From NCBI GenBank assembly GCA_029067085.1, contig JAIEFE010000018.1, positions 236,474 to 300,473 on the forward strand: a stretch of 64,000 nt of DNA, in the 5' to 3' direction. Positions within the stretch are counted from its first letter, which is position 1; every line of letters begins with the position of its first letter. Below are positions 1 to 64,000 of this stretch, piece by piece. The notes under the pieces were generated by a model, which searched no databases, was not told the DNA's origin, and worked only from the letters and a program-made list of their open reading frames with translations. The stretch is from Lachnospiraceae bacterium (GTDB taxonomy: Bacteria > Bacillota > Clostridia > Lachnospirales > Lachnospiraceae). The position numbers and the translations under genes were made by a program.

Positions 1-705
1 GGACAGTATCACACTTGACAGGTTTACACATTCTGAAAACGCTCGACTTCCTATCTCCACCACACTATCCGGTATTACCACGGTTCTCAGCATCTGATTT
101 TTCTGAAACACATTACTCCCAATTCCAACAACCGTATAGCCATCCAATGTCTCCGGAATACTCAGTATGGAAGCATTCCCATTATAACTCTTGATAGTAG
201 CGTTTTCATACTTATCCAGAGTATACTCAAAAACCGAGGACGATTCTTCACTATTATTTTCAGCCAGGACTATTTCCGCCTCTTCCGCTGCTGCGATCTC
301 TTCCGGCTCTTCCTCTCCTGTTACGTCCTCTGCAGCATCTTCGTCAGAATCATTATCTTCTGTATTATTTCCGGATTCCGGGTTCTCTGTCTCTCCCGGG
401 TTAATCATTTCATCGGAATCTTCTGAATCATTGTTCTCATCTGAATTGTCCGCATCGTTGTCCGTATCCGTTAAAGTATCCTTTTCATCCGAGCCGTCTG
501 ATTTATCCTCAGACTCAGGCAAACCGGCATTATCATCCGATTCATCTGCTATTTCACCTCGATCTGCTGTATTGTCCGCTTTGCCTGAACTGTCCATTAT
601 CACATTATCTGATCCGTTCTCCGCTGCCAGCACATTATCTGTACATGTGCCAAACAACATTCCCATTGCCAATAACAATGCCAGTCCTCTTTTCATTAAT
701 CTCAT
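1..705 (-). CDS. BspA-type leucine-rich-repeat surface protein, N-terminal part (cut by window edge)
   Basis: Reading the minus strand from ATG 705 (upstream AGGGAG ribosome site) gives an open frame to the window edge, 235 codons. It starts with a signal peptide (MRLMKRG, a hydrophobic stretch, cleavage probably after VLA near residue 27). About 110 residues dominated by Asp, Glu, Ser and Asn follow, then a segment with the LRR_5 (BspA-like) pattern, e.g. VVIPDSVVEIGSRAF. Proteins of this family are exported and displayed on the surface of gut Firmicutes, often as adhesins; the ligand here is unknown. The acidic stretch is probably a spacer. It is divergent from the XRE regulator, which may control it. 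The C-terminus, and so any wall anchor, is not visible. Confidence 0.85.
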   Translation of the reverse strand, partial: MRLMKRGLALLLAMGMLFGTCTDNVLAAENGSDNVIMDSSGKADNTADRGEIADESDDNAGLPESEDKSDGSDEKDTLTDTDNDADNSDENNDSEDSDEMINPGETENPESGNNTEDNDSDEDAAEDVTGEEEPEEIAAAEEAEIVLAENNSEESSSVFEYTLDKYENATIKSYNGNASILSIPETLDGYTVVGIGSNVFQKNQMLRTVVIPDSVVEIGSRAFSECVNLSSVILS

Positions 706-758
706 ACTGATCTTCTCCCTCTTTTTTATCCGTTTATACAGCCATATAAAGTAAAAAT

Positions 759-853
759 AACACAAATACTACTTGCATTTTTAAATAATAACACTATCAC
801 TGCTATATTTCAACACTAATAGTTCCATTTGTCGAAATATCAACACAAATACT
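759..853. promoter_or_regulatory. Four-copy direct repeat array (possible operator iterons)
   Basis: Four 12-bp copies of a motif close to AACACWAATAST lie between the divergent surface-protein and XRE genes: AACACAAATACT at 759-770, AACACTATCACT at 790-801, AACACTAATAGT at 812-823 and AACACAAATACT at 842-853. Start-to-start distances are 31, 22 and 30 bp, near whole helical turns. The position suggests an operator for the neighbouring XRE protein; that role is inferred. Confidence 0.5.
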
Positions 854-947
854 TTCTGTTTTTATTGCAGACATTAATAGAAAATGTAATTAACAAAGAA
901 CATAAATATCTCAAAGAGCTCTATAGCATATAAAGGAGTTGTGATTT

Positions 948-1274
948 ATGGGAATTGATTATGGAAAACTCGGAAAAAATATTAAACACTATCGAAAACA
1001 GAAAAAACTGACTCAGGAACAGCTTGCAGAAAATCTTGAATTATCAGTCGGCTTTATCAGCCAGATAGAACGAGGAATAACCAAAATGAGCATAGATACC
1101 CTGATCGAGATATGTGATTCTTTAGACTGCTCTGCCAGAGACCTTCTTGACAATTCTCAGACAAAATATGACTCTAACAGTTCTAACGACCTTTTTACAC
1201 TATATGAAAAGCTTCCAAAAAGGGATCAAAATATTATTTATCATATGATACAGGCTTATATTGAACATATGTAA
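948..1274 (+). CDS. XRE-family helix-turn-helix transcriptional regulator
   Basis: A 108-residue DNA-binding protein. Residues ~8-65 form a Cro/C1-type helix-turn-helix: KLGKNIKHYRKQKKLTQEQL, then SVGFISQIERG as the recognition part. The C-terminal ~40 residues (LYEKLPKRDQNIIYHMI) have no recognised domain and may mediate dimerisation. The start ATG follows AAAGGAG at good spacing. It is transcribed away from the BspA-type protein gene, and the spacer carries repeated 12-bp motifs, so local or self regulation is plausible. A bidirectional terminator separates it from spoVG. The family is large and the ligand and targets cannot be deduced. Confidence 0.88.
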   Translation: MGIDYGKLGKNIKHYRKQKKLTQEQLAENLELSVGFISQIERGITKMSIDTLIEICDSLDCSARDLLDNSQTKYDSNSSNDLFTLYEKLPKRDQNIIYHMIQAYIEHM

Positions 1275-1294
1275 TTTCAGTTATCAATCGCGAA

Positions 1295-1320
1295 GAAAAG
1301 GACGCTCCCGCGTCCTTTTC
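1295..1320. terminator. Bidirectional intrinsic terminator
   Basis: A perfect 11-bp stem, GAAAAGGACGC paired with GCGTCCTTTTC around a TCCC loop, lies between the convergent XRE gene and spoVG. The A/T runs at both ends let it work for both strands. Confidence 0.85.
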
Positions 1321-1336
1321 CCATCACCTCATACGT

Positions 1337-1609
1337 TTACTCAATATCCGGTTCCAAAAGTGCATGTTCATAGCTTTCCAGAATGACTTTCTGGATCATA
1401 TCCCGCGTCTCAGAATTGATCGGGTGGGCGATATCGCGATATTCGCCGTCCGACGCCTTCTTGCTGGGCATCGCTATAAACAGACCCTTTTCACCTTCAA
1501 TTACTTTAATGTCATGAACTACGAATTCATCGTCGATCGTGATTGAGACGATTGCCTTCATCTTGCTGTCTTGAGTCATTTTTCGTACGCGGACATCAGT
1601 AATTTTCAT
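1337..1609 (-). CDS. spoVG: SpoVG, RNA/DNA-binding regulator
   Basis: A 90-residue protein that matches SpoVG over its full length: [10 protein letters not shown] at the start, [27 protein letters not shown] and [11 protein letters not shown]. SpoVG is a small conserved regulator that affects sporulation, septation and virulence traits in Firmicutes and binds nucleic acid. The reading frame is open further upstream, but ATG 1609 is chosen because AAGGAGG lies 9 bp before it and the family begins MxITDVR. It lies 210 bp downstream of glgD on the same strand and probably has its own promoter in that gap. It ends at the shared terminator. Confidence 0.95.
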
Positions 1610-1818
1610 GAAGCTCAGCCTCCTTATCATATGATACCGGCCGGAAATTTGCCGGTTTTCACAAGCTTTCCTCACAAGTCATACTCATCAAGCCACGTAG
1701 CTTGTAATAAACGTTCCGTTAATTACATCCCCTTATACAGACAACCGATTCCCCCTTGACAATCACTCCATCACCATTTATCATCCGCACTGTCGGAAAT
1801 CGCGCTCCTGTTCACGGT

Positions 1819-2937
1819 TCAGAGCGTGTATCTGTCGTTGTGCTCCACGACGATTTCGATACCATCCTCCCCCTTGTGGTAAGAATTTGCGCGGATCGTA
1901 CCCCGGCTTTCTACAATGCAGTTCTCTATGTGCGTGTTATCCCCAATATACACGTCATTCAGGATGATAGAGTTTTTGATGTAACAGTTGCTTCCGATGT
2001 AGGTCTCTTTGAAGATCACGGAATCCTCCACCGTTCCGTTGACAATACAGCCGCTGGATATCAGGCTGTTTTTGATGCTGGCGCCTACATTATACTTAGC
2101 GGGCGGTAAATCGTCCACCTTGGAATACACATCGGGATACTGCTTGAAGAAATAATCCCGAATTTCCGGCTTCAGGAAATCCATGTTAGTCTTAAAGTAA
2201 TCCTCGACTGTAGCAATATTACTCCAGTATTCCTTCGTCTTATAGCCGTAGATCCTCTTCAGGTTCTTCTGGCGGATCAGGATGTCCTTTACGAAATCGT
2301 AACGGTCTTCCTCCCGACATTTCTCGATCAGCTCGATCAGCAGTCTTCGTCTGACGACATAGATACCGCAGGAAACGGTGTTGGACTTTGCCACCACAGG
2401 TTTCTCCTCAAATTCCTCGATGCGGCTGTCCTCATTCATCTTGATCGTGCCGTAGCGCTCCACATTGGCGCTTGGCTCCATGTCCTTGCAGACTACGGTG
2501 ATATCGGCTTTCTTATCGATATGATACTCCAAAACCTTATTGTAATCCATCTTGTAGACACAGTCGCCGGAAACGATCACCACATAAGGTTCATGGCTGT
2601 TCTTTAAGAAAGACAGATTCTGTGCAATCGCATCTGCCGTGCCGCGGTACCAGGCATTGCTCTCAGCCGTTACCGCAGGGGTCTCCACAAACAGGCCGCC
2701 CTGCTTACGTCCGAAATCCCACCATTTTGAAGAACTTAAATGCTCGTTCAGGCTGCCGGCGTTATACTGCGTAAACACGGCCACCTTGTTGATATGAGAA
2801 TTCGTCATATTACTGAGCGCAAAGTCGATGCTCCTGTAGCTTCCCGCAATGGGCATCGCGCAGACCGCACGTTTCTGGGTCAACTGCCTGATCCTGTGAT
2901 TATTACCACCCGCTAAGATAATTCCGATTGCTCTCAC
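1819..2937 (-). CDS. glgD: Glucose-1-phosphate adenylyltransferase subunit GlgD
   Basis: A 372-residue nucleotidyltransferase-like subunit that pairs with GlgC to make ADP-glucose for glycogen synthesis. The N-terminus has [10 protein letters not shown], a diverged form of the pyrophosphorylase loop (GlgC has GGQGSRL), then [14 protein letters not shown]. The C-terminal ~90 residues form a left-handed beta-helix type region ([21 protein letters not shown]). In Firmicutes GlgD has little activity alone and boosts GlgC. The GTG start overlaps the glgC stop as GTGA, indicating translational coupling. Length and both domains are normal for the family. Confidence 0.95.
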
Positions 2938-4208
2938 GATTTATCACCTGCCTTAATCAAAGTTTTACCGCTGGGAAGATTACCATTATCATAGTCCTCC
3001 GGCGTTGTCACACCAAAGACCACGGAATTTTTCCCTATGGTCGTCCCTTTCGGAATCACGCTCTTCTCGCCTACCGTCACCAGCTCGTGGTCATAAATAT
3101 GAGGATCCGTCTCGTTGGGAACAGCCTCGCCGACACCCAGCTTTACATTGTCCTCAATCACCACGTTCTCTGCGACGACCGCCTTGTAGAGCTCACAGTT
3201 GCTGCAGATCTTCGTCCCGTTCATAACGATGGAATCCCGCACCACCGTACCGGCTCCTATGGTCACGCCACAACCGATCACGGAATTGTATACTTGTCCG
3301 TAGATCTCAGAACCCTCACCGATGATACTTCTCTCCACCACGCTGTCAGGCGACAGATACTGCGGCGGCAGGATCTCGCTCTTCGTGTAAATCTTCCAGT
3401 ACTCCTCGTAAAGGTTAAACTCCGGCACAAGGTCGATCAGCTCCATGTTCGCTTCCCAGAAGGAGTGCAGCGTCCCTACGTCCTTCCAGTAACCGTTGAA
3501 CTCATAGGCGTAGAGCGGTGCGCCCTTGCCGTGGCAATAGGGGATCAGATGCTTTCCGAAATCAAGTCCCGGCTGCTCCTTATTTGCGAGAAGCGCTTCC
3601 TTGAGAGTTTTCCAGTTAAAGATGTAAATACCCATCGACGCAAGATTGCTGCGGGGATTTTCAGGCTTTTCCTCAAAATCCGTGATCCTGCGGTTTTCGT
3701 CAGTAATCATGATACCGAAGCGCTTTGCCTCTTCCATGGGTACAGGCATGACCGCGATAGTTACTTCCGCACCGTTCTGCTTGTGAAAATCAAGCATCAC
3801 TTCGTAATCCATCTTATAGATATGATCCCCGGAAAGGATCAGAACATATTCCGGATTAAAGCTTTCCATGTAGTCTATGTTCTGGTAGATCGCATTGGCC
3901 GTACCGGTATACCATTCACTGTTCGCACTCTTCTCATAGGGGGGGAGCACCGTAACGCCGCCGATGTTCCTGTCCAGATCCCACGGAATACCAATACCGA
4001 TATGGGTATTCAACCGAAGTGGTTGATACTGGGTGAGCACACCCACCGTATCAACGCCGGAGTTGATACAGTTGCTGAGTGGGAAGTCGATGATCCGATA
4101 CTTACTGCCAAAGGATACTGCCGGCTTGGCCACCTTCGACGTGAGCACCCCCAGTCTGCTTCCCTGACCGCCTGCTAAAAGCATGGCAATCATTTCTTTT
4201 TTTACCAT
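2934..4208 (-). CDS. glgC: Glucose-1-phosphate adenylyltransferase, catalytic subunit GlgC
   Basis: A 424-residue enzyme that forms ADP-glucose from ATP and glucose 1-phosphate, the committed step of bacterial glycogen synthesis. The signature loop LAGGQGSRL is at residues 11-19, followed by [19 protein letters not shown]; the region GDHIYKMDY and a C-terminal beta-helix domain are present. ATG 4208 is preferred over the upstream GTG 4217, because the AGGGGTG ribosome site would overlap that GTG. It is the first gene of the glgC-glgD operon and is divergent from murC. Glycogen storage fits a gut fermenter. Confidence 0.97.
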
Positions 4209-4271
4209 CTTTATCACCCCTATTTCTTAAATATTTATATATTTTACTGCAAAAAATCTTTCCATAAGTAA

Positions 4272-4277
4272 AGTATA
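4272..4277 (-). promoter_or_regulatory. Probable glgCD promoter (-10 element)
   Basis: On the minus strand TATACT lies 64 bp before the glgC ATG; a weak TTCAGT sits 17 bp further upstream as the -35. It fits a sigma-A promoter with a long AT-rich leader. Confidence 0.5.
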
Positions 4278-4410
4278 CCACAATCTGCCTGATAACTGAA
4301 TATATTTTACAAGATATTTCAGTTTTCAGGCAAACAGGTATATTAATAATATACAATAAAATAAAAATATTTTCAATCTCTTTGTTACTTTTATCTATAT
4401 AAGTTTTAGG

Positions 4411-4439
4411 TTGGTTTTTTTTCAGGAAATGAGTATAAT
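4411..4439 (+). promoter_or_regulatory. Probable murC promoter
   Basis: TTGGTT (4411-4416), a 17-bp spacer and a perfect TATAAT (4434-4439) lie 33 bp before the murC ATG. This fits a sigma-A promoter. Confidence 0.6.
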
Positions 4440-4471
4440 AATAGTAAAAAATGTAAAAAGGGAGACACCCC

Positions 4472-5851
4472 ATGTACCAGATCAATTTTAACGATCCGAT
4501 ATCCGTCTATTTTATCGGGATCGGCGGCATCAGCATGAGCGGCCTGGCCGAGATTCTTCTGACGGAGGGCTTTACGATATCCGGTTCCGACCGCGCCCCC
4601 TCCGATCTGACACGCATGCTGGAGACAAAGGGCGCTCACGTTTTTTACGGGCAGCGCGAGGAAAACATTTCAAAAGACATTGACCTTGCGGTCTACACCG
4701 CCGCCATTAAGCCTGACAACCCGGAGCTCATCGCCGCGAAGAATCTTGGCATTCCCACCATGACCAGAGCGGAGCTTCTGGGACAGATGATGAAAAATTA
4801 TAAAATACCCATTGCCGTGAGCGGCACCCACGGCAAGACCACCACTACCTCCATGATCTCTCAGATCCTTCTGACCGCAAAGACAGATCCCACTCTGTCT
4901 ATCGGCGGAATCTACCGCCCCATCGGCGGCAACATCAGGGTGGGCGGCTCCGATCTCTTTGTGACGGAGGCCTGCGAGTACACCAACAGCTTTTTAAGCT
5001 TTTTCCCTAAGATCGGGATCATTCTTAATATAGAAGAAGACCACTTGGATTTCTTCAAGGATCTCTCTGATATCCGCAATTCCTTTCACCGCTTTGCAAA
5101 ACTTTTACCCTCTGACGGCGCACTCATCATAAACGGAGATATCAAAGGCGTCGAAGAGATTACCGAAGGGCTCTCCTGTCAAGTAATCACCTACGGCTCC
5201 TCGCCGGAATTTACCTACAGCGCGTCCGAAGTAAGCTTCAGCGAAGACGGCTGTCCGTCCTTCAGGCTGCTGGAAAAGGGAGAACCCGCGAGAGCCTTTT
5301 CCCTGAATGTACATGGAGAACACAATATCGCAAATGCCCTGGCCTCCATCGCACTGGCAAAATATCTGCACATCCCTGATGAAATGACTGCTGCAGGACT
5401 TTCTGCTTTTGAGGGGACAAACAGACGTTTTGAGTATAAGGGGCAGGCAGACGGCGTTAATATCATTGACGATTACGCCCACCATCCCACCGAAATCCGC
5501 GCAACCCTGAACGCTGCGGCAAAGTATCCCCACAAAAAGCTCTGGTGCGTCTTTCAGCCTCACACCTACACCCGAACCAAAGCTTTTTTAGAGGAATTCG
5601 CCGCCGCCCTCTCTCTCGCCGATGAGATTGTCCTGGCAGATATCTACGCTGCGAGAGAAAAGGATACGCTTGGTGTCAGTGCCAAAACCCTGCAGGAGAA
5701 AATCATATCCCTTGGACACTCCTGCCACTACTTCCCTTCCTTTGAGGAGATTGAAAAATTTCTTCTGAAAAATTGCACAAAGGATGATCTGTTGATAACT
5801 ATGGGTGCAGGCGACGTTGTAAAAATCGGTGAAACTTTGTTACAGAAATAA
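4472..5851 (+). CDS. murC: UDP-N-acetylmuramate--L-alanine ligase MurC
   Basis: A 459-residue Mur ligase that adds the first L-alanine to UDP-N-acetylmuramic acid in the cytoplasmic part of peptidoglycan synthesis, using ATP. The N-terminal Rossmann-type domain has GIGGISMSG (residues 16-24). The central ligase P-loop is GTHGKTTTT starting at residue 118, and the C-terminal domain has DDYAHHPTEI and FQPHTYTRT. The length is typical. AAGGGAG precedes the ATG. It stands alone rather than in a dcw cluster, divergent from glgC. A hairpin with DnaA-box-like arms follows its stop codon. Confidence 0.97.
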   Translation: MYQINFNDPISVYFIGIGGISMSGLAEILLTEGFTISGSDRAPSDLTRMLETKGAHVFYGQREENISKDIDLAVYTAAIKPDNPELIAAKNLGIPTMTRAELLGQMMKNYKIPIAVSGTHGKTTTTSMISQILLTAKTDPTLSIGGIYRPIGGNIRVGGSDLFVTEACEYTNSFLSFFPKIGIILNIEEDHLDFFKDLSDIRNSFHRFAKLLPSDGALIINGDIKGVEEITEGLSCQVITYGSSPEFTYSASEVSFSEDGCPSFRLLEKGEPARAFSLNVHGEHNIANALASIALAKYLHIPDEMTAAGLSAFEGTNRRFEYKGQADGVNIIDDYAHHPTEIRATLNAAAKYPHKKLWCVFQPHTYTRTKAFLEEFAAALSLADEIVLADIYAAREKDTLGVSAKTLQEKIISLGHSCHYFPSFEEIEKFLLKNCTKDDLLITMGAGDVVKIGETLLQK

Positions 5852-5967
5852 TTATTCACAATATCCACAGAAAAGAACCCCCTGCGGTCACATTTTTCTG
5901 TGGATATTTTTGTGGAAGACAGCGCGCGTTTTTATGGCCTTTCCTCGACCTGTCCACATTATCCACA
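5852..5967. promoter_or_regulatory. Cluster of DnaA-box-like 9-mers, two in an inverted repeat
   Basis: The murC-dnaD gap holds TTATTCACA (5852-5860, fits TTATNCACA), ATATCCACA (5861-5869, one mismatch), its reverse complement TGTGGATAT (5899-5907) and an exact TTATCCACA (5959-5967). The middle two lie in the 15-bp arms of an inverted repeat (5860-5874 and 5894-5908) that could also be the murC terminator, as it is followed by a short T run. DnaA binding is inferred from the consensus. Confidence 0.6.
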
Positions 5968-6088
5968 TTTGCAATCCCTGCCACAAATGAATAAACGCTT
6001 ATCCGTTTGTGACAGTTTGTACATTCCTTTTTTGCAGAGGAGATGCTATACTCCCTATAGTGATTCTTGAAGTGAGGGACGCAAAATA

Positions 6089-7219
6089 ATGGGTTTTCTG
6101 ACGATCTATCAGGACAACTACACAGATTCCACGGTGATCTCCAACCGTTTCATCGACGAGTATATGCAGTCAGCCAACGACGCACAGCTAAAAATCTATC
6201 TTTATCTGATCCGCATGATGAGCGCCAGACTCGGCACAAGCATCAGCGATATTGCCGACAAGTTCAACTATACGGAAAAGGATGTTGTGCGTGCCTTGAA
6301 ATATTGGGAGAAGAACCGTCTTCTCACGCTGGACTGCGACGAGCATAAAAATATCACGGGCATCCATCTTCTGGACTCAAACGCCGGTACAGACATGCTG
6401 TCCATTACGGCGGGTGCAGCTGCTGCTTCTATGGCCACCTATCCGTCAGCGGCAGCTTCCATGGTCACTTATCCGTCAACGGCGGCAGCTGTTTCCACGC
6501 CCACCTACCCGTCAACGGCGGCAGTCTTACCGCCACAGCCTGACGGAGCTGTGAAACCGGTCTTTGAAAAGCCAAACTACACTGCAGAGCAGCTGCGCTC
6601 TTTTAAGACAAATGAGGACACTGCGAGACTCCTCTTTGTGGCGGAACAATATTTGAAAAAACCTCTGAGCGCAGGCGATGTCCGCACCATTTTCTTTATT
6701 ATGGACAGGCTTGGATTTTCCGAAGATCTGACGGATTATCTGCTCCAATACTGTGTTGACCGGGGAAAACGGGATTTCCGTTACATAGAAAAGGTGGCCA
6801 TAAGCTGGGCCGAACAGGGCATTGCCACGCCGAAGCAGGCGGCGGCGCTGGCCGGAAAATACGACCGCTCTTTCTACGAAATCATGCGGGCGCTTGGAAA
6901 AAGCAGCGTGCCTACAGATACGGAAGCTTCCTATATAGAGCGCTGGCAGAAAACCTACGGTTTCGAGATGGACGTGATCCTTGACGCCTGCGAGCGTACC
7001 GTTCTGGCAACAGACAGCCACCGCTTTGAGTACGCGGAGAGTATTCTGAAACGCTGGTACGGAATCGGTGTACATCACAAGAATGACATCAAGGCGCTGG
7101 ACGCTGACCACCGCCGGACCAAAACCGGCCGTCGCCAGATGTCTGCAAACAAATTCAACCAGTTTGCGCAGAACAATTATGATTTTGACGCGCTGGAACA
7201 GGAAATTTTAAGTAACTGA
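6089..7219 (+). CDS. DnaD-domain replication initiation protein
   Basis: A 376-residue primosome-type protein. The N-terminal ~95 residues look like the winged-helix DnaD N-terminal domain (LKIYLYLIRMMSARLG, TEKDVVRALKYWEKN). The C-terminal half has DnaD/DnaB2-type helices, including the YIEKVAISWAEQGI motif at ~225-240. Low-complexity TYPS repeats fill residues ~108-148 between them. DnaD proteins act with DnaA and the helicase loader to load DnaB at origins. The helicase-loader gene starts 40 bp downstream, so the two form a primosome operon. DnaA-like boxes lie upstream. Confidence 0.88.
   Translation: MGFLTIYQDNYTDSTVISNRFIDEYMQSANDAQLKIYLYLIRMMSARLGTSISDIADKFNYTEKDVVRALKYWEKNRLLTLDCDEHKNITGIHLLDSNAGTDMLSITAGAAAASMATYPSAAASMVTYPSTAAAVSTPTYPSTAAVLPPQPDGAVKPVFEKPNYTAEQLRSFKTNEDTARLLFVAEQYLKKPLSAGDVRTIFFIMDRLGFSEDLTDYLLQYCVDRGKRDFRYIEKVAISWAEQGIATPKQAAALAGKYDRSFYEIMRALGKSSVPTDTEASYIERWQKTYGFEMDVILDACERTVLATDSHRFEYAESILKRWYGIGVHHKNDIKALDADHRRTKTGRRQMSANKFNQFAQNNYDFDALEQEILSN
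6408..6530 (+). repeat. In-frame degenerate tandem repeat in the DnaD-domain gene
   Basis: Three degenerate units begin at about 6437, 6467 and 6503, each with AC(C/T)TA(T/C)CCGTCA followed by GCGGC-type codons. They encode repeated TYPS(A/T)AA blocks in the linker between the two DnaD domains. The unit length is 30-36 bp, so the copy number may vary between strains. Confidence 0.7.
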
Positions 7220-7259
7220 AAACCGATCTTTTGATCCTGTGAAGAATAAGGAGGGCCCC

Positions 7260-8231
7260 GTGCCGCTGACAAACGCGCAATATGATCAGATCCTTCATCA
7301 ATATGAAGAAAGGCAGAGAAGTAGACGCCGCGAGGTGGAGAGTCGGCGTGAGCGCGTGTACAAGTCTATTCCCGACTACCGCCGACTGGAAAATGAAACA
7401 GCTTCCCTGTCTGTCGCGCAGGGAAAAAAACTCTTAGCCGGGGATGAAAGTGCCCTGCAGAGTCTGCGAAGTTCTCTGGCCGATCTGCGGGAGAAGCGAA
7501 AACGCCTTCTTGTGGCAGCTGGATTTTCTGCCGACTATCTGGAGCCCCCTTTTGTCTGTCCCGACTGTCAGGACACCGGTTATCGTGACGGCACGAAATG
7601 CCACTGCTTTAAACAGGCGGAGATTTCCCTCCTATACGAACAGTCCGGCATTTCGGAGATGCTTCATCATAATAATTTTTCTCTCCTTTCTTACGAATAC
7701 CATACAGGCGAAGACCTTGCCCGTTTTGAAAAGGCTGTAGAAACCTGTAAGGATTTTGTCAAAAATTTTGATTCTGACTACCACAATCTCTTTTTTTATG
7801 GTACAGTGGGAACGGGAAAATCTTTTCTTTCCGGCTGCGTTGCAAAAGAGCTGATCAGCACAGGACATGCCGTGATCTACTTCAGTGCCACGGGATTGTT
7901 TGATCTGCTGTCAAATGTTGCCTTTGATTCTAACAGCCGGGAAGAACGGAAAAGCGCTTACGCCGATCTCTACCAATGCGATCTGCTCATCATTGATGAT
8001 CTGGGCACGGAGCTTACAAATCAGTTCACTGCCTCCCAGCTCTTTTCTCTCTTAAATGAGCGCGGCATCGGCAAAAAGGCAGTTATCATCTCCACGAACC
8101 TTTCCCTGCGGGAATTGCAGGACAGATATTCCGACCGTATTTTTTCCCGCATTACAAGCAATTTTAAGGTCTGCAAGCTCACAGGCCCCGACATCCGTAT
8201 GTATCAAAAGAGACAGCAGAGCAGAAAGTGA
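7260..8231 (+). CDS. DnaI/DnaC-like helicase loader (AAA+ ATPase)
   Basis: A 323-residue ATPase expected to load the replicative helicase DnaB onto DNA. The N-terminal helical region is Arg/Glu rich. A zinc-ribbon-like CPDCQDTG...CHCF motif near residues 100-120 resembles the DnaI N-terminal zinc-binding domain. The AAA+ core has Walker A GTVGTGKS at 181-188, Walker B LLIIDDLGTE and the downstream ISTNLSLREL. An in-frame GTG at 7239 is open, but GTG 7260 is chosen because AAGGAGG lies 5 bp upstream. It follows the DnaD-domain gene and precedes prs by 11 bp. Confidence 0.9.
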   Translation: MPLTNAQYDQILHQYEERQRSRRREVESRRERVYKSIPDYRRLENETASLSVAQGKKLLAGDESALQSLRSSLADLREKRKRLLVAAGFSADYLEPPFVCPDCQDTGYRDGTKCHCFKQAEISLLYEQSGISEMLHHNNFSLLSYEYHTGEDLARFEKAVETCKDFVKNFDSDYHNLFFYGTVGTGKSFLSGCVAKELISTGHAVIYFSATGLFDLLSNVAFDSNSREERKSAYADLYQCDLLIIDDLGTELTNQFTASQLFSLLNERGIGKKAVIISTNLSLRELQDRYSDRIFSRITSNFKVCKLTGPDIRMYQKRQQSRK

Positions 8232-8242
8232 GGCTTCTTTCC

Positions 8243-9430
8243 ATGAACAGACGTGAGGAAAAAAGAAATCTCGAGACCATACCCGTAGGTTCTCTGGGAA
8301 TGATCCCCCTGAAGGGCTGTAAAAAGCTTGGTGAAAAGGTGGACTATTATCTTGTGAAATGGCGCACCGAGCGCGAGAGCGAGCATAAGGACTCCCTCGC
8401 CTTCTCCGGTTATCAGCGCGATACCTATATACTGGAAGCCGATGTTCCGCGCTTCGGTTCCGGCGAGGGAAAGGGTGTGATCAAAGCATCCGTCCGCGGT
8501 TCCGACCTCTATCTGCTGGTAGATGTGGCTAACTACAGCCTCACCTATTCCCTGTGCGGACATGAGAATCATATGTCACCCGATGATCACTATCAGGACT
8601 TAAAACGTATCATCGCTGCGGTCGGCGGCAAAGCGAGACGAATCACAGTGATCATGCCCTTCCTCTACGAGAGCAGACAGCACAAGCGCTCCGCCAGAGA
8701 ATCCCTTGACTGCGCGCTTGCCCTGCAGGAGATGGTTAATATGGGCGTGGACAACATCATCACCTTCGATGCCCACGACCCTCGCGTGCAGAATGCAATT
8801 CCTCTGCACGGTTTTGAGACCGTGCAGCCGGCCTATCAGTTTGTCAAAGGTCTTCTGACCCACGTGGACGGCCTGCGAATCGACAACGATCACATGATGG
8901 TCATCAGCCCTGACGAAGGCGGCATGAGCCGCGCCATCTACATTGCAAACGTGCTGGGGCTCGACATGGGTATGTTCTACAAGAGACGCGACTATACCCG
9001 GATCGAAAACGGCAGGAATCCGATCATAGCGCACGAATTTTTAGGGAGCAATGTGAAAGACAAGGACATGATCATCATCGACGATATGATCTCCTCCGGC
9101 GAGAGCGTCTTGGAGGTAGCTGCCGCGCTGAAGGAACGCAAGGCGGGCAAAATTTTTGTTTTCTCCACTTTCGGCCTTTTTACGGCGGGACTGGAGCGGT
9201 TCGACAAAGCGTATGAGGAGGGCACGATCTATCGGGTACTGACCACAAACCTGATCTACCAGACGCCGGAGCTGCTTGCCCGCGAGTGGTATGTTGACTG
9301 CGATATGAGCAAATACATCGCCTATATCATTGATACTCTGAATCACGATGCCTCCATCAGCGATCTTCTAAATCCCGTGGAGCGTATCCAGTCGATCGTG
9401 ACAAGATATCATGCGGGAGAGCTGGAGTAA
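8243..9430 (+). CDS. prs: Ribose-phosphate pyrophosphokinase, long divergent form
   Basis: A 395-residue enzyme of the PRPP synthetase family, which makes phosphoribosyl pyrophosphate from ribose 5-phosphate and ATP for nucleotide, His and Trp synthesis. Supporting motifs are VIMPFLYESRQHKR, TFDAHDPRVQNAI and the PRPP loop DMIIIDDMISSGES near residue 275. It is about 75 residues longer than the usual ~315-residue enzyme, with an extended N-terminus and a changed flexible-loop segment (SARESLDCALALQEM). ATG 8243 is chosen over the upstream GTG because GAGG lies 9 bp before it. It is probably cotranscribed with the primosome genes. Confidence 0.88.
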   Translation: MNRREEKRNLETIPVGSLGMIPLKGCKKLGEKVDYYLVKWRTERESEHKDSLAFSGYQRDTYILEADVPRFGSGEGKGVIKASVRGSDLYLLVDVANYSLTYSLCGHENHMSPDDHYQDLKRIIAAVGGKARRITVIMPFLYESRQHKRSARESLDCALALQEMVNMGVDNIITFDAHDPRVQNAIPLHGFETVQPAYQFVKGLLTHVDGLRIDNDHMMVISPDEGGMSRAIYIANVLGLDMGMFYKRRDYTRIENGRNPIIAHEFLGSNVKDKDMIIIDDMISSGESVLEVAAALKERKAGKIFVFSTFGLFTAGLERFDKAYEEGTIYRVLTTNLIYQTPELLAREWYVDCDMSKYIAYIIDTLNHDASISDLLNPVERIQSIVTRYHAGELE

Positions 9431-9434
9431 ACTC

Positions 9435-9462
9435 TTGACAGTCTGCCGATTTTCTGTATAAT
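9435..9462 (+). promoter_or_regulatory. queT promoter
   Basis: Perfect TTGACA (9435-9440) and TATAAT (9457-9462) with a 16-bp spacer lie just after prs and before the structured queT leader. Confidence 0.85.
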
Positions 9463-9503
9463 AGGTTTTCAGGAAATCTGCTAAAGCAGGATTTCTAAAT
9501 ATG

Positions 9504-9548
9504 CACGTCAGTTCGAGACCTTCCTGACGTAAAACAAAACTAAAGGAG
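9504..9548 (+). ncRNA. Probable preQ1-I riboswitch in the queT leader
   Basis: The leader has a 7-bp stem (ACGTCAG 9505-9511 with CTGACGT 9524-9530), a 12-nt loop beginning TTCGAGACC, and an A-rich tail AAAACAAAACTAAAGGAG. Loop CCTT (9519-9522) can pair with AAGG (9543-9546), which is part of the ribosome site. This is the H-type pseudoknot layout of class I preQ1 aptamers, which control queuosine genes by hiding the ribosome site. The downstream gene is a QueT-like transporter, which supports the call. Confidence 0.7.
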
Positions 9549-9558
9549 ACAATTGCAT

Positions 9559-10104
9559 ATGAAAACACAAAACGCACAGACGGTTTCCCCGAAAACCGCA
9601 AATTCTCATGCGCTTTTTCTGGCGCAGGCGGCTATGATCGCCGCACTCTACATCGTATTGACCTTTATCGCAAATGCCTTCGGGCTGGCCAACCATGCTG
9701 TTCAGGTCCGCTTCTCGGAAGCGCTCACGATCCTTCCCTATTTTACACCGGCAGGTATTCCGGGACTGTTTATCGGCTGTCTTTTAAGCAACGTTCTGAC
9801 CGGCTGCGCTTTGCCCGACATTGTTTTCGGCTCTCTGGCTACGCTTCTGGGCGCGCTCGGCACTTATGCTCTGCGAAGATGGAAGTGGTGTGCACCCATC
9901 TGCCCTATTATTGCCAACACGATCATTGTTCCTCTGATACTTGTCTACGGGTACGGCCTGCTGATCGAGGGCATGTCCCTGATCCAGTGTCTCGGCTTCT
10001 ACTGCCTGACTGTAGGCGCCGGAGAGGTCATTTCCTGCGGGATACTTGGGATGATATTGCTGACAGCGCTGCAAAAATACGCAGGCCGCTTATTCACAAA
10101 GTAA
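9559..10104 (+). CDS. queT: QueT-family ECF transporter substrate-binding component
   Basis: A 181-residue membrane protein with five to six hydrophobic segments (e.g. AAMIAALYIVLTFIANAFG, IPGLFIGCLLSNVLTG). It has the family motif QVRFSEALTILPYFTPAGIPG. QueT proteins are the substrate-specific S component of energy-coupling factor transporters for a queuosine precursor such as preQ1; the shared ATPase and T subunits are encoded elsewhere. AAGGAG precedes ATG 9559; a closer TTG at 9553 is less likely. It has its own promoter and a putative preQ1 riboswitch. The tail converges on an unknown gene 20 bp away. Confidence 0.9.
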   Translation: MKTQNAQTVSPKTANSHALFLAQAAMIAALYIVLTFIANAFGLANHAVQVRFSEALTILPYFTPAGIPGLFIGCLLSNVLTGCALPDIVFGSLATLLGALGTYALRRWKWCAPICPIIANTIIVPLILVYGYGLLIEGMSLIQCLGFYCLTVGAGEVISCGILGMILLTALQKYAGRLFTK

Positions 10105-10124
10105 TATGGCATCAGACCTTTCCC

Positions 10125-12665
10125 TTATTCCTTCCTGATATAGGAGACAAACTGATTGCCGTTTTCCAAAAGCCACTGTGTGGAGTCGTTCATCCCACGT
10201 TTCTCAAGTGTGCCCTCCACAGGATCCATGACCACTATATTCAGTTCATTGAATCCTGTGATCAGCACCGCGTTTCCGTCGGCAAGCGTGGCGAGCACCG
10301 GAATATCCTTATTTACATAGTATAAAACAGCATCCAAACTACAACCGGACAGATCCATAATGGTATAATTTTGCAGATCTCTCTCCAAAATATCAAAAAC
10401 TGTATCTCCCTGATTCAGCCGCGTCTGTGTATTTCTGGAAATACCTTCGTATTTTAAGATCGTATCCAGGCAGACAGCAAGCGAGCTCTTCGCCTCTGTC
10501 GCTTCGTCTTCCGTGATCGCCATGATCTGGTTTCTGGTGCTTCTGGTCTCCCGCCTCCACACAAAATCGCCATCGTCATCCACCACAACACCGGCCGTGC
10601 GGTAGGCCAACTCCACCGCCTTGCCGGGATTGACATAGATGTTTTCAATGCCGCCCTTTCCATACACATAAAATCTTTCTTCCACAATGCCCGTTTCCAG
10701 CGCCCCAACGGAACGACTGCCCTCAAAAAGAATTTCCTTTGGCGTCAGATGTACCAGTGCCTTGCTGTCTATCTCATTCTTTACCGCAATCTGGCAGATT
10801 GTCTCGTAGGTTTCAGTGACCACAGAGCACAGGGAATTGCTGCCGGTCTTGACCTCCTCCGTATTCATGATATGATCTTCCGCAATCGGCGTATAGTTCT
10901 CACTCTCCTCATCATAAACCACTCTCGAGAGGGTCAGCTGATTCTCCGTGATCTCACTGTCCACCACATATATATTCTCCTTCTGATATGTTTTGAGGAC
11001 ACTTCCGATATCGCTCTGTATCTTCAGACAGTACATGGGAAAGGTAATGATACCCGTCCTGTTCTCCCTGATATCGCGCTTTCTGGCCAGACCATAGACC
11101 AGATCCTCGTCCATAAAACCTACCACCGAAATATATTCACCGGCTCCGGCGGGAATCTTTGTCTGTGTCTGGGTATTTAAATTCATCAAAACCAGACCTT
11201 CTGCCGCATAAATGTCCGCTCCCTCCTGCCACACCAGCATTTTATTAGAGTCTGACACATGATAGCTGCCTTCCTTAAGTCCCGTCACTAGTGTCTGCAC
11301 GGAGACAGAACGCACATCCACTGCATAGACACTGCCGTCCAGCATAAAATAATAGATGCCTGTCCTGCTCATGTAGGACAGTTTGTCAATGTCCGTCTTT
11401 AAAAGCTCATAGGATCTTTCATAGGGGATGTATGTCATCTCCTCCACTGTGTTTGTCACGCTGTTATAAGCATAGATGGCCACACCCACGCAGCCCTCAT
11501 GTCGTCCCCGATTCATATAACCAAGGACCAGAAAGACAATATTTCCCGTCTCGTCCACCGACAACACACGGACATCATGCCTGTTATAAGCGCTCCTGGC
11601 GTCCATCAGTCCTTCCGTGTTGCCGTAAAAGCTGAATAGTCTTGCCAGCCTGTTGTCCGTCACATTATAGCTGTAGAGCTTATCCGCCACAGTGAAAGCA
11701 AACACATTGCCGCCGTCGCTCTCCCGAAGTGTCACCTGATCTCCACTGATTCCCAGCACGATCTTATCATTGACGTAAACCTCTGCCTCCTCGTCAAAGA
11801 CCTGCTCCATCGTTCTCTCAAAATCCAGAAGATACATTCGATCCGGCGTATAACGGATTCTGTAATACTCGTTCACACGATAAAATTCAGTCTGCTTACC
11901 GTTTTTTATGGCAGCCAGATATTCCAGTGTAAAGGAGCCTGTCTGCTCCGTCAGTTCCTTTATGGTCACAACCGGCTGTGACGCCTCTCTCACTTCCAGA
12001 TCTCCCCATGTCACCTGATTGAAACTGGAATGGATCGTAACCTTGTGGAAAGTCGTATTGTCGCCCTCCGCATTAGATTCCAAATATTTTGTCAGCTCTG
12101 CTGCCGCTTCTCTGTCAAAAGTACGCTCATGAAAATCCGCCACATAATCCAGCTTTTCGAGAATATAAAGAGAGTCGCTTAAGATGATCCTGGAATAATA
12201 GCGAATGGGTGAACTTTCCTTCGGTTTGACCAGAAAGACCAGCATATACTCCGTGTCATCCTCAATCAGATCCTTCAAGATAATCTCAAAATCGATCACA
12301 TCGTCCTTTTCCTCGTAGTCCGTCACCGGAGTGCTCTCCACGAGCCTCTTTCCGTCCAGACTCCTCACCTCGAAAGCAATCTCTCCTATCTTCCTTCCAT
12401 AGGTCTCCATCCGCACATCGATTCTGCGGTTCTCGCTCACAGGATATAGATTGTCCCGCAGATAGGCACAGTCCATCACCTGGGCGTAACCGTGCAGACT
12501 TCCCACCCTATGTGTCCCGATTGACATGGACAGCACAGGGTAGGTTGCCTCCCCCATCTCGGTCGTCATATCTGTATTTCCCTGATTCATTACGGTGCTC
12601 AAGATCATCAGCGCAACTGCAAAGACTGCGCCGAGCACGACACCTTTTATAATCGCTCTTTTCAT
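10125..12665 (-). CDS. Membrane-anchored extracellular protein of unknown function with a degenerate C39-like C-terminus
   Basis: An 846-residue protein. One hydrophobic helix at residues ~9-27 after a short basic end suggests an N-terminal membrane anchor with the rest outside. Residues ~60-650 are beta-strand rich with no domain I recognise. The last ~115 residues resemble a papain-like C39 peptidase fold: AVCLDTILKYEG, then GNAVLITGFNELN and VVMDPVEG. In active members the block is GHxVxVxGY, so the catalytic His appears replaced by Asn. It may bind rather than cut peptides. It follows the 126-residue gene by 22 bp, so the two are probably one operon. Confidence 0.7.
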   Translation of the reverse strand: MKRAIIKGVVLGAVFAVALMILSTVMNQGNTDMTTEMGEATYPVLSMSIGTHRVGSLHGYAQVMDCAYLRDNLYPVSENRRIDVRMETYGRKIGEIAFEVRSLDGKRLVESTPVTDYEEKDDVIDFEIILKDLIEDDTEYMLVFLVKPKESSPIRYYSRIILSDSLYILEKLDYVADFHERTFDREAAAELTKYLESNAEGDNTTFHKVTIHSSFNQVTWGDLEVREASQPVVTIKELTEQTGSFTLEYLAAIKNGKQTEFYRVNEYYRIRYTPDRMYLLDFERTMEQVFDEEAEVYVNDKIVLGISGDQVTLRESDGGNVFAFTVADKLYSYNVTDNRLARLFSFYGNTEGLMDARSAYNRHDVRVLSVDETGNIVFLVLGYMNRGRHEGCVGVAIYAYNSVTNTVEEMTYIPYERSYELLKTDIDKLSYMSRTGIYYFMLDGSVYAVDVRSVSVQTLVTGLKEGSYHVSDSNKMLVWQEGADIYAAEGLVLMNLNTQTQTKIPAGAGEYISVVGFMDEDLVYGLARKRDIRENRTGIITFPMYCLKIQSDIGSVLKTYQKENIYVVDSEITENQLTLSRVVYDEESENYTPIAEDHIMNTEEVKTGSNSLCSVVTETYETICQIAVKNEIDSKALVHLTPKEILFEGSRSVGALETGIVEERFYVYGKGGIENIYVNPGKAVELAYRTAGVVVDDDGDFVWRRETRSTRNQIMAITEDEATEAKSSLAVCLDTILKYEGISRNTQTRLNQGDTVFDILERDLQNYTIMDLSGCSLDAVLYYVNKDIPVLATLADGNAVLITGFNELNIVVMDPVEGTLEKRGMNDSTQWLLENGNQFVSYIRKE

Positions 12666-12687
12666 AAAATTTAGTATAACACAGTAT

Positions 12688-13068
12688 TCAGAATTTCAAA
12701 ACCCCGTTCCGATTACTATGCCTTCTCCGATAAATCTCACCGCAGAGAAGCACCTGAACAAGCTCCTCGATTCCCGCCAAACTTTCCGCATTCCCTGTTG
12801 CTTCCGCGGTTACCTGCTCCTTAATCCGCTCTACAATGATCTGCGTCAGGCGATAAATCTGCCATCTGTCAGGGTACTCGTCATAAATCATGCTGCCATC
12901 AAAGTCCAGTCGGTCCAGAACATCAACAATCACCTTACGGTATTTCTTTGCTTCTGCGGGATACATTTCCTGCAGATATTCCAGATCTCTCATCACCGTG
13001 TCCTCCTCCTGATAAAAGAGGGGCATGGGATAGGCCATATAAAACGGTAAAATTCTTGACTGCTTCAT
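12688..13068 (-). CDS. Conserved hypothetical protein, 126 residues
   Basis: A cytoplasmic-type protein with no signal peptide or membrane segment and no domain I recognise. It begins MKQSRILPFYMAYPMPL and continues with a helical, charged region (YLQEMYPAEAKKYRKVIVDVLDRLDF), a DGSMIYDEYPDRWQIYRL block, and a basic end. The start ATG follows CGGTGAG. It is the upstream gene of a two-gene minus-strand operon with the 846-residue membrane-anchored protein, so a shared role at the envelope is possible. Function unknown. Confidence 0.7.
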   Translation of the reverse strand: MKQSRILPFYMAYPMPLFYQEEDTVMRDLEYLQEMYPAEAKKYRKVIVDVLDRLDFDGSMIYDEYPDRWQIYRLTQIIVERIKEQVTAEATGNAESLAGIEELVQVLLCGEIYRRRHSNRNGVLKF

Positions 13069-13159
13069 AAACTCACCGTGCCATGTCGTCGTTTAGTTAT
13101 ATTATATGGTGTTATGGGAATAAAGGTTCGCATAAGCAGACTCGAGACGCTTCGCGCAA

Positions 13160-13184
13160 AAAGGGGACAGTCTGCACCGTCCCC
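13160..13184 (-). terminator. atp operon terminator
   Basis: On the minus strand GGGGAC, a 10-nt loop and GTCCCC are followed by TTTTTGC, 31 bp after the atpC stop codon. Confidence 0.8.
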
Positions 13185-13214
13185 TCGCATAAATTCTAAG
13201 CAGCTTATAACATT

Positions 13215-13616
13215 TTACTTCTTTACCGTCTCTATCCTCGCCACCGCCCTTTTCAGGGACATTTCGGCACGATGCAAATCCGTTCCCGGCGCATTCTCTC
13301 TGATTCGTTCTTCAGCGCGGGCTTTCGCGTCTTCCGCACGAGAGACATCGATCTCCCCGGGCCACTCGATAATTTCGGCAAGCACCGTGACCTTATCCGG
13401 AAGCACCTCCGTAAATCCCGCATGGAGAGCGGCTTCCTTCACTTCATCTCCCTTTGTGATCGTGAGGATTCCGGGCGCGACGATCATCGTCATCGGAATG
13501 TGCTCCCGATAGATACCAACCTCGCCCTCGACCGTATTGAACTCCACCATAGACACCTCGTCCTCATAGAAAACTCTGTCGGGTGTTATGATCTTTAACA
13601 TAAAGTTTTCAGCCAT
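13215..13616 (-). CDS. atpC: ATP synthase F1 subunit epsilon
   Basis: A 133-residue subunit of the F1 central stalk that couples rotation to catalysis and restrains ATP hydrolysis. The N-terminal beta-sandwich is recognisable in FMLKIITPDRVFYEDEVSMVEF and GEVGIYREHIPMT. The C-terminal helical hairpin is rich in Ala, Arg and Glu (VSRAEDAKARAEERI). It is the last gene of the atp operon, 12 bp after atpD, and is followed by an intrinsic terminator. Confidence 0.95.
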   Translation of the reverse strand: MAENFMLKIITPDRVFYEDEVSMVEFNTVEGEVGIYREHIPMTMIVAPGILTITKGDEVKEAALHAGFTEVLPDKVTVLAEIIEWPGEIDVSRAEDAKARAEERIRENAPGTDLHRAEMSLKRAVARIETVKK

Positions 13617-13628
13617 ATACTTTCCTCA

Positions 13629-15044
<1,416 letters not shown>

Positions 15045-15065
15045 TCACTCGTATTTATTATTAGT

Positions 15066-15132
15066 GAAACGCTGATTAAAGCGTTTCCCGCGCTGGATTT
15101 GCGCTGCGAAGCAGCATTTTCCCTGCAAATCC
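15066..15132 (-). other. Structured atpG-atpD spacer
   Basis: Two inverted repeats lie in the 110-bp gap: GAAACGC/GCGTTTC (15066-15072 and 15081-15087), and GGATTTGC/GCAAATCC (15095-15102 and 15125-15132) enclosing GCTGC/GCAGC (15103-15107, 15111-15115). On the mRNA these form hairpins before the beta subunit. The effect on differential expression or processing is unknown. Confidence 0.6.
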
Positions 15133-15142
15133 ATGCGCTTTC

Positions 15143-16006
15143 TCAGCTGATCGCATTTGCACCTGCGATAATTTCTGTTAATTCCTGCGTAATAGATCCC
15201 TGACGTGCTCTGTTGTACATCAGCGATAAGTGATCTATCATTTCCTCAGCATTACTCGTTGCGGAATCCATCGCCTGCATTCTGGCGCCGTTCTCGCTCG
15301 CAACCGCCTCTACAAGACCGCCGTAGATCAGACTTGTGATATATTTCGGGATGATCATGTCGAGCGCCTCGTCGTCCTTGGGCTCAAAGTTCATCATCGC
15401 CTTACTGCCTGTCTCCTGCGTGCTCTCTCCCGGCTTCACAGGTTCCACTGGAAGGAGCTTCAGAAGAGTCGGCTCGTGAACCACCGTATTCTTAAAGCCG
15501 GTGTAAGCAAGATAAATCTCGCCGATTTCTCCTGCAGCAAATGCATCGAGCAGTCTCTTGGAGAGTGCCATCGCATCCACGTAGGAAGGCTCCTCAATAA
15601 TGGCGGAATCCTCCTCCACGATCTCATAACCGTAGCGTTTCAGGGAATCTCTTCCCTTCTTGCCGATGGCATAGATCTTCAGGTCTTCCTTCTTCAGGTT
15701 ACCCTTTGTGATAAGCTTCACCACATTGGAATTATAACCGCCCGCGAGACCTCTGTTGGAGGTGATCACGATCACTGCCTTTTTCTCGGAATCTCCGGCT
15801 TTCAGGTAGGGATGATTCAAGCCGGTGGTCTTTGCCAGCATGGAGGTCACCGTCTCATACATGCAGTTAAAATATGCTTTCGACTGTTCCGCGCGCTGTT
15901 TTGCTCTCTGCAGTTTAACGGTAGAAACGAGCTTCATAGCCTTGGTAATCTGCTGGGTACTCTGAATACTGCCTTTACGCCTTTTAATGTCTCTCATTGA
16001 GGCCAT
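15143..16006 (-). CDS. atpG: ATP synthase F1 subunit gamma
   Basis: A 287-residue subunit forming the rotating central shaft of F1. The conserved N-terminal helix (MRDIKRRKGSIQSTQQITKAMKLV) and C-terminal helix (NAEEMIDHLSLMYNRARQ, ITQELTEI) are both present; these form the antiparallel coiled coil inside the alpha/beta ring. The start ATG follows GAGGGTGA. It is placed between atpA and atpD as usual for Firmicutes. Confidence 0.97.
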   Translation of the reverse strand: MASMRDIKRRKGSIQSTQQITKAMKLVSTVKLQRAKQRAEQSKAYFNCMYETVTSMLAKTTGLNHPYLKAGDSEKKAVIVITSNRGLAGGYNSNVVKLITKGNLKKEDLKIYAIGKKGRDSLKRYGYEIVEEDSAIIEEPSYVDAMALSKRLLDAFAAGEIGEIYLAYTGFKNTVVHEPTLLKLLPVEPVKPGESTQETGSKAMMNFEPKDDEALDMIIPKYITSLIYGGLVEAVASENGARMQAMDSATSNAEEMIDHLSLMYNRARQGSITQELTEIIAGANAIS

Positions 16007-16043
16007 AGCGTCACCCTCTACTTTCTACTATAATAAACTGCAA

Positions 16044-17552
<1,509 letters not shown>

Positions 17553-17577
17553 TCATTCGCACCTTTCTTCTTATTTT

Positions 17578-18123
17578 TTATACCTGTAGCTTTAACAGAT
17601 CCTTCTGCAGCTCGCTCAGCTTCGTGCTGATGCTGCTGTCTACCACTCTGTCGCCGATACGGATCACCATACCCCCGATCAGGGAGGCATCCACATCGTA
17701 ATGAATCTCCATGGACTGATACTTCGTTGTGTCGAGAAGTTTTTTCTCGATTGCCTTATGCTGATCCTCTTTAAGCGGAACGGCAGTCGTCACCGTAGCG
17801 ATGCCGATCCCCTTATATTCCTTTACCTTTGCGACAAAATACGTCAGGATCCCGTCGATCTCCCTGTAGCGGTCTTTCGTGATAATGATAGTGAGAAAAC
17901 CGAGCAGCTCCTCCGATACTCTTCCCGCAAACACGTTTTTCGCAACTTCAACCTTCTCTTCTTTCAAAATCTTCGGATGGTTCATCAGGCTGCCAAACTC
18001 CGCATTCTCCGCGAGAATCTTTTGAAGCTGTTCGATTTCGAGAAGCAGGACGTCTACCTTATCAGTCTCCACCGCAAGATCGAACAACGCATCACCGTAT
18101 GTCTTTGAAATCAGCTTAGCCAT
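17578..18123 (-). CDS. atpH: ATP synthase subunit delta
   Basis: A 181-residue peripheral-stalk subunit that joins the b subunits to the top of F1. The all-helical N-terminal domain begins AKLISKTYGDALFDLAVE and includes FGSLMNHPKI. The C-terminal part has the family blocks IATVTTAVPL, IGGMVIRIGDRVVDSSI and LSELQKDLL. The start codon overlaps the end of atpF by 13 bp, indicating translational coupling. Confidence 0.95.
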   Translation of the reverse strand: MAKLISKTYGDALFDLAVETDKVDVLLLEIEQLQKILAENAEFGSLMNHPKILKEEKVEVAKNVFAGRVSEELLGFLTIIITKDRYREIDGILTYFVAKVKEYKGIGIATVTTAVPLKEDQHKAIEKKLLDTTKYQSMEIHYDVDASLIGGMVIRIGDRVVDSSISTKLSELQKDLLKLQV

Positions 18124-18671
18124 GTGCTCTCACCTATTTCCTTAAGCGTCTCTTCCACCAGACTGTCCTGCACAGTCGTATCGATCGCCGTGTTTACAAC
18201 CTTGGCAGCCATCATGGATGCGAGCACTACCATCTCGCGCTTCACCTCGTCGGCTGCCTTCTTCTTTTCAAGCTCAGCCTCAACTCTCGCTCTCTCCAGA
18301 ATCCCGGCTGCCTCATCCTTTGCATCCGCGATGATCTTACTCTCATTGGCCAGAGCTTTCTTGCGCGCCTCAGCAAGGATCGTCTCCGCCTCCTTGTCCA
18401 CGTCTTTGAGCTTTTTCTCATATTCTTCTCTCAGCGCTCTGGCGTTTTCCATATCGGATGCCGCTGTATCCAGCTCGTTTTTGATGCGCTCCTGCCTCTT
18501 TTCCATCATATCCCGTACGGGATTGAACAGAAAATGGGATGCGATCAGAAAGAGCGAGAATACCGCTATGATCATCAACACGGAATCCGCAATGAGCTGC
18601 AGGTCGAGGTCAAACAGCCTCGGCGCCATCTCTGCGGACGCCATCACTAAATTCGCAACTGTCGCACTCAA
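18111..18671 (-). CDS. atpF: ATP synthase F0 subunit b
   Basis: A 186-residue membrane-anchored stalk subunit. A hydrophobic helix at ~25-48 (SVLMIIAVFSLFLIASHFL) anchors it. A long charged coiled coil rich in Glu, Lys, Ala and Arg follows (VRDMMEKRQERI, ILAEARKKAL), as expected for the peripheral stalk. Translation appears to start at TTG 18671, because AGGAGG lies 9 bp upstream; no nearer ATG has a ribosome site. Confidence 0.94.
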   Translation of the reverse strand: MSATVANLVMASAEMAPRLFDLDLQLIADSVLMIIAVFSLFLIASHFLFNPVRDMMEKRQERIKNELDTAASDMENARALREEYEKKLKDVDKEAETILAEARKKALANESKIIADAKDEAAGILERARVEAELEKKKAADEVKREMVVLASMMAAKVVNTAIDTTVQDSLVEETLKEIGESTWLS

Positions 18672-18711
18672 GCGTTAGTCCTCCTTTCGATCTATACTGT
18701 CCGTAATGTAG

Positions 18712-18972
<261 letters not shown>

Positions 18973-19006
18973 TTATTTCCTCCTTATGGTTAAAAATTAA
19001 TTTTTC

Positions 19007-19726
19007 TTACTCTGTCGTACAAGCATCCGTGATGTATGTCATAGTCAGCATACAGAACACGTATGTCTGGATCGCACCTGAGAACAGATCGAAGTACACA
19101 TGCAGCGCCGCCGGCCAGATGATCGCGATCTTTGATAAAAGCGCATATATCAAAGCCATCATAACAGTACCAGATAAAACGTTTGCAAACAGACGCAATG
19201 ACAACGATATCGGCACTGCCACGTCACCAATCATATTGATCGGCGCCCAGAACGGCCACGGGTCGCAGAGTCCGGCGATCACGCCCTTTACCTTCTGATA
19301 GCGGAATTTGTTGAAATGGATCAGCGCAAAGGTCATAATACCCATTGGTAACGTTACGCCGTAATCCGCCGTCGGGGGCCTGAGTCCGAACAATCCGGAG
19401 ATATTACTCAGCAGAATAAAGATAAAGATCGTGCTGATGTAATTGCGGAACTGCGGGCTGAACTTGCCCATAACGCCGCCCACCATCTTATCAAGCATCT
19501 CCACCACCAGCTCGACAATGTTCTGGAAGGTTCCCGGCACGTCCGATGCCTTTTTGACCACGCGGCTCGCCGCAATGCAAAACGCAACGATCACCATCAT
19601 GACGATCAGGACGCAGACATGGGTGGTAGTAATCCAGACCGTCTGTCCAAACAACTCATAGGAAAAGACGCCGTGGATCATAAAATCGATGTCTGCAGCA
19701 CCAGACAGCAAAATTCCCTGCCCCAT
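19007..19726 (-). CDS. atpB: ATP synthase F0 subunit a
   Basis: A 239-residue integral membrane protein forming the ion half-channels against the c ring. Five to six hydrophobic segments are visible. The essential arginine is in the SLSLRLFANVLSGTVM helix, and the preceding block has GDVAVPIS. The last helix region is AIQTYVFCMLTMTYI. The ribosome site AGGAGGTG is strong. It follows atpI and precedes atpE as usual. Confidence 0.95.
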   Translation of the reverse strand: MGQGILLSGAADIDFMIHGVFSYELFGQTVWITTTHVCVLIVMMVIVAFCIAASRVVKKASDVPGTFQNIVELVVEMLDKMVGGVMGKFSPQFRNYISTIFIFILLSNISGLFGLRPPTADYGVTLPMGIMTFALIHFNKFRYQKVKGVIAGLCDPWPFWAPINMIGDVAVPISLSLRLFANVLSGTVMMALIYALLSKIAIIWPAALHVYFDLFSGAIQTYVFCMLTMTYITDACTTE

Positions 19727-19740
19727 ACTTTCACCTCCTT

Positions 19741-20121
19741 CTACACAGATTTTAATAATTTATGGATCAATGGGTTTAAGTAGGCCGAAACCTTCATGCC
19801 CATGTAGCCCGCAAACGTAAAAAACGGATTCGCAAAACTTGTAACGGCAAGCACTGCAAGCACCGCCGCCAAAATAAAATAACGAATGATATTTTGTGCG
19901 CTGAGGCTCTTCACAGCCTCCTTCTCCGACAGGTCAAGTCCTCTGTTTAAGGACCACCACATATGTACGGCTCCAATCAGAGCAAGCACCACGCCGATCA
20001 GAAGCCCCAGACTGTAGGAAAGCTCCCTTGAAAAAAACAGGAGCACGATCTCAAAAACAATGCCGTATGCCAGAATCCCCAGACAGAGCTCCAAAAGGGT
20101 CGGATCAATCTTTTTCTTCAT
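19741..20121 (-). CDS. atpI: AtpI-like ATP synthase membrane protein
   Basis: A 126-residue membrane protein with four hydrophobic segments (LLELCLGILAYGIVFEIVLLFF, SLGLLIGVVLALIGAVHMWW, IIRYFILAAVLAVLAV and FFTFAGYMGM). Its position between atpZ and atpB is that of AtpI, a chaperone for c-ring assembly. ATG 20121 (MKKKIDPTLL) is chosen over a much longer open frame, because the upstream part overlaps atpZ and does not look like protein. It overlaps the atpZ stop by about 17 bp. The symbol rests partly on context. Confidence 0.8.
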   Translation of the reverse strand: MKKKIDPTLLELCLGILAYGIVFEIVLLFFSRELSYSLGLLIGVVLALIGAVHMWWSLNRGLDLSEKEAVKSLSAQNIIRYFILAAVLAVLAVTSFANPFFTFAGYMGMKVSAYLNPLIHKLLKSV

Positions 20122-20386
20122 CTTCTTTTTTCTCTCCGCATACACTCTGTGTACTGCGTCTGCGCGTTTTTGCAGGCGTCTCATAAACTCTTCTCGCAAA
20201 GCGGAACACATTGGTAAAACCCGCCAAAGCGCCAACAAAAAAAAGCGCCACCATCCAGACGGAGGTCCCGAGCCATCTGTCCAGATACATTCCCGCAAAG
20301 GAGCACAGAAAGATGGGAACCAGCATATTGACGCCAAACTGTGTAACCATTGCGAGCGCCTGCCAGACAGTTTTATTATATTTCAA
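20105..20386 (-). CDS. atpZ: AtpZ/AtpI-family protein
   Basis: A 93-residue protein with two membrane helices (QFGVNMLVPIFLCSFAGMYLD and SVWMVALFFVGALAGFTNVF), then a charged tail ending in a Lys/Glu/Asp run. The pattern is that of the small AtpZ proteins at the head of F-ATP synthase operons, proposed to act in Mg2+/Ca2+ transport or assembly. The most likely start is TTG 20386, since the family begins close to MKYNKTVWQALAMVTQFG. It is the first gene of the operon. Confidence 0.82.
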   Translation of the reverse strand: MKYNKTVWQALAMVTQFGVNMLVPIFLCSFAGMYLDRWLGTSVWMVALFFVGALAGFTNVFRFARRVYETPAKTRRRSTQSVCGEKKEDEEKD

Positions 20387-20433
20387 ATCAATCGCCTACC
20401 CAGTCCGAAATTCCCCTGAAGTCTAACAATAAA

Positions 20434-20462
20434 AGTATACCTTTTTTTGGTACTTTTGTCCA
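20434..20462 (-). promoter_or_regulatory. atp operon promoter
   Basis: On the minus strand TGGACA (20457-20462), a 17-bp spacer and TATACT (20434-20439) lie 48 bp before atpZ. Both hexamers match the sigma-A consensus at five of six positions. Confidence 0.75.
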
Positions 20463-20501
20463 GACCCAGTTCAGTCTTGGAAGAATTTTTGTGAAAACTA
20501 T

Positions 20502-20530
20502 TTGACAGTCCCCTTCCGCAGTGTTACGTT
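20502..20530 (+). promoter_or_regulatory. Probable promoter of the DUF402 gene
   Basis: Perfect TTGACA (20502-20507), a 17-bp spacer and a weak TACGTT (20525-20530) lie 35 bp before the ATG. Confidence 0.5.
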
Positions 20531-20564
20531 TAAAAGAAAACGAATAAGCAGGGGAGAACGGCTT

Positions 20565-21041
20565 ATGAAAAATCCTATTCTATATCGTCGAAGACTGATC
20601 CCGGAGGAATGCGTGCTGCTAAAGGACGACCGGCTGCTTCACCGCGACGATAAACTCATCGTGACGGCGTGGAACACCTTAAAGCCCCGCAAAGACATCC
20701 ATCACGGCTGCTCCTGCTACTATCTGGATGAGAACATCAAGGTAAGCCGCTTCTACAATGCTGACAACGTCCTTCTCTACTGGTACTGTGACATTGTGGA
20801 ATATGAACATGACGAAAAAACCGACACCTACATTGTCACCGACCTTCTGGCGGACGTTATCATCTACCCGGACGGTTTTGTGAAGGTGGTTGATATCGAT
20901 GAGCTGGCCACCGCCAAAGAGGCCGGCCTCCTGAGCGACGGGGGCTTAAAGACCGCACTGCTTGCGCTCAACAAACTGCTGCAGACCATCTACGACGGGG
21001 GTTTTGAAAAGCTGCAGGAGCCGTTGGAGCGGTATAGCTGA
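20565..21041 (+). CDS. DUF402 domain protein
   Basis: A 158-residue cytoplasmic protein with the DUF402 fold: IVTAWNTLKPRKDI, CSCYYLDENIKVSRFYN, and the acidic pattern WYCDIVEYEHDEKTDTYIVTDLLADVIIYPDG split over the middle of the protein. Relatives include nucleoside tri- and diphosphatases such as the Staphylococcus NtdP group and the RNA-binding FAU-1 protein; the substrate here is unknown. AGGGGAG precedes ATG 20565. It is a single gene, divergent from the atp operon and convergent with the SleB-domain gene. Confidence 0.82.
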   Translation: MKNPILYRRRLIPEECVLLKDDRLLHRDDKLIVTAWNTLKPRKDIHHGCSCYYLDENIKVSRFYNADNVLLYWYCDIVEYEHDEKTDTYIVTDLLADVIIYPDGFVKVVDIDELATAKEAGLLSDGGLKTALLALNKLLQTIYDGGFEKLQEPLERYS

Positions 21042-21085
21042 ATTACCGTGCTGATTCGCAAAACCGCCGTTGCACAGCTCAATGC

Positions 21086-22285
21086 TTAATAGAAGATATG
21101 TCCCCCGATTCTATACTTCGGATTGATCCCATCTATAGGCGTACGGAAATAGACGCAGTTTCCCACATTGGTGGTACCGCCCATCACTTCGTCCGCCGCC
21201 TGATAACAGGCTGCGGTAGCTCTGCCTTCCCCGAGGGCGAGCGCAAGTCTGCCGCTGGCCACGGGTGAAAATTGTCCCGATTGATAAATAACGCCGGTTA
21301 CTGTATCTGGATAGACCGAGCTCAACACCCGGTTGATGACAACGGAACCGACGGCCACCTGTCCGCTGTAGGGCTCCGCGCCCGCCTCGCAGTAGATCAG
21401 GTTCGCGAGCAGATAGCGGTCACCCTCCGCAAAACTCACCTCTGAAATATCGCGCCAGCTCGACTGTGCAGCCAGTTCAGCCATTCGGATCTCCTCCGCA
21501 AGTTTGGCACGGAGCGCTGTGAGGTTCTCCTCCTGCTCTTTCAACTTCTGCTCATAGGCAAGCGCCGCTTCCTCCGCCTCTGAGATCTGGGCTGCCGTCG
21601 CATGTAAAGAACTGGAAGTCTGGCTGACAAGTCCGGACACGCGGCCCTGCTCCGCCACCACCTGTACACGGTAGTCGGAGAGCTCTTCGCGGTTTTTTTC
21701 CTGCTCCGCCTTCGCGAGCTCGAGCTCTTGCTGTTTCTGCTCCATGGCGGCCTGCGCGGCTTTGTATTCATCCAAAACCTTCTTCTGGTAGGCCGAGAGC
21801 TGCTCGATGTATTCATTTTTATTCAAAAAATCAGACAGACTTCCCGAAGAAAAGAACAATTCCAGATAGAGGTTGCTGCTGCGCTCGTAGGCAAACTGAA
21901 TCTGCCGCTTCATGGTGGCATACTGCTCGTCCTTCAAAGCGATGGCCTCGGCGAGCTCCTTCTCCACCAGCGCGATCTTCTCCTCCAGATCCCGAATCTC
22001 TTCCTCTTTATCGGCAATCTGAGCCTCCAGTTCATTCAGGTTATTGCTCACCTGTGTCAGCTCTGTATTGAGCGTGTTAAGAGCACCCTGCAGGGAATTT
22101 TGCTGCTCATTTAATCCCTTCAGGTTCTCCTCCGTCTTGCCAAGCTGCTCCTCCGTCTCATTTTTTTCCTCTTCTGCCTTCCTGATCTGCTCCCGGGTCT
22201 CCTCCGTGGCATGCGCGGAGAGCGGCACCATGCCGCAGAGCAGAACAAGGGCAAAACAGGCGGCCGCCCTCTTACTTATCTCCAT
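21086..22285 (-). CDS. Secreted coiled-coil protein with SleB-type cell wall hydrolase domain
   Basis: A 399-residue exported protein. A signal peptide (basic start, FALVLLCGMVPLSAHA) is followed by a long coiled coil over residues ~25-255 resembling the PcsB/CwlO N-terminal helical region, which is often a regulatory segment that binds FtsEX or keeps the enzyme inactive. The C-terminal ~120 residues are a SleB/CwlJ (Hydrolase_2) domain with LIYCEAGAEPYSGQVAVGS, VINRVLSS and FSPVASGRL. It probably cuts peptidoglycan in growth or spore germination. ATG 22285 follows GAGG and lies 8 bp after rpiB. Confidence 0.87.
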   Translation of the reverse strand: MEISKRAAACFALVLLCGMVPLSAHATEETREQIRKAEEEKNETEEQLGKTEENLKGLNEQQNSLQGALNTLNTELTQVSNNLNELEAQIADKEEEIRDLEEKIALVEKELAEAIALKDEQYATMKRQIQFAYERSSNLYLELFFSSGSLSDFLNKNEYIEQLSAYQKKVLDEYKAAQAAMEQKQQELELAKAEQEKNREELSDYRVQVVAEQGRVSGLVSQTSSSLHATAAQISEAEEAALAYEQKLKEQEENLTALRAKLAEEIRMAELAAQSSWRDISEVSFAEGDRYLLANLIYCEAGAEPYSGQVAVGSVVINRVLSSVYPDTVTGVIYQSGQFSPVASGRLALALGEGRATAACYQAADEVMGGTTNVGNCVYFRTPIDGINPKYRIGGHIFY

Positions 22286-22293
22286 AATCTTCC

Positions 22294-22722
22294 TCACGCT
22301 TCGATCGCATTAACTCTTCTCCGGTGCTTCTCTTCTTCTGAGAAAGGCGTATCCAAAAAGATATCCACAATATTGAGCGCAACCCGCTCCCCAATGATCG
22401 CCGCTCCCATGGCGAGCACATTGGCATCATTGTGTTCTCTGGTCAGCCGCGCAGACACCGGATCTCCGCAGAGCGCGCAGCGGATTCCCTTCACCTTATT
22501 CGCGGTTATGGAAATGCCGATGCCCGTGGTGCAGATGACGATACCCCTGTCGCACTCTCCCGATGCCACCGCCTTTGCCACTGCCGCCCCGAAGACCGGG
22601 TAATCGCAGGAGCTCTTGTCCTCACAGCCGAAATCCTTGTATTCCAGCCCTCTCTCCTGCAGATGCTCCATCACTTTCTGCTTCAGATCAAATCCACCGT
22701 GGTCACTTCCTATCGCTATCAT
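22294..22722 (-). CDS. rpiB: Ribose 5-phosphate isomerase B
   Basis: A 142-residue RpiB/LacAB-family isomerase interconverting ribose 5-phosphate and ribulose 5-phosphate in the pentose phosphate pathway. It starts IAIGSDHGGFDLKQKV and has the active-site block GIVICTTGIGISITANKVKG, with a Cys in the CTTGIG loop. REHNDANVLAMGAAI is also conserved. AGGAGG precedes the ATG. It belongs to the minus-strand operon from the GH18 gene to the SleB-domain gene. Confidence 0.95.
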   Translation of the reverse strand: MIAIGSDHGGFDLKQKVMEHLQERGLEYKDFGCEDKSSCDYPVFGAAVAKAVASGECDRGIVICTTGIGISITANKVKGIRCALCGDPVSARLTREHNDANVLAMGAAIIGERVALNIVDIFLDTPFSEEEKHRRRVNAIEA

Positions 22723-22749
22723 TCTTATTTCCTCCTCTCAGTTTTAATA

Positions 22750-23802
22750 TCATACATCAATGATCCGATGCCCCGCCGCCTTCATCAAACGATTCATCAC
22801 CGCAGCGCCCACACCCTCGTCGTCGCACTCCGGGTACTCGGAGAAGATCAATTCCACACCCTCGTCATCGCACTCCCGCAGAATGCGGTAGAGGCGTTCC
22901 GCCGCCGCCTTTGCACTGTTCTTGCGTCCTATGCTGAAACACACATCAGCCTCATAGCGCCCTATGGTCTCATCGCTTGCAATAACGCCCGTTTTTTTAT
23001 TTTCAGCCCGACCCGTGCGAAGCTTCTCATTGATACAGGCCGTGACTTTCTCCTCCCTGCCTCTGACTATGACGAGCTCCCCCTTCGGCGCATAATGCCG
23101 GTACTTCATGCCGGGCGCTTTCGGAGCCTGTCCACTGTCCTCGCGAAGGAGAGTCTCATCCTTTACCACCTCTCCCAGCGCTGCCGCCAGCATCTCCTCC
23201 GTGACAAAACCCGGCCGCAGGATCATAGGCGGTTCCACTGTCAGATCCACTATGGTGGACTCCAGTCCCAGAGTGGCCTGTCCACCGTCCAAAATCAACT
23301 CGATCCTGCCCTCCATATCCTCCGCCACATAGGTCGCCGCGGTGGGACTGGGTCTTCCGGAACGGTTGGCGCTCGGTGCCGCCACATAACCGCCCGCCGC
23401 CGCGATAAAATCCAAAGCCACATCATTGACCGGCATCCGCACCGCTACCGTGTCAAGACCGCCCGTGGTCTCCCTCGGTACCCGATCCGACTTTTTCAGG
23501 ATCATGGTAAGCGGTCCCGGCCAGAAGAGAGAAGCCAGCTTCTTTGCCGTCTCCGGAACCTCCTCCACAATAGCCGGCAGCGCCTCCATCGAAGAGATGT
23601 GCACGATCAGGGGATTATCGGAGGGCCTGCCCTTCGCTTCATAGATTTTTTTTGCGGAAGCGGAATTCAGAGCATCTCCGCCCAGCCCGTAGACTGTCTC
23701 CGTCGGAAAGGCCACCAGCCCGCCCGCCTTTATGACCTTTCCCGCCTCACGCAGCGCGTCGGCTCTGTTTACTTCCGATATTGTAATCACTTTTGTAACC
23801 AT
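22750..23802 (-). CDS. L-threonylcarbamoyladenylate synthase (Sua5/YwlC type)
   Basis: A 350-residue enzyme that makes the threonylcarbamoyl-AMP used for t6A37 modification of ANN-reading tRNAs. The N-terminal YrdC domain has GGLVAFPTETVYGLGGDA, KIYEAKGRPSDNPLIVH, LFWPGPLTMIL and APSANRSGRPSPT. The C-terminal Sua5 domain (from about residue 210) marks the long Sua5 form rather than short TsaC. The start is 2 bp from the cwlD stop codon, so the genes are likely coupled. Confidence 0.95.
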   Translation of the reverse strand: MVTKVITISEVNRADALREAGKVIKAGGLVAFPTETVYGLGGDALNSASAKKIYEAKGRPSDNPLIVHISSMEALPAIVEEVPETAKKLASLFWPGPLTMILKKSDRVPRETTGGLDTVAVRMPVNDVALDFIAAAGGYVAAPSANRSGRPSPTAATYVAEDMEGRIELILDGGQATLGLESTIVDLTVEPPMILRPGFVTEEMLAAALGEVVKDETLLREDSGQAPKAPGMKYRHYAPKGELVIVRGREEKVTACINEKLRTGRAENKKTGVIASDETIGRYEADVCFSIGRKNSAKAAAERLYRILRECDDEGVELIFSEYPECDDEGVGAAVMNRLMKAAGHRIIDV

Positions 23803-23803
23803 A

Positions 23804-24529
23804 CTATGATACCTTGTTCAAATATTCCAGCACTGCAAGATGAAGCGCCCAGGCTGTTCGTTCCTGATAGTGCGCCTGAGAAAGTTTCTGCGCCTCCTCG
23901 TAGTTCGATAAAAATCCGCACTCCACGATCACAATGGGCGACGATGTCTTTTTCAAAAGGTAGTAGCTGTCGTTGGCCTTGGCCTGTCTGGCATTGTCGG
24001 GATCCACTTCCCTTGCCAGCATCTGCTGGATCCGCTCTGCAAGCGCCTTGCTCTCCTCACTCCCTGCGTAGTAAAAGACCTGCGCACCGTGCACATACTC
24101 CTCGTGATAGCTGTTCTGGTGGATGCTCACTGTCAGCGCCGGCTTCTTCTCCTCGATGAGCGCCACCCTGTTCTTCATATCCTGTACTTTCTTATTGGAA
24201 ATATTTTCATCATAAAGCCCGGCGTCCGTCTCTCTGGTCAACACCACATCCACATCCGCTGCTGTGAGAAACTGCGCAAGCTTCTTCGCGATCTGTAAAT
24301 TGATATCCTTCTCCAGACTGCCGTCCACGCCTACCTTGCCGGGATCCGCCCCGCCATGCCCCGCATCGATCACCACACAGGGCCTCTCCTTTTCTTGAAA
24401 CATCACGACCCTGCCTGAGGAGACCAGCCTTACCCCGCCGCGCAAAATAAAGCCCGCCGCTGCGACCATCAGCGTAAGCAGCAAAATCCTGACAAAGCTG
24501 TCACATTTCCTCGATTGCATTCTCTCCAT
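23804..24529 (-). CDS. cwlD: N-acetylmuramoyl-L-alanine amidase, CwlD-like
   Basis: A 241-residue amidase that cleaves the bond between muramic acid and the stem peptide. An N-terminal membrane segment (ILLLTLMVAAAGFILRG) anchors or exports it. The zinc-dependent Amidase_3 domain has DAGHGGADPG, the metal-binding SIHQNSY and the catalytic Glu in VIVECGFLSN. In spore formers CwlD makes muramic lactam in the cortex. Size and motifs fit CwlD, but other Amidase_3 enzymes are possible. It is the second gene of the operon. Confidence 0.86.
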   Translation of the reverse strand: MERMQSRKCDSFVRILLLTLMVAAAGFILRGGVRLVSSGRVVMFQEKERPCVVIDAGHGGADPGKVGVDGSLEKDINLQIAKKLAQFLTAADVDVVLTRETDAGLYDENISNKKVQDMKNRVALIEEKKPALTVSIHQNSYHEEYVHGAQVFYYAGSEESKALAERIQQMLAREVDPDNARQAKANDSYYLLKKTSSPIVIVECGFLSNYEEAQKLSQAHYQERTAWALHLAVLEYLNKVS

Positions 24530-24638
24530 AATACCCTTTATTCCAAAGCCCGGCTGCAGCTTTGGAGTCCCGCACTGCTCTCAGTGTATCTATATGAAGA
24601 AAATGTCCTGAAAATGCCTCTTTTGCCTGAACTCCGTC

Positions 24639-26348
24639 TCAGGAACGGTTCATGTATTCTCCGATCACGTCCCAGATGTCCGGCGTCTCAAATCCAAGCC
24701 GCCATGCGGCCACGCCGCCAATCTCATACTTATCCATAATATTCAGTTTCACGCGAATGGAGTCCGCGTCCTCCAGCCACACCTGACAGAAGCTGTCTCC
24801 AGACTGAAATTCCCCGTAATTCTGGCAGGTCGTCTCATCCCAGCGGATCGCAATACTATGATTCGACACATACTCCTGCGCCATTTCCATGCCCACCGCC
24901 TGACTCTCCACGGTAGTGCCCTTCGTCTCCCAGAGACGTGTATAGAAAGGGAGTGCATTAATGACTTTTTTCGCCGGCACGTCCGCCACCGTATTTTTGA
25001 TACCGTTCTCTACAAAATTGATAGAAGCCACGCTCCCCGCTTCCTTGCTTCCGTTATAATGTTCATCATATCCCATAATGATCACATAATCCGCCACCAC
25101 GCCCTGCTCGGCTCTGTCATAGTGGTCCGTATGATTCATGGGCACATAGTTGTCCACCGAGAGCACAATGCCATATTTCCTGCAGGGAATGGAAAGTTCC
25201 CTGATAAACTGGATAAAGGGTTCTCCGGCATCCAGACTGAGATTCTCAAAGTCAATATTGATCCCGTCCAGATCATACTCCTGTGCGGCCGCCACCAGAT
25301 TCGTGATCAGCTTCCATCTGCTTGACGATCTGGACAGCAGCTCATACATATCCACATCCACGCTCTCTACATTGCCCACAAGCCCCCAGACTTCAAGGCC
25401 CATTTCGTGTGCCCTCTGCACATAAGATGCAGCGGCAAAACTGGAAAATTCTCCCTCGTTGCCCGTGAGCGTAAACCAGGTCGGAGAGATCACATTGAGT
25501 CCTTCTGTCTGAGCGACAGCGCTCTCAAGCGTGTCGTTTCCCCCAACACCGCCGATCACATGCCAGCCCAGATTGATCTTATGATCCCGGGTGTTTGCCT
25601 CATAGACCGGTTCCGCATAGTCAGTCACCGGCTCAGGCCTCACAGTTGACTTTTCACCCAGTCTCTTGTTCTCCACATAGCCGATAAAGGAATCCTGCGT
25701 CTTCACCTTCGTCCAGTTTTCCATCTCGTCCAATATGATGACGGTGTCGCCCTCGGAAACATCCGTCAGAATATCGCTCTTGATGCCGCCTTGATAGCGC
25801 ACCTGCGTATCTTTCGCAACAGGTGCGGTCTGCCGTTCATTCCACTCTGTGTAGATCTGCATGTGGTTCGGCTCCGTAAAAAGCTCGTAAGAAAAATTCG
25901 CAAACTCCTTCATATAATCAGCCGCTATATAAAGTGTCTCTCCTTCATAGCGGGAGATCGTGTAATCACGCCCGTCGGAAGATTCCGCAAAGTCCGCATC
26001 CAAAACGGTAATGTTTCCTGTGCCGATCTCGTTGAGATAGACCGCATCGGGCATCGCGTAAAGAAGGTTTCTTGCTGCCTTATCCTCGTAAAATCTGTCG
26101 TTAAAATATTTGTGAACCGTCGCTATATCAAAATAACATATGTTATCAAATATTTTGGCATGCTCTTCAATTCGCTCGTCCTGTAAGATGATCGGGACGT
26201 CATTCTCGCCCTGAATGCCAAAATATTCCGTTAGATCCGCTCTCTCCTTTGAGTACGAGTACTTTTCCAACAACATCGCTCCGAAACCTGCTGCCGCAAT
26301 CAATATAATAAGGACGATCGCGACGATCACCGGAATCACCTTTTTCAT
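24639..26348 (-). CDS. Membrane-anchored GH18 family glycosidase with SH3 domain
   Basis: A 569-residue protein with a single N-terminal membrane helix (VIPVIVAIVLIILIAAAGFGAML). Residues ~175-235 look like a bacterial SH3 domain (ILTDVSEGDTVIILDEMENW, FIGYVENKRLG). The C-terminal ~320 residues are a GH18 TIM barrel with the catalytic DGINIDFENL, in which the final Glu is the proton donor. Relatives such as YaaH/SleL act on N-acetylglucosaminyl linkages in spore cortex or wall. It heads an operon with cwlD, sua5, rpiB and a SleB-domain gene, supporting a peptidoglycan role. Confidence 0.87.
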   Translation of the reverse strand: MKKVIPVIVAIVLIILIAAAGFGAMLLEKYSYSKERADLTEYFGIQGENDVPIILQDERIEEHAKIFDNICYFDIATVHKYFNDRFYEDKAARNLLYAMPDAVYLNEIGTGNITVLDADFAESSDGRDYTISRYEGETLYIAADYMKEFANFSYELFTEPNHMQIYTEWNERQTAPVAKDTQVRYQGGIKSDILTDVSEGDTVIILDEMENWTKVKTQDSFIGYVENKRLGEKSTVRPEPVTDYAEPVYEANTRDHKINLGWHVIGGVGGNDTLESAVAQTEGLNVISPTWFTLTGNEGEFSSFAAASYVQRAHEMGLEVWGLVGNVESVDVDMYELLSRSSSRWKLITNLVAAAQEYDLDGINIDFENLSLDAGEPFIQFIRELSIPCRKYGIVLSVDNYVPMNHTDHYDRAEQGVVADYVIIMGYDEHYNGSKEAGSVASINFVENGIKNTVADVPAKKVINALPFYTRLWETKGTTVESQAVGMEMAQEYVSNHSIAIRWDETTCQNYGEFQSGDSFCQVWLEDADSIRVKLNIMDKYEIGGVAAWRLGFETPDIWDVIGEYMNRS

Positions 26349-26391
26349 TTGTCCAGCCCCTTTCCGACCGTCTGTAGTTAACGCTGACCAA

Positions 26392-26415
26392 GCAGGGAAG
26401 CTATTCCTTCCCTGC
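26392..26415 (-). other. Leader hairpin before the GH18 gene
   Basis: GCAGGGAAG (26392-26400) and CTTCCCTGC (26407-26415) form a perfect 9-bp stem with a 6-nt loop between the promoter and the start codon. No T run follows on the minus strand, so it is not an ordinary terminator. Confidence 0.55.
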
Positions 26416-26432
26416 CCGCCGCGTTTACTACG

Positions 26433-26461
26433 ATTATAACAAACTATTCCCTTTCAGTCAT
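26433..26461 (-). promoter_or_regulatory. Promoter of the GH18-cwlD-sua5-rpiB operon
   Basis: On the minus strand ATGACT (26456-26461), a 17-bp spacer and a perfect TATAAT (26433-26438) lie about 85 bp before the GH18 start codon. Confidence 0.65.
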
Positions 26462-26970
26462 CAGTTTTTTTCTAAAAACAGGGGCCGTTTGCCGCATAGC
26501 GGGTTCCTACCGGCTTACAGTCGCCTCCTTTCGCGGCCGCCCGCCCAAAATACCGTATGACAGACCCTCCATGCCGCATCCTCCAAAAGAAGAATTAAAA
26601 AGAAACTATAAAATGACGCAACCGTGATATACTAATGGCATATGCTATAAGAGGGCGGAAACTGTTCTGAAGACGTCTCTGACATGCAGATAAATTTGAA
26701 AAATAACTGTATAACCTACTCATTCCTTGTGAATTATAATTTGTGAAAACAGCAGAAGGAAGTAAGAATGGTTTCTGACCGGGCGCGTCGCCCATAAGAC
26801 TGTCTCTGCTTTTGAAGGTTGCAAAGACACAGATGTTATTTTATGAAATTTTCGCGTTCCTCCTCTCCCTGCGGATTGTCAGAGGACATCTTGTAGTACG
26901 ATTATACCCATAAAATGACAATATATGCAAGTATTTTCTAAAATTATTAAAAATTTTTAAACACTTTCCG
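26462..26970. other. Long intergenic region, possible structured RNA
   Basis: About 500 bp without a credible protein gene. Seen here: a GC-rich stretch at 26480-26580, a GGGCG/CGCCC hairpin near 26780-26793, a TCCTCT/AGAGGA inverted repeat near 26858-26885, and a minus-strand promoter-like pair (TTGCAT 26925-26930, TATAAT 26901-26906, 18-bp spacer) pointing into the region. A stable non-coding RNA is possible. I could not match it to 6S, tmRNA, SRP RNA, RNase P RNA or a riboswitch by eye. Confidence 0.3.
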
Positions 26971-26977
26971 TCTACTA

Positions 26978-27007
26978 TTGACGAAAGCCGACTTTCGGGC
27001 TTAAGAT
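26978..27007 (+). promoter_or_regulatory. Probable mecA promoter with inverted repeat in the spacer
   Basis: TTGACG (26978-26983), an 18-bp spacer and TAAGAT (27002-27007) lie 61 bp before mecA. The spacer holds a CGAAAG/CTTTCG inverted repeat (26982-26987 and 26992-26997), an operator-like feature. Confidence 0.5.
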
Positions 27008-27068
27008 ACACTTAATCAAAGTCTTACAAAGGCTGTCACAAATCTATGATAAGGAAGCGAACAACGAC

Positions 27069-27833
27069 ATGAAAATAGAAAAAGTAAATGAGCAGCAGAT
27101 TCGCTGCACCCTCACCAGAGAGGATCTTGTGAACAGAGAATTAAAGATCAGCGAACTCGCCTATGGCACGGAGAAGGCAAAAAACCTCTTCCGCGACCTG
27201 ATGCAGCAGGCTGCCTACGAGTGCGGCTTTGAAGCGGAAGATATTCCTCTGATGATCGAGGCAGTTCCCTTAAACGCCGAATGCATCGTGCTGATCGTCA
27301 CCAAAGTGGAGGATCCGGAAGAGATCGACACCCGCTTTGCTAAATTCGCGCCTTCCGTCCACGACGAAGATTACGGTCTTGACACCGAGGACAACGAGGC
27401 TCTCATGGAGGCCTTCGCCGACAGTGCGGACGAAGTGCTGAATCTCCTGCGTCGGATGAACAACGGAGAGGACACTGCAGATTCGCAGCATACGGCGTCC
27501 AAAAACGGCGATGACGCCTCCCGGTCCGATAAAGATAAGGCTGTAAACCGTCTCTACTCCTTCCGCTCCCTGCGAGAGGCGTCCAGGCTGGCCCGCGTAG
27601 CCGGCACAGTCTGGGAGGGCGGTAACTCTCTCTACAAGGATGAGAGCACGGGCTCTTACCTTCTGCATCTGCATCCCGGCGAAACGGATACCGCTGCCTA
27701 CAACCGCCTGTGCCATCTCATTTCCGAGTACGCACGGCCGGAGAAGACTTCAAACGCAACCGGAGCCTATCTGGATGAGCACTGCGAACCGCTCATAAAA
27801 GACAGCGCCCTTAAGACGCTGTCACAGCTTTGA
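27069..27833 (+). CDS. MecA-family adaptor protein
   Basis: A 254-residue protein matching clostridial MecA. The N-terminal part ([40 protein letters not shown]) is the substrate-binding side. The C-terminal part ([28 protein letters not shown]) is the portion that binds ClpC. An acidic and Ser-rich linker lies at ~125-175. MecA brings substrates to ClpCP for degradation and limits competence and sporulation regulators in Bacillus; targets here are unknown. The last 23 bp overlap the convergent DUF1858 gene. Confidence 0.88.
27797..27823 (-). terminator. Terminator of the DUF1858 gene, inside the 3' end of mecA
   Basis: On the minus strand GACAGCG (27817-27823), a 9-nt loop that contains the TAA stop, and CGCTGTC (27801-27807) are followed by TTTT (27797-27800). 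The whole element lies within mecA codons on the other strand. Confidence 0.65.
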
Positions 27834-28011
27834 TCTTTGACATCAGTTCATCGGCATCCAGACCATGAACCATCGCCGCCTCCTCCAGGGTCTCCCCCTG
27901 GGCGGAGGGGCATCCAAGGCAGTGCATGCCGATTTCTAAAAGGACGGGGGCAATGTCCGGGTTTGTCCGAAGTGCCTCTCCGATCGTCATATCCTTCGTG
28001 ATATCTGCCAT
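27811..28011 (-). CDS. DUF1858 domain protein
   Basis: A 66-residue protein of the DUF1858 family: [39 protein letters not shown] with the paired CLGC cysteines, split here over the middle of the protein. The family is common in anaerobes and related domains occur fused to redox or hybrid-cluster proteins, so a thiol or metal role is suggested but unproven. Its start is preceded by AAAGGAG, and it has a strong promoter at 28048-28076. It faces away from the pfl locus and converges on mecA. Confidence 0.85.
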
Positions 28012-28047
28012 TTTTTACAACTCCTTTCATATTTTTATGCTTCCATG

Positions 28048-28076
28048 ATTATAGTGTAAACCATTCTATCCGTCAA
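28048..28076 (-). promoter_or_regulatory. Promoter of the DUF1858 gene
   Basis: On the minus strand TTGACG (28071-28076), a 17-bp spacer and TATAAT (28048-28053) lie 36 bp before the start codon. Confidence 0.8.
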
Positions 28077-28148
28077 TCCTCCATACAATTTTCACAAAAT
28101 TTTCATACTTTTTTCTTCATTTGTATGAGAAAAAGAACAAAGGCTGTC

Positions 28149-28178
28149 TTGACTGCGCTTCGACAGATAGCATATAAT
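28149..28178 (+). promoter_or_regulatory. pflB promoter
   Basis: TTGACT (28149-28154), an 18-bp spacer and TATAAT (28173-28178) lie 49 bp before the pflB ATG. Confidence 0.75.
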
Positions 28179-28227
28179 GTTCTTACCGAATCAAATAAAA
28201 AATTTTATAATAGGAGGTTGGTACAAA

Positions 28228-30267
28228 ATGAGACCAGAATGGAAAGATTTTGTAGGCGGCAAGTGGGACAAAGAAATCAACGTCCGCGACTTCATCCAGA
28301 GGAACTATCATCCTTATGATGGCGATGATTCCTTCCTTGCCGAGCCTACACAGAACACAAAGGATCTGTGGGCACAGGTGCTCGACCTGCAGAAGCAGGA
28401 GCGTGAGGCGGGCGGCGTCCTTGATATGGACACCAAGCTGGTATCCACCATCACTTCCCACGGCCCCGGCTATCTGGACAAGAGTAAGGAGACCATCGTA
28501 GGCTTCCAGACCGACAAGCCTTTCAAGCGCTCTTTACAGCCTTACGGCGGTATCAGAATGGCTGAGAAAGCTTGCTCCGACAACGGTTATGAAGTAGATC
28601 CCGAGATCAGCGAGTTCTTCTCAACCCACAGAAAGACACATAATGCAGGCTGCTTCGACGCATACAACGCTGAGATGAGAGCTTGCCGTTCTTCCCACAT
28701 CATCACCGGTCTTCCGGATGCTTATGGCCGCGGCCGTATCATCGGCGACTACAGACGTGTAGCTCTGTACGGTATCGACAGACTGATCGAGGATAAGCAG
28801 GAGCAGAAAGATTCCACGGGACGCGTTATGACAGACGATGTGATCCGTCTCCGCGAGGAGCTTTCCGAGCAGATGGTTGCTCTGAAGATGATGAAAGAGA
28901 TGGCTGCTTCCTACGGCTGCGACATTTCCAAGCCTGCTACCAACGTACAGGAAGCAATTCAGGCTGTTTACTTCGGTTATCTCTGCGCAGTTAAGGAGCA
29001 GAACGGTGCTGCTATGTCTCTTGGCCGTACCTCTACCTTCCTTGATGTATATGCAGAGCGCGACCTTGCAAACGGCACTTTCACAGAGAAGCAGATTCAG
29101 GAGTTTGTTGACCACTTCATTATGAAGCTTCGCTGCATCAAGTTTGCCCGCACACCTGAGTACAACCAGATCTTCGCAGGCGATCCGGTATGGGTAACAG
29201 AGTCTCTCGGCGGTGTCGGCGTTGATGGCCGTCCGATGGTTACCAAGATGAGCTTCCGTTATCTGCACACCCTTACAAACCTTGGTCCTTCTCCGGAGCC
29301 GAACCTGACCGTTCTCTGGTCTACCAGACTTCCCGAGAACTGGAAGAAGTACTGTGCTAAGATGTCCATCCAGACCTCTTCCATCCAGTACGAGAACGAC
29401 GATCTGATGAGAGTGACCCACGGCGATGACTACGGTATCGCATGCTGTGTATCCTCCATGGTTATCGGTAAGGAGATGCAGTTCTTCGGCGCACGTGCTA
29501 ACCTTGCTAAGTGCCTGCTGTACGCATTAAACGGCGGTGTTGACGAGGTAACCAAGAAACAGGTTGGTCCTAAGTATCGTCCTGTTACCGGCGACGTGCT
29601 GGATTACGACGATGTTATGGACAAATTCCTTGATATGATGGAGTGGCAGGCTGACGTGTACGTAAATACACTGAACATCATCCACTACATGCATGACAAG
29701 TACTGCTACGAGAGAGCAGAGATGGCTCTCCATGACAAGAATGTAAAGCGTTACTTCGCAACCGGTGTTGCAGGTCTCTCCATCGTGGCAGATTCCTTAT
29801 CCGCGATCAAGTACGCTAAGGTTGAGCCCATCAGAGACGAAGACGGCATCATCGTTGACTTCAAGACCACCGGTGAGTTCCCGAAATATGGTAACGACGA
29901 CGACCGCGTAGATGAGATCGCTCAGGAGATGGTTCATAAGTTCATGACCGCCATCAGAAGACACCACACCTACAGAGATGGCGTTCCTACAACTTCCATC
30001 CTTACCATTACTTCCAACGTAACCTACGGTAAGGCTACCGGTAACACCCCTGACGGACGTAAGAAAGGTCAGCCTTTCGCACCTGGTGCTAACCCGATGC
30101 ACGGACGTGATACCCACGGTGCAGTCGCTTCCCTGTCTTCCGTATCCAAGCTTCCGTTCAATGATGCACAGGATGGTATCTCCAATACCTTCACCATCAT
30201 TCCGGGCGCTCTCGGCAAAGAGGATCAGGTATTTGCAGGCGACCTTGAGGTAGATCTCTCTAAATAG
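28228..30267 (+). CDS. pflB: Pyruvate formate-lyase catalytic subunit lacking the glycyl-radical domain
   Basis: A 679-residue formate C-acetyltransferase converting pyruvate and CoA to acetyl-CoA and formate. It starts [23 protein letters not shown] after TAGGAGG. The catalytic Cys pair is C406-C407 (IACCVSS). The match to standard PflB continues to [18 protein letters not shown] and then ends DLEVDLSK, about 70-80 residues short. The missing C-terminal radical loop is encoded by the separate ORF at 30501. This looks like a true split, not a frameshift, as each part has its own start and ribosome site. Codon use is strongly biased, as in a highly expressed gene. Confidence 0.96.
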
Positions 30268-30278
30268 GAGTTGTTAGA

Positions 30279-30485
30279 ATGGATAATCAGCAGATGATTG
30301 AAGACTTTGTCAAGATGATGGATTCCGGGATGGCGCAGGGCGTCGGACACGTGAATGTAGATGTCGATGACAAGATTGACAGCTCTAAAAAAAATATTGA
30401 GACCATGGGGTGTACGGATTGTTCCCGTACCCCCCTGGCCTGCAGCGTTCCCACCCTCCATGACGGGTTGGACGACTTTAAATAA
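30279..30485 (+). CDS. Small Cys-containing protein in the split pfl locus
   Basis: A 68-residue protein between pflB and the glycyl-radical subunit, 11 bp after pflB. Its first ~35 residues (DFVKMMDSGMAQGVGHVNVDV) can be aligned by eye to the start of the radical subunit ([21 protein letters not shown]), so it may derive from a duplicated copy. It lacks the RVSGYAV radical loop. Instead it has three cysteines (C45, C48, C55) in GCTDCSRTPLAC, followed by SVPTLHDGLDDFK. A role in stability, radical quenching or metal binding is possible but unknown. Confidence 0.75.
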   Translation: MDNQQMIEDFVKMMDSGMAQGVGHVNVDVDDKIDSSKKNIETMGCTDCSRTPLACSVPTLHDGLDDFK

Positions 30486-30500
30486 GAGGAGGATAATACA

Positions 30501-30743
30501 ATGGCAGCAGCAACAGCTCAGGTAGATAACTTAGTAAACTTATTAGATGGCTATGCAACAAAGGGCGGCCATCACCTCAACGTGAACGTGCTCAACAGAG
30601 ATACCTTACTCGATGCACAGAAGCATCCCGAGAACTATCCTCAGTTGACCATCCGCGTTTCCGGCTACGCAGTGAATTTCATCAAGCTGACCCCGGAACA
30701 GCAGGCTGATGTTATCTCCCGTACGTTCCACGAGAGCGTATAA
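30501..30743 (+). CDS. Separate glycyl-radical subunit of pyruvate formate-lyase (GrcA-like)
   Basis: An 80-residue protein equal to the C-terminal domain of PflB. It has [31 protein letters not shown] with the radical glycine at G55, and the typical PFL ending [18 protein letters not shown]. The ribosome site AGAGGAGG is strong. In E. coli the related YfiD/GrcA rescues oxygen-cleaved PFL, but there PflB keeps its own loop. Here the catalytic subunit has none, so this protein should supply the radical as an obligate partner, activated by PflA. It is followed by a terminator. Confidence 0.93.
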
Positions 30744-30760
30744 AATCGAGTGCAAAACCA

Positions 30761-30791
30761 AAAGCCAGCCGGATATCCGGCTGGTTTTTTT
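30761..30791 (+). terminator. Intrinsic terminator after the pfl radical subunit
   Basis: CCAGCCGG (30765-30772), loop ATAT and CCGGCTGG (30777-30784) are followed by seven T and preceded by A residues. Confidence 0.92.
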
Positions 30792-30827
30792 GTTCCGATT
30801 TCTATGGTTTTTTGTGTTCGGATAGCG

Positions 30828-30833
30828 TATACT
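30828..30833 (+). promoter_or_regulatory. Probable pflA -10 element
   Basis: TATACT lies 32 bp before the pflA start codon and after the pfl terminator. The -35 (TGGTTT, 17-bp spacing) is poor. It suggests pflA is transcribed separately, partly by readthrough. Confidence 0.45.
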
Positions 30834-30865
30834 AGAGATATCATACACAAAGAGAGGCGGTAATT

Positions 30866-31627
30866 ATGCAAGGCAGAATACATTCATTAGAGAGCTTTGG
30901 AACAGTTGACGGCCCCGGAACCAGATTCGTGGTCTTCGTGCAAGGCTGCCCCATGCGGTGCGCCTACTGCCACAATCCCGACACCTGGGACATGAACGGC
31001 GGCACACTGATGGAGCCGGAATATATTTTTGAACAATATAAGCGAAACGAAGCATTTTATCACGGCGGCGGCATCACCGTCACGGGCGGTGAACCTCTGA
31101 TGCAGGTCGATTTTCTGATCGATCTCTTTACCATCGCCAAGAAAAATAATGTGCATACCTGTATCGACTCTTCGGGCATCGCCTACAAAAAAAACGCAAA
31201 CCCGGAATGGCTTGCGAAATTAGATCATTTAATGGAATTGACCGATCTGGTCATGCTGGATATCAAGCACATTGATCCGGAAAAGCACAAGGATCTTACT
31301 TCCCAGCCTAACGACGGCATTCTCGCCTTTGCGGAGTATCTGGACGAAAAGCACGTGGATATATGGATCCGTCATGTCATCGTACCGGGACTGACCGACG
31401 ATGACGAATACCTCTACAAACTTGGCTACTTCATCGGCGGCCTCTCAAACCTGAAGGCCCTGGACGCCCTCCCCTATCACACCATGGGCGAATCCAAGTA
31501 CGAAAAGCTTGGCATGGAATACAAGCTAGCAGGCGTTCCCGCCATGGAGAAAGATAAGCTGGTAGAAAAGAAAAAGGTGATTCTCGACGGCGTTCGAAAA
31601 CGCAGAGAGGAGTTGGGACGAATCTGA
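30866..31627 (+). CDS. pflA: Pyruvate formate-lyase-activating enzyme
   Basis: A 253-residue radical SAM enzyme that abstracts a hydrogen from the radical glycine of PFL. The cluster motif is the CxxxCxxC of CPMRCAYCHNP near residues 29-36. HGGGITVTGGEPLMQVDFL is the SAM-binding GGE block, and VMLDIKHIDPEKH and WIRHVIVPGLTDDD are conserved family segments. AGAGAGGCGG precedes the ATG. It follows the split PFL genes after a terminator, so its natural substrate should be the separate radical subunit. Confidence 0.96.
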   Translation: MQGRIHSLESFGTVDGPGTRFVVFVQGCPMRCAYCHNPDTWDMNGGTLMEPEYIFEQYKRNEAFYHGGGITVTGGEPLMQVDFLIDLFTIAKKNNVHTCIDSSGIAYKKNANPEWLAKLDHLMELTDLVMLDIKHIDPEKHKDLTSQPNDGILAFAEYLDEKHVDIWIRHVIVPGLTDDDEYLYKLGYFIGGLSNLKALDALPYHTMGESKYEKLGMEYKLAGVPAMEKDKLVEKKKVILDGVRKRREELGRI

Positions 31628-31659
31628 TCGCTTTATAACCTATATGATCAGCGGAAAAA

Positions 31660-31839
31660 CTACTCCCGCCTCACAGCCTTAACGTTCTTTTCCGCCTTTA
31701 CCCGCGGAATCATGATCTGGTGCCCGCAGCCGGCACACTTTAAGCGAAAATCTGCACCAATCCGCAGCACCTCCCACTCTACCGAACCGCAGGGGTGCTG
31801 CTTTTTCATTTTTAAAATATCGCCGACTTGAATGTCCAT
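31660..31839 (-). CDS. DUF951 domain protein
   Basis: A 59-residue small protein, MDIQVGDILKMKKQHPCGS, then EWEVLRIGADFRLKCAGCGHQIMIPR and a basic tail. The pattern of one Cys in HPCGS and a CxxC in CAGCGH is that of the DUF951 family, small Firmicutes proteins proposed to bind nucleic acid or metal; function is not established. It begins 12 bp after the sirtuin stop codon, so it is probably the last gene of a leuA-sirtuin-DUF951 transcript. The weak AAAGG lies close to the ATG. It converges on pflA. Confidence 0.85.
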   Translation of the reverse strand: MDIQVGDILKMKKQHPCGSVEWEVLRIGADFRLKCAGCGHQIMIPRVKAEKNVKAVRRE

Positions 31840-31851
31840 ACCTTTAACCTT

Positions 31852-32565
31852 TTACAACTGCGAAAAAATCTCCCCGATGCTCCCCTGCACTACAAGATCC
31901 GCAATCCCGTCCCGCGCGGTGGGGGTCTTGTTTACGAGCACCAGCTTATTTCCGTTATAGTAGTCCAAAAGTCCGGCTGCAGGGTAGACCGCGAGCGATG
32001 TCCCGCCGACGATCAGCACATCCGCCTCGCTGATCGCACGGATGGCTCCGGAAAGAATATTCTGGTCAAGGCCTTCCTCATAGAGGACCACGTCAGGCTT
32101 GATGTCGCCGCCGCACTCGCATTTCGGCACACCCTCAGAATTCGCGATAAAATTCACATCGTAAAACTTGTGACAGGTTTCGCAGAAATTGCGCAGTACT
32201 GAGCCATGCAGCTCATACACCTTCTCACTGCCTGCTGCCTGATGCAGTCCGTCAATGTTCTGCGTCACCACCGCCCTCAGTTTTCCTTCTTTTTCCCACT
32301 GTGCCAGCTTCAGGTGTGCCGCATTTGGTTTCGCGTCAAGGCAGAGCATCTTATTGCGGTAAAATCTATAAAATTCTTCGGTATTTCTACGGTAAAACGT
32401 GTGGCTTAAGATTGTCTCCGGGGGATAATCATACTGCTGGTTATAGAGACCGTCCACACTCCTGAAATCCGGAATGCCGCTTTCCGTGGAGACCCCTGCT
32501 CCCCCGAAAAAAACAATGTTATCCGATCCGTTCACCCATTCTCTCAATGTTTCAAGATTCCCCAT
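31852..32565 (-). CDS. NAD-dependent protein deacylase (sirtuin)
   Basis: A 237-residue Sir2-family protein that removes acyl groups from lysines with NAD+. It has the NAD-binding GAGVSTESGIPDFRS, the catalytic-His block TQNIDGLHQAAGS and ELHGS. The zinc site comes from CETCHKFY and CECGG, giving two CxxC/CxC pairs, then GTSLAVYPAAGL. All functional residues are present. AAGGAG precedes the ATG. Acetyl-CoA-linked lysine acetylation in this fermenter is a likely substrate field. Confidence 0.93.
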   Translation of the reverse strand: MGNLETLREWVNGSDNIVFFGGAGVSTESGIPDFRSVDGLYNQQYDYPPETILSHTFYRRNTEEFYRFYRNKMLCLDAKPNAAHLKLAQWEKEGKLRAVVTQNIDGLHQAAGSEKVYELHGSVLRNFCETCHKFYDVNFIANSEGVPKCECGGDIKPDVVLYEEGLDQNILSGAIRAISEADVLIVGGTSLAVYPAAGLLDYYNGNKLVLVNKTPTARDGIADLVVQGSIGEIFSQL

Positions 32566-32616
32566 AACCTTATCTCCTTACTATAATCATTCCTTGAAAT
32601 ATTCCTTAATCGTGAT

Positions 32617-34296
32617 TTACTTTTGCCCTAAATTTAACCGATTCACCGCCGAGAAGATTGCCCTCACGGAAGCTCTCGTGATATTGGAGCTGACGCCCAC
32701 ACCGTAAGTCACGCTGCCGGTCTCCACGTCGAGCAGATGAATGTAGGCCGCTGCCTGAGAATTGGAACCGCTCTGCAGGGCATGCTCCTCGTAGTCGAGA
32801 ATTTTAATGGAAATATTCAGCTCCTCCTGCAGACCGCGCTTCACCGCGTCAATAGGGCCGTTTCCGACCGCCTCAAAGCTCTTCTCCTCTCCCGCATCCG
32901 TGTAGACCACCGTCACTCTCGTATCAAACTCGGACTCCGTCTCGCCGCTCAAGTCGTCCACCTTAAGTTTTCTGAAATGAATGGGCTCTTTCTTCATCAG
33001 GTACTCTTCGCGGAAGCTCTCCATGATCTGGTCGGGGCTCACCTCTCCCTGCTTCTCGGAAATGCTCTGGATCACATTCGCGAACTCGCGGTGCATTCCC
33101 TTCGGCAGCTTAAAGCCGAAATAGGTATCCATGATAAAGGCCACGCCGCCCTTACCGGACTGGGAATTAATGCGCACGATAGGCTCATACTCCCTGCCGA
33201 TATCCGCCGGATCAATCGGCAGATAAGGCACCTCCCAATATTCACCGCCGCGCTCCTTCATAGCCTTTACGCCCTTGTTGATGGCGTCCTGATGGGAGCC
33301 TGAAAAGGCGGTAAAAACAAGCTTGCCGGCATAAGGATGTCTGGGATGTACGGGAATCTTACAGCATCTCTCATAAATCTCAATGCTCTCATTCACATGC
33401 TCTATGGCAAGTTTCGGATCTATGCCCTGAGAAAACATATTGTAGGCAATATTTAAAATATCCACATTACCCGTGCGTTCACCATTCCCGAAAAGCGTGC
33501 CCTCGATGCGGTCCGCACCCGCAAGCAGCGAAAGTTCCGCACTGGCCACACCGGTTCCCCGGTCATTGTGCGGATGCACGCTCAGGATGATCGCCTCGCG
33601 GTTTTCAAGGCGCTTATTCATCCATTCGATACGGTCTGCAAAAACATTCGGGGTCGTCATCTCCACGGTCGAGGGAAGATTGATGATCATGGGATTTTCT
33701 TTTGTCGGCCCCCACTCCCTCTGAACAGCATTGCAGACATCCAGCGCGTAATCAAGCTCTGTTCCCGTAAAGCTCTCGGGAGAGTACTCCAAGATGATCT
33801 TTCCGGGAAATTTAGCCGCATGGCGTTTCACCATCTTCACGCCCTCTACGGCAATGTTCGTGATCTCCTCGCGGCTCATGTTAAAAACGACGTCCCGCTG
33901 TAAAGTTGAAGTAGAATTATAAATATGCACAATGGCCTGCTTGCATCCCTGTATAGACTCAAACGTGCGCTCTAAAAGCTCCTCTCTGCACTGGGTCAAA
34001 ACCTGCACTACCACATCGTCAGGGATCAATTTGCGATCTACAAGCTGACGCAGAAAGTCAAACTCAATCTGACTTGCCGCAGGAAAACCGATCTCGATCT
34101 CTTTAAATCCAAGCTTGATCAGATAATTAAAAAACTCAATTTTTTCAGATACGACCATCGGATCGATCAGCGCCTGATTGCCGTCCCTTAAATCGACGCT
34201 GCACCACACGGGCGCCTTCTCGATCTGTTTATTTACCCACTCCCTCTCAGGATAATCCACCACAGGATTTCTGCGATATCTCTTATAATTTAACAT
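32617..34296 (-). CDS. leuA: 2-isopropylmalate synthase, LeuA2 type
   Basis: A 559-residue enzyme for the first committed step of leucine synthesis, joining acetyl-CoA and 2-oxoisovalerate. The TIM-barrel has WCSVDLRDGNQAL, EIGFPAASQIEFD, SVHPHNDRGTGVASAEL and the metal-binding HPHND histidines. The C-terminal ~130 residues form the LeuA regulatory domain that binds leucine. The start MLNYKRYRRNP and the length mark the yeast-like long form. It follows the HPr terminator by ~20 bp; no T-box or leucine leader peptide was seen in the short gap. Confidence 0.95.
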   Translation of the reverse strand: MLNYKRYRRNPVVDYPEREWVNKQIEKAPVWCSVDLRDGNQALIDPMVVSEKIEFFNYLIKLGFKEIEIGFPAASQIEFDFLRQLVDRKLIPDDVVVQVLTQCREELLERTFESIQGCKQAIVHIYNSTSTLQRDVVFNMSREEITNIAVEGVKMVKRHAAKFPGKIILEYSPESFTGTELDYALDVCNAVQREWGPTKENPMIINLPSTVEMTTPNVFADRIEWMNKRLENREAIILSVHPHNDRGTGVASAELSLLAGADRIEGTLFGNGERTGNVDILNIAYNMFSQGIDPKLAIEHVNESIEIYERCCKIPVHPRHPYAGKLVFTAFSGSHQDAINKGVKAMKERGGEYWEVPYLPIDPADIGREYEPIVRINSQSGKGGVAFIMDTYFGFKLPKGMHREFANVIQSISEKQGEVSPDQIMESFREEYLMKKEPIHFRKLKVDDLSGETESEFDTRVTVVYTDAGEEKSFEAVGNGPIDAVKRGLQEELNISIKILDYEEHALQSGSNSQAAAYIHLLDVETGSVTYGVGVSSNITRASVRAIFSAVNRLNLGQK

Positions 34297-34325
34297 GGTT
34301 ATAAATCCTCCCTTAATAATGTGAA

Positions 34326-34348
34326 AGACCCGCCTCTACAGCGGGTCT
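34326..34348 (-). terminator. Hairpin terminator between the HPr gene and leuA
   Basis: AGACCCGC and GCGGGTCT form an 8-bp stem with a 7-nt loop directly after the HPr gene. The T run on the minus strand is short (TTTCAC), so partial readthrough into leuA is possible. Confidence 0.65.
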
Positions 34349-34358
34349 GTTTTGTGAT

Positions 34359-34622
34359 TTATTCTCCAAGACCGTTTTCGATCGCGCCGACCAGCGCCTT
34401 TAGGGCCTCTTCCTCATCTTCTCCATCACACACAAACTCAATCTCATCGCCACACTTGACACACGCCCCAAGCACGCTTAGGACACTCTTGGCATTCGCT
34501 GTATTCTCACGGAACGAAAAAGTTATCAGAGATTTAAACTGCATCGCTTCCTTACATAGGATGCCAGCCGGTCTTAGGTGAAGGCCCGTTGGATTTTTGA
34601 TTACTACCTTTTGACTTACCAT
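34359..34622 (-). CDS. HPr-family phosphocarrier protein
   Basis: An 87-residue HPr-like protein. It has the phosphorylatable His-15 in NPTGLHLRPAG and the regulatory Ser-46 in AKSVLSVLG. A protein with both residues can serve the sugar phosphotransferase system and, when Ser-phosphorylated by HPr kinase, carbon catabolite control. ATG 34622 is chosen over a longer upstream frame because GAGG precedes it and the family starts here. It has its own promoter just after glmM. Whether it is the main HPr or a paralogue is not clear. Confidence 0.9.
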   Translation of the reverse strand: MVSQKVVIKNPTGLHLRPAGILCKEAMQFKSLITFSFRENTANAKSVLSVLGACVKCGDEIEFVCDGEDEEEALKALVGAIENGLGE

Positions 34623-34673
34623 AACCCCGTCCTCTTTCTTACTCATTATGACTTTAACCCAAACATTATAAAA

Positions 34674-34702
34674 AGTATACCATTTTCTCAAATATATCTC
34701 AA
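34674..34702 (-). promoter_or_regulatory. Promoter of the HPr gene
   Basis: On the minus strand TTGAGA (34697-34702), a 17-bp spacer and TATACT (34674-34679) lie immediately after the glmM stop codon. Confidence 0.7.
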
Positions 34703-34705
34703 GCC

Positions 34706-36055
34706 CTACAGCATAATATTCTGTATCAGCTCGGCAAGCTTCTTCGCTTCCTCAGTGATAACCTTCTGATCTTTTCCCTCTATCATAACCCTGACAAGCG
34801 GTTCCGTCCCGGAAGGACGAATCAGCACGCGGCCTTCCCCGGCAAACTTTTTGTCAAGAGCGGCAATCGCCTCGGCAATTTCGGGATAATCCATAAAGTT
34901 CTCTTTTTTATGATTGGGCACTTTCGCGCCCACAAGAGCCTGAGGCATCACTTCCATAATGGAGGCCAGCTCCGAAAGGGGCTTTTTTGTCTCCACAAGT
35001 ACCTGTAAGAGGTGCAGGGCGCTAAGCAAACCGTCTCCCGTAGTATTCTCGTCAAGGAAGATCACATGGCCGGATTGTTCGCCGCCGAGACTGGCCCCGA
35101 TCTCACGCATACGCTCCAGCACGTAGCGATCGCCAACCTTAGTCTGCTCAATCTTGATACCATTCTCCTCACCCATCAGGAAAAAGCCGAGATTACTCAT
35201 AACAGTAGCCACAATGGTATCATGGTTCAGCTTCCCCTGCGCTTTCATATGCGCGCCGACAATTGCCATGATCTGATCGCCATCGACAATGTGCCCCAGC
35301 TCATCCACCGCGAGCAGTCTGTCCGCATCCCCGTCAAAAGCCAGGCCGAGCTGCGCTTTCTCGTAGACGACCCGTGCCTGCAGCTCCTCCATGTGGGTGG
35401 AACCGCAGTTGGCGTTGATGTTCGTACCGTCCGGATTGTTGTGGATAGCCACAACCTCCGCCCCCAGCTCCTTCATGGTCTCAACGGAGGTGTAAAAGGA
35501 GGCGCCCTCCGCGCAGTCAAGCACGATCTTCATGCCGGTCAGATCAACATTCACTGCTTTCATAGCGTGATTAATGTACTCTTCTCTGGCGTCTGTGCGG
35601 TACTTAATCTTGCCGACACTTGCTCCGGTAGGAAATTTGACGCCACGCATATCGCTCTTGATCAATTCTTCAATTTCATCCTCCAGAGAATCAGGCAGCT
35701 TGTATCCGTTGCCATCGAAGAATTTGATGCCGTTAAATTCCACGGTATTGTGGGAGGCGGAAATCACCACACCTGCATCCACCTTATATTTCCTGGTCAG
35801 ATAAGCCACTGCCGGAGTCGGAACCACGCCCACATAGACCGCATTCGCACCCACGGAACACACGCCCGCCATCAGGGCATTTGCCAGCATATCACCGGAA
35901 ATTCTCGTATCGCACCCCACCATGATCGTGGGCTTATGCGCGTTCTCCCTCGTGAGGACATAGGCTCCTGCCTGCCCCAGCTGCATAGCCAGAAGGGGCG
36001 AGAGCTCTTCATTCGCGATGCCGCGCACTCCGTCTGTGCCAAATAACCTAGCCAT
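34706..36055 (-). CDS. glmM: Phosphoglucosamine mutase
   Basis: A 449-residue phosphohexomutase that converts glucosamine 6-phosphate to glucosamine 1-phosphate for peptidoglycan precursors. The phosphoserine is S101 in ISASHN. The metal loop is FDGDADRLL, the sugar loop GGEQSGH, and the phosphate loop RPSGTEPLVRVM. It is the third gene of the conserved cdaA-cdaR-glmM group; GlmM is known to bind and inhibit CdaA in several Firmicutes, linking c-di-AMP to wall synthesis. Confidence 0.97.
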   Translation of the reverse strand: MARLFGTDGVRGIANEELSPLLAMQLGQAGAYVLTRENAHKPTIMVGCDTRISGDMLANALMAGVCSVGANAVYVGVVPTPAVAYLTRKYKVDAGVVISASHNTVEFNGIKFFDGNGYKLPDSLEDEIEELIKSDMRGVKFPTGASVGKIKYRTDAREEYINHAMKAVNVDLTGMKIVLDCAEGASFYTSVETMKELGAEVVAIHNNPDGTNINANCGSTHMEELQARVVYEKAQLGLAFDGDADRLLAVDELGHIVDGDQIMAIVGAHMKAQGKLNHDTIVATVMSNLGFFLMGEENGIKIEQTKVGDRYVLERMREIGASLGGEQSGHVIFLDENTTGDGLLSALHLLQVLVETKKPLSELASIMEVMPQALVGAKVPNHKKENFMDYPEIAEAIAALDKKFAGEGRVLIRPSGTEPLVRVMIEGKDQKVITEEAKKLAELIQNIML

Positions 36056-36085
36056 ACGTTTTCTGTCCTTTCTACAATTCTTTTA

Positions 36086-37366
36086 TCATTCTTTTGCAAT
36101 AATATGCACACGCACTTCCGTGGTTTTACCTTGTCTTACATTCCCAGCTGCTGCAGTCGCATTCACCGGCATCCAGTAACTGCCCTCGGACAGTTCTTCC
36201 AGCCCTTCCGCTTCCATCCAGCTGTTCAAATTGATCACTGCCGTGACCTCCGCAGCCGTAAGCTCGCTTATGACAGCAGGAAGACCCGTAAGTGTCACAC
36301 TGCATTCATTGGCAGGCTCGGTAATGACTGCGCTGTAATCATCGGGCAGCCCCTCAAAGAGAATTTTATCGACGGGAATCCTCACCGCATGATCCTGCTC
36401 CGCCTCTATCCTCGCCACGGCATTGATCTTGCCCTCAAAGTTTTCTTCTGCGAGGATCACATTCGCCGGAAGATAATCATTGATATCCACCAGAGCCGTC
36501 ACATCCTCCCTGGCATCCGTCACGTCCAGAATACCCTCAGGAAGTTCGATCGCCTCGAGCCGCGTCAGATACTTTGAACGCGCTGCCACTGTGACGCTCG
36601 GTCTGGTAAAGGAAACTTCACCGGTAAAACCAAAGCCCTCCGCCGGTTTGCCCGTGACTTTGCAGGTAACAGGTACTTCCTTGAGTTCCAGAATATCCAC
36701 GCTGACACGCACTTTAGATATGCTTTTCTCAATGTTGCCGGCCACGATTTCCTCCCCGTCCTCATTGTAGAGCCGGATATTGGAGTCGGTAGATATAATG
36801 TTCGTAAAGCCGGAGACATCCACCTCGGCCTGCGCCTTAGTCACACGGGAAATCACGGACTTTGGTCCCGATATGCGGATCAGGTTCTGTTCCGTGGTCA
36901 CATCCCCCACCATGTAACCCTCTCGTACCTCACCTGTTGTGATGGATTTTAATGGCAGGGAACGAGTCTGTTTCTCTTCGATGCTCAGCTTCACACTGTC
37001 GATATTGCCGCGTATGCTGTCCAGTTTATCGTTATATTTGTTCGTGGAGAACTTGATCGCAACCGTGTCCACGCTGGTCAGGTCGTTCACGTCAGCTTCC
37101 GCCACGATATTGCTCTTATCTAACGAATCAATAACGGAGCGGGGAGCCGACACCGTTACGATATCCACCGTATCCGTCCCGTCAAGCACTTCATACACCT
37201 GTCCCCTGTCTGTGATCAGGTTCGCGTTCTTAATGGTGACGGGGACATCAGCAACGCGGAAAGTGGCGATGGGGTCGTTGATATTGGTCACCACCAGCCA
37301 GAGAACTGCTGCACATAGGAAAGAGGCAATTTTTAAGCCCAAATTTGCGGTAAGCTTATTTTTCAT
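36086..37366 (-). CDS. cdaR: YbbR-domain protein CdaR, regulator of diadenylate cyclase
   Basis: A 426-residue membrane-anchored extracellular protein. One N-terminal helix (IASFLCAAVLWLVVTN) is followed by several YbbR repeats of ~85 residues, seen in blocks such as VPVTIKNANLI and VSGFTNIISTDSNI. CdaR regulates the membrane cyclase CdaA. A longer frame is open upstream, but ATG 37366 fits the family, lies after CAGGGATCAGG, and overlaps the end of cdaA by 11 bp. Confidence 0.9.
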   Translation of the reverse strand: MKNKLTANLGLKIASFLCAAVLWLVVTNINDPIATFRVADVPVTIKNANLITDRGQVYEVLDGTDTVDIVTVSAPRSVIDSLDKSNIVAEADVNDLTSVDTVAIKFSTNKYNDKLDSIRGNIDSVKLSIEEKQTRSLPLKSITTGEVREGYMVGDVTTEQNLIRISGPKSVISRVTKAQAEVDVSGFTNIISTDSNIRLYNEDGEEIVAGNIEKSISKVRVSVDILELKEVPVTCKVTGKPAEGFGFTGEVSFTRPSVTVAARSKYLTRLEAIELPEGILDVTDAREDVTALVDINDYLPANVILAEENFEGKINAVARIEAEQDHAVRIPVDKILFEGLPDDYSAVITEPANECSVTLTGLPAVISELTAAEVTAVINLNSWMEAEGLEELSEGSYWMPVNATAAAGNVRQGKTTEVRVHIIAKE

Positions 37367-38237
37367 ACCTGATCCCTGCCTTTCCGGCGGCCTTGCCCTT
37401 AAAGAGCTTGCGCTTTTTCTCCTCCATCGGTTTATCCTGAATCTCCTGCAGACGCTCGCGCAGTCTTGCCGCGTCAAGGCTTCTCTCCAGAGCACCGCCG
37501 TAAGCCACGCTGATCTTGCCTGTCTCCTCGGAGACGATCACAGTCAGGGAATCCGTCACCTCGGAAATGCCGACACCGGCCCTGTGTCTGGTGCCGAGAT
37601 CCTTGCTCAGAGCCATATTATCAGACAAGGGCAGATAACAGGTAGCGGAGACTATGCGGTTGCCGCGCACGATCACCGCGCCGTCGTGAAGCGGTGTATT
37701 ATGCTCAAAGATATTGATGAGGAGCTGGCTGGAAATGATGCCGTCCACATCGATACCCGTTCTCTCGTACTCTTTGAGGGACTGTTCGTGCTCGATCACG
37801 ATGAGCGCTCCCGTCTTGACCTTACCCATCTCGATGGATGCCTTCACGATCTCATTGATGGTGCGGTCGGAAAAACGGCCGTCCTCCCGCTTGTTGGAAT
37901 CCAAAAAAGTTGCCAAAAAATTCTTGCGTCCAAGCTCTTCCAATGCGGAGCGCAGCTCCGGCTGCAATACGACCACAAAGGCGGTAGCCGCGATACTGAT
38001 AATATTGGGAACAATCCACAGAATCGTGTTCATCTTGCAAAAAGCCGCGATGATAATAAAAATCAGGATCACGATCACGCCTTTTAAGAGTGCCCACGCT
38101 CTTGTATTCTTGATCCAGACCAGAATGTGATAAGCCACAAAGGTCAGGATGACGATCTCGGCTACGTCGTTCCAGTGAATCGTGGGCATATGCAGTCTCG
38201 CGAGATAAACGCCGATCCAGTTATTCAGTTGTTCCAT
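37356..38237 (-). CDS. cdaA: Diadenylate cyclase CdaA
   Basis: A 293-residue membrane enzyme that makes cyclic di-AMP from two ATP. Three N-terminal membrane helices (residues ~25-100) precede the DAC domain. The catalytic motifs are HDGAVIV and GTRHRAGVG, both intact. The tail is Lys-rich. c-di-AMP controls osmolyte and K+ transport and wall stress; the degrading enzyme GdpP is at the right edge of this window. It lies 6 bp after an unknown membrane protein gene and overlaps cdaR. Confidence 0.96.
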   Translation of the reverse strand: MEQLNNWIGVYLARLHMPTIHWNDVAEIVILTFVAYHILVWIKNTRAWALLKGVIVILIFIIIAAFCKMNTILWIVPNIISIAATAFVVVLQPELRSALEELGRKNFLATFLDSNKREDGRFSDRTINEIVKASIEMGKVKTGALIVIEHEQSLKEYERTGIDVDGIISSQLLINIFEHNTPLHDGAVIVRGNRIVSATCYLPLSDNMALSKDLGTRHRAGVGISEVTDSLTVIVSEETGKISVAYGGALERSLDAARLRERLQEIQDKPMEEKKRKLFKGKAAGKAGIRYEK

Positions 38238-38243
38238 CTCACA

Positions 38244-39176
38244 TCACCGCCTCTTGGAATTGATCTGCTTCACTTTCTTGTCAGTTCTTGCTACCGTAAC
38301 CTTGGGCACGGCCTTCACATAATAATAGTATTCATCATCCTCAAACTGAACATTTTCCGTTCGACTGTAATCGACATAAAATACAAAAAACTGCAGCACC
38401 AGCACGATCAGAAAGGAGATAACCGTCCCCAGCAGCATACTCAGCAGGGACTGCTTCGTGTCAAAGATCAGGTCTCCCACAAGAAGCACCATGATATTTA
38501 CCACTGCACCCGCGATCATAGCGATCGTCCATGCATAATCAAGGCTCAGGCGCCGCAAAAGATAAACGACGATCACTGTGGTCGCAAAGGCTGCGATGAT
38601 CACCACCATCTCCTTGTTTTTCAGCAGGCCGTCAATAATAGACTTAAATTTGGCTGCAGTCTCTTCATCAGCCATAGACGCGATCGCAGTCTCATTCTGC
38701 GTCACATAGCGGAGCATATAGTAAACGATCACGCCGCAGGCGACTGAAACTGCAGACGCGGGTCCTCCGACCAGTCCCATGGAGATGGGAATCACATACG
38801 GGATCCGCATGAGAAAGCAGATCGGCATAAGCACTACCACCAGCGTATCCTTCGGGGAAAACCGGAGATACAGCAAAAAGAGCAGAAGAAAGCCGGCTCC
38901 GATCACTGCGGCACACTCCATGCTGAAAGCATAAAGGTGCAGGATGGAAAAGACCGCTCCCACCAGAACAATGAAATTCATCGGCATAAATGAGCACATG
39001 AGGGCCACGATCAACACCAGAGTCATTTTGTTCAGGCTTCCCATATACCCAAGTCTGGAATTGATCAGAAGGAGGGTAAAAAGCGCGAGCAAAAACTTTA
39101 AGAGTGGTGTGATGTACACCTCATATCTGCTATATATGCTTAATAGCGTCTGTTTGATTACCAGTAAAGTCGTCAT
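38244..39176 (-). CDS. Polytopic membrane protein of unknown function next to cdaA
   Basis: A 310-residue protein with about eight or nine hydrophobic segments, e.g. LLKFLLALFTLLLINS, FIVLVGAVFSILHLYAF, GAGFLLLFLLYL and IPISMGLVGGPASAVSVACG. A hydrophilic loop at ~157-190 precedes the last three. The C-terminal ~45 residues are cytoplasmic-type with an acidic YYYY-containing block and a basic end (KKVKQINSKRR). I do not recognise the family. It is 6 bp upstream of cdaA, so coupling to c-di-AMP synthesis or wall stress is plausible. Confidence 0.75.
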   Translation of the reverse strand: MTTLLVIKQTLLSIYSRYEVYITPLLKFLLALFTLLLINSRLGYMGSLNKMTLVLIVALMCSFMPMNFIVLVGAVFSILHLYAFSMECAAVIGAGFLLLFLLYLRFSPKDTLVVVLMPICFLMRIPYVIPISMGLVGGPASAVSVACGVIVYYMLRYVTQNETAIASMADEETAAKFKSIIDGLLKNKEMVVIIAAFATTVIVVYLLRRLSLDYAWTIAMIAGAVVNIMVLLVGDLIFDTKQSLLSMLLGTVISFLIVLVLQFFVFYVDYSRTENVQFEDDEYYYYVKAVPKVTVARTDKKVKQINSKRR

Positions 39177-39194
39177 TTAGCATTAATCCTTTTG

Positions 39195-39590
39195 TCAGTT
39201 GTTCTTGTCCCTGTACATGGCAGAGAGCCGATGCAGATTCATGTAATAAGTCCGCAGGCTCTTTTTTGCCCTGCTGTATCTTACCGTGTACACCGCGTAG
39301 GCGATCACAGCGTAAATGCCCACGGTGGCAAGATACCAAAACAGAACATTCTTCGCAAATTCCATTAAATCCATCTTATAGATATCAGTCATAAATATCT
39401 CAAAATCATAAAAAATGTACATAGCAAAAACCACTACAAATGCGATGGTTGCACTTATAATGGATTTAAGCACCTGCCAGCCTATATAGTCGTTCCGAAA
39501 ATAACTCCCTATATCCAGATTCTTTCTGCCTTCATTCGCCTCATAGGAAGCCATCTTGGTCATCAGAACAACTCTCTCTTCATTCAACAT
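39195..39590 (-). CDS. Small membrane protein of unknown function
   Basis: A 131-residue protein. A soluble N-terminal part (MLNEERVVLMTKMASYEANEGRKN) is followed by two membrane helices at ~47-67 (SIISATIAFVVVFAMYIFYDF) and ~85-108 (VLFWYLATVGIYAVIAYAVY), and a basic C-terminal helix (SRAKKSLRTYYMNLHRL). ATG 39590 with GGAG 5 bp upstream is preferred over an upstream TTG. No family recognised. It lies 18 bp before the 310-residue membrane protein gene, so the two probably work together. Confidence 0.75.
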   Translation of the reverse strand: MLNEERVVLMTKMASYEANEGRKNLDIGSYFRNDYIGWQVLKSIISATIAFVVVFAMYIFYDFEIFMTDIYKMDLMEFAKNVLFWYLATVGIYAVIAYAVYTVRYSRAKKSLRTYYMNLHRLSAMYRDKNN

Positions 39591-39632
39591 AGTAACTCCA
39601 ATCAATTCTTAAAAGAAAACGTCGAAACAGAA

Positions 39633-40040
39633 TCAGTTCAGGAAGCGCATCTTCGGGTTCTCTTTCGTGTCTTTCTTTGGCGTAGGCTTAGGCAGCTCAG
39701 GCTTCTTGATACTGGCACCCAGCTCGTTCGCCATGCTGTTCTTACATTTGCCGCAAAAACGTCCCGTCATAATGGGCGCACCGCAGTTCTCGCAGGTAAG
39801 CGTGATACCGGATTCTGCAGAGAGTTCCAGCCTTTCCTCCCGAAGCCACTGGTGAATCTGGTTCGTAGAAACGTCGCAGGCTTCCGCTACCTGAGGGATC
39901 GATGCATGTCCGTTATCCTGGATGTATTTTTTCACTTCCTGAAACTTTTCCTCAAGCTTTTCTCTGCAGGCCGGACAGATCGGCGGTCCGGAGACATAGT
40001 TAAAAAGATTGCCACACTTCCTACAATTTCTTACATTCAT
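39633..40040 (-). CDS. YvyF/TIGR03826-type flagellar-operon protein
   Basis: A 135-residue protein with two zinc-ribbon-like parts: CRKCGNLF...CPACREK at the N-terminus and CENCGAPI...CGKCKN near residue 85-100. Between them is a helix-turn-helix-like stretch (SIPQVAEACDVSTNQIHQWLREERL). The pattern matches the small regulator-like YvyF encoded after comFC and near flgM in Bacillus. The tail is Pro/Lys rich. It lies between comFC and two membrane protein genes; AGGAGG precedes the ATG. Function is not established; an anti-FlgM role has been proposed for relatives. Confidence 0.83.
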   Translation of the reverse strand: MNVRNCRKCGNLFNYVSGPPICPACREKLEEKFQEVKKYIQDNGHASIPQVAEACDVSTNQIHQWLREERLELSAESGITLTCENCGAPIMTGRFCGKCKNSMANELGASIKKPELPKPTPKKDTKENPKMRFLN

Positions 40041-40066
40041 AGTTCATCCTCCTTAGGCTGATTCCT

Positions 40067-40765
40067 TCAAGCACCCTTCCCGATGGCAAGGGACAGAAAA
40101 TAAATGCGCTTTACACCCGCTTTTTTCAGCTCACGGCTCATGGCATCCATGGTGCTGCCCGTCGTATAAATATCGTCAATAATGATGACTGTACTTAATT
40201 TTACATCATTTCGCCGAATTTTGAAAGCCCTTTTCAGATTATTTTGTCTCTCCTGCGCAGATAAGTCTTTCATGGGAGCTGTTTTTTCCACCCTGACGAT
40301 CCAGTCAGCCATCACAGGGATTCCGGTCAGTGCAGAAAGTTCCCTCGCCAGCGCTTCCGCCTGATTGTAACCTCTGTGGCGCAGCCGGCTTTTATGAAGC
40401 GGAACCGGGATGAGCGCCTGCGCACTGCACTCTCTGATAAATACACCCAGGCGGTTTGCCATACAGGTGGCGTAAAAGGCTGCATACTCCTGTCTTCCGG
40501 CATACTTGAAGCGGGCAATGGAAGACGAAATACTCTTATAGGCAAAGAGGGCACGCCCTCTGTCAAAGAGATGTGTATGTGCTGCACAGTCGCTGCAGTA
40601 TTCCTTTTCCTCACGGTTCAAATGCTTACCGCACTTCATGCAAAAAGGTGGCTCTATGTAGGCAGGTATCTGTGCGCATTCCTTACAGATCAGCGCATTC
40701 CAGGGTTTTACGGGCTCGTCGCAGACAGGACAACGACGAGGAAAAAACAGATCTAAAAGGTTCAC
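40067..40765 (-). CDS. comFC: ComFC-family phosphoribosyltransferase-like protein
   Basis: A 232-residue protein with a double zinc ribbon (CPVCDEP, CKECAQ, CMKCGK, CSDCAAH) and a C-terminal phosphoribosyltransferase domain carrying VIIIDDIYTTGSTMDAM. ComFC helps DNA uptake in natural transformation and may also act outside competence. No ComFA gene is next to it; recD2 takes that place. The GTG start overlaps the recD2 stop as GTGA, so the two are coupled. Whether this strain is competent cannot be told. Confidence 0.9.
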   Translation of the reverse strand: MNLLDLFFPRRCPVCDEPVKPWNALICKECAQIPAYIEPPFCMKCGKHLNREEKEYCSDCAAHTHLFDRGRALFAYKSISSSIARFKYAGRQEYAAFYATCMANRLGVFIRECSAQALIPVPLHKSRLRHRGYNQAEALARELSALTGIPVMADWIVRVEKTAPMKDLSAQERQNNLKRAFKIRRNDVKLSTVIIIDDIYTTGSTMDAMSRELKKAGVKRIYFLSLAIGKGA

Positions 40766-43050
40766 AGGCGCACCTCCCGCAGCTGATCTGCAAATCCTGT
40801 GTAGCGGCGGTTTTCTCTGTTGTTTGCAATCATCGCCGTGATAGTGGCACGGCTCCCCAAAATGGTCACGCAGGATCTTGCCCTGGTAATCCCCGTATAG
40901 AGAAGATTTCTGTTAAAAAGCATGTGAGGACCTGACAAAAGCGGCATAACAACCGCCGGATACTCGCTGCCCTGCGATTTGTGAATGGTAACGGCGTATG
41001 CAAGCTCAAGTTCATCCAGACCCGCGTACGGATAAGTCACGCGCCTGTGCTCGTCAAATTCCACAACCAACTCTCGGGCGTAGTCGTCGATGGAGCGGAC
41101 GACGCCGATATCGCCGTTAAAGATGCCCGTGCCCTGATCGATGGGAATGTTGTAGCGGCTCACCACCTCCCAGACAAGCTGATAATTGTTTTTGATCTGC
41201 ATGACCTTGTCGCCTTCCCGAAATATAACGTCTCCTGTCTGGCATTCCCTCTTCGACGGATCGGGGGGATTCAGGTATCGCTGCAGGATTGCGTTCAAAG
41301 TCTCCACTCCCAGCTTTCCCTTGCGCATGGGAGTGAGCACCTGAATATCAAATGGCGACGCGTCCACATAGCGCGGAAGCTTTTCCAATATCAACTGTAT
41401 CATATGCTTATAAATAACATCTGTGTCATTTCTTTCCAAAAAGAAAAAATCACGGCTCTTATTGTCCAGCACAAGTTCCTCCCCCGCATAGATCCGATGG
41501 GCATTCAGCACAATATCGCTCTCCTGCGCCTGCCGGAATATCTTTTTTAAGACCACCGTTTCAAACGCGCCGCTCTCGATCAGATCGTGCAGAACCTGCC
41601 CCGGACCCACCGATGGCAGCTGATTTACATCGCCTACCAGAATCAGCCGCGTGCCCACAGGAACGGCCTTCAGAAGAGATTGAAAAAGAAAGATATCCAC
41701 CATGGACATTTCATCTACGATGATCACATCCGCCTCCAATGGATTTTCCTCATTGCGCTCAAAGCGTGCTGTCTTTTCCGTAAGCGACGCCGCGCCGGAA
41801 AGCTCCAGCAGTCTGTGGATGGTGCGGGCCTCATACCCTGTCGCCTCTGTCATGCGTTTTGCTGCTCTGCCTGTGGGAGCAGCTAACAGAATATCCATAC
41901 CCTGAGAGAGAAAATAACGGATGATCGCGTTGATGGTCGTAGTCTTTCCCGTTCCGGGACCGCCTGAAAGGATAAAAACACCGTTGCGGATGCTCTCCAG
42001 CACAGAGCGCCTCTGCAGCGCGTCGAGCTCGATACCCAAATCTTCCTCTAAAAGCCTGATCTTTTTGAGAAGGGCCTCCTCTTCGGCGGGCACAAGTTCC
42101 TCCCTGACGCTTAAGTCGAGGAGCATCTTTGCACAGGCGAGTTCCGCATAATAAAAGGAGGATGCATAGACCCTGCGCTCGGATGCAAGGGGGGCCTGAA
42201 TCGAAGCATCTGCGGCGGGCGCTGCCTGAATCGAAGTGCATGCGGCAGACGCGGTCTTGATCACGAGTTTTTTATCCATCGCAAGGTTTCCAAGCTGCGG
42301 TTCCATCAGTGCGGCTTCGACGCCCAGAAGCTCTTCTGCGCGGGCCAGCAGCTTTTCCGCCGGAAGGTAACAGTGCCCCTCGCCGCCCGCCTGCTGTAAC
42401 GTGTAGAGAAGGCCGCTCCTGATGCGGTAGTCCGAATCGGTATGAATGCCGACCTTCGCTGCAATCTCATCAGCAATGCGAAAGCCGATACCCGAAACGT
42501 CCTCCGCCAGACGATACGGATTCTCCCGCATAACGCTGTAGAGTCCCATGCCGTAAGTCTCATAGATGCGAAGCGCAAGCGTGTTTCCGATGCCGTAACC
42601 CTGCAAAAAAGTGAGGGCGTCTCTGGCATCCCGCTTCTCATAGAGGGATGCCGCAATCTCTCTGGCTTTTTTCAAACTGATGCCCTTTACTTCCGCAAGG
42701 CGCTCCGGCTCCTCCTCGATGATGCGATAAGTGTCCGCACCGAAAGCTTTGACAATCCGTCTGGCAAGCGCTTCCCCGACACCCTTCACCGCACCGGAAG
42801 AAAGGTAGCGTTCAACGCTTGTCTCATCGCTGGGCGGAAGAATGGTGTAATGTTCTATTTTAAACTGTTTTCCATATACTTGATGGGTAGTGTACTCGCC
42901 GGTGGCCTCGATGGTCTCACCCTGATCCATCGTATGAAAAAAGCCCACGCAGGTAAGGGATTCTTCCTGCGTGAGTAAATTTAAAACCGTGTAACCGTTG
43001 TCGTTGTTACGGAAGATAATGTGCTCGATAAAGCCTTTAATCGTATCCAT
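40762..43050 (-). CDS. recD2: RecD2-type ATP-dependent DNA helicase
   Basis: A 762-residue 5'-3' SF1 helicase that acts without RecBC. N-terminal helix-hairpin-helix region (GAVKGVGEALARRIV) and the RecD2 N-domain precede the motor. Walker A is GGPGTGKTTTINAI, followed by LAAPTGRAAKRM, DEMSMVD and the C-terminal ITRARSCVTILG. A short Ala/Ser/Ile-Gln-rich insert (TSIQAAPAADASIQAPL) at about residue 268-288 comes from a 30-bp DNA repeat and is absent from typical relatives. RecD2 works in repair and replication-fork protection. Confidence 0.94.
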   Translation of the reverse strand: MDTIKGFIEHIIFRNNDNGYTVLNLLTQEESLTCVGFFHTMDQGETIEATGEYTTHQVYGKQFKIEHYTILPPSDETSVERYLSSGAVKGVGEALARRIVKAFGADTYRIIEEEPERLAEVKGISLKKAREIAASLYEKRDARDALTFLQGYGIGNTLALRIYETYGMGLYSVMRENPYRLAEDVSGIGFRIADEIAAKVGIHTDSDYRIRSGLLYTLQQAGGEGHCYLPAEKLLARAEELLGVEAALMEPQLGNLAMDKKLVIKTASAACTSIQAAPAADASIQAPLASERRVYASSFYYAELACAKMLLDLSVREELVPAEEEALLKKIRLLEEDLGIELDALQRRSVLESIRNGVFILSGGPGTGKTTTINAIIRYFLSQGMDILLAAPTGRAAKRMTEATGYEARTIHRLLELSGAASLTEKTARFERNEENPLEADVIIVDEMSMVDIFLFQSLLKAVPVGTRLILVGDVNQLPSVGPGQVLHDLIESGAFETVVLKKIFRQAQESDIVLNAHRIYAGEELVLDNKSRDFFFLERNDTDVIYKHMIQLILEKLPRYVDASPFDIQVLTPMRKGKLGVETLNAILQRYLNPPDPSKRECQTGDVIFREGDKVMQIKNNYQLVWEVVSRYNIPIDQGTGIFNGDIGVVRSIDDYARELVVEFDEHRRVTYPYAGLDELELAYAVTIHKSQGSEYPAVVMPLLSGPHMLFNRNLLYTGITRARSCVTILGSRATITAMIANNRENRRYTGFADQLREVRL
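42194..42253 (-). repeat. 30-bp in-frame direct repeat in recD2
   Basis: GCCTGAATCGAAG occurs at 42194 and again at 42224, each followed by a similar TGCGGC-containing stretch, giving a 30-bp unit. It encodes the SIQA repeat of the insert between the N-terminal region and the helicase core. Confidence 0.7.
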
Positions 43051-43098
43051 AGAACCTCTGGTAGAGTTGATAAAGGAATGAACAATATGTGTAGAGAC

Positions 43099-43458
43099 TT
43101 ATAACCCGTAATTAATCTTCGCCTGCTCGTAGAGCATCTGCGCGAGGGAATTAGAACCCTGTTTCGCAGTCTGCTCAGAAATCTGCTGGATCACGGAATC
43201 TTTGAAATAATCGACCATCTGGGATGCGTAGCCGTCCTCATCATCGCTGAAAATATCGACTGTTTTCTGCATCTCCTTGTAAACCTGCTCCCAGAGATAA
43301 GCCTCAAACTGCTTGCAGGCATCAAAGAGAGCATCGTCTTCTTTGTTCTTCGCCGCACGGTCGGTGTTCTCCAGCTTTTTTTGAAGATTTTCGGTCATAA
43401 CACGATTGGTGTCAGTCATGTAGTCGGTATAAGCCGCCAGATTGGTTAAGTCGTTCAT
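43099..43458 (-). CDS. FlgJ-like rod-binding protein
   Basis: A 119-residue protein with the rod-binding domain of FlgJ (ACKQFEAYLWEQVYKEMQKTV, then MVDYFKDSVIQQISEQ) and no peptidoglycan hydrolase domain. Such proteins cap or assist flagellar rod assembly. It follows the two rod genes by 18 bp. AGGAG precedes the ATG. The N-terminal third is helical and charged. Confidence 0.83.
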   Translation of the reverse strand: MNDLTNLAAYTDYMTDTNRVMTENLQKKLENTDRAAKNKEDDALFDACKQFEAYLWEQVYKEMQKTVDIFSDDEDGYASQMVDYFKDSVIQQISEQTAKQGSNSLAQMLYEQAKINYGL

Positions 43459-43476
43459 GCACGTACTCCTATCTTA

Positions 43477-44295
43477 TTATCTCTTTAAGTTATTCGCGAC
43501 TTCCAGCATCGAATCGGAGGTCGTGATGGACTTGGAATTCATTTCATAAGCACGCTGTGCTACGATGAGATTTACCATCTCATTTGCCACCTGCACGTTG
43601 GATCCCTCCAGATATCCCTGAATGATGCGGCTTCTGTCCACATCATCATTGGTAGTCTCGTTGATGGCACGGCCGCTGGCGTCTGTCACAACAAAGAGGG
43701 TATCGCCCACACGTTTTAAACCGTTGGGGTTATTAAACTGGAAGGTCCCGATCTGTCTGCCGATGGGACGCGGATTATTGAGCTCATCAGGATAGCAGAT
43801 CTGTCCGTCCTCCGTAATCGAAAGATTGCTGGCCATAAAACCTGCATCGACTACAAGGGCACGCCCCTCCGTATCCAATACCGGAAGTCCGTCCGCGTTC
43901 GTCAGGGTCATGCGATTATTGACGCCGATCGCCCAGGTAAAATCACCGTTTCTCGTATAGAAGATCTGGTCGTCATCACCGCGCAGAGCAAAGAATCCGT
44001 CTCCCTCAATGGCAAAGGCCGTGTCGGAATCCGCATCCAACAGGCTTCCCTGTCTGAAGATCTGATTGATGGATGAGGTACGCACGCCGAGACCCACCTG
44101 GGAGGTGGTCGGCTTCGGATCGCCGTTCGCCGTCGTGGTAATAGACTGCAGATTCTGGTACAGAAGAGACTTAAACTGTGCCACCTGTGCCTTGTAACCC
44201 ACGGAATTGACGTTAGCGAGGTTGTTCGCTATCGTGTCCACATTTGTCTGCTGTGCATTCATGCCGGTTGCGCCCGACCATAAACTTCTAACCAT
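43477..44295 (-). CDS. flhP: Flagellar rod protein, FlgG/FlhP type
   Basis: A 272-residue flagellar basal-body protein. The N-terminal flagellin-like helix (MVRSLWSGATGMNAQQTNVDTIANNL, split here at VDT in the protein) and the C-terminal VANEMVNLIVAQRAYEMNSK are the family signatures. The middle has GDGFFALRGDDDQIFYTRNGDF. In Bacillus the mbl-flhO-flhP order is the same, which supports the symbol over flgG. It is 22 bp after flhO; AGGAGG precedes the ATG. Confidence 0.9.
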   Translation of the reverse strand: MVRSLWSGATGMNAQQTNVDTIANNLANVNSVGYKAQVAQFKSLLYQNLQSITTTANGDPKPTTSQVGLGVRTSSINQIFRQGSLLDADSDTAFAIEGDGFFALRGDDDQIFYTRNGDFTWAIGVNNRMTLTNADGLPVLDTEGRALVVDAGFMASNLSITEDGQICYPDELNNPRPIGRQIGTFQFNNPNGLKRVGDTLFVVTDASGRAINETTNDDVDRSRIIQGYLEGSNVQVANEMVNLIVAQRAYEMNSKSITTSDSMLEVANNLKR

Positions 44296-44317
44296 GTTCT
44301 CCTCCTAAAGTAGCATA

Positions 44318-45190
44318 TTAGCTTAACTTTCCGTTCTGATTCACCGCCTGCTCCAAGGTATCGTCATAGGTGGTGATCACTTTCTGGTTACTCTCGTATT
44401 GTCTCTGCAGGGTAATCATGTTGACCATTTCGGTCACTACTGAAATGTTTGACATTTCAAGGTAGCCTGCATGCACCTGCGTGTCGGTCTCCATATCGTC
44501 CTTCTCGATACGTGTTGCGCCGTCGATGGCTGTGAAATAGTTTTCTCCGAAACGCTCCAGGTAGTTGTAATCTTCAAAGTCCACGACATTGATGGTGGCC
44601 GCCACTGTGCCGTCCTGAATAATGTCGCCGTCTCTGTTAATGCTCACCGGAAGAGCGGGATCAAGGCGAATCCTGCGATCGGAATCGTCCAGCACATAAT
44701 CGCCGTCCTGTGTTTTCAAAAAGCCCTGACGATCCATGGTGAAATTACCGTCTCTGGTATACATAGTGGTTCTTTCATCGCGCTTGTTCGTGTACTCAAT
44801 GGCAAAAAATCCCTTGTCGGAAAGTGCCAGATCCAGTTCGTTTCCCGTCTCCTTGATAGGACCCTCAGAGTAATCCACGTAATTTTCACCGATCTTTACT
44901 CCCAGATTCAGGCCCGTCTTGCGAACCCGCTTCTGCAGATAATTCTCGTTGAGCGGATTATTCACTTCGTCCTGATCGATCGCTCTGTTTGTTGCCATCG
45001 GTCTGGGAAGATTTCCCGGCTCCGACAGATCCTTGATCTTATAGGCAAGCACCGTATCAAAAGCCTGGCTTGTGGTGCCCTCTTTTTTAAAGCCATTTGT
45101 GGTTGCGTTCGCCAGATTGTTGGTCAGAACATCCATCCTGTGCTGTTCATTCAACATTCCGGTGTAGGCTGTGTAAAGTCCTTTCAGCAT
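44318..45190 (-). CDS. flhO: Flagellar rod protein, FlgF/FlhO type
   Basis: A 290-residue basal-body rod protein. It starts MLKGLYTAYTGMLNEQHRMD, followed by VLTNNLANATTNGFKKEG, and ends with VVTEMVNMITLQRQYESNQK, the rod/hook family signatures. ATG 45190 is chosen because GGAGG precedes it; a longer frame upstream overlaps mbl and is not protein-like. It lies downstream of mbl as in Bacillus. Rod genes indicate a flagellated cell. Confidence 0.9.
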   Translation of the reverse strand: MLKGLYTAYTGMLNEQHRMDVLTNNLANATTNGFKKEGTTSQAFDTVLAYKIKDLSEPGNLPRPMATNRAIDQDEVNNPLNENYLQKRVRKTGLNLGVKIGENYVDYSEGPIKETGNELDLALSDKGFFAIEYTNKRDERTTMYTRDGNFTMDRQGFLKTQDGDYVLDDSDRRIRLDPALPVSINRDGDIIQDGTVAATINVVDFEDYNYLERFGENYFTAIDGATRIEKDDMETDTQVHAGYLEMSNISVVTEMVNMITLQRQYESNQKVITTYDDTLEQAVNQNGKLS

Positions 45191-45248
45191 ATAAAACTTT
45201 CCTCCGTCTATGCTGAGGATGCGTCCTATGCATCCCAGTGTTTTTTGT

Positions 45249-46241
45249 TCAGTCTTCTCTGTAACCGGCCAAAAATTCCACGTACTTTCCTGTACCGATG
45301 GCAACTGCCGTCATGGGATCCTCCGCCGTCATAGTGTTGATGCCGGTCTTCGCAGCGATCAGATCTTCCAATCCGCGAAGCAGGCTTCCGCCGCCCGTTA
45401 AAACAATGCCTCTGTCCGCGATATCCGCCGCAAGCTCCGGGGGCGTCTTCTCCAGCACGCTGTGAATCGTCTCCACAATCTGTACCGTGGTCTCGTGCAG
45501 GGCCTCCTCCGTCTCCTCCGAGGACACCTTTACGGTTCTGGGCAGTCCCGTTACCAGATTACGGCCGCGGACATCCATATAATCCACTTCAGGCCGCCGG
45601 AACGCGGAACCGATCTTTATTTTCAAATCCTCTGCCGTCCGTTCACCGATCAGCAGATTATGTTTTTTACGCATGTAGCGCACGATAGCTTCGTCAAAGT
45701 CATCGCCGGCGATCTTGATGGAAGCACTGACCACCGTACCTCCCAGAGAAATAACGGCAATATCGGAAGTGCCGCCGCCGATATCTACGATCATGTTGCC
45801 GCAGGGCTTCGAAATGTCGATGCCTGCACCGATCGCCGCAGCGATGGGTTCCTCAATGATAGAGACTTCTCTTGCGCCCGCCTGATAGGTCGCGTCCTCC
45901 ACGGCCTTCTTCTCGACCTCGGTGACGCCGCTGGGCACGCACACCGCGATGCGGGGCTTGCGGAAACTCTTCTTTCCAAGGGCTTTCTGGATGAAATACT
46001 TCATCATCTTCTCCGTCACCTGATAGTCGGAGATAACGCCCTGACGCAGGGGACGTACCGCCACGATATTGCCCGGTGTCCTGCCGAGCATGAGGCGCGC
46101 ATCTTCACCGATCGCCTTGATCTTATTCGTGTCCCTGTCAAAAGCAACTACGGAGGGCTCCTTGAGAACAACGCCCTTGCCGCGGATATATACCAAAATA
46201 CTGGCTGTGCCAAGATCTATTCCAATGTCTGTAAACTGCAT
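45249..46241 (-). CDS. mbl: MreB/Mbl rod-shape-determining protein
   Basis: A 330-residue bacterial actin. The nucleotide-binding motifs are DIGIDLGTASILVYI (phosphate 1), VDIGGGTSDIAVISLGG (phosphate 2) and VLTGGGSLLRGLEDL (adenosine). Mbl filaments guide lateral wall synthesis. The choice of Mbl over MreB rests on the following flhO-flhP order and lack of mreCD; sequence alone does not decide. It heads a long same-strand gene string that runs to glmM. AAGGGG precedes the ATG. Confidence 0.85.
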   Translation of the reverse strand: MQFTDIGIDLGTASILVYIRGKGVVLKEPSVVAFDRDTNKIKAIGEDARLMLGRTPGNIVAVRPLRQGVISDYQVTEKMMKYFIQKALGKKSFRKPRIAVCVPSGVTEVEKKAVEDATYQAGAREVSIIEEPIAAAIGAGIDISKPCGNMIVDIGGGTSDIAVISLGGTVVSASIKIAGDDFDEAIVRYMRKKHNLLIGERTAEDLKIKIGSAFRRPEVDYMDVRGRNLVTGLPRTVKVSSEETEEALHETTVQIVETIHSVLEKTPPELAADIADRGIVLTGGGSLLRGLEDLIAAKTGINTMTAEDPMTAVAIGTGKYVEFLAGYRED

Positions 46242-46274
46242 GACCTTTCCCCTTCCTGAGAGTATAGCATTATC

Positions 46275-46303
46275 ATTATACCCTTATCACAGAGGATTTT
46301 CAA
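46275..46303 (-). promoter_or_regulatory. Promoter of the mbl-flhO-flhP gene string
   Basis: On the minus strand TTGAAA (46298-46303), a 17-bp spacer and TATAAT (46275-46280) lie 33 bp before mbl. Confidence 0.78.
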
Positions 46304-46346
46304 AGGTTTTTTGATTTTTTTCGAAAAAATTAAAAAACGCCAAAAG

Positions 46347-46372
46347 CAGAACGGATCCTTCCGCTCTGTTTT
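46347..46372 (+). terminator. Isolated terminator-like hairpin in the mbl upstream region
   Basis: CAGAACGGA and TCCGCTCTG pair with one mismatch around a TCCT loop, followed by TTTT. No plus-strand gene ends here, so it may end a short unidentified transcript or be chance. The rest of the 350-bp gap 46242-46591 holds only the two promoters listed. Confidence 0.35.
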
Positions 46373-46452
46373 CAGCTTCCTTGCTGAATTTTATATCGGA
46401 TAAACAGAGTGGTTTCTTAACAGGAAATAAGCGGAAAAAGAAAATAATCCGG

Positions 46453-46481
46453 TTTACACCCGAAATGCGCTTTGTTATAAT
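46453..46481 (+). promoter_or_regulatory. Promoter of the ABC-class ATPase gene
   Basis: TTTACA (46453-46458), a 17-bp spacer and TATAAT (46476-46481) lie 110 bp before the start codon. Confidence 0.72.
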
Positions 46482-46591
46482 ACCAAGGTATGATTCATAC
46501 AACCAAATAAATTGTAAAACAGCAACAGCCTCGATAATACCGTCTATAAACATTATTTCATAAAACTATGATTCAGAAAGGAATTATCGCC

Positions 46592-48253
46592 ATGAAAACA
46601 CAGGCAGAACTGCAAAGACTTCTCCGCGATATCGACCATAAGGGCTACAAAGCTTATAAGGTTTTGGAAGGAGAATACGACTTCGGTGCGTACCGTCTCT
46701 GCATCGACCACGTACAGGGAGATCCCTTCGCCTCGCCCTCGAGGGTACGGCTCGTATACAGAAATCAGGGCAATATTCCCGCCACTTACTTTGAGAGCAG
46801 GCAAAGGCGCATCGCCGTGGAGGACTATCTTCTGCGCAGTCTCCATCGGAACCTGCGGTCGAGCGACGGCAGGGCCGCAAAGGGCTCGGGCAAGAGTGGT
46901 CTGGTGACAGCCTGCAGAACAACGCAGGAGATTCTGGAGACCACTGCCATGCATATCGAGAAGGATGCGATCACGACCCGCATCGAGGTGGGATTTCCTG
47001 CCTTTGGCAGAACGATCGCAGCAGGAGAACTCTCGCAGATCCTCTTTAAGCTTCTGCCTGAACTATGTGAAAAAACCTTCCGCCTGAATCCTTCCATGAA
47101 ACAGACTTTAGATAAAGTAGTTTTTCTTGCGGATGATCAGCAGTTTATCCGGGAAAGCCTTGTGGAACAGGGACTTGTCGCCTTTGTGGCGGACGGTTCT
47201 ATCCTTCCCAGAGAAAGCGGCGTCTCCCAGCGACCCTTGAGGGACGCTGTGGTATTTAAAAGCCCTGACTCTCTTGCCGTCACCCTGACGCTTCCCCATC
47301 GGGGTGCGGTGCGCGGTATGGGCATCAAACGCGGCATCACGGTGATCGCAGGCGGCGGTTTCCACGGAAAATCCACCCTCTTAAAAGCGCTTGAACGCGG
47401 TGTTTACAATCACATCGCGGGGGACGGGAGAGAACTTGTCATCACCGACGAAACCGCCTTTAAACTGCGGGCTGAGGAGCACCGCTGCATCCATGAAACA
47501 GATATTTCTCTCTTTATCAACAACCTGCCCATGAAATCTGACACCACGTGTTTCCAGACAGAAAACGCCAGCGGAAGCACCTCCCAGGCCGCCAATACAG
47601 TAGAAGCGCTGGCGATCGGGAGCACGGTTCTCTTAATTGATGAAGATACCTCTGCCACGAATTTTATGGTGCGCGACGGGCGTATGGCCCAGCTCGTCTC
47701 AGATGAGAAAGAACCCATCACACCTTTTATCCGCAAGATCAAAAGTCTTTATCAGGATCTCGGTATCTCCACTGTACTGGTGGCCGGCAGTTCCGGTGAT
47801 TATCTTTCCGTGGCTGACACGGTGCTGCAGATGGATTGTTACGAGACGAAAGATGTGACCGCACGGGCAAAAGAGCTTGCCGTACCGCTCACCGAAGAGA
47901 CTGTGAAGAAAACCGATTGGCTGAAAAAGAAGATCCGCACCCAGAAGATCGAGAAGGTGCGGGTACACGGCTGGGACACGATCAGTCTGGACAAGAACGA
48001 GATCGACCTGCGCTATCTGGAACAGATCGTGGGAGAGAGCCAGACCGACGCACTGGCATACATTTCTCAGTATATTTTAGAACGGCTGGCCGACGGCAAA
48101 AAAACGCTGCCCGAATTGGTAAACGCAGCCGCGGATAAACTGGAAAAGGAGGGCGTCCTCTCCATGACCCCGAGAAATTATGGGGCCGGACCCGCGGCGT
48201 ACGTACGCAGGCAGGAGATACTGGCCTGCCTGGCAAGATATCGGCTACTCTGA
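46592..48253 (+). CDS. Predicted ATPase of the ABC class (PF09818 family)
   Basis: A 553-residue soluble protein. It has the P-loop [15 protein letters not shown], a Walker B-like [14 protein letters not shown] and the family segment [10 protein letters not shown]. The N-terminal third ([35 protein letters not shown]) is characteristic of the family, which has no membrane partner and no firmly known function. It may act on nucleic acid. AAAGGA precedes ATG 46592. It is a single gene and its end overlaps the end of uvrA by 9 bp on the opposite strand. Confidence 0.85.
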
Positions 48254-51154
48254 TTTATCCCGAGGCCGCGCAGCGGTCCTCGTGACCAAGCTATGCTTGG
48301 TCGGGTCTAACATTTTCTTCACATATATGCCGGTATAGGATTTCTTATTTTTCGCAACCTGCTCCGGCGTTCCTTCTGCAATCACGGTTCCGCCGCCGTC
48401 ACCGCCCTCAGGGCCCATATCGATAATGTAGTCAGCGGTCTTAATGACGTCCAGATTGTGCTCAATGACTACCACCGTATTGCCGCCCTCGGCCAGCTTG
48501 TGAAGAATGTCCACCAGTTTGTGTACATCCGCGAAATGCAGACCCGTGGTTGGTTCGTCCAAAATGTAGATCGTTTTTCCCGTACTGCGCTTGGAGAGCT
48601 CCGTTGCCAGCTTAATGCGCTGTGCCTCGCCGCCCGAAAGCGTGGTGGAAGGCTGACCCAGTTTCACATAGGAAAGTCCCACGTCATTTAAGGTCTCTAT
48701 CTTTCTGCGGATCGAAGGAAGATTCTCAAAAAAAGGCACCGCTTCCTCAACCGTCATGTCGAGCACGTCAAAGATGCTCTTTCCCTTATATTTCACCTCA
48801 AGCGTCTCCCTGTTATATCGCTTGCCGCCGCAGACCTCGCAGGGCACGTAGACGTCCGGGAGAAAGTGCATCTCTATCTTTAGAATGCCGTCGCCGCCGC
48901 AGGCCTCACAGCGTCCGCCCTTCACATTGAAACTGAACCGCCCTTTCTTATAACCCCTGGCTTTCGCGTCCTGAGTGGATGCGAAAAGATCGCGGATCTG
49001 ATCGAAAACCCCCGTGTAAGTGGCAGGGTTTGAGCGAGGCGTTCTGCCGATGGGGGACTGGTCAATATTAATGACCTTGTCAAGCTGCTCAATGCCCAGA
49101 ATTTCTTTATGACGGCCGGGAATCGTGCGTGCGCGATTTAATTCCCTCGCCAGATGCTTGTACATAATTTCATTGACGAGCGAGCTCTTACCCGATCCCG
49201 AAACACCCGTCACACAGGTGAGAACACCCGTAGGAAACTTCACGTCTATTTTTTTCAGGTTATTTTCTTCCGCGCCTTTCACGGTGAGCCATCCCGTGGG
49301 CTTCCTGCGCGTCTTCGGCACTGGTATCCGCAATTTCCCCGAAAGGTACTGTCCCGTCACGGATTCCTCCACCTGCATGATCTCCTCCGCCGTGCCCTGC
49401 GCCACTACTTCGCCGCCGCGGCTGCCGGCGCCCGGCCCGATATCCACAATGTGATCCGCCGCCAGCATGGTATCCTCGTCGTGCTCCACCACCAGCAGCG
49501 TGTTTCCCATATCTTTCAGGTTTTTGAGCGCTGCGATCAACTTATCGTTATCCCGCTGGTGCAGACCGATACTCGGCTCATCCAGAATATAGCAGACCCC
49601 GACAAGCCCCGACCCGATCTGGGTCGCCAGACGGATGCGTTGCGACTCGCCGCCCGATAGTGACCCCGTAGCACGCGACAGAGAAAGGTATTCCAGACCT
49701 ACTTCCATCAGAAAGCCCACTCGCGCCCTGATTTCCTTTAATACACGCTTTCCGATCAGCTCCTGCTGAGGCGTAAGCTTCATATCGCCGATGAATGCGT
49801 GCAATTTTGCTATCGAAAAGGAAGTGATCTCATATATATTCTTATCGCAGATCGTCACTGCGAGAGATTCCTTTTTCAAGCGCATTCCCTTACACTCCTT
49901 GCAGGGTGTGATGCGCATAAAACTCTCGTACTCCTGCTTGCTCCACTCAGAGCCTGTCTCGCGGTAACGCCGCTCTACGTTCTTTATGAGTCCTTCAAAC
50001 GTCACCGGATAGACACCGTTGCCGCGCTGCCCCTGATAATGCACATTTACGCTCTTATCTGTGCCGTTGATGATAATGTCCTGCACCGTCTCAGGTAATT
50101 CGCCGAAGGGCGTCTTTAAACTGAATTTAAATTCCTTTGCAAGAGCCTGCAAGATCGCATTCGTAAAGCTGCCCTTGTCGCCGCTGGACTGCCAGCCCAA
50201 AACAGCTATAGCCCCATCCTCTAAACTGACACGTTTGTCAGGTATCATGAGATCAACATCGAATTCCATCTTGTAACCGAGGCCGAAGCAGACCGGACAC
50301 GCGCCGAAGGGATTGTTGAAGGAAAAGCTTCTCGGCTCGATCTCACTGATGCTGACGCCGCAGTCAGGGCAGGCAAAGCTCTGGCTGAACTGGATGGGTT
50401 CACCGCCGATCACGTCCAGAATCATCAGCCCCTCTGCCAATGAAAATACATTCTCCACAGAGTCCGTCAAACGCCTCTCAATCCCTTCTTTCACCACAAG
50501 GCGATCCACCACGATCTCAATATTGTGCTTAATGTTTTTCTCCAGCTTGAAATCCTCGGCCTCCTCCGTCAGGTCGTAGAGATTACCGTCCACCCGCACG
50601 CGAACGTAGCCGCTGCGGCGTGCCCGCTCAAAGACTTTCGCGTGCTCACCTTTCCGACCCCGCACCACGGGCGCGAGGAGCTGAATCTTCGTACCCTCAG
50701 CCAGCGCCATGACCTGATCCACAATCTGATCGACCGTCTGCCTCTTGATCTCCTTGCCGCAGTTCGGGCAATGAGGAATGCCGATGCGGGCGTAGAGCAG
50801 ACGAAAATAATCATAGATCTCCGTCACGGTTCCCACCGTGGAGCGCGGATTTCTGTTCGTCGATTTCTGGTCAATGGAGATAGCGGGGGAAAGCCCCTCG
50901 ATCCGCTCCACATCGGGCTTCTCCATCTGCCCCAAGAACTGCCTCGCATAGGAGGAGAGAGATTCCATATAGCGCCTCTGTCCCTCCGCATAGATGGTAT
51001 CGAAAGCCAAAGAGGATTTCCCCGAACCTGACAGTCCCGTGAGCACCACAAATTCATTTCGCGGAATATCTAAATCGATCCCCTTTAAATTATGTTCATT
51101 CGCGCCCCGGATCTTAATGTATTCCCTCGGGCGCATCTTTATTGTGTCTGACAT
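48245..51154 (-). CDS. uvrA: Excinuclease ABC subunit A
   Basis: A 969-residue damage-recognition ATPase of nucleotide excision repair. Two ABC modules have Walker [14 protein letters not shown] and [11 protein letters not shown], signatures [11 protein letters not shown] and [11 protein letters not shown], and zinc fingers CPNCG, CPDCG...CPVC and CEACGG...CEVCGG. It ends in a short basic tail. It lies 47 bp after uvrB, so both are probably expressed from the LexA-controlled uvrB promoter. Confidence 0.98.
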
Positions 51155-51201
51155 TATGCTTCTCCTTTATCCTATTGTCATATTCGACTTGTTTTTCCTC
51201 G

Positions 51202-53187
51202 CTAGGAGTCAAAATCCCTAAGCCTGACTTTCAGTTCCACCATCCGGTCACGCAGTTCCGCAGCTGCCTCGAAATTCAGATCCGCAGCAGCGCGCTTCAT
51301 CTGTTTCTCCACATCCTTGATGAGTTTTTCAAGTTCTGCTTTACTCATGGACTCCGGATCCTTCTCGAAGCGCTGTTCCTCCTTTGCAATGGTCTTGGAT
51401 ATGCTGATGAGATCCCGCACCGCTTTTTGAATCGTGGTGGGCGTGATGCCGTGTGCCTCGTTGTAGGCTTGCTGCAGCCCACGTCGGCGGTTTGTCTCAG
51501 TGATGGCGACATTCATGGAATCCGTCATACTGTCGGCGTACATGATGACCCGCCCTTTCGCGTTTCTCGCCGCTCGCCCGATGGTCTGAATCAGGGAGGT
51601 AGCCGACCGCAAAAAGCCTTCTTTGTCGGCATCCAAAATGGCAACCAATGCAATTTCCGGTATGTCCAGCCCCTCTCGCAAAAGGTTGATGCCAACCAAG
51701 ACATCGAACACGTCAAGACGCATATCCCGGATGATCTGCGCACGCTCCAGCGTGTCGATATCGGAGTGCAGATATTTCACGCGAATACCTACGTCATTCA
51801 TATAGGAAGTCAGATCCTCCGCCATCCGCTTCGTGAGTGTAGTCACCAGGACTTTGCCATGGTCAGCCACCACCTGATTGATCTCGGAAATCAAGTCATC
51901 AATCTGCCCCTCCACGGGCCGCACGCTCACCTCGGGATCTAAAAGTCCCGTAGGCCGGATGATCTGCTCTGTGCGGAAGAGCTCGTGCGCCGCCTCGTAG
52001 TCCGAAGGTGTGGCGGAGACGAAGAGCATCTGATCAATGTGTTCTTCAAACTCCTCAAAGCACAGCGGCCTGTTGTCAAGCGCCGATGGCAGACGGAACC
52101 CGTAATCCACCAACGTGTTCTTGCGGGAGCGGTCCCCCGCAAACATCCCGCGTATCTGGGGGATCGTCATATGGGACTCGTCTATGATGATGAGAAAATC
52201 GTCCTTGAAATAATCGAGCAGTGTAAAGGGCGGCTCACCCTCCGCCATCCCGTTCAGATGTCTCGAATAATTTTCAATGCCGGAGCAGAAGCCTGTCTCT
52301 TTTAACATTTCCACATCAAAGTTCGTCCGCTCGGAGATACGCTGCGCCTCCAGAAGTCTGTCCTCACCCTTGAAATAGCGAATTCGTTCTGAGAGTTCTT
52401 CTTCGATCAGATCGCAGGCTTTCACGATCTTTTCTTTCGCCACCACATAGTGAGAAGCCGGAAAGATCATCACATGCTCCAATGTCGCGTGCACCTGTCC
52501 CGTCAGCGGATCCGTCTCCGCGATCCTGTCGATCTCATCCCCGAAAAACTCTACACGGATCAGATAGTCGCCGCCCTGCGCCGGATAGATCTCCAGCACG
52601 TCGCCTCGCACACGGAAGCAGCACCGGTCCAGATCCATATCGTTTCTGTTGTACTGCATCTCGATCAGGCCGCGTATCACCTCGTCCCTGTCTTTTGTCA
52701 TGCCCGGGCGCAGGGACATACTCATACCCGCGTACTCGTCGGGACTGCCAAGACCGTAGATGCAGGAGACGCTGGCGATCACCACCACGTCTCGACGCTC
52801 CGTCAAAGAAGCCGTGGCCGAGAGCCGCAGCTTGTCTATCTCATCGTTGACGGCGGAATCCTTTGCAATGTAAGTGTCCGTGGAGGGTACATAAGCCTCC
52901 GGCTGATAGTAGTCATAGTAGGACACGAAATACTCCACCGCGTTCTCCGGAAAGAACTCCTTGAATTCTCCGTAGAGCTGCCCTGCCAAAGTCTTATTGT
53001 GGGCGATCACCAGTGTCGGCTTATTTAACGCCTGAATGATATTAGCCATGGTGAACGTCTTCCCGGAGCCGGTGACGCCAAGCAGGGTCTGGAACTGGTT
53101 ACCCTTTTTAAAGCCGTTCACCAGAGCCTCAATGGCTTCTGGCTGGTCGCCGGTGGGTTTATATTCACTGTGTAGTTTAAAGTCCAT
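51202..53187 (-). CDS. uvrB: Excinuclease ABC subunit B
   Basis: A 661-residue helicase-like repair subunit that verifies damage with UvrA and recruits UvrC. It has Walker [16 protein letters not shown], the beta-hairpin region [32 protein letters not shown], and a C-terminal UVR motif ([17 protein letters not shown]). ATG 53187 is chosen because GGAGGTGAT lies 9 bp upstream. A LexA-type box lies upstream of its promoter. Confidence 0.98.
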
Positions 53188-53265
53188 ACGCTCAAGATCA
53201 CCTCCGAAATCCATAGTGAGAAACAATGTATATCTCTGGCTTTATGTCGGTGTAAAGCAGTTTTG

Positions 53266-53294
53266 ATTATATCATATTACCTTAAATTTGTACA
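53266..53294 (-). promoter_or_regulatory. uvrB promoter
   Basis: On the minus strand TGTACA (53289-53294), a 17-bp spacer and TATAAT (53266-53271) lie 79 bp before the uvrB start codon. Confidence 0.7.
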
Positions 53295-53303
53295 GTATTT
53301 TTA

Positions 53304-53315
53304 GAACATTTGTTC
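53304..53315. promoter_or_regulatory. LexA (SOS) box upstream of uvrB
   Basis: GAAC-ATTT-GTTC matches the Gram-positive LexA operator GAACNNNNGTTC. It lies 9 bp upstream of the uvrB -35 element, fitting SOS control of uvrBA. Confidence 0.78.
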
Positions 53316-53341
53316 TTTTATCCACTTATGTTATTGGCATA

Positions 53342-53402
53342 AAAAAGCCTCTTTTTTGATAAATATTGTTATATCTTAATTTTACCAAAAAAGAGGCTTT
53401 TT
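53342..53402. terminator. Bidirectional terminator with 17-bp stem
   Basis: AAAAAGCCTCTTTTTTG (53342-53358) is an exact inverted repeat of 53386-53402, with a 27-nt AT-rich loop. It works in either direction. No complete gene ends here. It would terminate the gene remnant ending at 53417 on the minus strand. Confidence 0.75.
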
Positions 53403-53416
53403 CTCAAAGACACAAA

Positions 53417-53530
53417 CTATTTTACACTACCGTCTGGATTTTTAAACCCTTTTACTATCTTTGCATACTGTTTTGGATAATGTACCTTATACCATCCCAA
53501 TCTTGGATTCACTCTGTTACATTTTACTGT
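53417..53530 (-). pseudogene. Possible C-terminal remnant of an unidentified gene
   Basis: A 37-codon open segment on the minus strand has protein-like composition (VNPRLGWYKVHYPKQYAKIV, then GFKNPDGSVK and a stop), followed at once by a strong terminator. It has no start codon or ribosome site and the frame is closed upstream. It may be the end of a lost gene of the same decayed element; I do not recognise the family. Confidence 0.3.
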
Positions 53531-53672
53531 TCACCTTTCTCCTAGGATATACTTACACAGTTCCATTGATTAGCTTGAATAATTCCTAAAGTTTGTTACA
53601 GGAACGTCGATTTCCTTCGGCTAACCGTATATAATTATATTGATAGACTATGAAGAAAAGACGGGTGATTTT

Positions 53673-53735
53673 ATGGAATATATGTCTTGCCCGGAAGCAG
53701 CAAAAAAGTGGGGCATTTCAGAAAGGCGAAACCCG
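53673..53735 (+). pseudogene. Excisionase-like helix-turn-helix gene remnant
   Basis: The first 19 codons encode MEYMSCPEAAKKWGISERR, the typical start of small excisionase-like HTH_17 proteins found in integrative elements. The similarity stops after the recognition helix; the frame continues as unrelated sequence and runs into the response regulator gene. So the gene is truncated. With the integrase fragment at 58840 it suggests that the segment between is part of a decayed mobile element. Confidence 0.6.
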
Positions 53736-53775
53736 CAGATGGGAGAAGAAAAGATAAGAAAAGTGTTGTATTGTA

Positions 53776-53804
53776 ACATTTTGCGGACATTTGCTTGTTA
53801 TACT
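53776..53804 (+). promoter_or_regulatory. Response-regulator gene promoter with ACATTT-N5-ACATTT operator
   Basis: ACATTT occurs at 53776-53781 and 53787-53792, an 11-bp period. The -10 TATACT is at 53799-53804, and the first repeat sits where the -35 would be (17-bp spacer). No TTGACA is present, so an activator bound to the repeats is likely. The same layout occurs before the ABC transporter gene. Confidence 0.65.
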
Positions 53805-53832
53805 ACTTCTAAAGCGCAAAGGAGGACAGGAT

Positions 53833-54522
53833 ATGAAACGAATTTTGATTGTCGAAGATGACAGTCTTTTGAATAAAACATTGGCTTATAATTTAACCTC
53901 TGACGGATATAAAGTCACTTCTGTTTTTAATGTCAAATCCGCTGTCTATCAATTAAGCAGCAACGAATATGATTTAATCCTGCTGGACATTAACCTGCCG
54001 GACGGCAGCGGGTATGACTTATGCAAAAGTAATAAACTGAAACACCCCGATACCGTGATAATCTTCTTGACCGCCAACGATCAAGAAAACGATCAGATAC
54101 GCGGTTATGAAGCAGGTGCAGTGGACTATATTACAAAACCCTTTTCTATTGGCGCATTACAACGGAAAATCAGCGCCATGTTTGCCATGCTGGAACATCA
54201 CAAACCCGCAAAAAATATTTACGATGATAGCAAACTTTTCCTTGACTTTTCGCAGCAAACGGCCAGCCTTAACGGGAAACCATTAGCACTTTCCCCGATG
54301 GAATACAGGATGTTAAATCTTTTTCATAAAAATCCAAAACAGGTACTTACTCGCGGACAGCTTTTAGAGAAACTGTGGGATGTGGACGAAAATTATGTAG
54401 ACGAGCATACTTTGACAACTGCTATTAGCCGCATACGCGGTAAGATTGAAGCCGACGGAGGCACTTATATTAAGACTGTCTACGGTATGGGCTATCAATG
54501 GATGGGGGGCGAAAAGAAATGA
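53833..54522 (+). CDS. OmpR-family response regulator
   Basis: A 229-residue two-component regulator. The receiver domain has the acidic pocket (VEDD), phospho-acceptor D52 in LILLDINLPDG, and the switch residues in FLTAND and YITKPFS. The C-terminal winged helix has LSPMEYRMLNLF, LTRGQLLEKLW and the recognition end TTAISRIRGKI. AAAGGAGG precedes ATG 53833. It is followed by its histidine kinase with a 4-bp overlap and by an ABC transporter. It probably binds the ACATTT repeats before itself and the transporter. Confidence 0.93.
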   Translation: MKRILIVEDDSLLNKTLAYNLTSDGYKVTSVFNVKSAVYQLSSNEYDLILLDINLPDGSGYDLCKSNKLKHPDTVIIFLTANDQENDQIRGYEAGAVDYITKPFSIGALQRKISAMFAMLEHHKPAKNIYDDSKLFLDFSQQTASLNGKPLALSPMEYRMLNLFHKNPKQVLTRGQLLEKLWDVDENYVDEHTLTTAISRIRGKIEADGGTYIKTVYGMGYQWMGGEKK

Positions 54523-55550
54523 AATTGAACCGCCTATCTATCAAAAATCTGTGTTTGCTTATAGAAGCTGGGGCGCTGCTCTCCATGTTGACAATTACCA
54601 TTGTACTTTATGCGCTGACAAGCGATATGCTTATGCTTTTGGGTGGTGCTTTGCTGACAGCCTGTACCCTTGTTTGGCTTATCTTATTGGTGTCATTCTT
54701 TAGTAAGCGGCTGTCTGTATTTACCAACGACCTGTGCCGGACGCTGGATAATATGATAAATGGCAACAAGGAGCCAAAACAAATTAGCGATAAGGAAACC
54801 CTTTTTGCCCGTATCAGCCACCGACTTTCCCGATTATATGGTATTATGCAGGAAAACCGCCGAAAAGTGGACGAGGAACGGCAAGAGCTTCAAATGCTGG
54901 TATCGGATATTTCCCATCAAGTGAAAACGCCAGTAAGCAATCTAAAAATGGTGACGGATACGTTGCTTACAAAGCCAGTCACAGATCGGGAACGGATAGA
55001 CTTCTTACAGGGTATCCGCAGCCAGACCGACAAGCTGGATTTTCTCTTTCAGGCACTTGTAAAAACTTCTCGGTTGGAAACAGGGGCTATCCGGCTGGAA
55101 AAGAGAGACTGCCTATTGTTTGATACATTGGCGCAGGCCATGAGCGGGATTGTCTACGGTGCAGAGAAAAAAGACATTACTGTGACAGTGGATTGCCCAG
55201 AGGATTTGCACCTGTCCCATGATAGCAAATGGACAGCGGAGGCAATTTTCAATCTGTTGGACAATGCGGTGAAATATACCACGGCTGGCGGCAAGATTAG
55301 TGTTTCGGTGGAGCAATGGGAAATGTATGTAAAGCTGAATGTTACAGACACGGGCAAAGGAATTTCAGAGAGCAATCAAGCGTCCATTTTCCGTCGCTTC
55401 TATCGGGAGGAAGAAGTACACGATGAACCGGGTGTTGGTATCGGTCTGTATCTGGCACGCGAGATTATTACCCTGCAAGGTGGCTATATTAAAGTAACTT
55501 CGGAGATTGGCAAAGGTTCAACCTTTTCTGTTTTTCTCCCTGTACGGTGA
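54519..55550 (+). CDS. Sensor histidine kinase with short extracytoplasmic part
   Basis: A 343-residue membrane kinase. Two hydrophobic helices at ~13-34 and ~38-62 are joined by only a few residues, so it has almost no external sensor domain. The phospho-acceptor is H133 (SDISHQVKTP). The ATPase domain has NLLDNAVKYT, VTDTGKGIS and GVGIGLYLAREI. Kinases of this shape often sense through a partner ABC transporter, as in Bce- or Vex-type peptide resistance modules. The ATG overlaps the regulator stop codon (ATGA). Confidence 0.92.
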   Translation: MKLNRLSIKNLCLLIEAGALLSMLTITIVLYALTSDMLMLLGGALLTACTLVWLILLVSFFSKRLSVFTNDLCRTLDNMINGNKEPKQISDKETLFARISHRLSRLYGIMQENRRKVDEERQELQMLVSDISHQVKTPVSNLKMVTDTLLTKPVTDRERIDFLQGIRSQTDKLDFLFQALVKTSRLETGAIRLEKRDCLLFDTLAQAMSGIVYGAEKKDITVTVDCPEDLHLSHDSKWTAEAIFNLLDNAVKYTTAGGKISVSVEQWEMYVKLNVTDTGKGISESNQASIFRRFYREEEVHDEPGVGIGLYLAREIITLQGGYIKVTSEIGKGSTFSVFLPVR

Positions 55551-55570
55551 AAACTTTTTCTGTGCTTCGG

Positions 55571-55599
55571 ACATTTCTGTGACATTTGGGTTTTATAAT
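55571..55599 (+). promoter_or_regulatory. ABC transporter promoter with ACATTT-N5-ACATTT operator
   Basis: ACATTT at 55571-55576 and 55582-55587 (11-bp period) is followed by TATAAT at 55594-55599, with the first repeat at the -35 position and a 17-bp spacer. This is the same geometry as at 53776-53804. Confidence 0.68.
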
Positions 55600-55642
55600 C
55601 GCTCTATCAACGGGCGAACAGCCCCGAAAGGAGCATTTGAAT

Positions 55643-56308
55643 ATGAGCGTTTTACAAACGATTGACCTTAAAAAGTATTATGGCACCGAGCCAAACATTA
55701 CCCGCGCTCTGGATGGTGTCAACTTCTCTGTGGAGCAGGGCGAGTTTGTGGCTGTGGTAGGAACCTCTGGCAGCGGTAAATCTACTCTGCTTCATATGAT
55801 GGGCGGACTTGATACCCCTACCTCTGGCAGCGTCATTGTCCGCGGAGATGAACTGGCGAAAAAGAACGATGAAGAACTGACTATCTTTCGCCGCCGCAAT
55901 ATCGGTTTTATTTTCCAGAACTACAATCTGATGCCGATTTTGAATGTCTATGAAAACATTGTCCTGCCTGTGGAGCTGGATGGTGATACGGTAGATCAGA
56001 AATTTATGGACGAGGTTGTGCAGATGTTGGTCTTAGAGGACAAGCTAAAGAATATGCCTAACAACCTCTCCGGCGGCCAGCAACAGCGTGTCGCTATTGC
56101 CCGCGCTCTGATTACCAAGCCGGCCATCGTTCTGGCCGACGAACCGACTGGCAATCTGGACAGTAAGACCAGCGCCGATGTGATGGGTCTTCTGAAACGT
56201 ACCAGCGGAGAATTTAACCAGACCATCGTAATGATTACTCATAATAACGAGATTGCCCAACTTGCCGACCGCATTGTGCGGATTGAGGATGGCAAAATCA
56301 TAGGGTAA
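55643..56308 (+). CDS. ABC transporter ATP-binding protein (MacB/LolD type)
   Basis: A 221-residue ATPase. Walker [16 protein letters not shown], signature [15 protein letters not shown], Walker [16 protein letters not shown] and the H-loop MITHNN are intact. This subgroup works with FtsX-like permeases in antimicrobial-peptide export or sensing, or lipoprotein-type release. AAAGGAG precedes ATG 55643. It is 14 bp before its permease gene and is the first gene transcribed from the regulator-controlled promoter. Confidence 0.94.
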
Positions 56309-56322
56309 GGAGGTGACGGACT

Positions 56323-58707
56323 ATGACTTGGCCTTTTGAAAATGATACAAGTGCCATCGAAAAGAAACTTGCAACAAGGAGCATCAAGACAGATAATCGG
56401 CGCAATCTGTTTATGATTTTGACCATAGCTTTGGCAGTAGCCCTCATGTCTGCTATATTCTGTGCGGCGGCTGCCAGTGACCGAGCTTTAGAGGACGATA
56501 TTCGAGGCCAGTATCAGGCGGTTGTGGTGAATTGCGACTGGGATATGATTAAAAAGCTGTCGAATTGTCCAGAGGTGGAGAGTTGGGGACTGTCGCAGAA
56601 TTACGGTTCGGTTCGCTACGGTGACAGCGTCCTGACGGTGGAGTATGCTGATGCCGGCTGGATGGAACTGGGAAAAAAGCCGCCCTTCATAGGTACACTT
56701 CCCCAGGCTGCCAATGATATTTTAGTGGAGCGGGCGTTCCTGGAGTATTTTGAAATTCCCGTAGAGGTCGGACAAACTATTGAAGCTGATCTTGGAAACG
56801 GCAAGCAGGTCTATGCCATTAGCGGTATTATGGATGTAGAAAATGACTCCCGTATCTTTCAACTCTATGTGTCCGAGGCTTTTGTAGAGAAGATGGCTGA
56901 AGGAGAACCACTATTTGAGTTCCGGCTTCGCTATACAGGTGCTGACACTATGGAGTTGGAACAGCTCAAAACTGATATTGCCGCATTTCTGACGGCAAAC
57001 GGTGTAATAGAGAATTGTCTTTTTTACAGTTCCAATTACTTCGATATGCAGGGCTTTAAGAGTGGAACTGTGAAATACTATATTCCGGTGGCACTTCTGC
57101 TGCTGGTTGCCTGTGCGGTGGTCATTTACAGTATATTTTTTATTTCCGTTAGGGGCAAAATGCGGGAATATGGACGTATGAAGGTCATCGGCGCAACACC
57201 GAAGCAGATTCGTCGGATTGTGCAGCGAGAGGGTTTCCTTCTGTCGGCTTGCGGAATCCCTCTGGGTCTGCTGATTGGTGGAAGCATTGGCTTTGCCATC
57301 AATATGGCGCACTGGAGTTGGATGGGAAATCTGCCCTACCTGCTGGCAACAGCAGTGGTCTGTGCCCTGACTGTGCTCTTGTCAATCCACGCACCCGTCC
57401 GCATGGCGGCGAGGGTGTCCCCCATCGAGGCAGTACGTTCCAGCGGCTATGAAACCGGGGTCGACCGAAAAGATCAGAAAAACCACCATATCACCCCATC
57501 CGCTTTGGCACGGATGAATTTCCAGAGGAGTCGGAAAAAGACAATCATCACACTGACCTCCTTAGGACTGACTGGAGTGTTTTTGGTAGCAGTGGCAACA
57601 GTATTCAATTCCATTAGCCCCGAAAAAATGGCGATTGAATTATTGGGTGACCACTGTAACTATGAAGTCAGTTGGATAGATTCGGGAGGAGCGGAAGGGT
57701 TCCCAGATATTGCAAGGGAAAACCCATTGACGGAAGAACTGCGGCAAGAGCTTCTTACTCTGGACGGAGTGGAATCTATCACCCCCCATGAGGCAACCTT
57801 TGCAAGGGTCACATTCCCCGACAGAACAGAGTCCTTGGGATTCCTTGTACTGGACCGCATGGGGATGGAAAAGTGGTTGCCCGATGAGAACATGGAGAAA
57901 GGCAGCGCAGATTATGAGGAACTTGCTGCAAATGATGGTGTCATTGTAACAGATTCAGGTGAGCAACTTTTAAGTATGCTTTTTGGCTATACTCCGACCA
58001 TCGGAGATGTGTTGACTTTTGAAACGATGGATGGCAATACCATGCAGGTAACAGTTATGGGAATTGCCAAACCGGAAGTGACAAGCGGTACTGGTGCATG
58101 GGGGTTGTTTACCCTTACGGAAGAATTAGCCCATAAACTCTACCCGGACATTAAGAATATAGAGGCTGTTTGGAACATACACACATCAGATGATTCGGAT
58201 GTGTTAAGAGCGTCCATTTTTGACTTGCTGGAAAACCCGATTCTAACAATCACATCCAGGGCAGACCTTGCTGCTTCTCTGAGATCGCAGTTGAACCTTA
58301 TGAGACAGGGAGTTTATCTGCTACTGGCTTTCCTGTTCGTGTTTTCTGTTGTAAATCTGGTCAACACTCTAATGACCAATCTGCTGGCCAGACAGCAGGA
58401 GCTTGGAATTTTGCAGTCTGTGGGCATGACAGGAAAACAGGTATCTCGTATGCTGATTGCGGAGTGCCTATGGTATGTGGGAGTCACGGTTATTATATCC
58501 GTCGGCATTGGCGGAATTTTGGGAGACGTTGCGGACTATATGATCAGCAGCTTCAATATTTTGGGTAAGCTGTCCTATACATTCCCTTTGATTGAAACGG
58601 CAGTTTTTGTTTTGGCACTGCTGGCAGTGGCCGTGGTTTTCTCTGTATTTGCTGTGCGATATTCCAACCGCCTTTCTCTTGTGGAGCGGATCAAGACAAT
58701 GGAGTAA
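56323..58707 (+). CDS. FtsX-family ABC transporter permease
   Basis: A 794-residue membrane protein with two repeats of the MacB/FtsX plan. Helix 1 is at ~29-50, followed by an extracytoplasmic domain, then FtsX core helices at ~255-370. The second half starts with a helix at ~405-425, an extracytoplasmic domain, and three helices at ~665-790. SVGMTGKQVSRML is a typical coupling segment. AAGGAGGTGA precedes the ATG. With the kinase-regulator pair it forms a Bce/Vex-like self-regulated module, probably for peptide antibiotic sensing or resistance; the substrate is unknown. Confidence 0.9.
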   Translation: MTWPFENDTSAIEKKLATRSIKTDNRRNLFMILTIALAVALMSAIFCAAAASDRALEDDIRGQYQAVVVNCDWDMIKKLSNCPEVESWGLSQNYGSVRYGDSVLTVEYADAGWMELGKKPPFIGTLPQAANDILVERAFLEYFEIPVEVGQTIEADLGNGKQVYAISGIMDVENDSRIFQLYVSEAFVEKMAEGEPLFEFRLRYTGADTMELEQLKTDIAAFLTANGVIENCLFYSSNYFDMQGFKSGTVKYYIPVALLLLVACAVVIYSIFFISVRGKMREYGRMKVIGATPKQIRRIVQREGFLLSACGIPLGLLIGGSIGFAINMAHWSWMGNLPYLLATAVVCALTVLLSIHAPVRMAARVSPIEAVRSSGYETGVDRKDQKNHHITPSALARMNFQRSRKKTIITLTSLGLTGVFLVAVATVFNSISPEKMAIELLGDHCNYEVSWIDSGGAEGFPDIARENPLTEELRQELLTLDGVESITPHEATFARVTFPDRTESLGFLVLDRMGMEKWLPDENMEKGSADYEELAANDGVIVTDSGEQLLSMLFGYTPTIGDVLTFETMDGNTMQVTVMGIAKPEVTSGTGAWGLFTLTEELAHKLYPDIKNIEAVWNIHTSDDSDVLRASIFDLLENPILTITSRADLAASLRSQLNLMRQGVYLLLAFLFVFSVVNLVNTLMTNLLARQQELGILQSVGMTGKQVSRMLIAECLWYVGVTVIISVGIGGILGDVADYMISSFNILGKLSYTFPLIETAVFVLALLAVAVVFSVFAVRYSNRLSLVERIKTME

Positions 58708-58831
58708 TGAGTGAGCGGCAGCTTTTGGCTATTCTGCTTCCTTTTTGTCCATTTTTCGAGATAAATTTTTGAAATGTCCGTTGCTTGTAACAATTCGGCT
58801 TGTTTTCTTGTCGAATTTTAGCATAGCGCGG

Positions 58832-58848
58832 ACATTTCTGTGATATTT
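58832..58848 (+). promoter_or_regulatory. Third, orphan copy of the ACATTT repeat
   Basis: ACATTT (58832-58837) and ATATTT (58843-58848) keep the 11-bp period and the flanks CGGACATTTCTGTGA of the transporter promoter copy, but no -10 follows at the right place. It lies at the junction with the integrase fragment. Confidence 0.4.
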
Positions 58849-58982
58849 GAACTTCCAATGAGTGAAAAAATGTATGAAGCGTTGGGGCGCGTGTTGATGA
58901 ACCGCAAGGGAGCGAAAACGACCACGATTGACGGTTACAGCAATTTCCTTTTCCTCAACCGGGACGACTGCCCGAAAACAAA
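58840..58982 (+). pseudogene. Tyrosine recombinase (integrase) gene fragment
   Basis: About 45 codons in one frame read FELPMSEKMYEALGRVLMN, then TIDGYSNFLFLNRDDCPKTNQ. This resembles an internal segment before the C-terminal catalytic residues of Tn916/Tn1549-type integrases (pattern LP..YEAL..VL...DGYS.FLFLNR.G.PK). Neither the N-terminal domain nor the catalytic HxxR and Tyr are present. The fragment ends abruptly at the stop codon of the opposite Ig-like gene. It marks the right end of the decayed element. Confidence 0.65.
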
Positions 58983-60272
58983 TCAGTTCCTCCTCATTAC
59001 CAGAAACACGCCCAGCGCGCATGCCGCCACGATCGCAGCCGCAATTCCAAAAAAGATCCTTTTCTGCCGTTCCTTTTCTGCTTTTTCCTGTGCTGCCTCT
59101 TCTTCGGCCTGGGCCTTTTCTCTTTCGCGTTTCTCTTTCTCCAGCTTCACGCGCTCCGCCTTTTCGGCTTCCGCCTTCTCCTTCTCCATCCGTTCTTTTT
59201 CCATTTTTTCACGCTCCGCTTTCGCAGCCGCGTCTTTATCCTTTTTATCCGACTTTTCGGATGTATTCTCTTCCGGCTTTACGGCATCTGCTTTATCCTC
59301 GGCGCTGTTATCCTTATTTTCTTTCTCGCCGTCGGTTTTCTCCGTCTGCTGGCTGCCCGTCTGATCCGTATTCTGATCTTTATCCAAAGACGTCCCCTGC
59401 GTCTGATTCTGTGCGGTTTGGTTCTGATCAGTCTGCGCCTGCGCGGGGTCCGGTTCAAATTCCGCCGAGATGGTATGATCGCCGTTCACATCAGTAAAAT
59501 TGTAGGAGGTGGCAGCGCCGATCGCCGTCCCGTCCACATACACCATGCGCACGCGATATCCCCTGTCCGGAGTGATCGCATAACCGATCCACGAGCCTGT
59601 CGGGACGGGGCTTGCCCCGGTGGGTGTGATGATCCCGCCAATGGACGATACAGAGGCCGTCACCGTGTATGTCTTCGGGGTTTCCTTCTCAAAGACAGCC
59701 ATCAGATTCCTGTCGCCGGTAATGTTTTCTATAGTAAACTCCTGATTCGTATTGACGCTTTTATCATTTTCTTTCCATTCCACAAAACGCCACCCCTCCT
59801 TCGGCGTCGCCTTGAGCGTCATATTCTCTCCGGCGTTCACTGTTTTTCCCTCGGTGGCCGTACCGCCATTCGCATCATTCACGGTGATATTGACCCGGTA
59901 TGTCGCGTTCTGGACGACCGCGAGCGCCGTTGCGGAATAGGCGCTGTCCTGTCTGGAAACCGCCTTCACAATAAGGTTGGATGCCCCCTCGTCCGAGGCT
60001 ACGTTCAGGACGCCTTTACTGTCAATAAAGGTGCTCTGGCTGGTCTGCCCGCTGACACTCCAAACCACCTCGCTGCTGTAATCGTTTTCGCCTGTTACGG
60101 TGGCCGTAAAAGTGCAGGTCGCATTCTTTGTGACTACGATCGATCCCGGAGAAATTGCGACCGAGCTGATTGACGATGACGCATCGGAAGCCGCCATGCT
60201 TGGAAAGGCTGCTGCCAAAAAAAGAAGCAATGCTATGAAAAATTTGATGGTATAGTTCATTTTTTGTCTCAT
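58983..60272 (-). CDS. Secreted Ig-like/InlB-repeat protein with C-terminal membrane anchor
   Basis: A 429-residue protein. The signal peptide (FFIALLLFLAAAFPSMA) is followed by a bacterial Ig-like domain (~35-120, VAISPGSIVVTKNATCTF), two InlB B-repeat-like domains (GWRFVEWKENDK; GYRVRMVYVDGTAI), a Gln/Asp/Lys spacer, and a long Glu/Lys/Ala charged helix (~330-405). It ends with one membrane helix (IFFGIAAAIVAACALGVFLVM) and RRN, so it is membrane-anchored, not sortase-linked. No ribosome site is visible before the ATG at 60272 or 60260. A LexA-type box lies upstream. Confidence 0.83.
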   Translation of the reverse strand: MRQKMNYTIKFFIALLLFLAAAFPSMAASDASSSISSVAISPGSIVVTKNATCTFTATVTGENDYSSEVVWSVSGQTSQSTFIDSKGVLNVASDEGASNLIVKAVSRQDSAYSATALAVVQNATYRVNITVNDANGGTATEGKTVNAGENMTLKATPKEGWRFVEWKENDKSVNTNQEFTIENITGDRNLMAVFEKETPKTYTVTASVSSIGGIITPTGASPVPTGSWIGYAITPDRGYRVRMVYVDGTAIGAATSYNFTDVNGDHTISAEFEPDPAQAQTDQNQTAQNQTQGTSLDKDQNTDQTGSQQTEKTDGEKENKDNSAEDKADAVKPEENTSEKSDKKDKDAAAKAEREKMEKERMEKEKAEAEKAERVKLEKEKREREKAQAEEEAAQEKAEKERQKRIFFGIAAAIVAACALGVFLVMRRN

Positions 60273-60317
60273 AAAATCATCATACCAAATATCCTGCTAC
60301 TTGTACATACCAAAATC

Positions 60318-60329
60318 GAACTTTTGTTC
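60318..60329. promoter_or_regulatory. LexA-type box upstream of the Ig-like protein gene
   Basis: GAAC-TTTT-GTTC, with a C before it, matches GAACNNNNGTTC. On the minus strand it is followed after 10 bp by TGTACA, a 17-bp spacer and TATGAT, the same order as at uvrB. It lies 46 bp before the start codon. Confidence 0.55.
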
Positions 60330-60445
60330 TTTTCCCTCCTCGCTCTTGTCAGAAACCATCTCAGTGATATTTCAATGAAATTGCGAAAGTCAACATTTTA
60401 CCACTTGTATATTCCTCCCTTTTATATTAGAATAAAAAAGTAACA

Positions 60446-60465
60446 AATTGATATCGCTATCAATT
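60446..60465. promoter_or_regulatory. Palindromic operator-like site before the ferredoxin gene
   Basis: AATTGATA-TCGC-TATCAATT is a perfect 8-bp inverted repeat 30 bp before the ferredoxin start codon, placed to overlap its promoter or leader. The binding protein is unknown; an iron- or redox-responsive factor is a guess from context. Confidence 0.5.
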
Positions 60466-60494
60466 ATTTTTATCACATAAGGAGGGTAATAGTC

Positions 60495-60665
60495 ATGGCA
60501 TATGTAATCAGTGATGCTTGTGTTGCTTGCGGCGCATGTGAGGGTCAGTGCCCGGTTGGCGCGATCAGCATGGGCGACGGCAAGTTTGAGATTGATTCCG
60601 ATAAGTGCATCGACTGCGGTTCCTGCGCAGGTGTCTGCCCGACAGGTTCCATCTCTCAGGGTTAA
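60495..60665 (+). CDS. Ferredoxin, 2[4Fe-4S]
   Basis: A 56-residue clostridial-type ferredoxin: MAYVISDACVACGACEGQC, PVGAISMGDGKF, then KCIDCGSCAGVC and PTGSISQG. Two CxxCxxCxxxCP motifs bind two [4Fe-4S] clusters for low-potential electron transfer, for example with pyruvate:ferredoxin oxidoreductase and hydrogenase. AAGGAGG precedes the ATG. It is a single gene with an operator-like palindrome upstream. Confidence 0.96.
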   Translation: MAYVISDACVACGACEGQCPVGAISMGDGKFEIDSDKCIDCGSCAGVCPTGSISQG

Positions 60666-60675
60666 TCTCTGATAC

Positions 60676-60699
60676 GAACGGATTTCGGAAGGACCGTTC
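60676..60699. terminator. Weak hairpin between ferredoxin and MerR-like genes
   Basis: GAACGG (60676-60681) and CCGTTC (60694-60699) form a 6-bp stem between the convergent genes. No clear T run follows, so terminator function is uncertain. Confidence 0.35.
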
Positions 60700-60701
60700 T
60701 C

Positions 60702-61367
60702 CTATTTCTGGGGAAGCGGTTCTTTCTTTTTGCCCATGCCGAAACGTTCCCGCGGCTGATGCCTCTGGCGGATCATCTCATCGATCTTTCGGTAATGCTC
60801 TTCCTCCTGCTTCCAGTGCGCCTCGTCCCGTTCCTCCTGCTGCCTGAACTGGTAATCCAGCTCCTTCAAGATACTCTCCTTGATCTCCGTACACATTTCC
60901 CGATTGGCGTTCTTCACGGCATCCGTCACCAGATGCTGCAGCAGATACTGTAACCTCGCCGCCTTTTTTGCCTTTTCGTCATCAACGGACTCCGCATACT
61001 CCTGCAGATCTCCTCCGGGGAGCTCCATCACCGTCTCCTTTCCCTTCGTCATCGTGACCATATACTTCTTCGCCTTTTTCATGACCATATCCTCCACTTT
61101 TTCTGTCATTTCCTGTTCAGTCGGCGTCACAGGAAACGTATTATCCCCGTGCAGGACCTGCCGTATCGCCTTGAGCTGCAGCCCCTGCTCCTTCAGATGC
61201 TTGATCTGCCGAAAGCGTTCGATATCCTCTTTTGTGTAGCTGCGATGCCCCATCTCGTTTCGCCCGATGGCAAGTGAAAGTTCTTCCTCCCAGTAGCGGA
61301 GCACATGCGGTTCCACCCGTACCAACTTCGAAGCCTCCGAAATGTAATAGATTGTTTTTCCCTCCAT
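60702..61367 (-). CDS. MerR-type helix-turn-helix protein
   Basis: A 221-residue protein. The N-terminal MerR-like DNA-binding domain reads YYISEASKLVRVEPHVLRYW, then GHRSYTKEDIERFRQIKHLKEQG. The C-terminal ~110 residues are long charged helices (EEHYRKIDEMIRQRHQ) rather than a ligand pocket. This plan, a MerR head and a coiled coil, resembles RacA-like chromosome-anchoring proteins as well as some regulators, and its place after dnaB fits either. AGGGAGGAAAGG precedes the ATG. Target sites unknown. Confidence 0.8.
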   Translation of the reverse strand: MEGKTIYYISEASKLVRVEPHVLRYWEEELSLAIGRNEMGHRSYTKEDIERFRQIKHLKEQGLQLKAIRQVLHGDNTFPVTPTEQEMTEKVEDMVMKKAKKYMVTMTKGKETVMELPGGDLQEYAESVDDEKAKKAARLQYLLQHLVTDAVKNANREMCTEIKESILKELDYQFRQQEERDEAHWKQEEEHYRKIDEMIRQRHQPRERFGMGKKKEPLPQK

Positions 61368-61432
61368 CCTTTCCTCCCTTCAAAAAAACAAAAAGAAACG
61401 TTCCCGGTCAGGGTTCGTCTCTTTTGTAAGTG

Positions 61433-62770
61433 TTATTTCGCTAAATTTGCAAACTTCGTATAATCCGGCAGCCATACCAGTTCCACGGTTCCGATAGGGC
61501 CGTTTCTCTGCTTCGCAATGATAATCTCCGCGATGCCCTTTTTTTCGGTATCCTTGTTATAATAATCGTCGCGGTAAATGAACATGACCACGTCCGCATC
61601 CTGCTCAATAGCCCCCGATTCACGCAGATCCGACAGCATGGGTCTGTGGTCGGGCCGCTGCTCCACCGCACGGGAGAGCTGAGACAGCGCTACAACGGGT
61701 ACCTTGAGCTCTCTGGCCAGCGCTTTTAAGGATCGGGAGATATCCGATATCTCCTGCTGTCTGGAATCGGTGGAGCGGCCGCTCCCCGACATAAGCTGCA
61801 AATAGTCGATAATGACCATTTCCAGATTGTGTTCAAGCTTGTATTTGCGGCATTTGGAGCGAAGCTCCGAAACGCTGATACCGGGCGTATCGTCTATGAT
61901 GAGATTCGACTTGCCGATCTCGGCGGCGCTCTCGATCAGCTTCTCCCACTCCACATCCGAGAGATTCCCCGTCCGCAGATGCTGGGAATCCACCTTGGCC
62001 TCCATGGAGAAAAGGCGGTTCACAAGCTGTTCCTTTGACATCTCAAGGCTGAACACCGCCACTGTCTTATTCTGCTTAAAGGCCACATATTCCGCCACAT
62101 TCAGGACAAAGGCCGTCTTTCCCATGGAAGGCCTCGCCGCGATCAGAATAAGGTCTGAAGGCTGTAAGCCTGCGGTCTTGTAATCCAGATCAAGGAAGCC
62201 CGTCGCCACACCCGTGACGTTGCCACTGTTGTGGGAAGCCCGTTCGATGTTGTCCATCACGTCCATCACGATCTGTCGAATGGGAACAAACTCACCGCCG
62301 CCGCGCCGCTGGATCAGATCAAAAACCCGCTTCTCCGTATCCTCAAGAATGGTCTCAAGATTCTCCTTGCCGACATAACAGTTGTTGGCGATCTCTTCAT
62401 TCAGACGAATCAGTCGCCTTAATACCGCCTTGTCAGAGACGATGCCCGCATAGTATTTCACATTGGCAGAGGTCAGCGCCGCCGTGATCAAATCTCTGAT
62501 AAACTCAGGACTGGCAACTTCGGGGGGCACATCCTTTTCCTTCAGACGATCCTGAAGCGTCACCGGATCCACCGGCTTTCCCTCGTCGTTCAGCTCCACC
62601 ATGGCATCAAAAAGAACGCCGTACTGTTTGCTGTAAAAATCCTCCGAGGTCACGATCTCCGAGGCCGTCACAATGGCCTCCGCATCCATGATCATAGCGC
62701 CAATGACAGCCTGTTCCGCCTCTATGCTGTGAGGCAGTATTCTTTTTAATAACGCTTCCTCCGCCGCCAT
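61433..62770 (-). CDS. dnaB: Replicative DNA helicase DnaB
   Basis: A 445-residue hexameric helicase that unwinds DNA at the fork. The N-terminal domain has LPHSIEAEQAVIGAMIMDAEAI. The RecA-type core has Walker A ARPSMGKTAFVLNVAEYVA, VIIDYLQLMSG, ISRSLKALARELKVPVVALSQLSRAVEQR, split here over two adjoining stretches, and YRDDYYNKDT. There is no intein. The start codon overlaps the rplI stop by one base. It should be the cargo of the loader proteins encoded at 6.1-8.2 kb. Confidence 0.97.
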   Translation of the reverse strand: MAAEEALLKRILPHSIEAEQAVIGAMIMDAEAIVTASEIVTSEDFYSKQYGVLFDAMVELNDEGKPVDPVTLQDRLKEKDVPPEVASPEFIRDLITAALTSANVKYYAGIVSDKAVLRRLIRLNEEIANNCYVGKENLETILEDTEKRVFDLIQRRGGGEFVPIRQIVMDVMDNIERASHNSGNVTGVATGFLDLDYKTAGLQPSDLILIAARPSMGKTAFVLNVAEYVAFKQNKTVAVFSLEMSKEQLVNRLFSMEAKVDSQHLRTGNLSDVEWEKLIESAAEIGKSNLIIDDTPGISVSELRSKCRKYKLEHNLEMVIIDYLQLMSGSGRSTDSRQQEISDISRSLKALARELKVPVVALSQLSRAVEQRPDHRPMLSDLRESGAIEQDADVVMFIYRDDYYNKDTEKKGIAEIIIAKQRNGPIGTVELVWLPDYTKFANLAK

Positions 62771-63219
62771 TAGGATTCCTCGACTACTTTAACTTTCAGT
62801 TTTCCTGTCACCTTCGGGTGGAGTTTCACGCCCACCTCGTATGCGCCGAGTGCCTTCAAGGGTTCGGGGAGCTGAATCTTTTTCTTGTCAAGTTCAAGAC
62901 CGCACTGCTCCTTTGCTGCCTGCGCGATCTCCTTGGTGGAGACGGACCCGAAAGTTCTGCCGCCCTCACCGGACTTGATCTTCACAGTTACTTCCTTTGT
63001 TTCGAGAAGCTGCGCCAAGTCTTTTGCCGCTGCAAGCTGCTCCGCTGCCACCTTGTCGGCATTGGCCTTTTGGAGCTTTAGGTCATTTTTATTCTTCGCG
63101 TTCGCTTCCACGCCCAGCTTCTTCGGCAGCACAAAATTGCGCGCATACCCGTCGCTGACATTCACAATATCGCCCTTCTTTCCGAGCGTTTTCACATCTT
63201 CCAGCAATATGATCTGCAT
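62770..63219 (-). CDS. rplI: 50S ribosomal protein L9
   Basis: A 149-residue large-subunit protein. It starts [21 protein letters not shown], followed by [14 protein letters not shown], a connecting helix rich in Lys and Ala, and a C-terminal domain with [20 protein letters not shown] 63219 is chosen because AGAGG precedes it and the family starts here. It lies in the conserved gdpP-rplI-dnaB order of Firmicutes. Confidence 0.96.
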
Positions 63220-63270
63220 ATGTATTTTACCTCTTTCCTTATTTATCACCGGAGTCAGCAGCGAAGCGGC

Positions 63271-64000
63271 TTACTCCAGTTCCCCTTCCTCGATCATCGC
63301 GTCAAGCGTTCTCTTGATGCTCTCAATGCCTTCCTCGATGGTGCCGGTTTCAAGCTGCGCACCCGCCACGTTCAGATGGCCGCCGCCGCCCATTCTCTCC
63401 ATGATGACCTGCACGTTCACCTCGTCGATAGAGCGTGCGCTTATGTATATGATTCCATTATATCTTGTAAGAATAAAGCTGGCGCGGATCCCCTTGATGT
63501 TGAGAAGTTCATTGGCCGCCTGCGCACCCACAACAGTAGGACTTGCCACATCCTCTCCCGAACAGATGGAGATCGCGTAAAACCGCCGATAGATCTCGGC
63601 CTGGCTGACCGCATCCGCCTTCGCCTTGTACTCCGCCGCGTCGTCCCTGAAAAGCTTTCGCACACGGGTCACATCCGCACCGTTCCTGCGCAGATAGGCC
63701 GCAGCCTCGAAGGTTCTGACGCCCGTCTTTGTCATAAAATTATTTGTGTCAATCATAATGCCCGAATACATACAGTCGGCTTCCTCAGACCTAAGCCGCA
63801 GATCGTCGCTGATGTACTGTAGGATCTCCGAAACCATCTCGCAAGCTGAAGAAGCGTAGGCCTCGATATAGGAGAGAGTCGCATTCTCGATGATCTCCGT
63901 ACCCTGCCTGTGATGGTCTAAGACTACAATAGACTTACAGCGTTTCAAAAGTTCAGGACATTCCGTAATGCTGGGCTTATTTACGTCCACCACCACCAGC
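63271..64000 (-). CDS. gdpP: GdpP-like DHH/DHHA1 cyclic-di-AMP phosphodiesterase, C-terminal part (cut by window edge)
   Basis: The last ~243 residues of a DHH phosphoesterase, open to the window edge. The DHH motif is VVLDHHRQG; SGIMIDTNNFMTKTG gives further metal ligands; DHHA1 ends with MGGGGHLNVAGAQL. The order gdpP-rplI-dnaB is that of Firmicutes GdpP, a membrane enzyme with PAS and degenerate GGDEF domains that degrades c-di-AMP; those parts lie outside. It would oppose CdaA encoded at 37.4-38.2 kb. Confidence 0.9.
   Translation of the reverse strand, partial: LVVVDVNKPSITECPELLKRCKSIVVLDHHRQGTEIIENATLSYIEAYASSACEMVSEILQYISDDLRLRSEEADCMYSGIMIDTNNFMTKTGVRTFEAAAYLRRNGADVTRVRKLFRDDAAEYKAKADAVSQAEIYRRFYAISICSGEDVASPTVVGAQAANELLNIKGIRASFILTRYNGIIYISARSIDEVNVQVIMERMGGGGHLNVAGAQLETGTIEEGIESIKRTLDAMIEEGELE

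Follow-up and report, generated by a model that had tools for sequence, protein, structure and literature searches.

A pyruvate formate-lyase divided between two chains in Lachnospiraceae, with a small cysteine-tailed protein encoded between them

In a 64,000-nucleotide stretch of Lachnospiraceae DNA (the window), pyruvate formate-lyase (PFL) is encoded as two separate chains, a catalytic core and an 80-residue radical subunit, and a small conserved protein, MID, is encoded between them. PFL produces formate and acetyl-CoA in many gut anaerobes, and oxygen destroys the enzyme at its radical glycine. Judging from gene content across related genomes, PFL in this organism is very probably an obligate two-chain enzyme. 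The fuller statement, in which MID also docks on this two-chain PFL and serves as a dithiol arm or cap in a broad sense of those words, is one that we regard as possible, if not quite probable.

Results

The catalytic core and the radical domain of PFL are encoded separately

The operon lies on the plus strand of the window and has the following features, numbered from the first base of the window.

28149..28178 (+): candidate sigma-70-like promoter ahead of the core gene, by consensus match only (11 of 12 bases)
28228..30267 (+): PFL catalytic core, 679 aa, without the radical domain and with an acidic C-terminal tail (TIGR01255 positions 2-666 of 744)
29443..29448 (+): codons of the active-site cysteine pair C406-C407 (E. 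coli C418-C419), placed by alignment to PFL structures
30279..30485 (+): MID, 68 aa, with a radical-domain-like N-terminal half and a cysteine tail
30402..30482 (+): MID tail TMGCTDCSRTPLACSVPTLHDGLDDFK, with invariant C48 (30420-30422) and C55 (30441-30443)
30501..30743 (+): radical subunit GrcA3, 80 aa, RVSGYAV, with radical glycine G55 (codon 30663-30665)
about 30767..30786 (+): terminator-like hairpin followed by a T run, downstream of the radical-subunit gene
30866..31627 (+): PFL-activating enzyme PflA, 253 aa, radical SAM (TIGR02493, 290.7 bits, cut-off 231.75)

Promoter-like matches numbered 9 against 4.2 expected in shuffles, and terminator-like matches 6 against 3.7. A DUF1858 protein of 66 aa (PF08984) is encoded divergently directly upstream of the operon, at 27811-28011 on the minus strand, and a MecA-family protein (PF05389) is encoded upstream at 27069-27833 on the plus strand.

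The core matches the TIGR01255 model with 1088.4 bits (cut-off 994.2) and keeps its active-site cysteines within the motif GIACCVSS. Its match stops at model position 666, and the radical glycine loop lies on the 80-residue chain, which matches the last part of the same model. The initial annotation had described a core that stops before the radical domain, with RVSGYAV and G55 on a separate reading frame after a gap of 233 bp, and this description held. It was also right that the core has no radical loop, but the chain continues 12 residues past the end given there, and this 12-residue tail is common to many split cores. Its suspicion that such small genes might already be annotated as GrcA was borne out by a match of 160.8 bits (cut-off 158) to NCBIfam NF038360, "autonomous glycyl radical cofactor GrcA3". 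Most of the gap is filled by the reading frame of MID, with AGGAG directly 5' of it (by eye). The proposal that the two chains together equal one PFL was sound as to the split but missed a third part, which most such systems possess in the form of MID or of a cysteine-bearing extension of the core.

We identified 80 loci with the radical chain. Among them, 57 are split loci and every one has a MID reading frame; 53 of these have a core reading frame, with MID between core and radical chain by coordinates, and four are cut by a contig end. The other 23 loci have a radical gene and no core within reach (20 with at least 2.4 kb of upstream sequence and three with less than 200 bases). The relative frames of core, MID and GrcA3 vary from locus to locus and include 0, 1 and 2, which speaks against a sequencing mistake common to all loci, against programmed frameshifting and against read-through of a stop codon. 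For GrcA3 the median dN/dS is 0.05 (278 unsaturated of 400 pairs, 54 loci), and base variability is 0.33 at third codon positions as opposed to 0.03-0.08 at the others. For MID the median dN/dS is 0.14, from 73 unsaturated pairs of 400 (54 loci), the other 327 having been left out as saturated or failed, and variability by codon position is 0.19/0.09/0.47. Because third positions are the most variable and dN/dS is low, both MID and the radical chain evolve as proteins.

Genomes with the split enzyme have no detectable intact PflB

The genome of origin, which is 83.6% complete, has a single PF02901 match, the split core, and no intact PFL. Besides a single GrcA3 it carries another radical domain, within a 728-aa frame that is presumably the anaerobic ribonucleotide reductase. 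A draw of 196 genomes from the order yielded at least 41, including our own, with a stand-alone GrcA3 and a truncated core; genomes with more divergent radical chains may add to this number. Two of the 41 (G163 and G107) have their core in pieces on separate contigs. One genome (G161) was excluded, its locus L152 consisting of a 70-aa radical reading frame at a contig end with no core. None of the 41 split genomes, of which 40 are at least 90% complete, showed an intact PflB in a TIGR01255 search; with the cores and GrcA3 pieces set aside, the best other match scored 163.5 bits. Given this negative result, PFL activity in the split species should depend on the small chain, as the initial annotation had argued when it called this chain a necessity and not a spare.

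Two ways of explaining the split away can be weighed against these data. GrcA3 could be a mere spare part while an intact PflB elsewhere does the work. E. coli GrcA behaves in this way (PMC8683613), and the incompleteness of our own assembly leaves some room for a missed gene; we nevertheless consider this very improbable, since it would require an intact PflB to have escaped detection in all 41 genomes and the core itself has no radical domain. A frameshift, an assembly error or a decaying gene could also mimic a split. We found nothing at the window locus to suggest this, although one relative (L229) has a broken core as assembled. Against it, the split recurs in dozens of separate assemblies with scattered frames, the genes have their own ribosome sites (by eye) and both MID and GrcA3 are under purifying selection, which together make this explanation barely credible. 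In the broken relative, the core occupies 1458-3582 of the locus as two pieces of 287 and 416 aa.

MID combines a radical-domain-like half with an invariant pair of cysteines

MID has no significant match in Pfam or NCBIfam: nothing in Pfam reached E 1, and NF038360 matched weakly with an E value of 0.043. When its N-terminal half was compared with the GrcA3 profile (hhalign), the two aligned with a probability of 87 and an E value of 3.9e-6 over just 29 columns; these we interpret as the opening helix and strand of the radical domain (PF01228). The RVxG radical glycine motif is absent from MID, and a cysteine tail stands in place of the glycine loop. This tail has the form C-x(5,6)-C-x2-P-T-L, within a wider pattern like D/E-C...A-C-x2-P-T-L-x2-G-x-D. 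All of 56 distinct MIDs have both cysteines, and so do all 81 of a larger set, which was chosen by profile and by the letters PT and not by cysteine; the residues PTL..G.D are as well conserved. Spacing in the larger set is C-x6-C in 73 proteins and C-x5-C in eight. The window MID reads CxxC-x6-C, and this CxxC is shared by 62 of the 81, so that two of the three cysteines are invariant. By eye, the MID segment LACSVPTL resembles the active-site loop GIACCVSSM of the window core.

The tail motif is rare outside these proteins. Across 3851 distinct reading frames of at least 60 aa from the collected loci, C-x(3,6)-A-C-x2-P-[TN] occurs near the C-terminus in 109, comprising 104 MIDs and 5 PFL cores; this control predates five loci added later from a second class draw. 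The possibility that MID is a chance reading frame is ruled out by its distribution, by purifying selection and by the rarity of the motif. Within the coding sequence, a GC-rich hairpin at 30411-30440 showed a weak signal, with a mean z of -1.0 over 81 sequences against synonymous shuffles. Searches of solved structures gave no match to MID at E 1 and only three chance-like matches to its tail, near E 5. AlphaFold models of PFL with MID read through (mean pLDDT 56) and of PFL, MID and GrcA3 together (49) were too poor to inform docking.

MID is linked to the split enzyme and is seldom found across the phylum

Within the order, MID was found in 34 of the 41 split genomes listed and in none of 105 other genomes with a PFL over the cut-off (the 144 such genomes less 39 split ones). 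A match in one further genome (G219) was to its GrcA3 and was not counted. The association is strong (Fisher 1e-26), with kinship ignored in this figure. All 34 MIDs lie on the same contig as the core and radical chain and between the two. In the genus of our organism, 35 of 37 genomes encode MID, our own included, and in a draw of 398 genomes across the phylum it appeared in two (E 1e-6), both from the source family, Lachnospiraceae. The draw around G690 comprised three genomes of its order only. One genome (G139) has a second MID-GrcA3 pair beside a contig end (L221, contig C97), where a second core may also lie.

We placed the cores on a quick maximum-likelihood tree, rooted at the midpoint and supported by SH-aLRT values only. 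A first tree used 73 of 120 rows after removal of near-copies, and a second added nine of the ten split loci from the first class draw, L229 being omitted for its broken core; five split loci from the second class draw are in neither. Split cores fall in one clade with an SH-aLRT of 99 (37 split and two nested intact sequences in the first tree, 45 and two in the second). Because the two intact PFLs (L150 in G231 and L151 in G151) are nested inside the split clade, they read as re-fusions of the radical domain, and neither genome encodes MID. One split locus (L232) does not group with this clade and seems to represent an additional, independent split; another locus in no tree (L237) shares its family code.

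Other lineages carry the cysteine tail at the end of the core

Seven split genomes of the order have no MID: one with the tail fused to the core (G219), five of genus g82, and one with no tail (G195, locus L145). In the first of these, at locus L149, the core ends in EECGNQACNIPNIMESIDNE and is close kin to the core of L153, which has a separate MID. Scored against the MID-tail profile, this core end reached 11.5 bits, compared with 3.8 for the best shuffle among 147 reported of 200, and it outscored every other core end compared. The cysteine tails on the g82 cores, in which the motif is incomplete, were also considered as homologues of the MID tail, and this was not supported, their profile score falling below most shuffles.

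Two overlapping draws from the class, of 293 and 392 genomes, in which only radical chains at E 1e-42 or better were taken, gave 10 and then five more split loci outside the order. Of these 15, six carry the full tail at the end of the core (L224, ending in DCDNGACSSPTLFEGLDTDEK, and L225, L228, L229, L233 and L235), two have a separate MID (L231, and L223, where it is downstream of the radical gene), three have a core tail with cysteines but an incomplete motif (L226, L227 and L234) and four have none (L230, L232, L236 and L237). The tail therefore stands at the end of a PFL core in seven loci outside the MID arrangement, L149 among them, and in six of these cores it reads C-x2-G-A-C. Mapped onto the tree, the fused tail needs three changes, two of them forced by well-supported branches. 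The fused form drops the radical-domain-like half and keeps the tail. Some split loci have neither form, so a split PFL does not always require the tail.

Stand-alone radical subunits often follow a Crp/Fnr-family gene

Of the 27 loci with no core reading frame (L025-L104), four are cut split loci, three have less than 200 bases upstream and 20 are stand-alone GrcA3 genes. A Crp/Fnr-family gene lies within 400 bases upstream of 11 of the 20 stand-alone genes (L042, L058, L061, L065, L071, L073, L077, L085, L088, L095 and L102), compared with none of the 53 split loci; three of the regulators were confirmed by Pfam. At L042 and L077 the regulator gene sits after a groEL-like gene (by eye), and L088 carries two stand-alone copies, at 2409-2636 and 5541-5768, about 3 kb apart on one contig. 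The arrangement fits a regulated supply of replacement radical subunits. Since 11 of the 20 directly follow such a regulator, the earlier suggestion that a detachable subunit could be replaced after oxygen damage is plausible.

Discussion

A possible role for MID at the vacated radical site

The tail occurs either on the core or on a radical-domain-like half, and it is absent upon re-fusion, so the core's radical site is where it would be expected to work. We infer from this pattern that the site in question is the one vacated by the radical domain, and that MID probably acts on the core. PFL would work only as an assembly of the core, with its cysteine pair, and GrcA3. PflA would activate G55 of GrcA3, which would then carry the radical to the core. 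The glycyl radical of PFL passes to the second cysteine of the active-site pair, and E. coli GrcA can carry the radical for a PflB that is unable to hold one itself (PMC12338860), which makes an arrangement in trans chemically feasible. MID would dock in the place of the radical subunit by means of its putative version of the first helix and strand of the radical domain and would present a flexible tail with two cysteines, which may protect or re-reduce C406-C407 while the radical subunit is absent, cleaved by oxygen or being exchanged. The sequences themselves show the split, the conservation and linkage of MID and the tail on other cores; the docking, the redox chemistry and the purpose in this scheme are proposals.

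The reading that we favor, as a tentative proposal drawn by analogy, is that the tail serves the active-site cysteines as a dithiol arm or cap. It is favored by the fused tails, whose cysteine spacing is that of the shuttle cysteines of E. coli NrdA. Moreover, the point at which the fused tails depart from the core roughly matches the exit point of the radical domain in an intact PFL, and their cysteines could therefore reach the barrel that holds C406-C407, if this inferred geometry is right. Against the proposal, some split enzymes have no tail, and the likeness to NrdA extends over few residues, was spotted in hindsight and might reflect convergence or coincidence.

The main alternative is that MID is an adaptor for activation or docking, replacing the stretch that corresponds to residues 696-733 of the cleaved E. 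coli enzyme, which assists the binding and activation of a separate radical domain. According to PMC8683613, efficient activation of the two-chain enzyme of E. coli requires that stretch and the N-terminus of YfiD; the core and GrcA3 here lack both segments, and the N-terminal half of MID resembles the start of the 696-733 region. Against an adaptor, it is the docking half that the fused cores drop while keeping the tail, which thus looks like the working part; there are also split loci with neither docking half nor tail, and tailless split enzymes count against an adaptor as they do against an arm or cap. We judge the adaptor unlikely. The cysteines might instead bind a metal, as the CxxC-x6-C of the window MID would allow, or they might quench the glycyl radical before oxygen cleaves the chain, MID acting as a deactivase or hydrogen-atom donor, since a thiol brought to the radical site could in principle do so. 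However, only two of the three cysteines are invariant, and a spacing that ranges from 4 to 6 across separate and fused forms is unlike most metal sites; we consider metal binding or quenching distinctly unlikely.

Returning to the dithiol arm or cap, its broadest form would be that a glycyl radical enzyme whose radical subunit can be exchanged is maintained by a dedicated dithiol arm, which is supplied in cis by the core or in trans by a protein that is a decoy of the radical domain. We hold this generalization to be rather doubtful; if true, it would mean that a radical enzyme has its own device for redox maintenance, comparable to the tail of ribonucleotide reductase but independent of it. 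The presence of MID and of the fused tails suggests that a detachable radical domain brings a need of its own, and two cysteines are a small, clean target for experiment. A naturally split enzyme also means that the departure of the radical domain from the barrel, its activation and its return become directly testable with separate proteins.

Relation to known systems

Two PDB chains named "Formate acetyltransferase", 38la_A (687 residues) and 38lb_A (739), align to the core. Neither is among the 34 matches of the radical-subunit search or among the best 50 Foldseek rows (structures up to 8 Apr 2026). They may be natural split cores; being PFL-like and not found by the radical-domain search, they suggest that others may already study such enzymes. 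The 38lb tail past the core contains ECDMC. A full-text literature search, which most subscription papers lie outside, found no paper on a natural split PFL, GrcA3 or MID. Annotators are thus already partly aware of the split and of GrcA3, and we found no description of MID or of the core tail.

The system resembles PflB (TIGR01255; E. coli 2pfl/1h16) in its homologous core over model positions 2-666, its ACC pair and its adjoining PflA. Unlike PflB, it has the radical domain on another chain and adds a small protein or a tail. Like GrcA3, E. coli GrcA/YfiD carries the RVSGYAV radical loop on a small chain. YfiD, however, mends an originally intact PflB that oxygen has cleaved (PMC8683613), whereas no intact PflB was found here, and the 80-aa GrcA3 has no counterpart of the disordered 60-residue N-terminus of YfiD. 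The cysteine tail finds its closest likeness in the C-terminal C-x4-C of E. coli NrdA (CESGAC, C754/C759), which matches the C-x2-G-A-C of the six fused cores. In NrdA these shuttle cysteines re-reduce a buried active-site disulfide (PMC11143221); the window has its tail on a protein of its own, with C-x6-C spacing, and the likeness is one of form rather than of demonstrated sequence homology. Aminoacyl radical enzymes (PMC11528403) are also recently recognized departures from the standard glycyl radical enzyme. Those enzymes alter the radical residue, whereas here the glycine is kept and the domain that bears it is detached.
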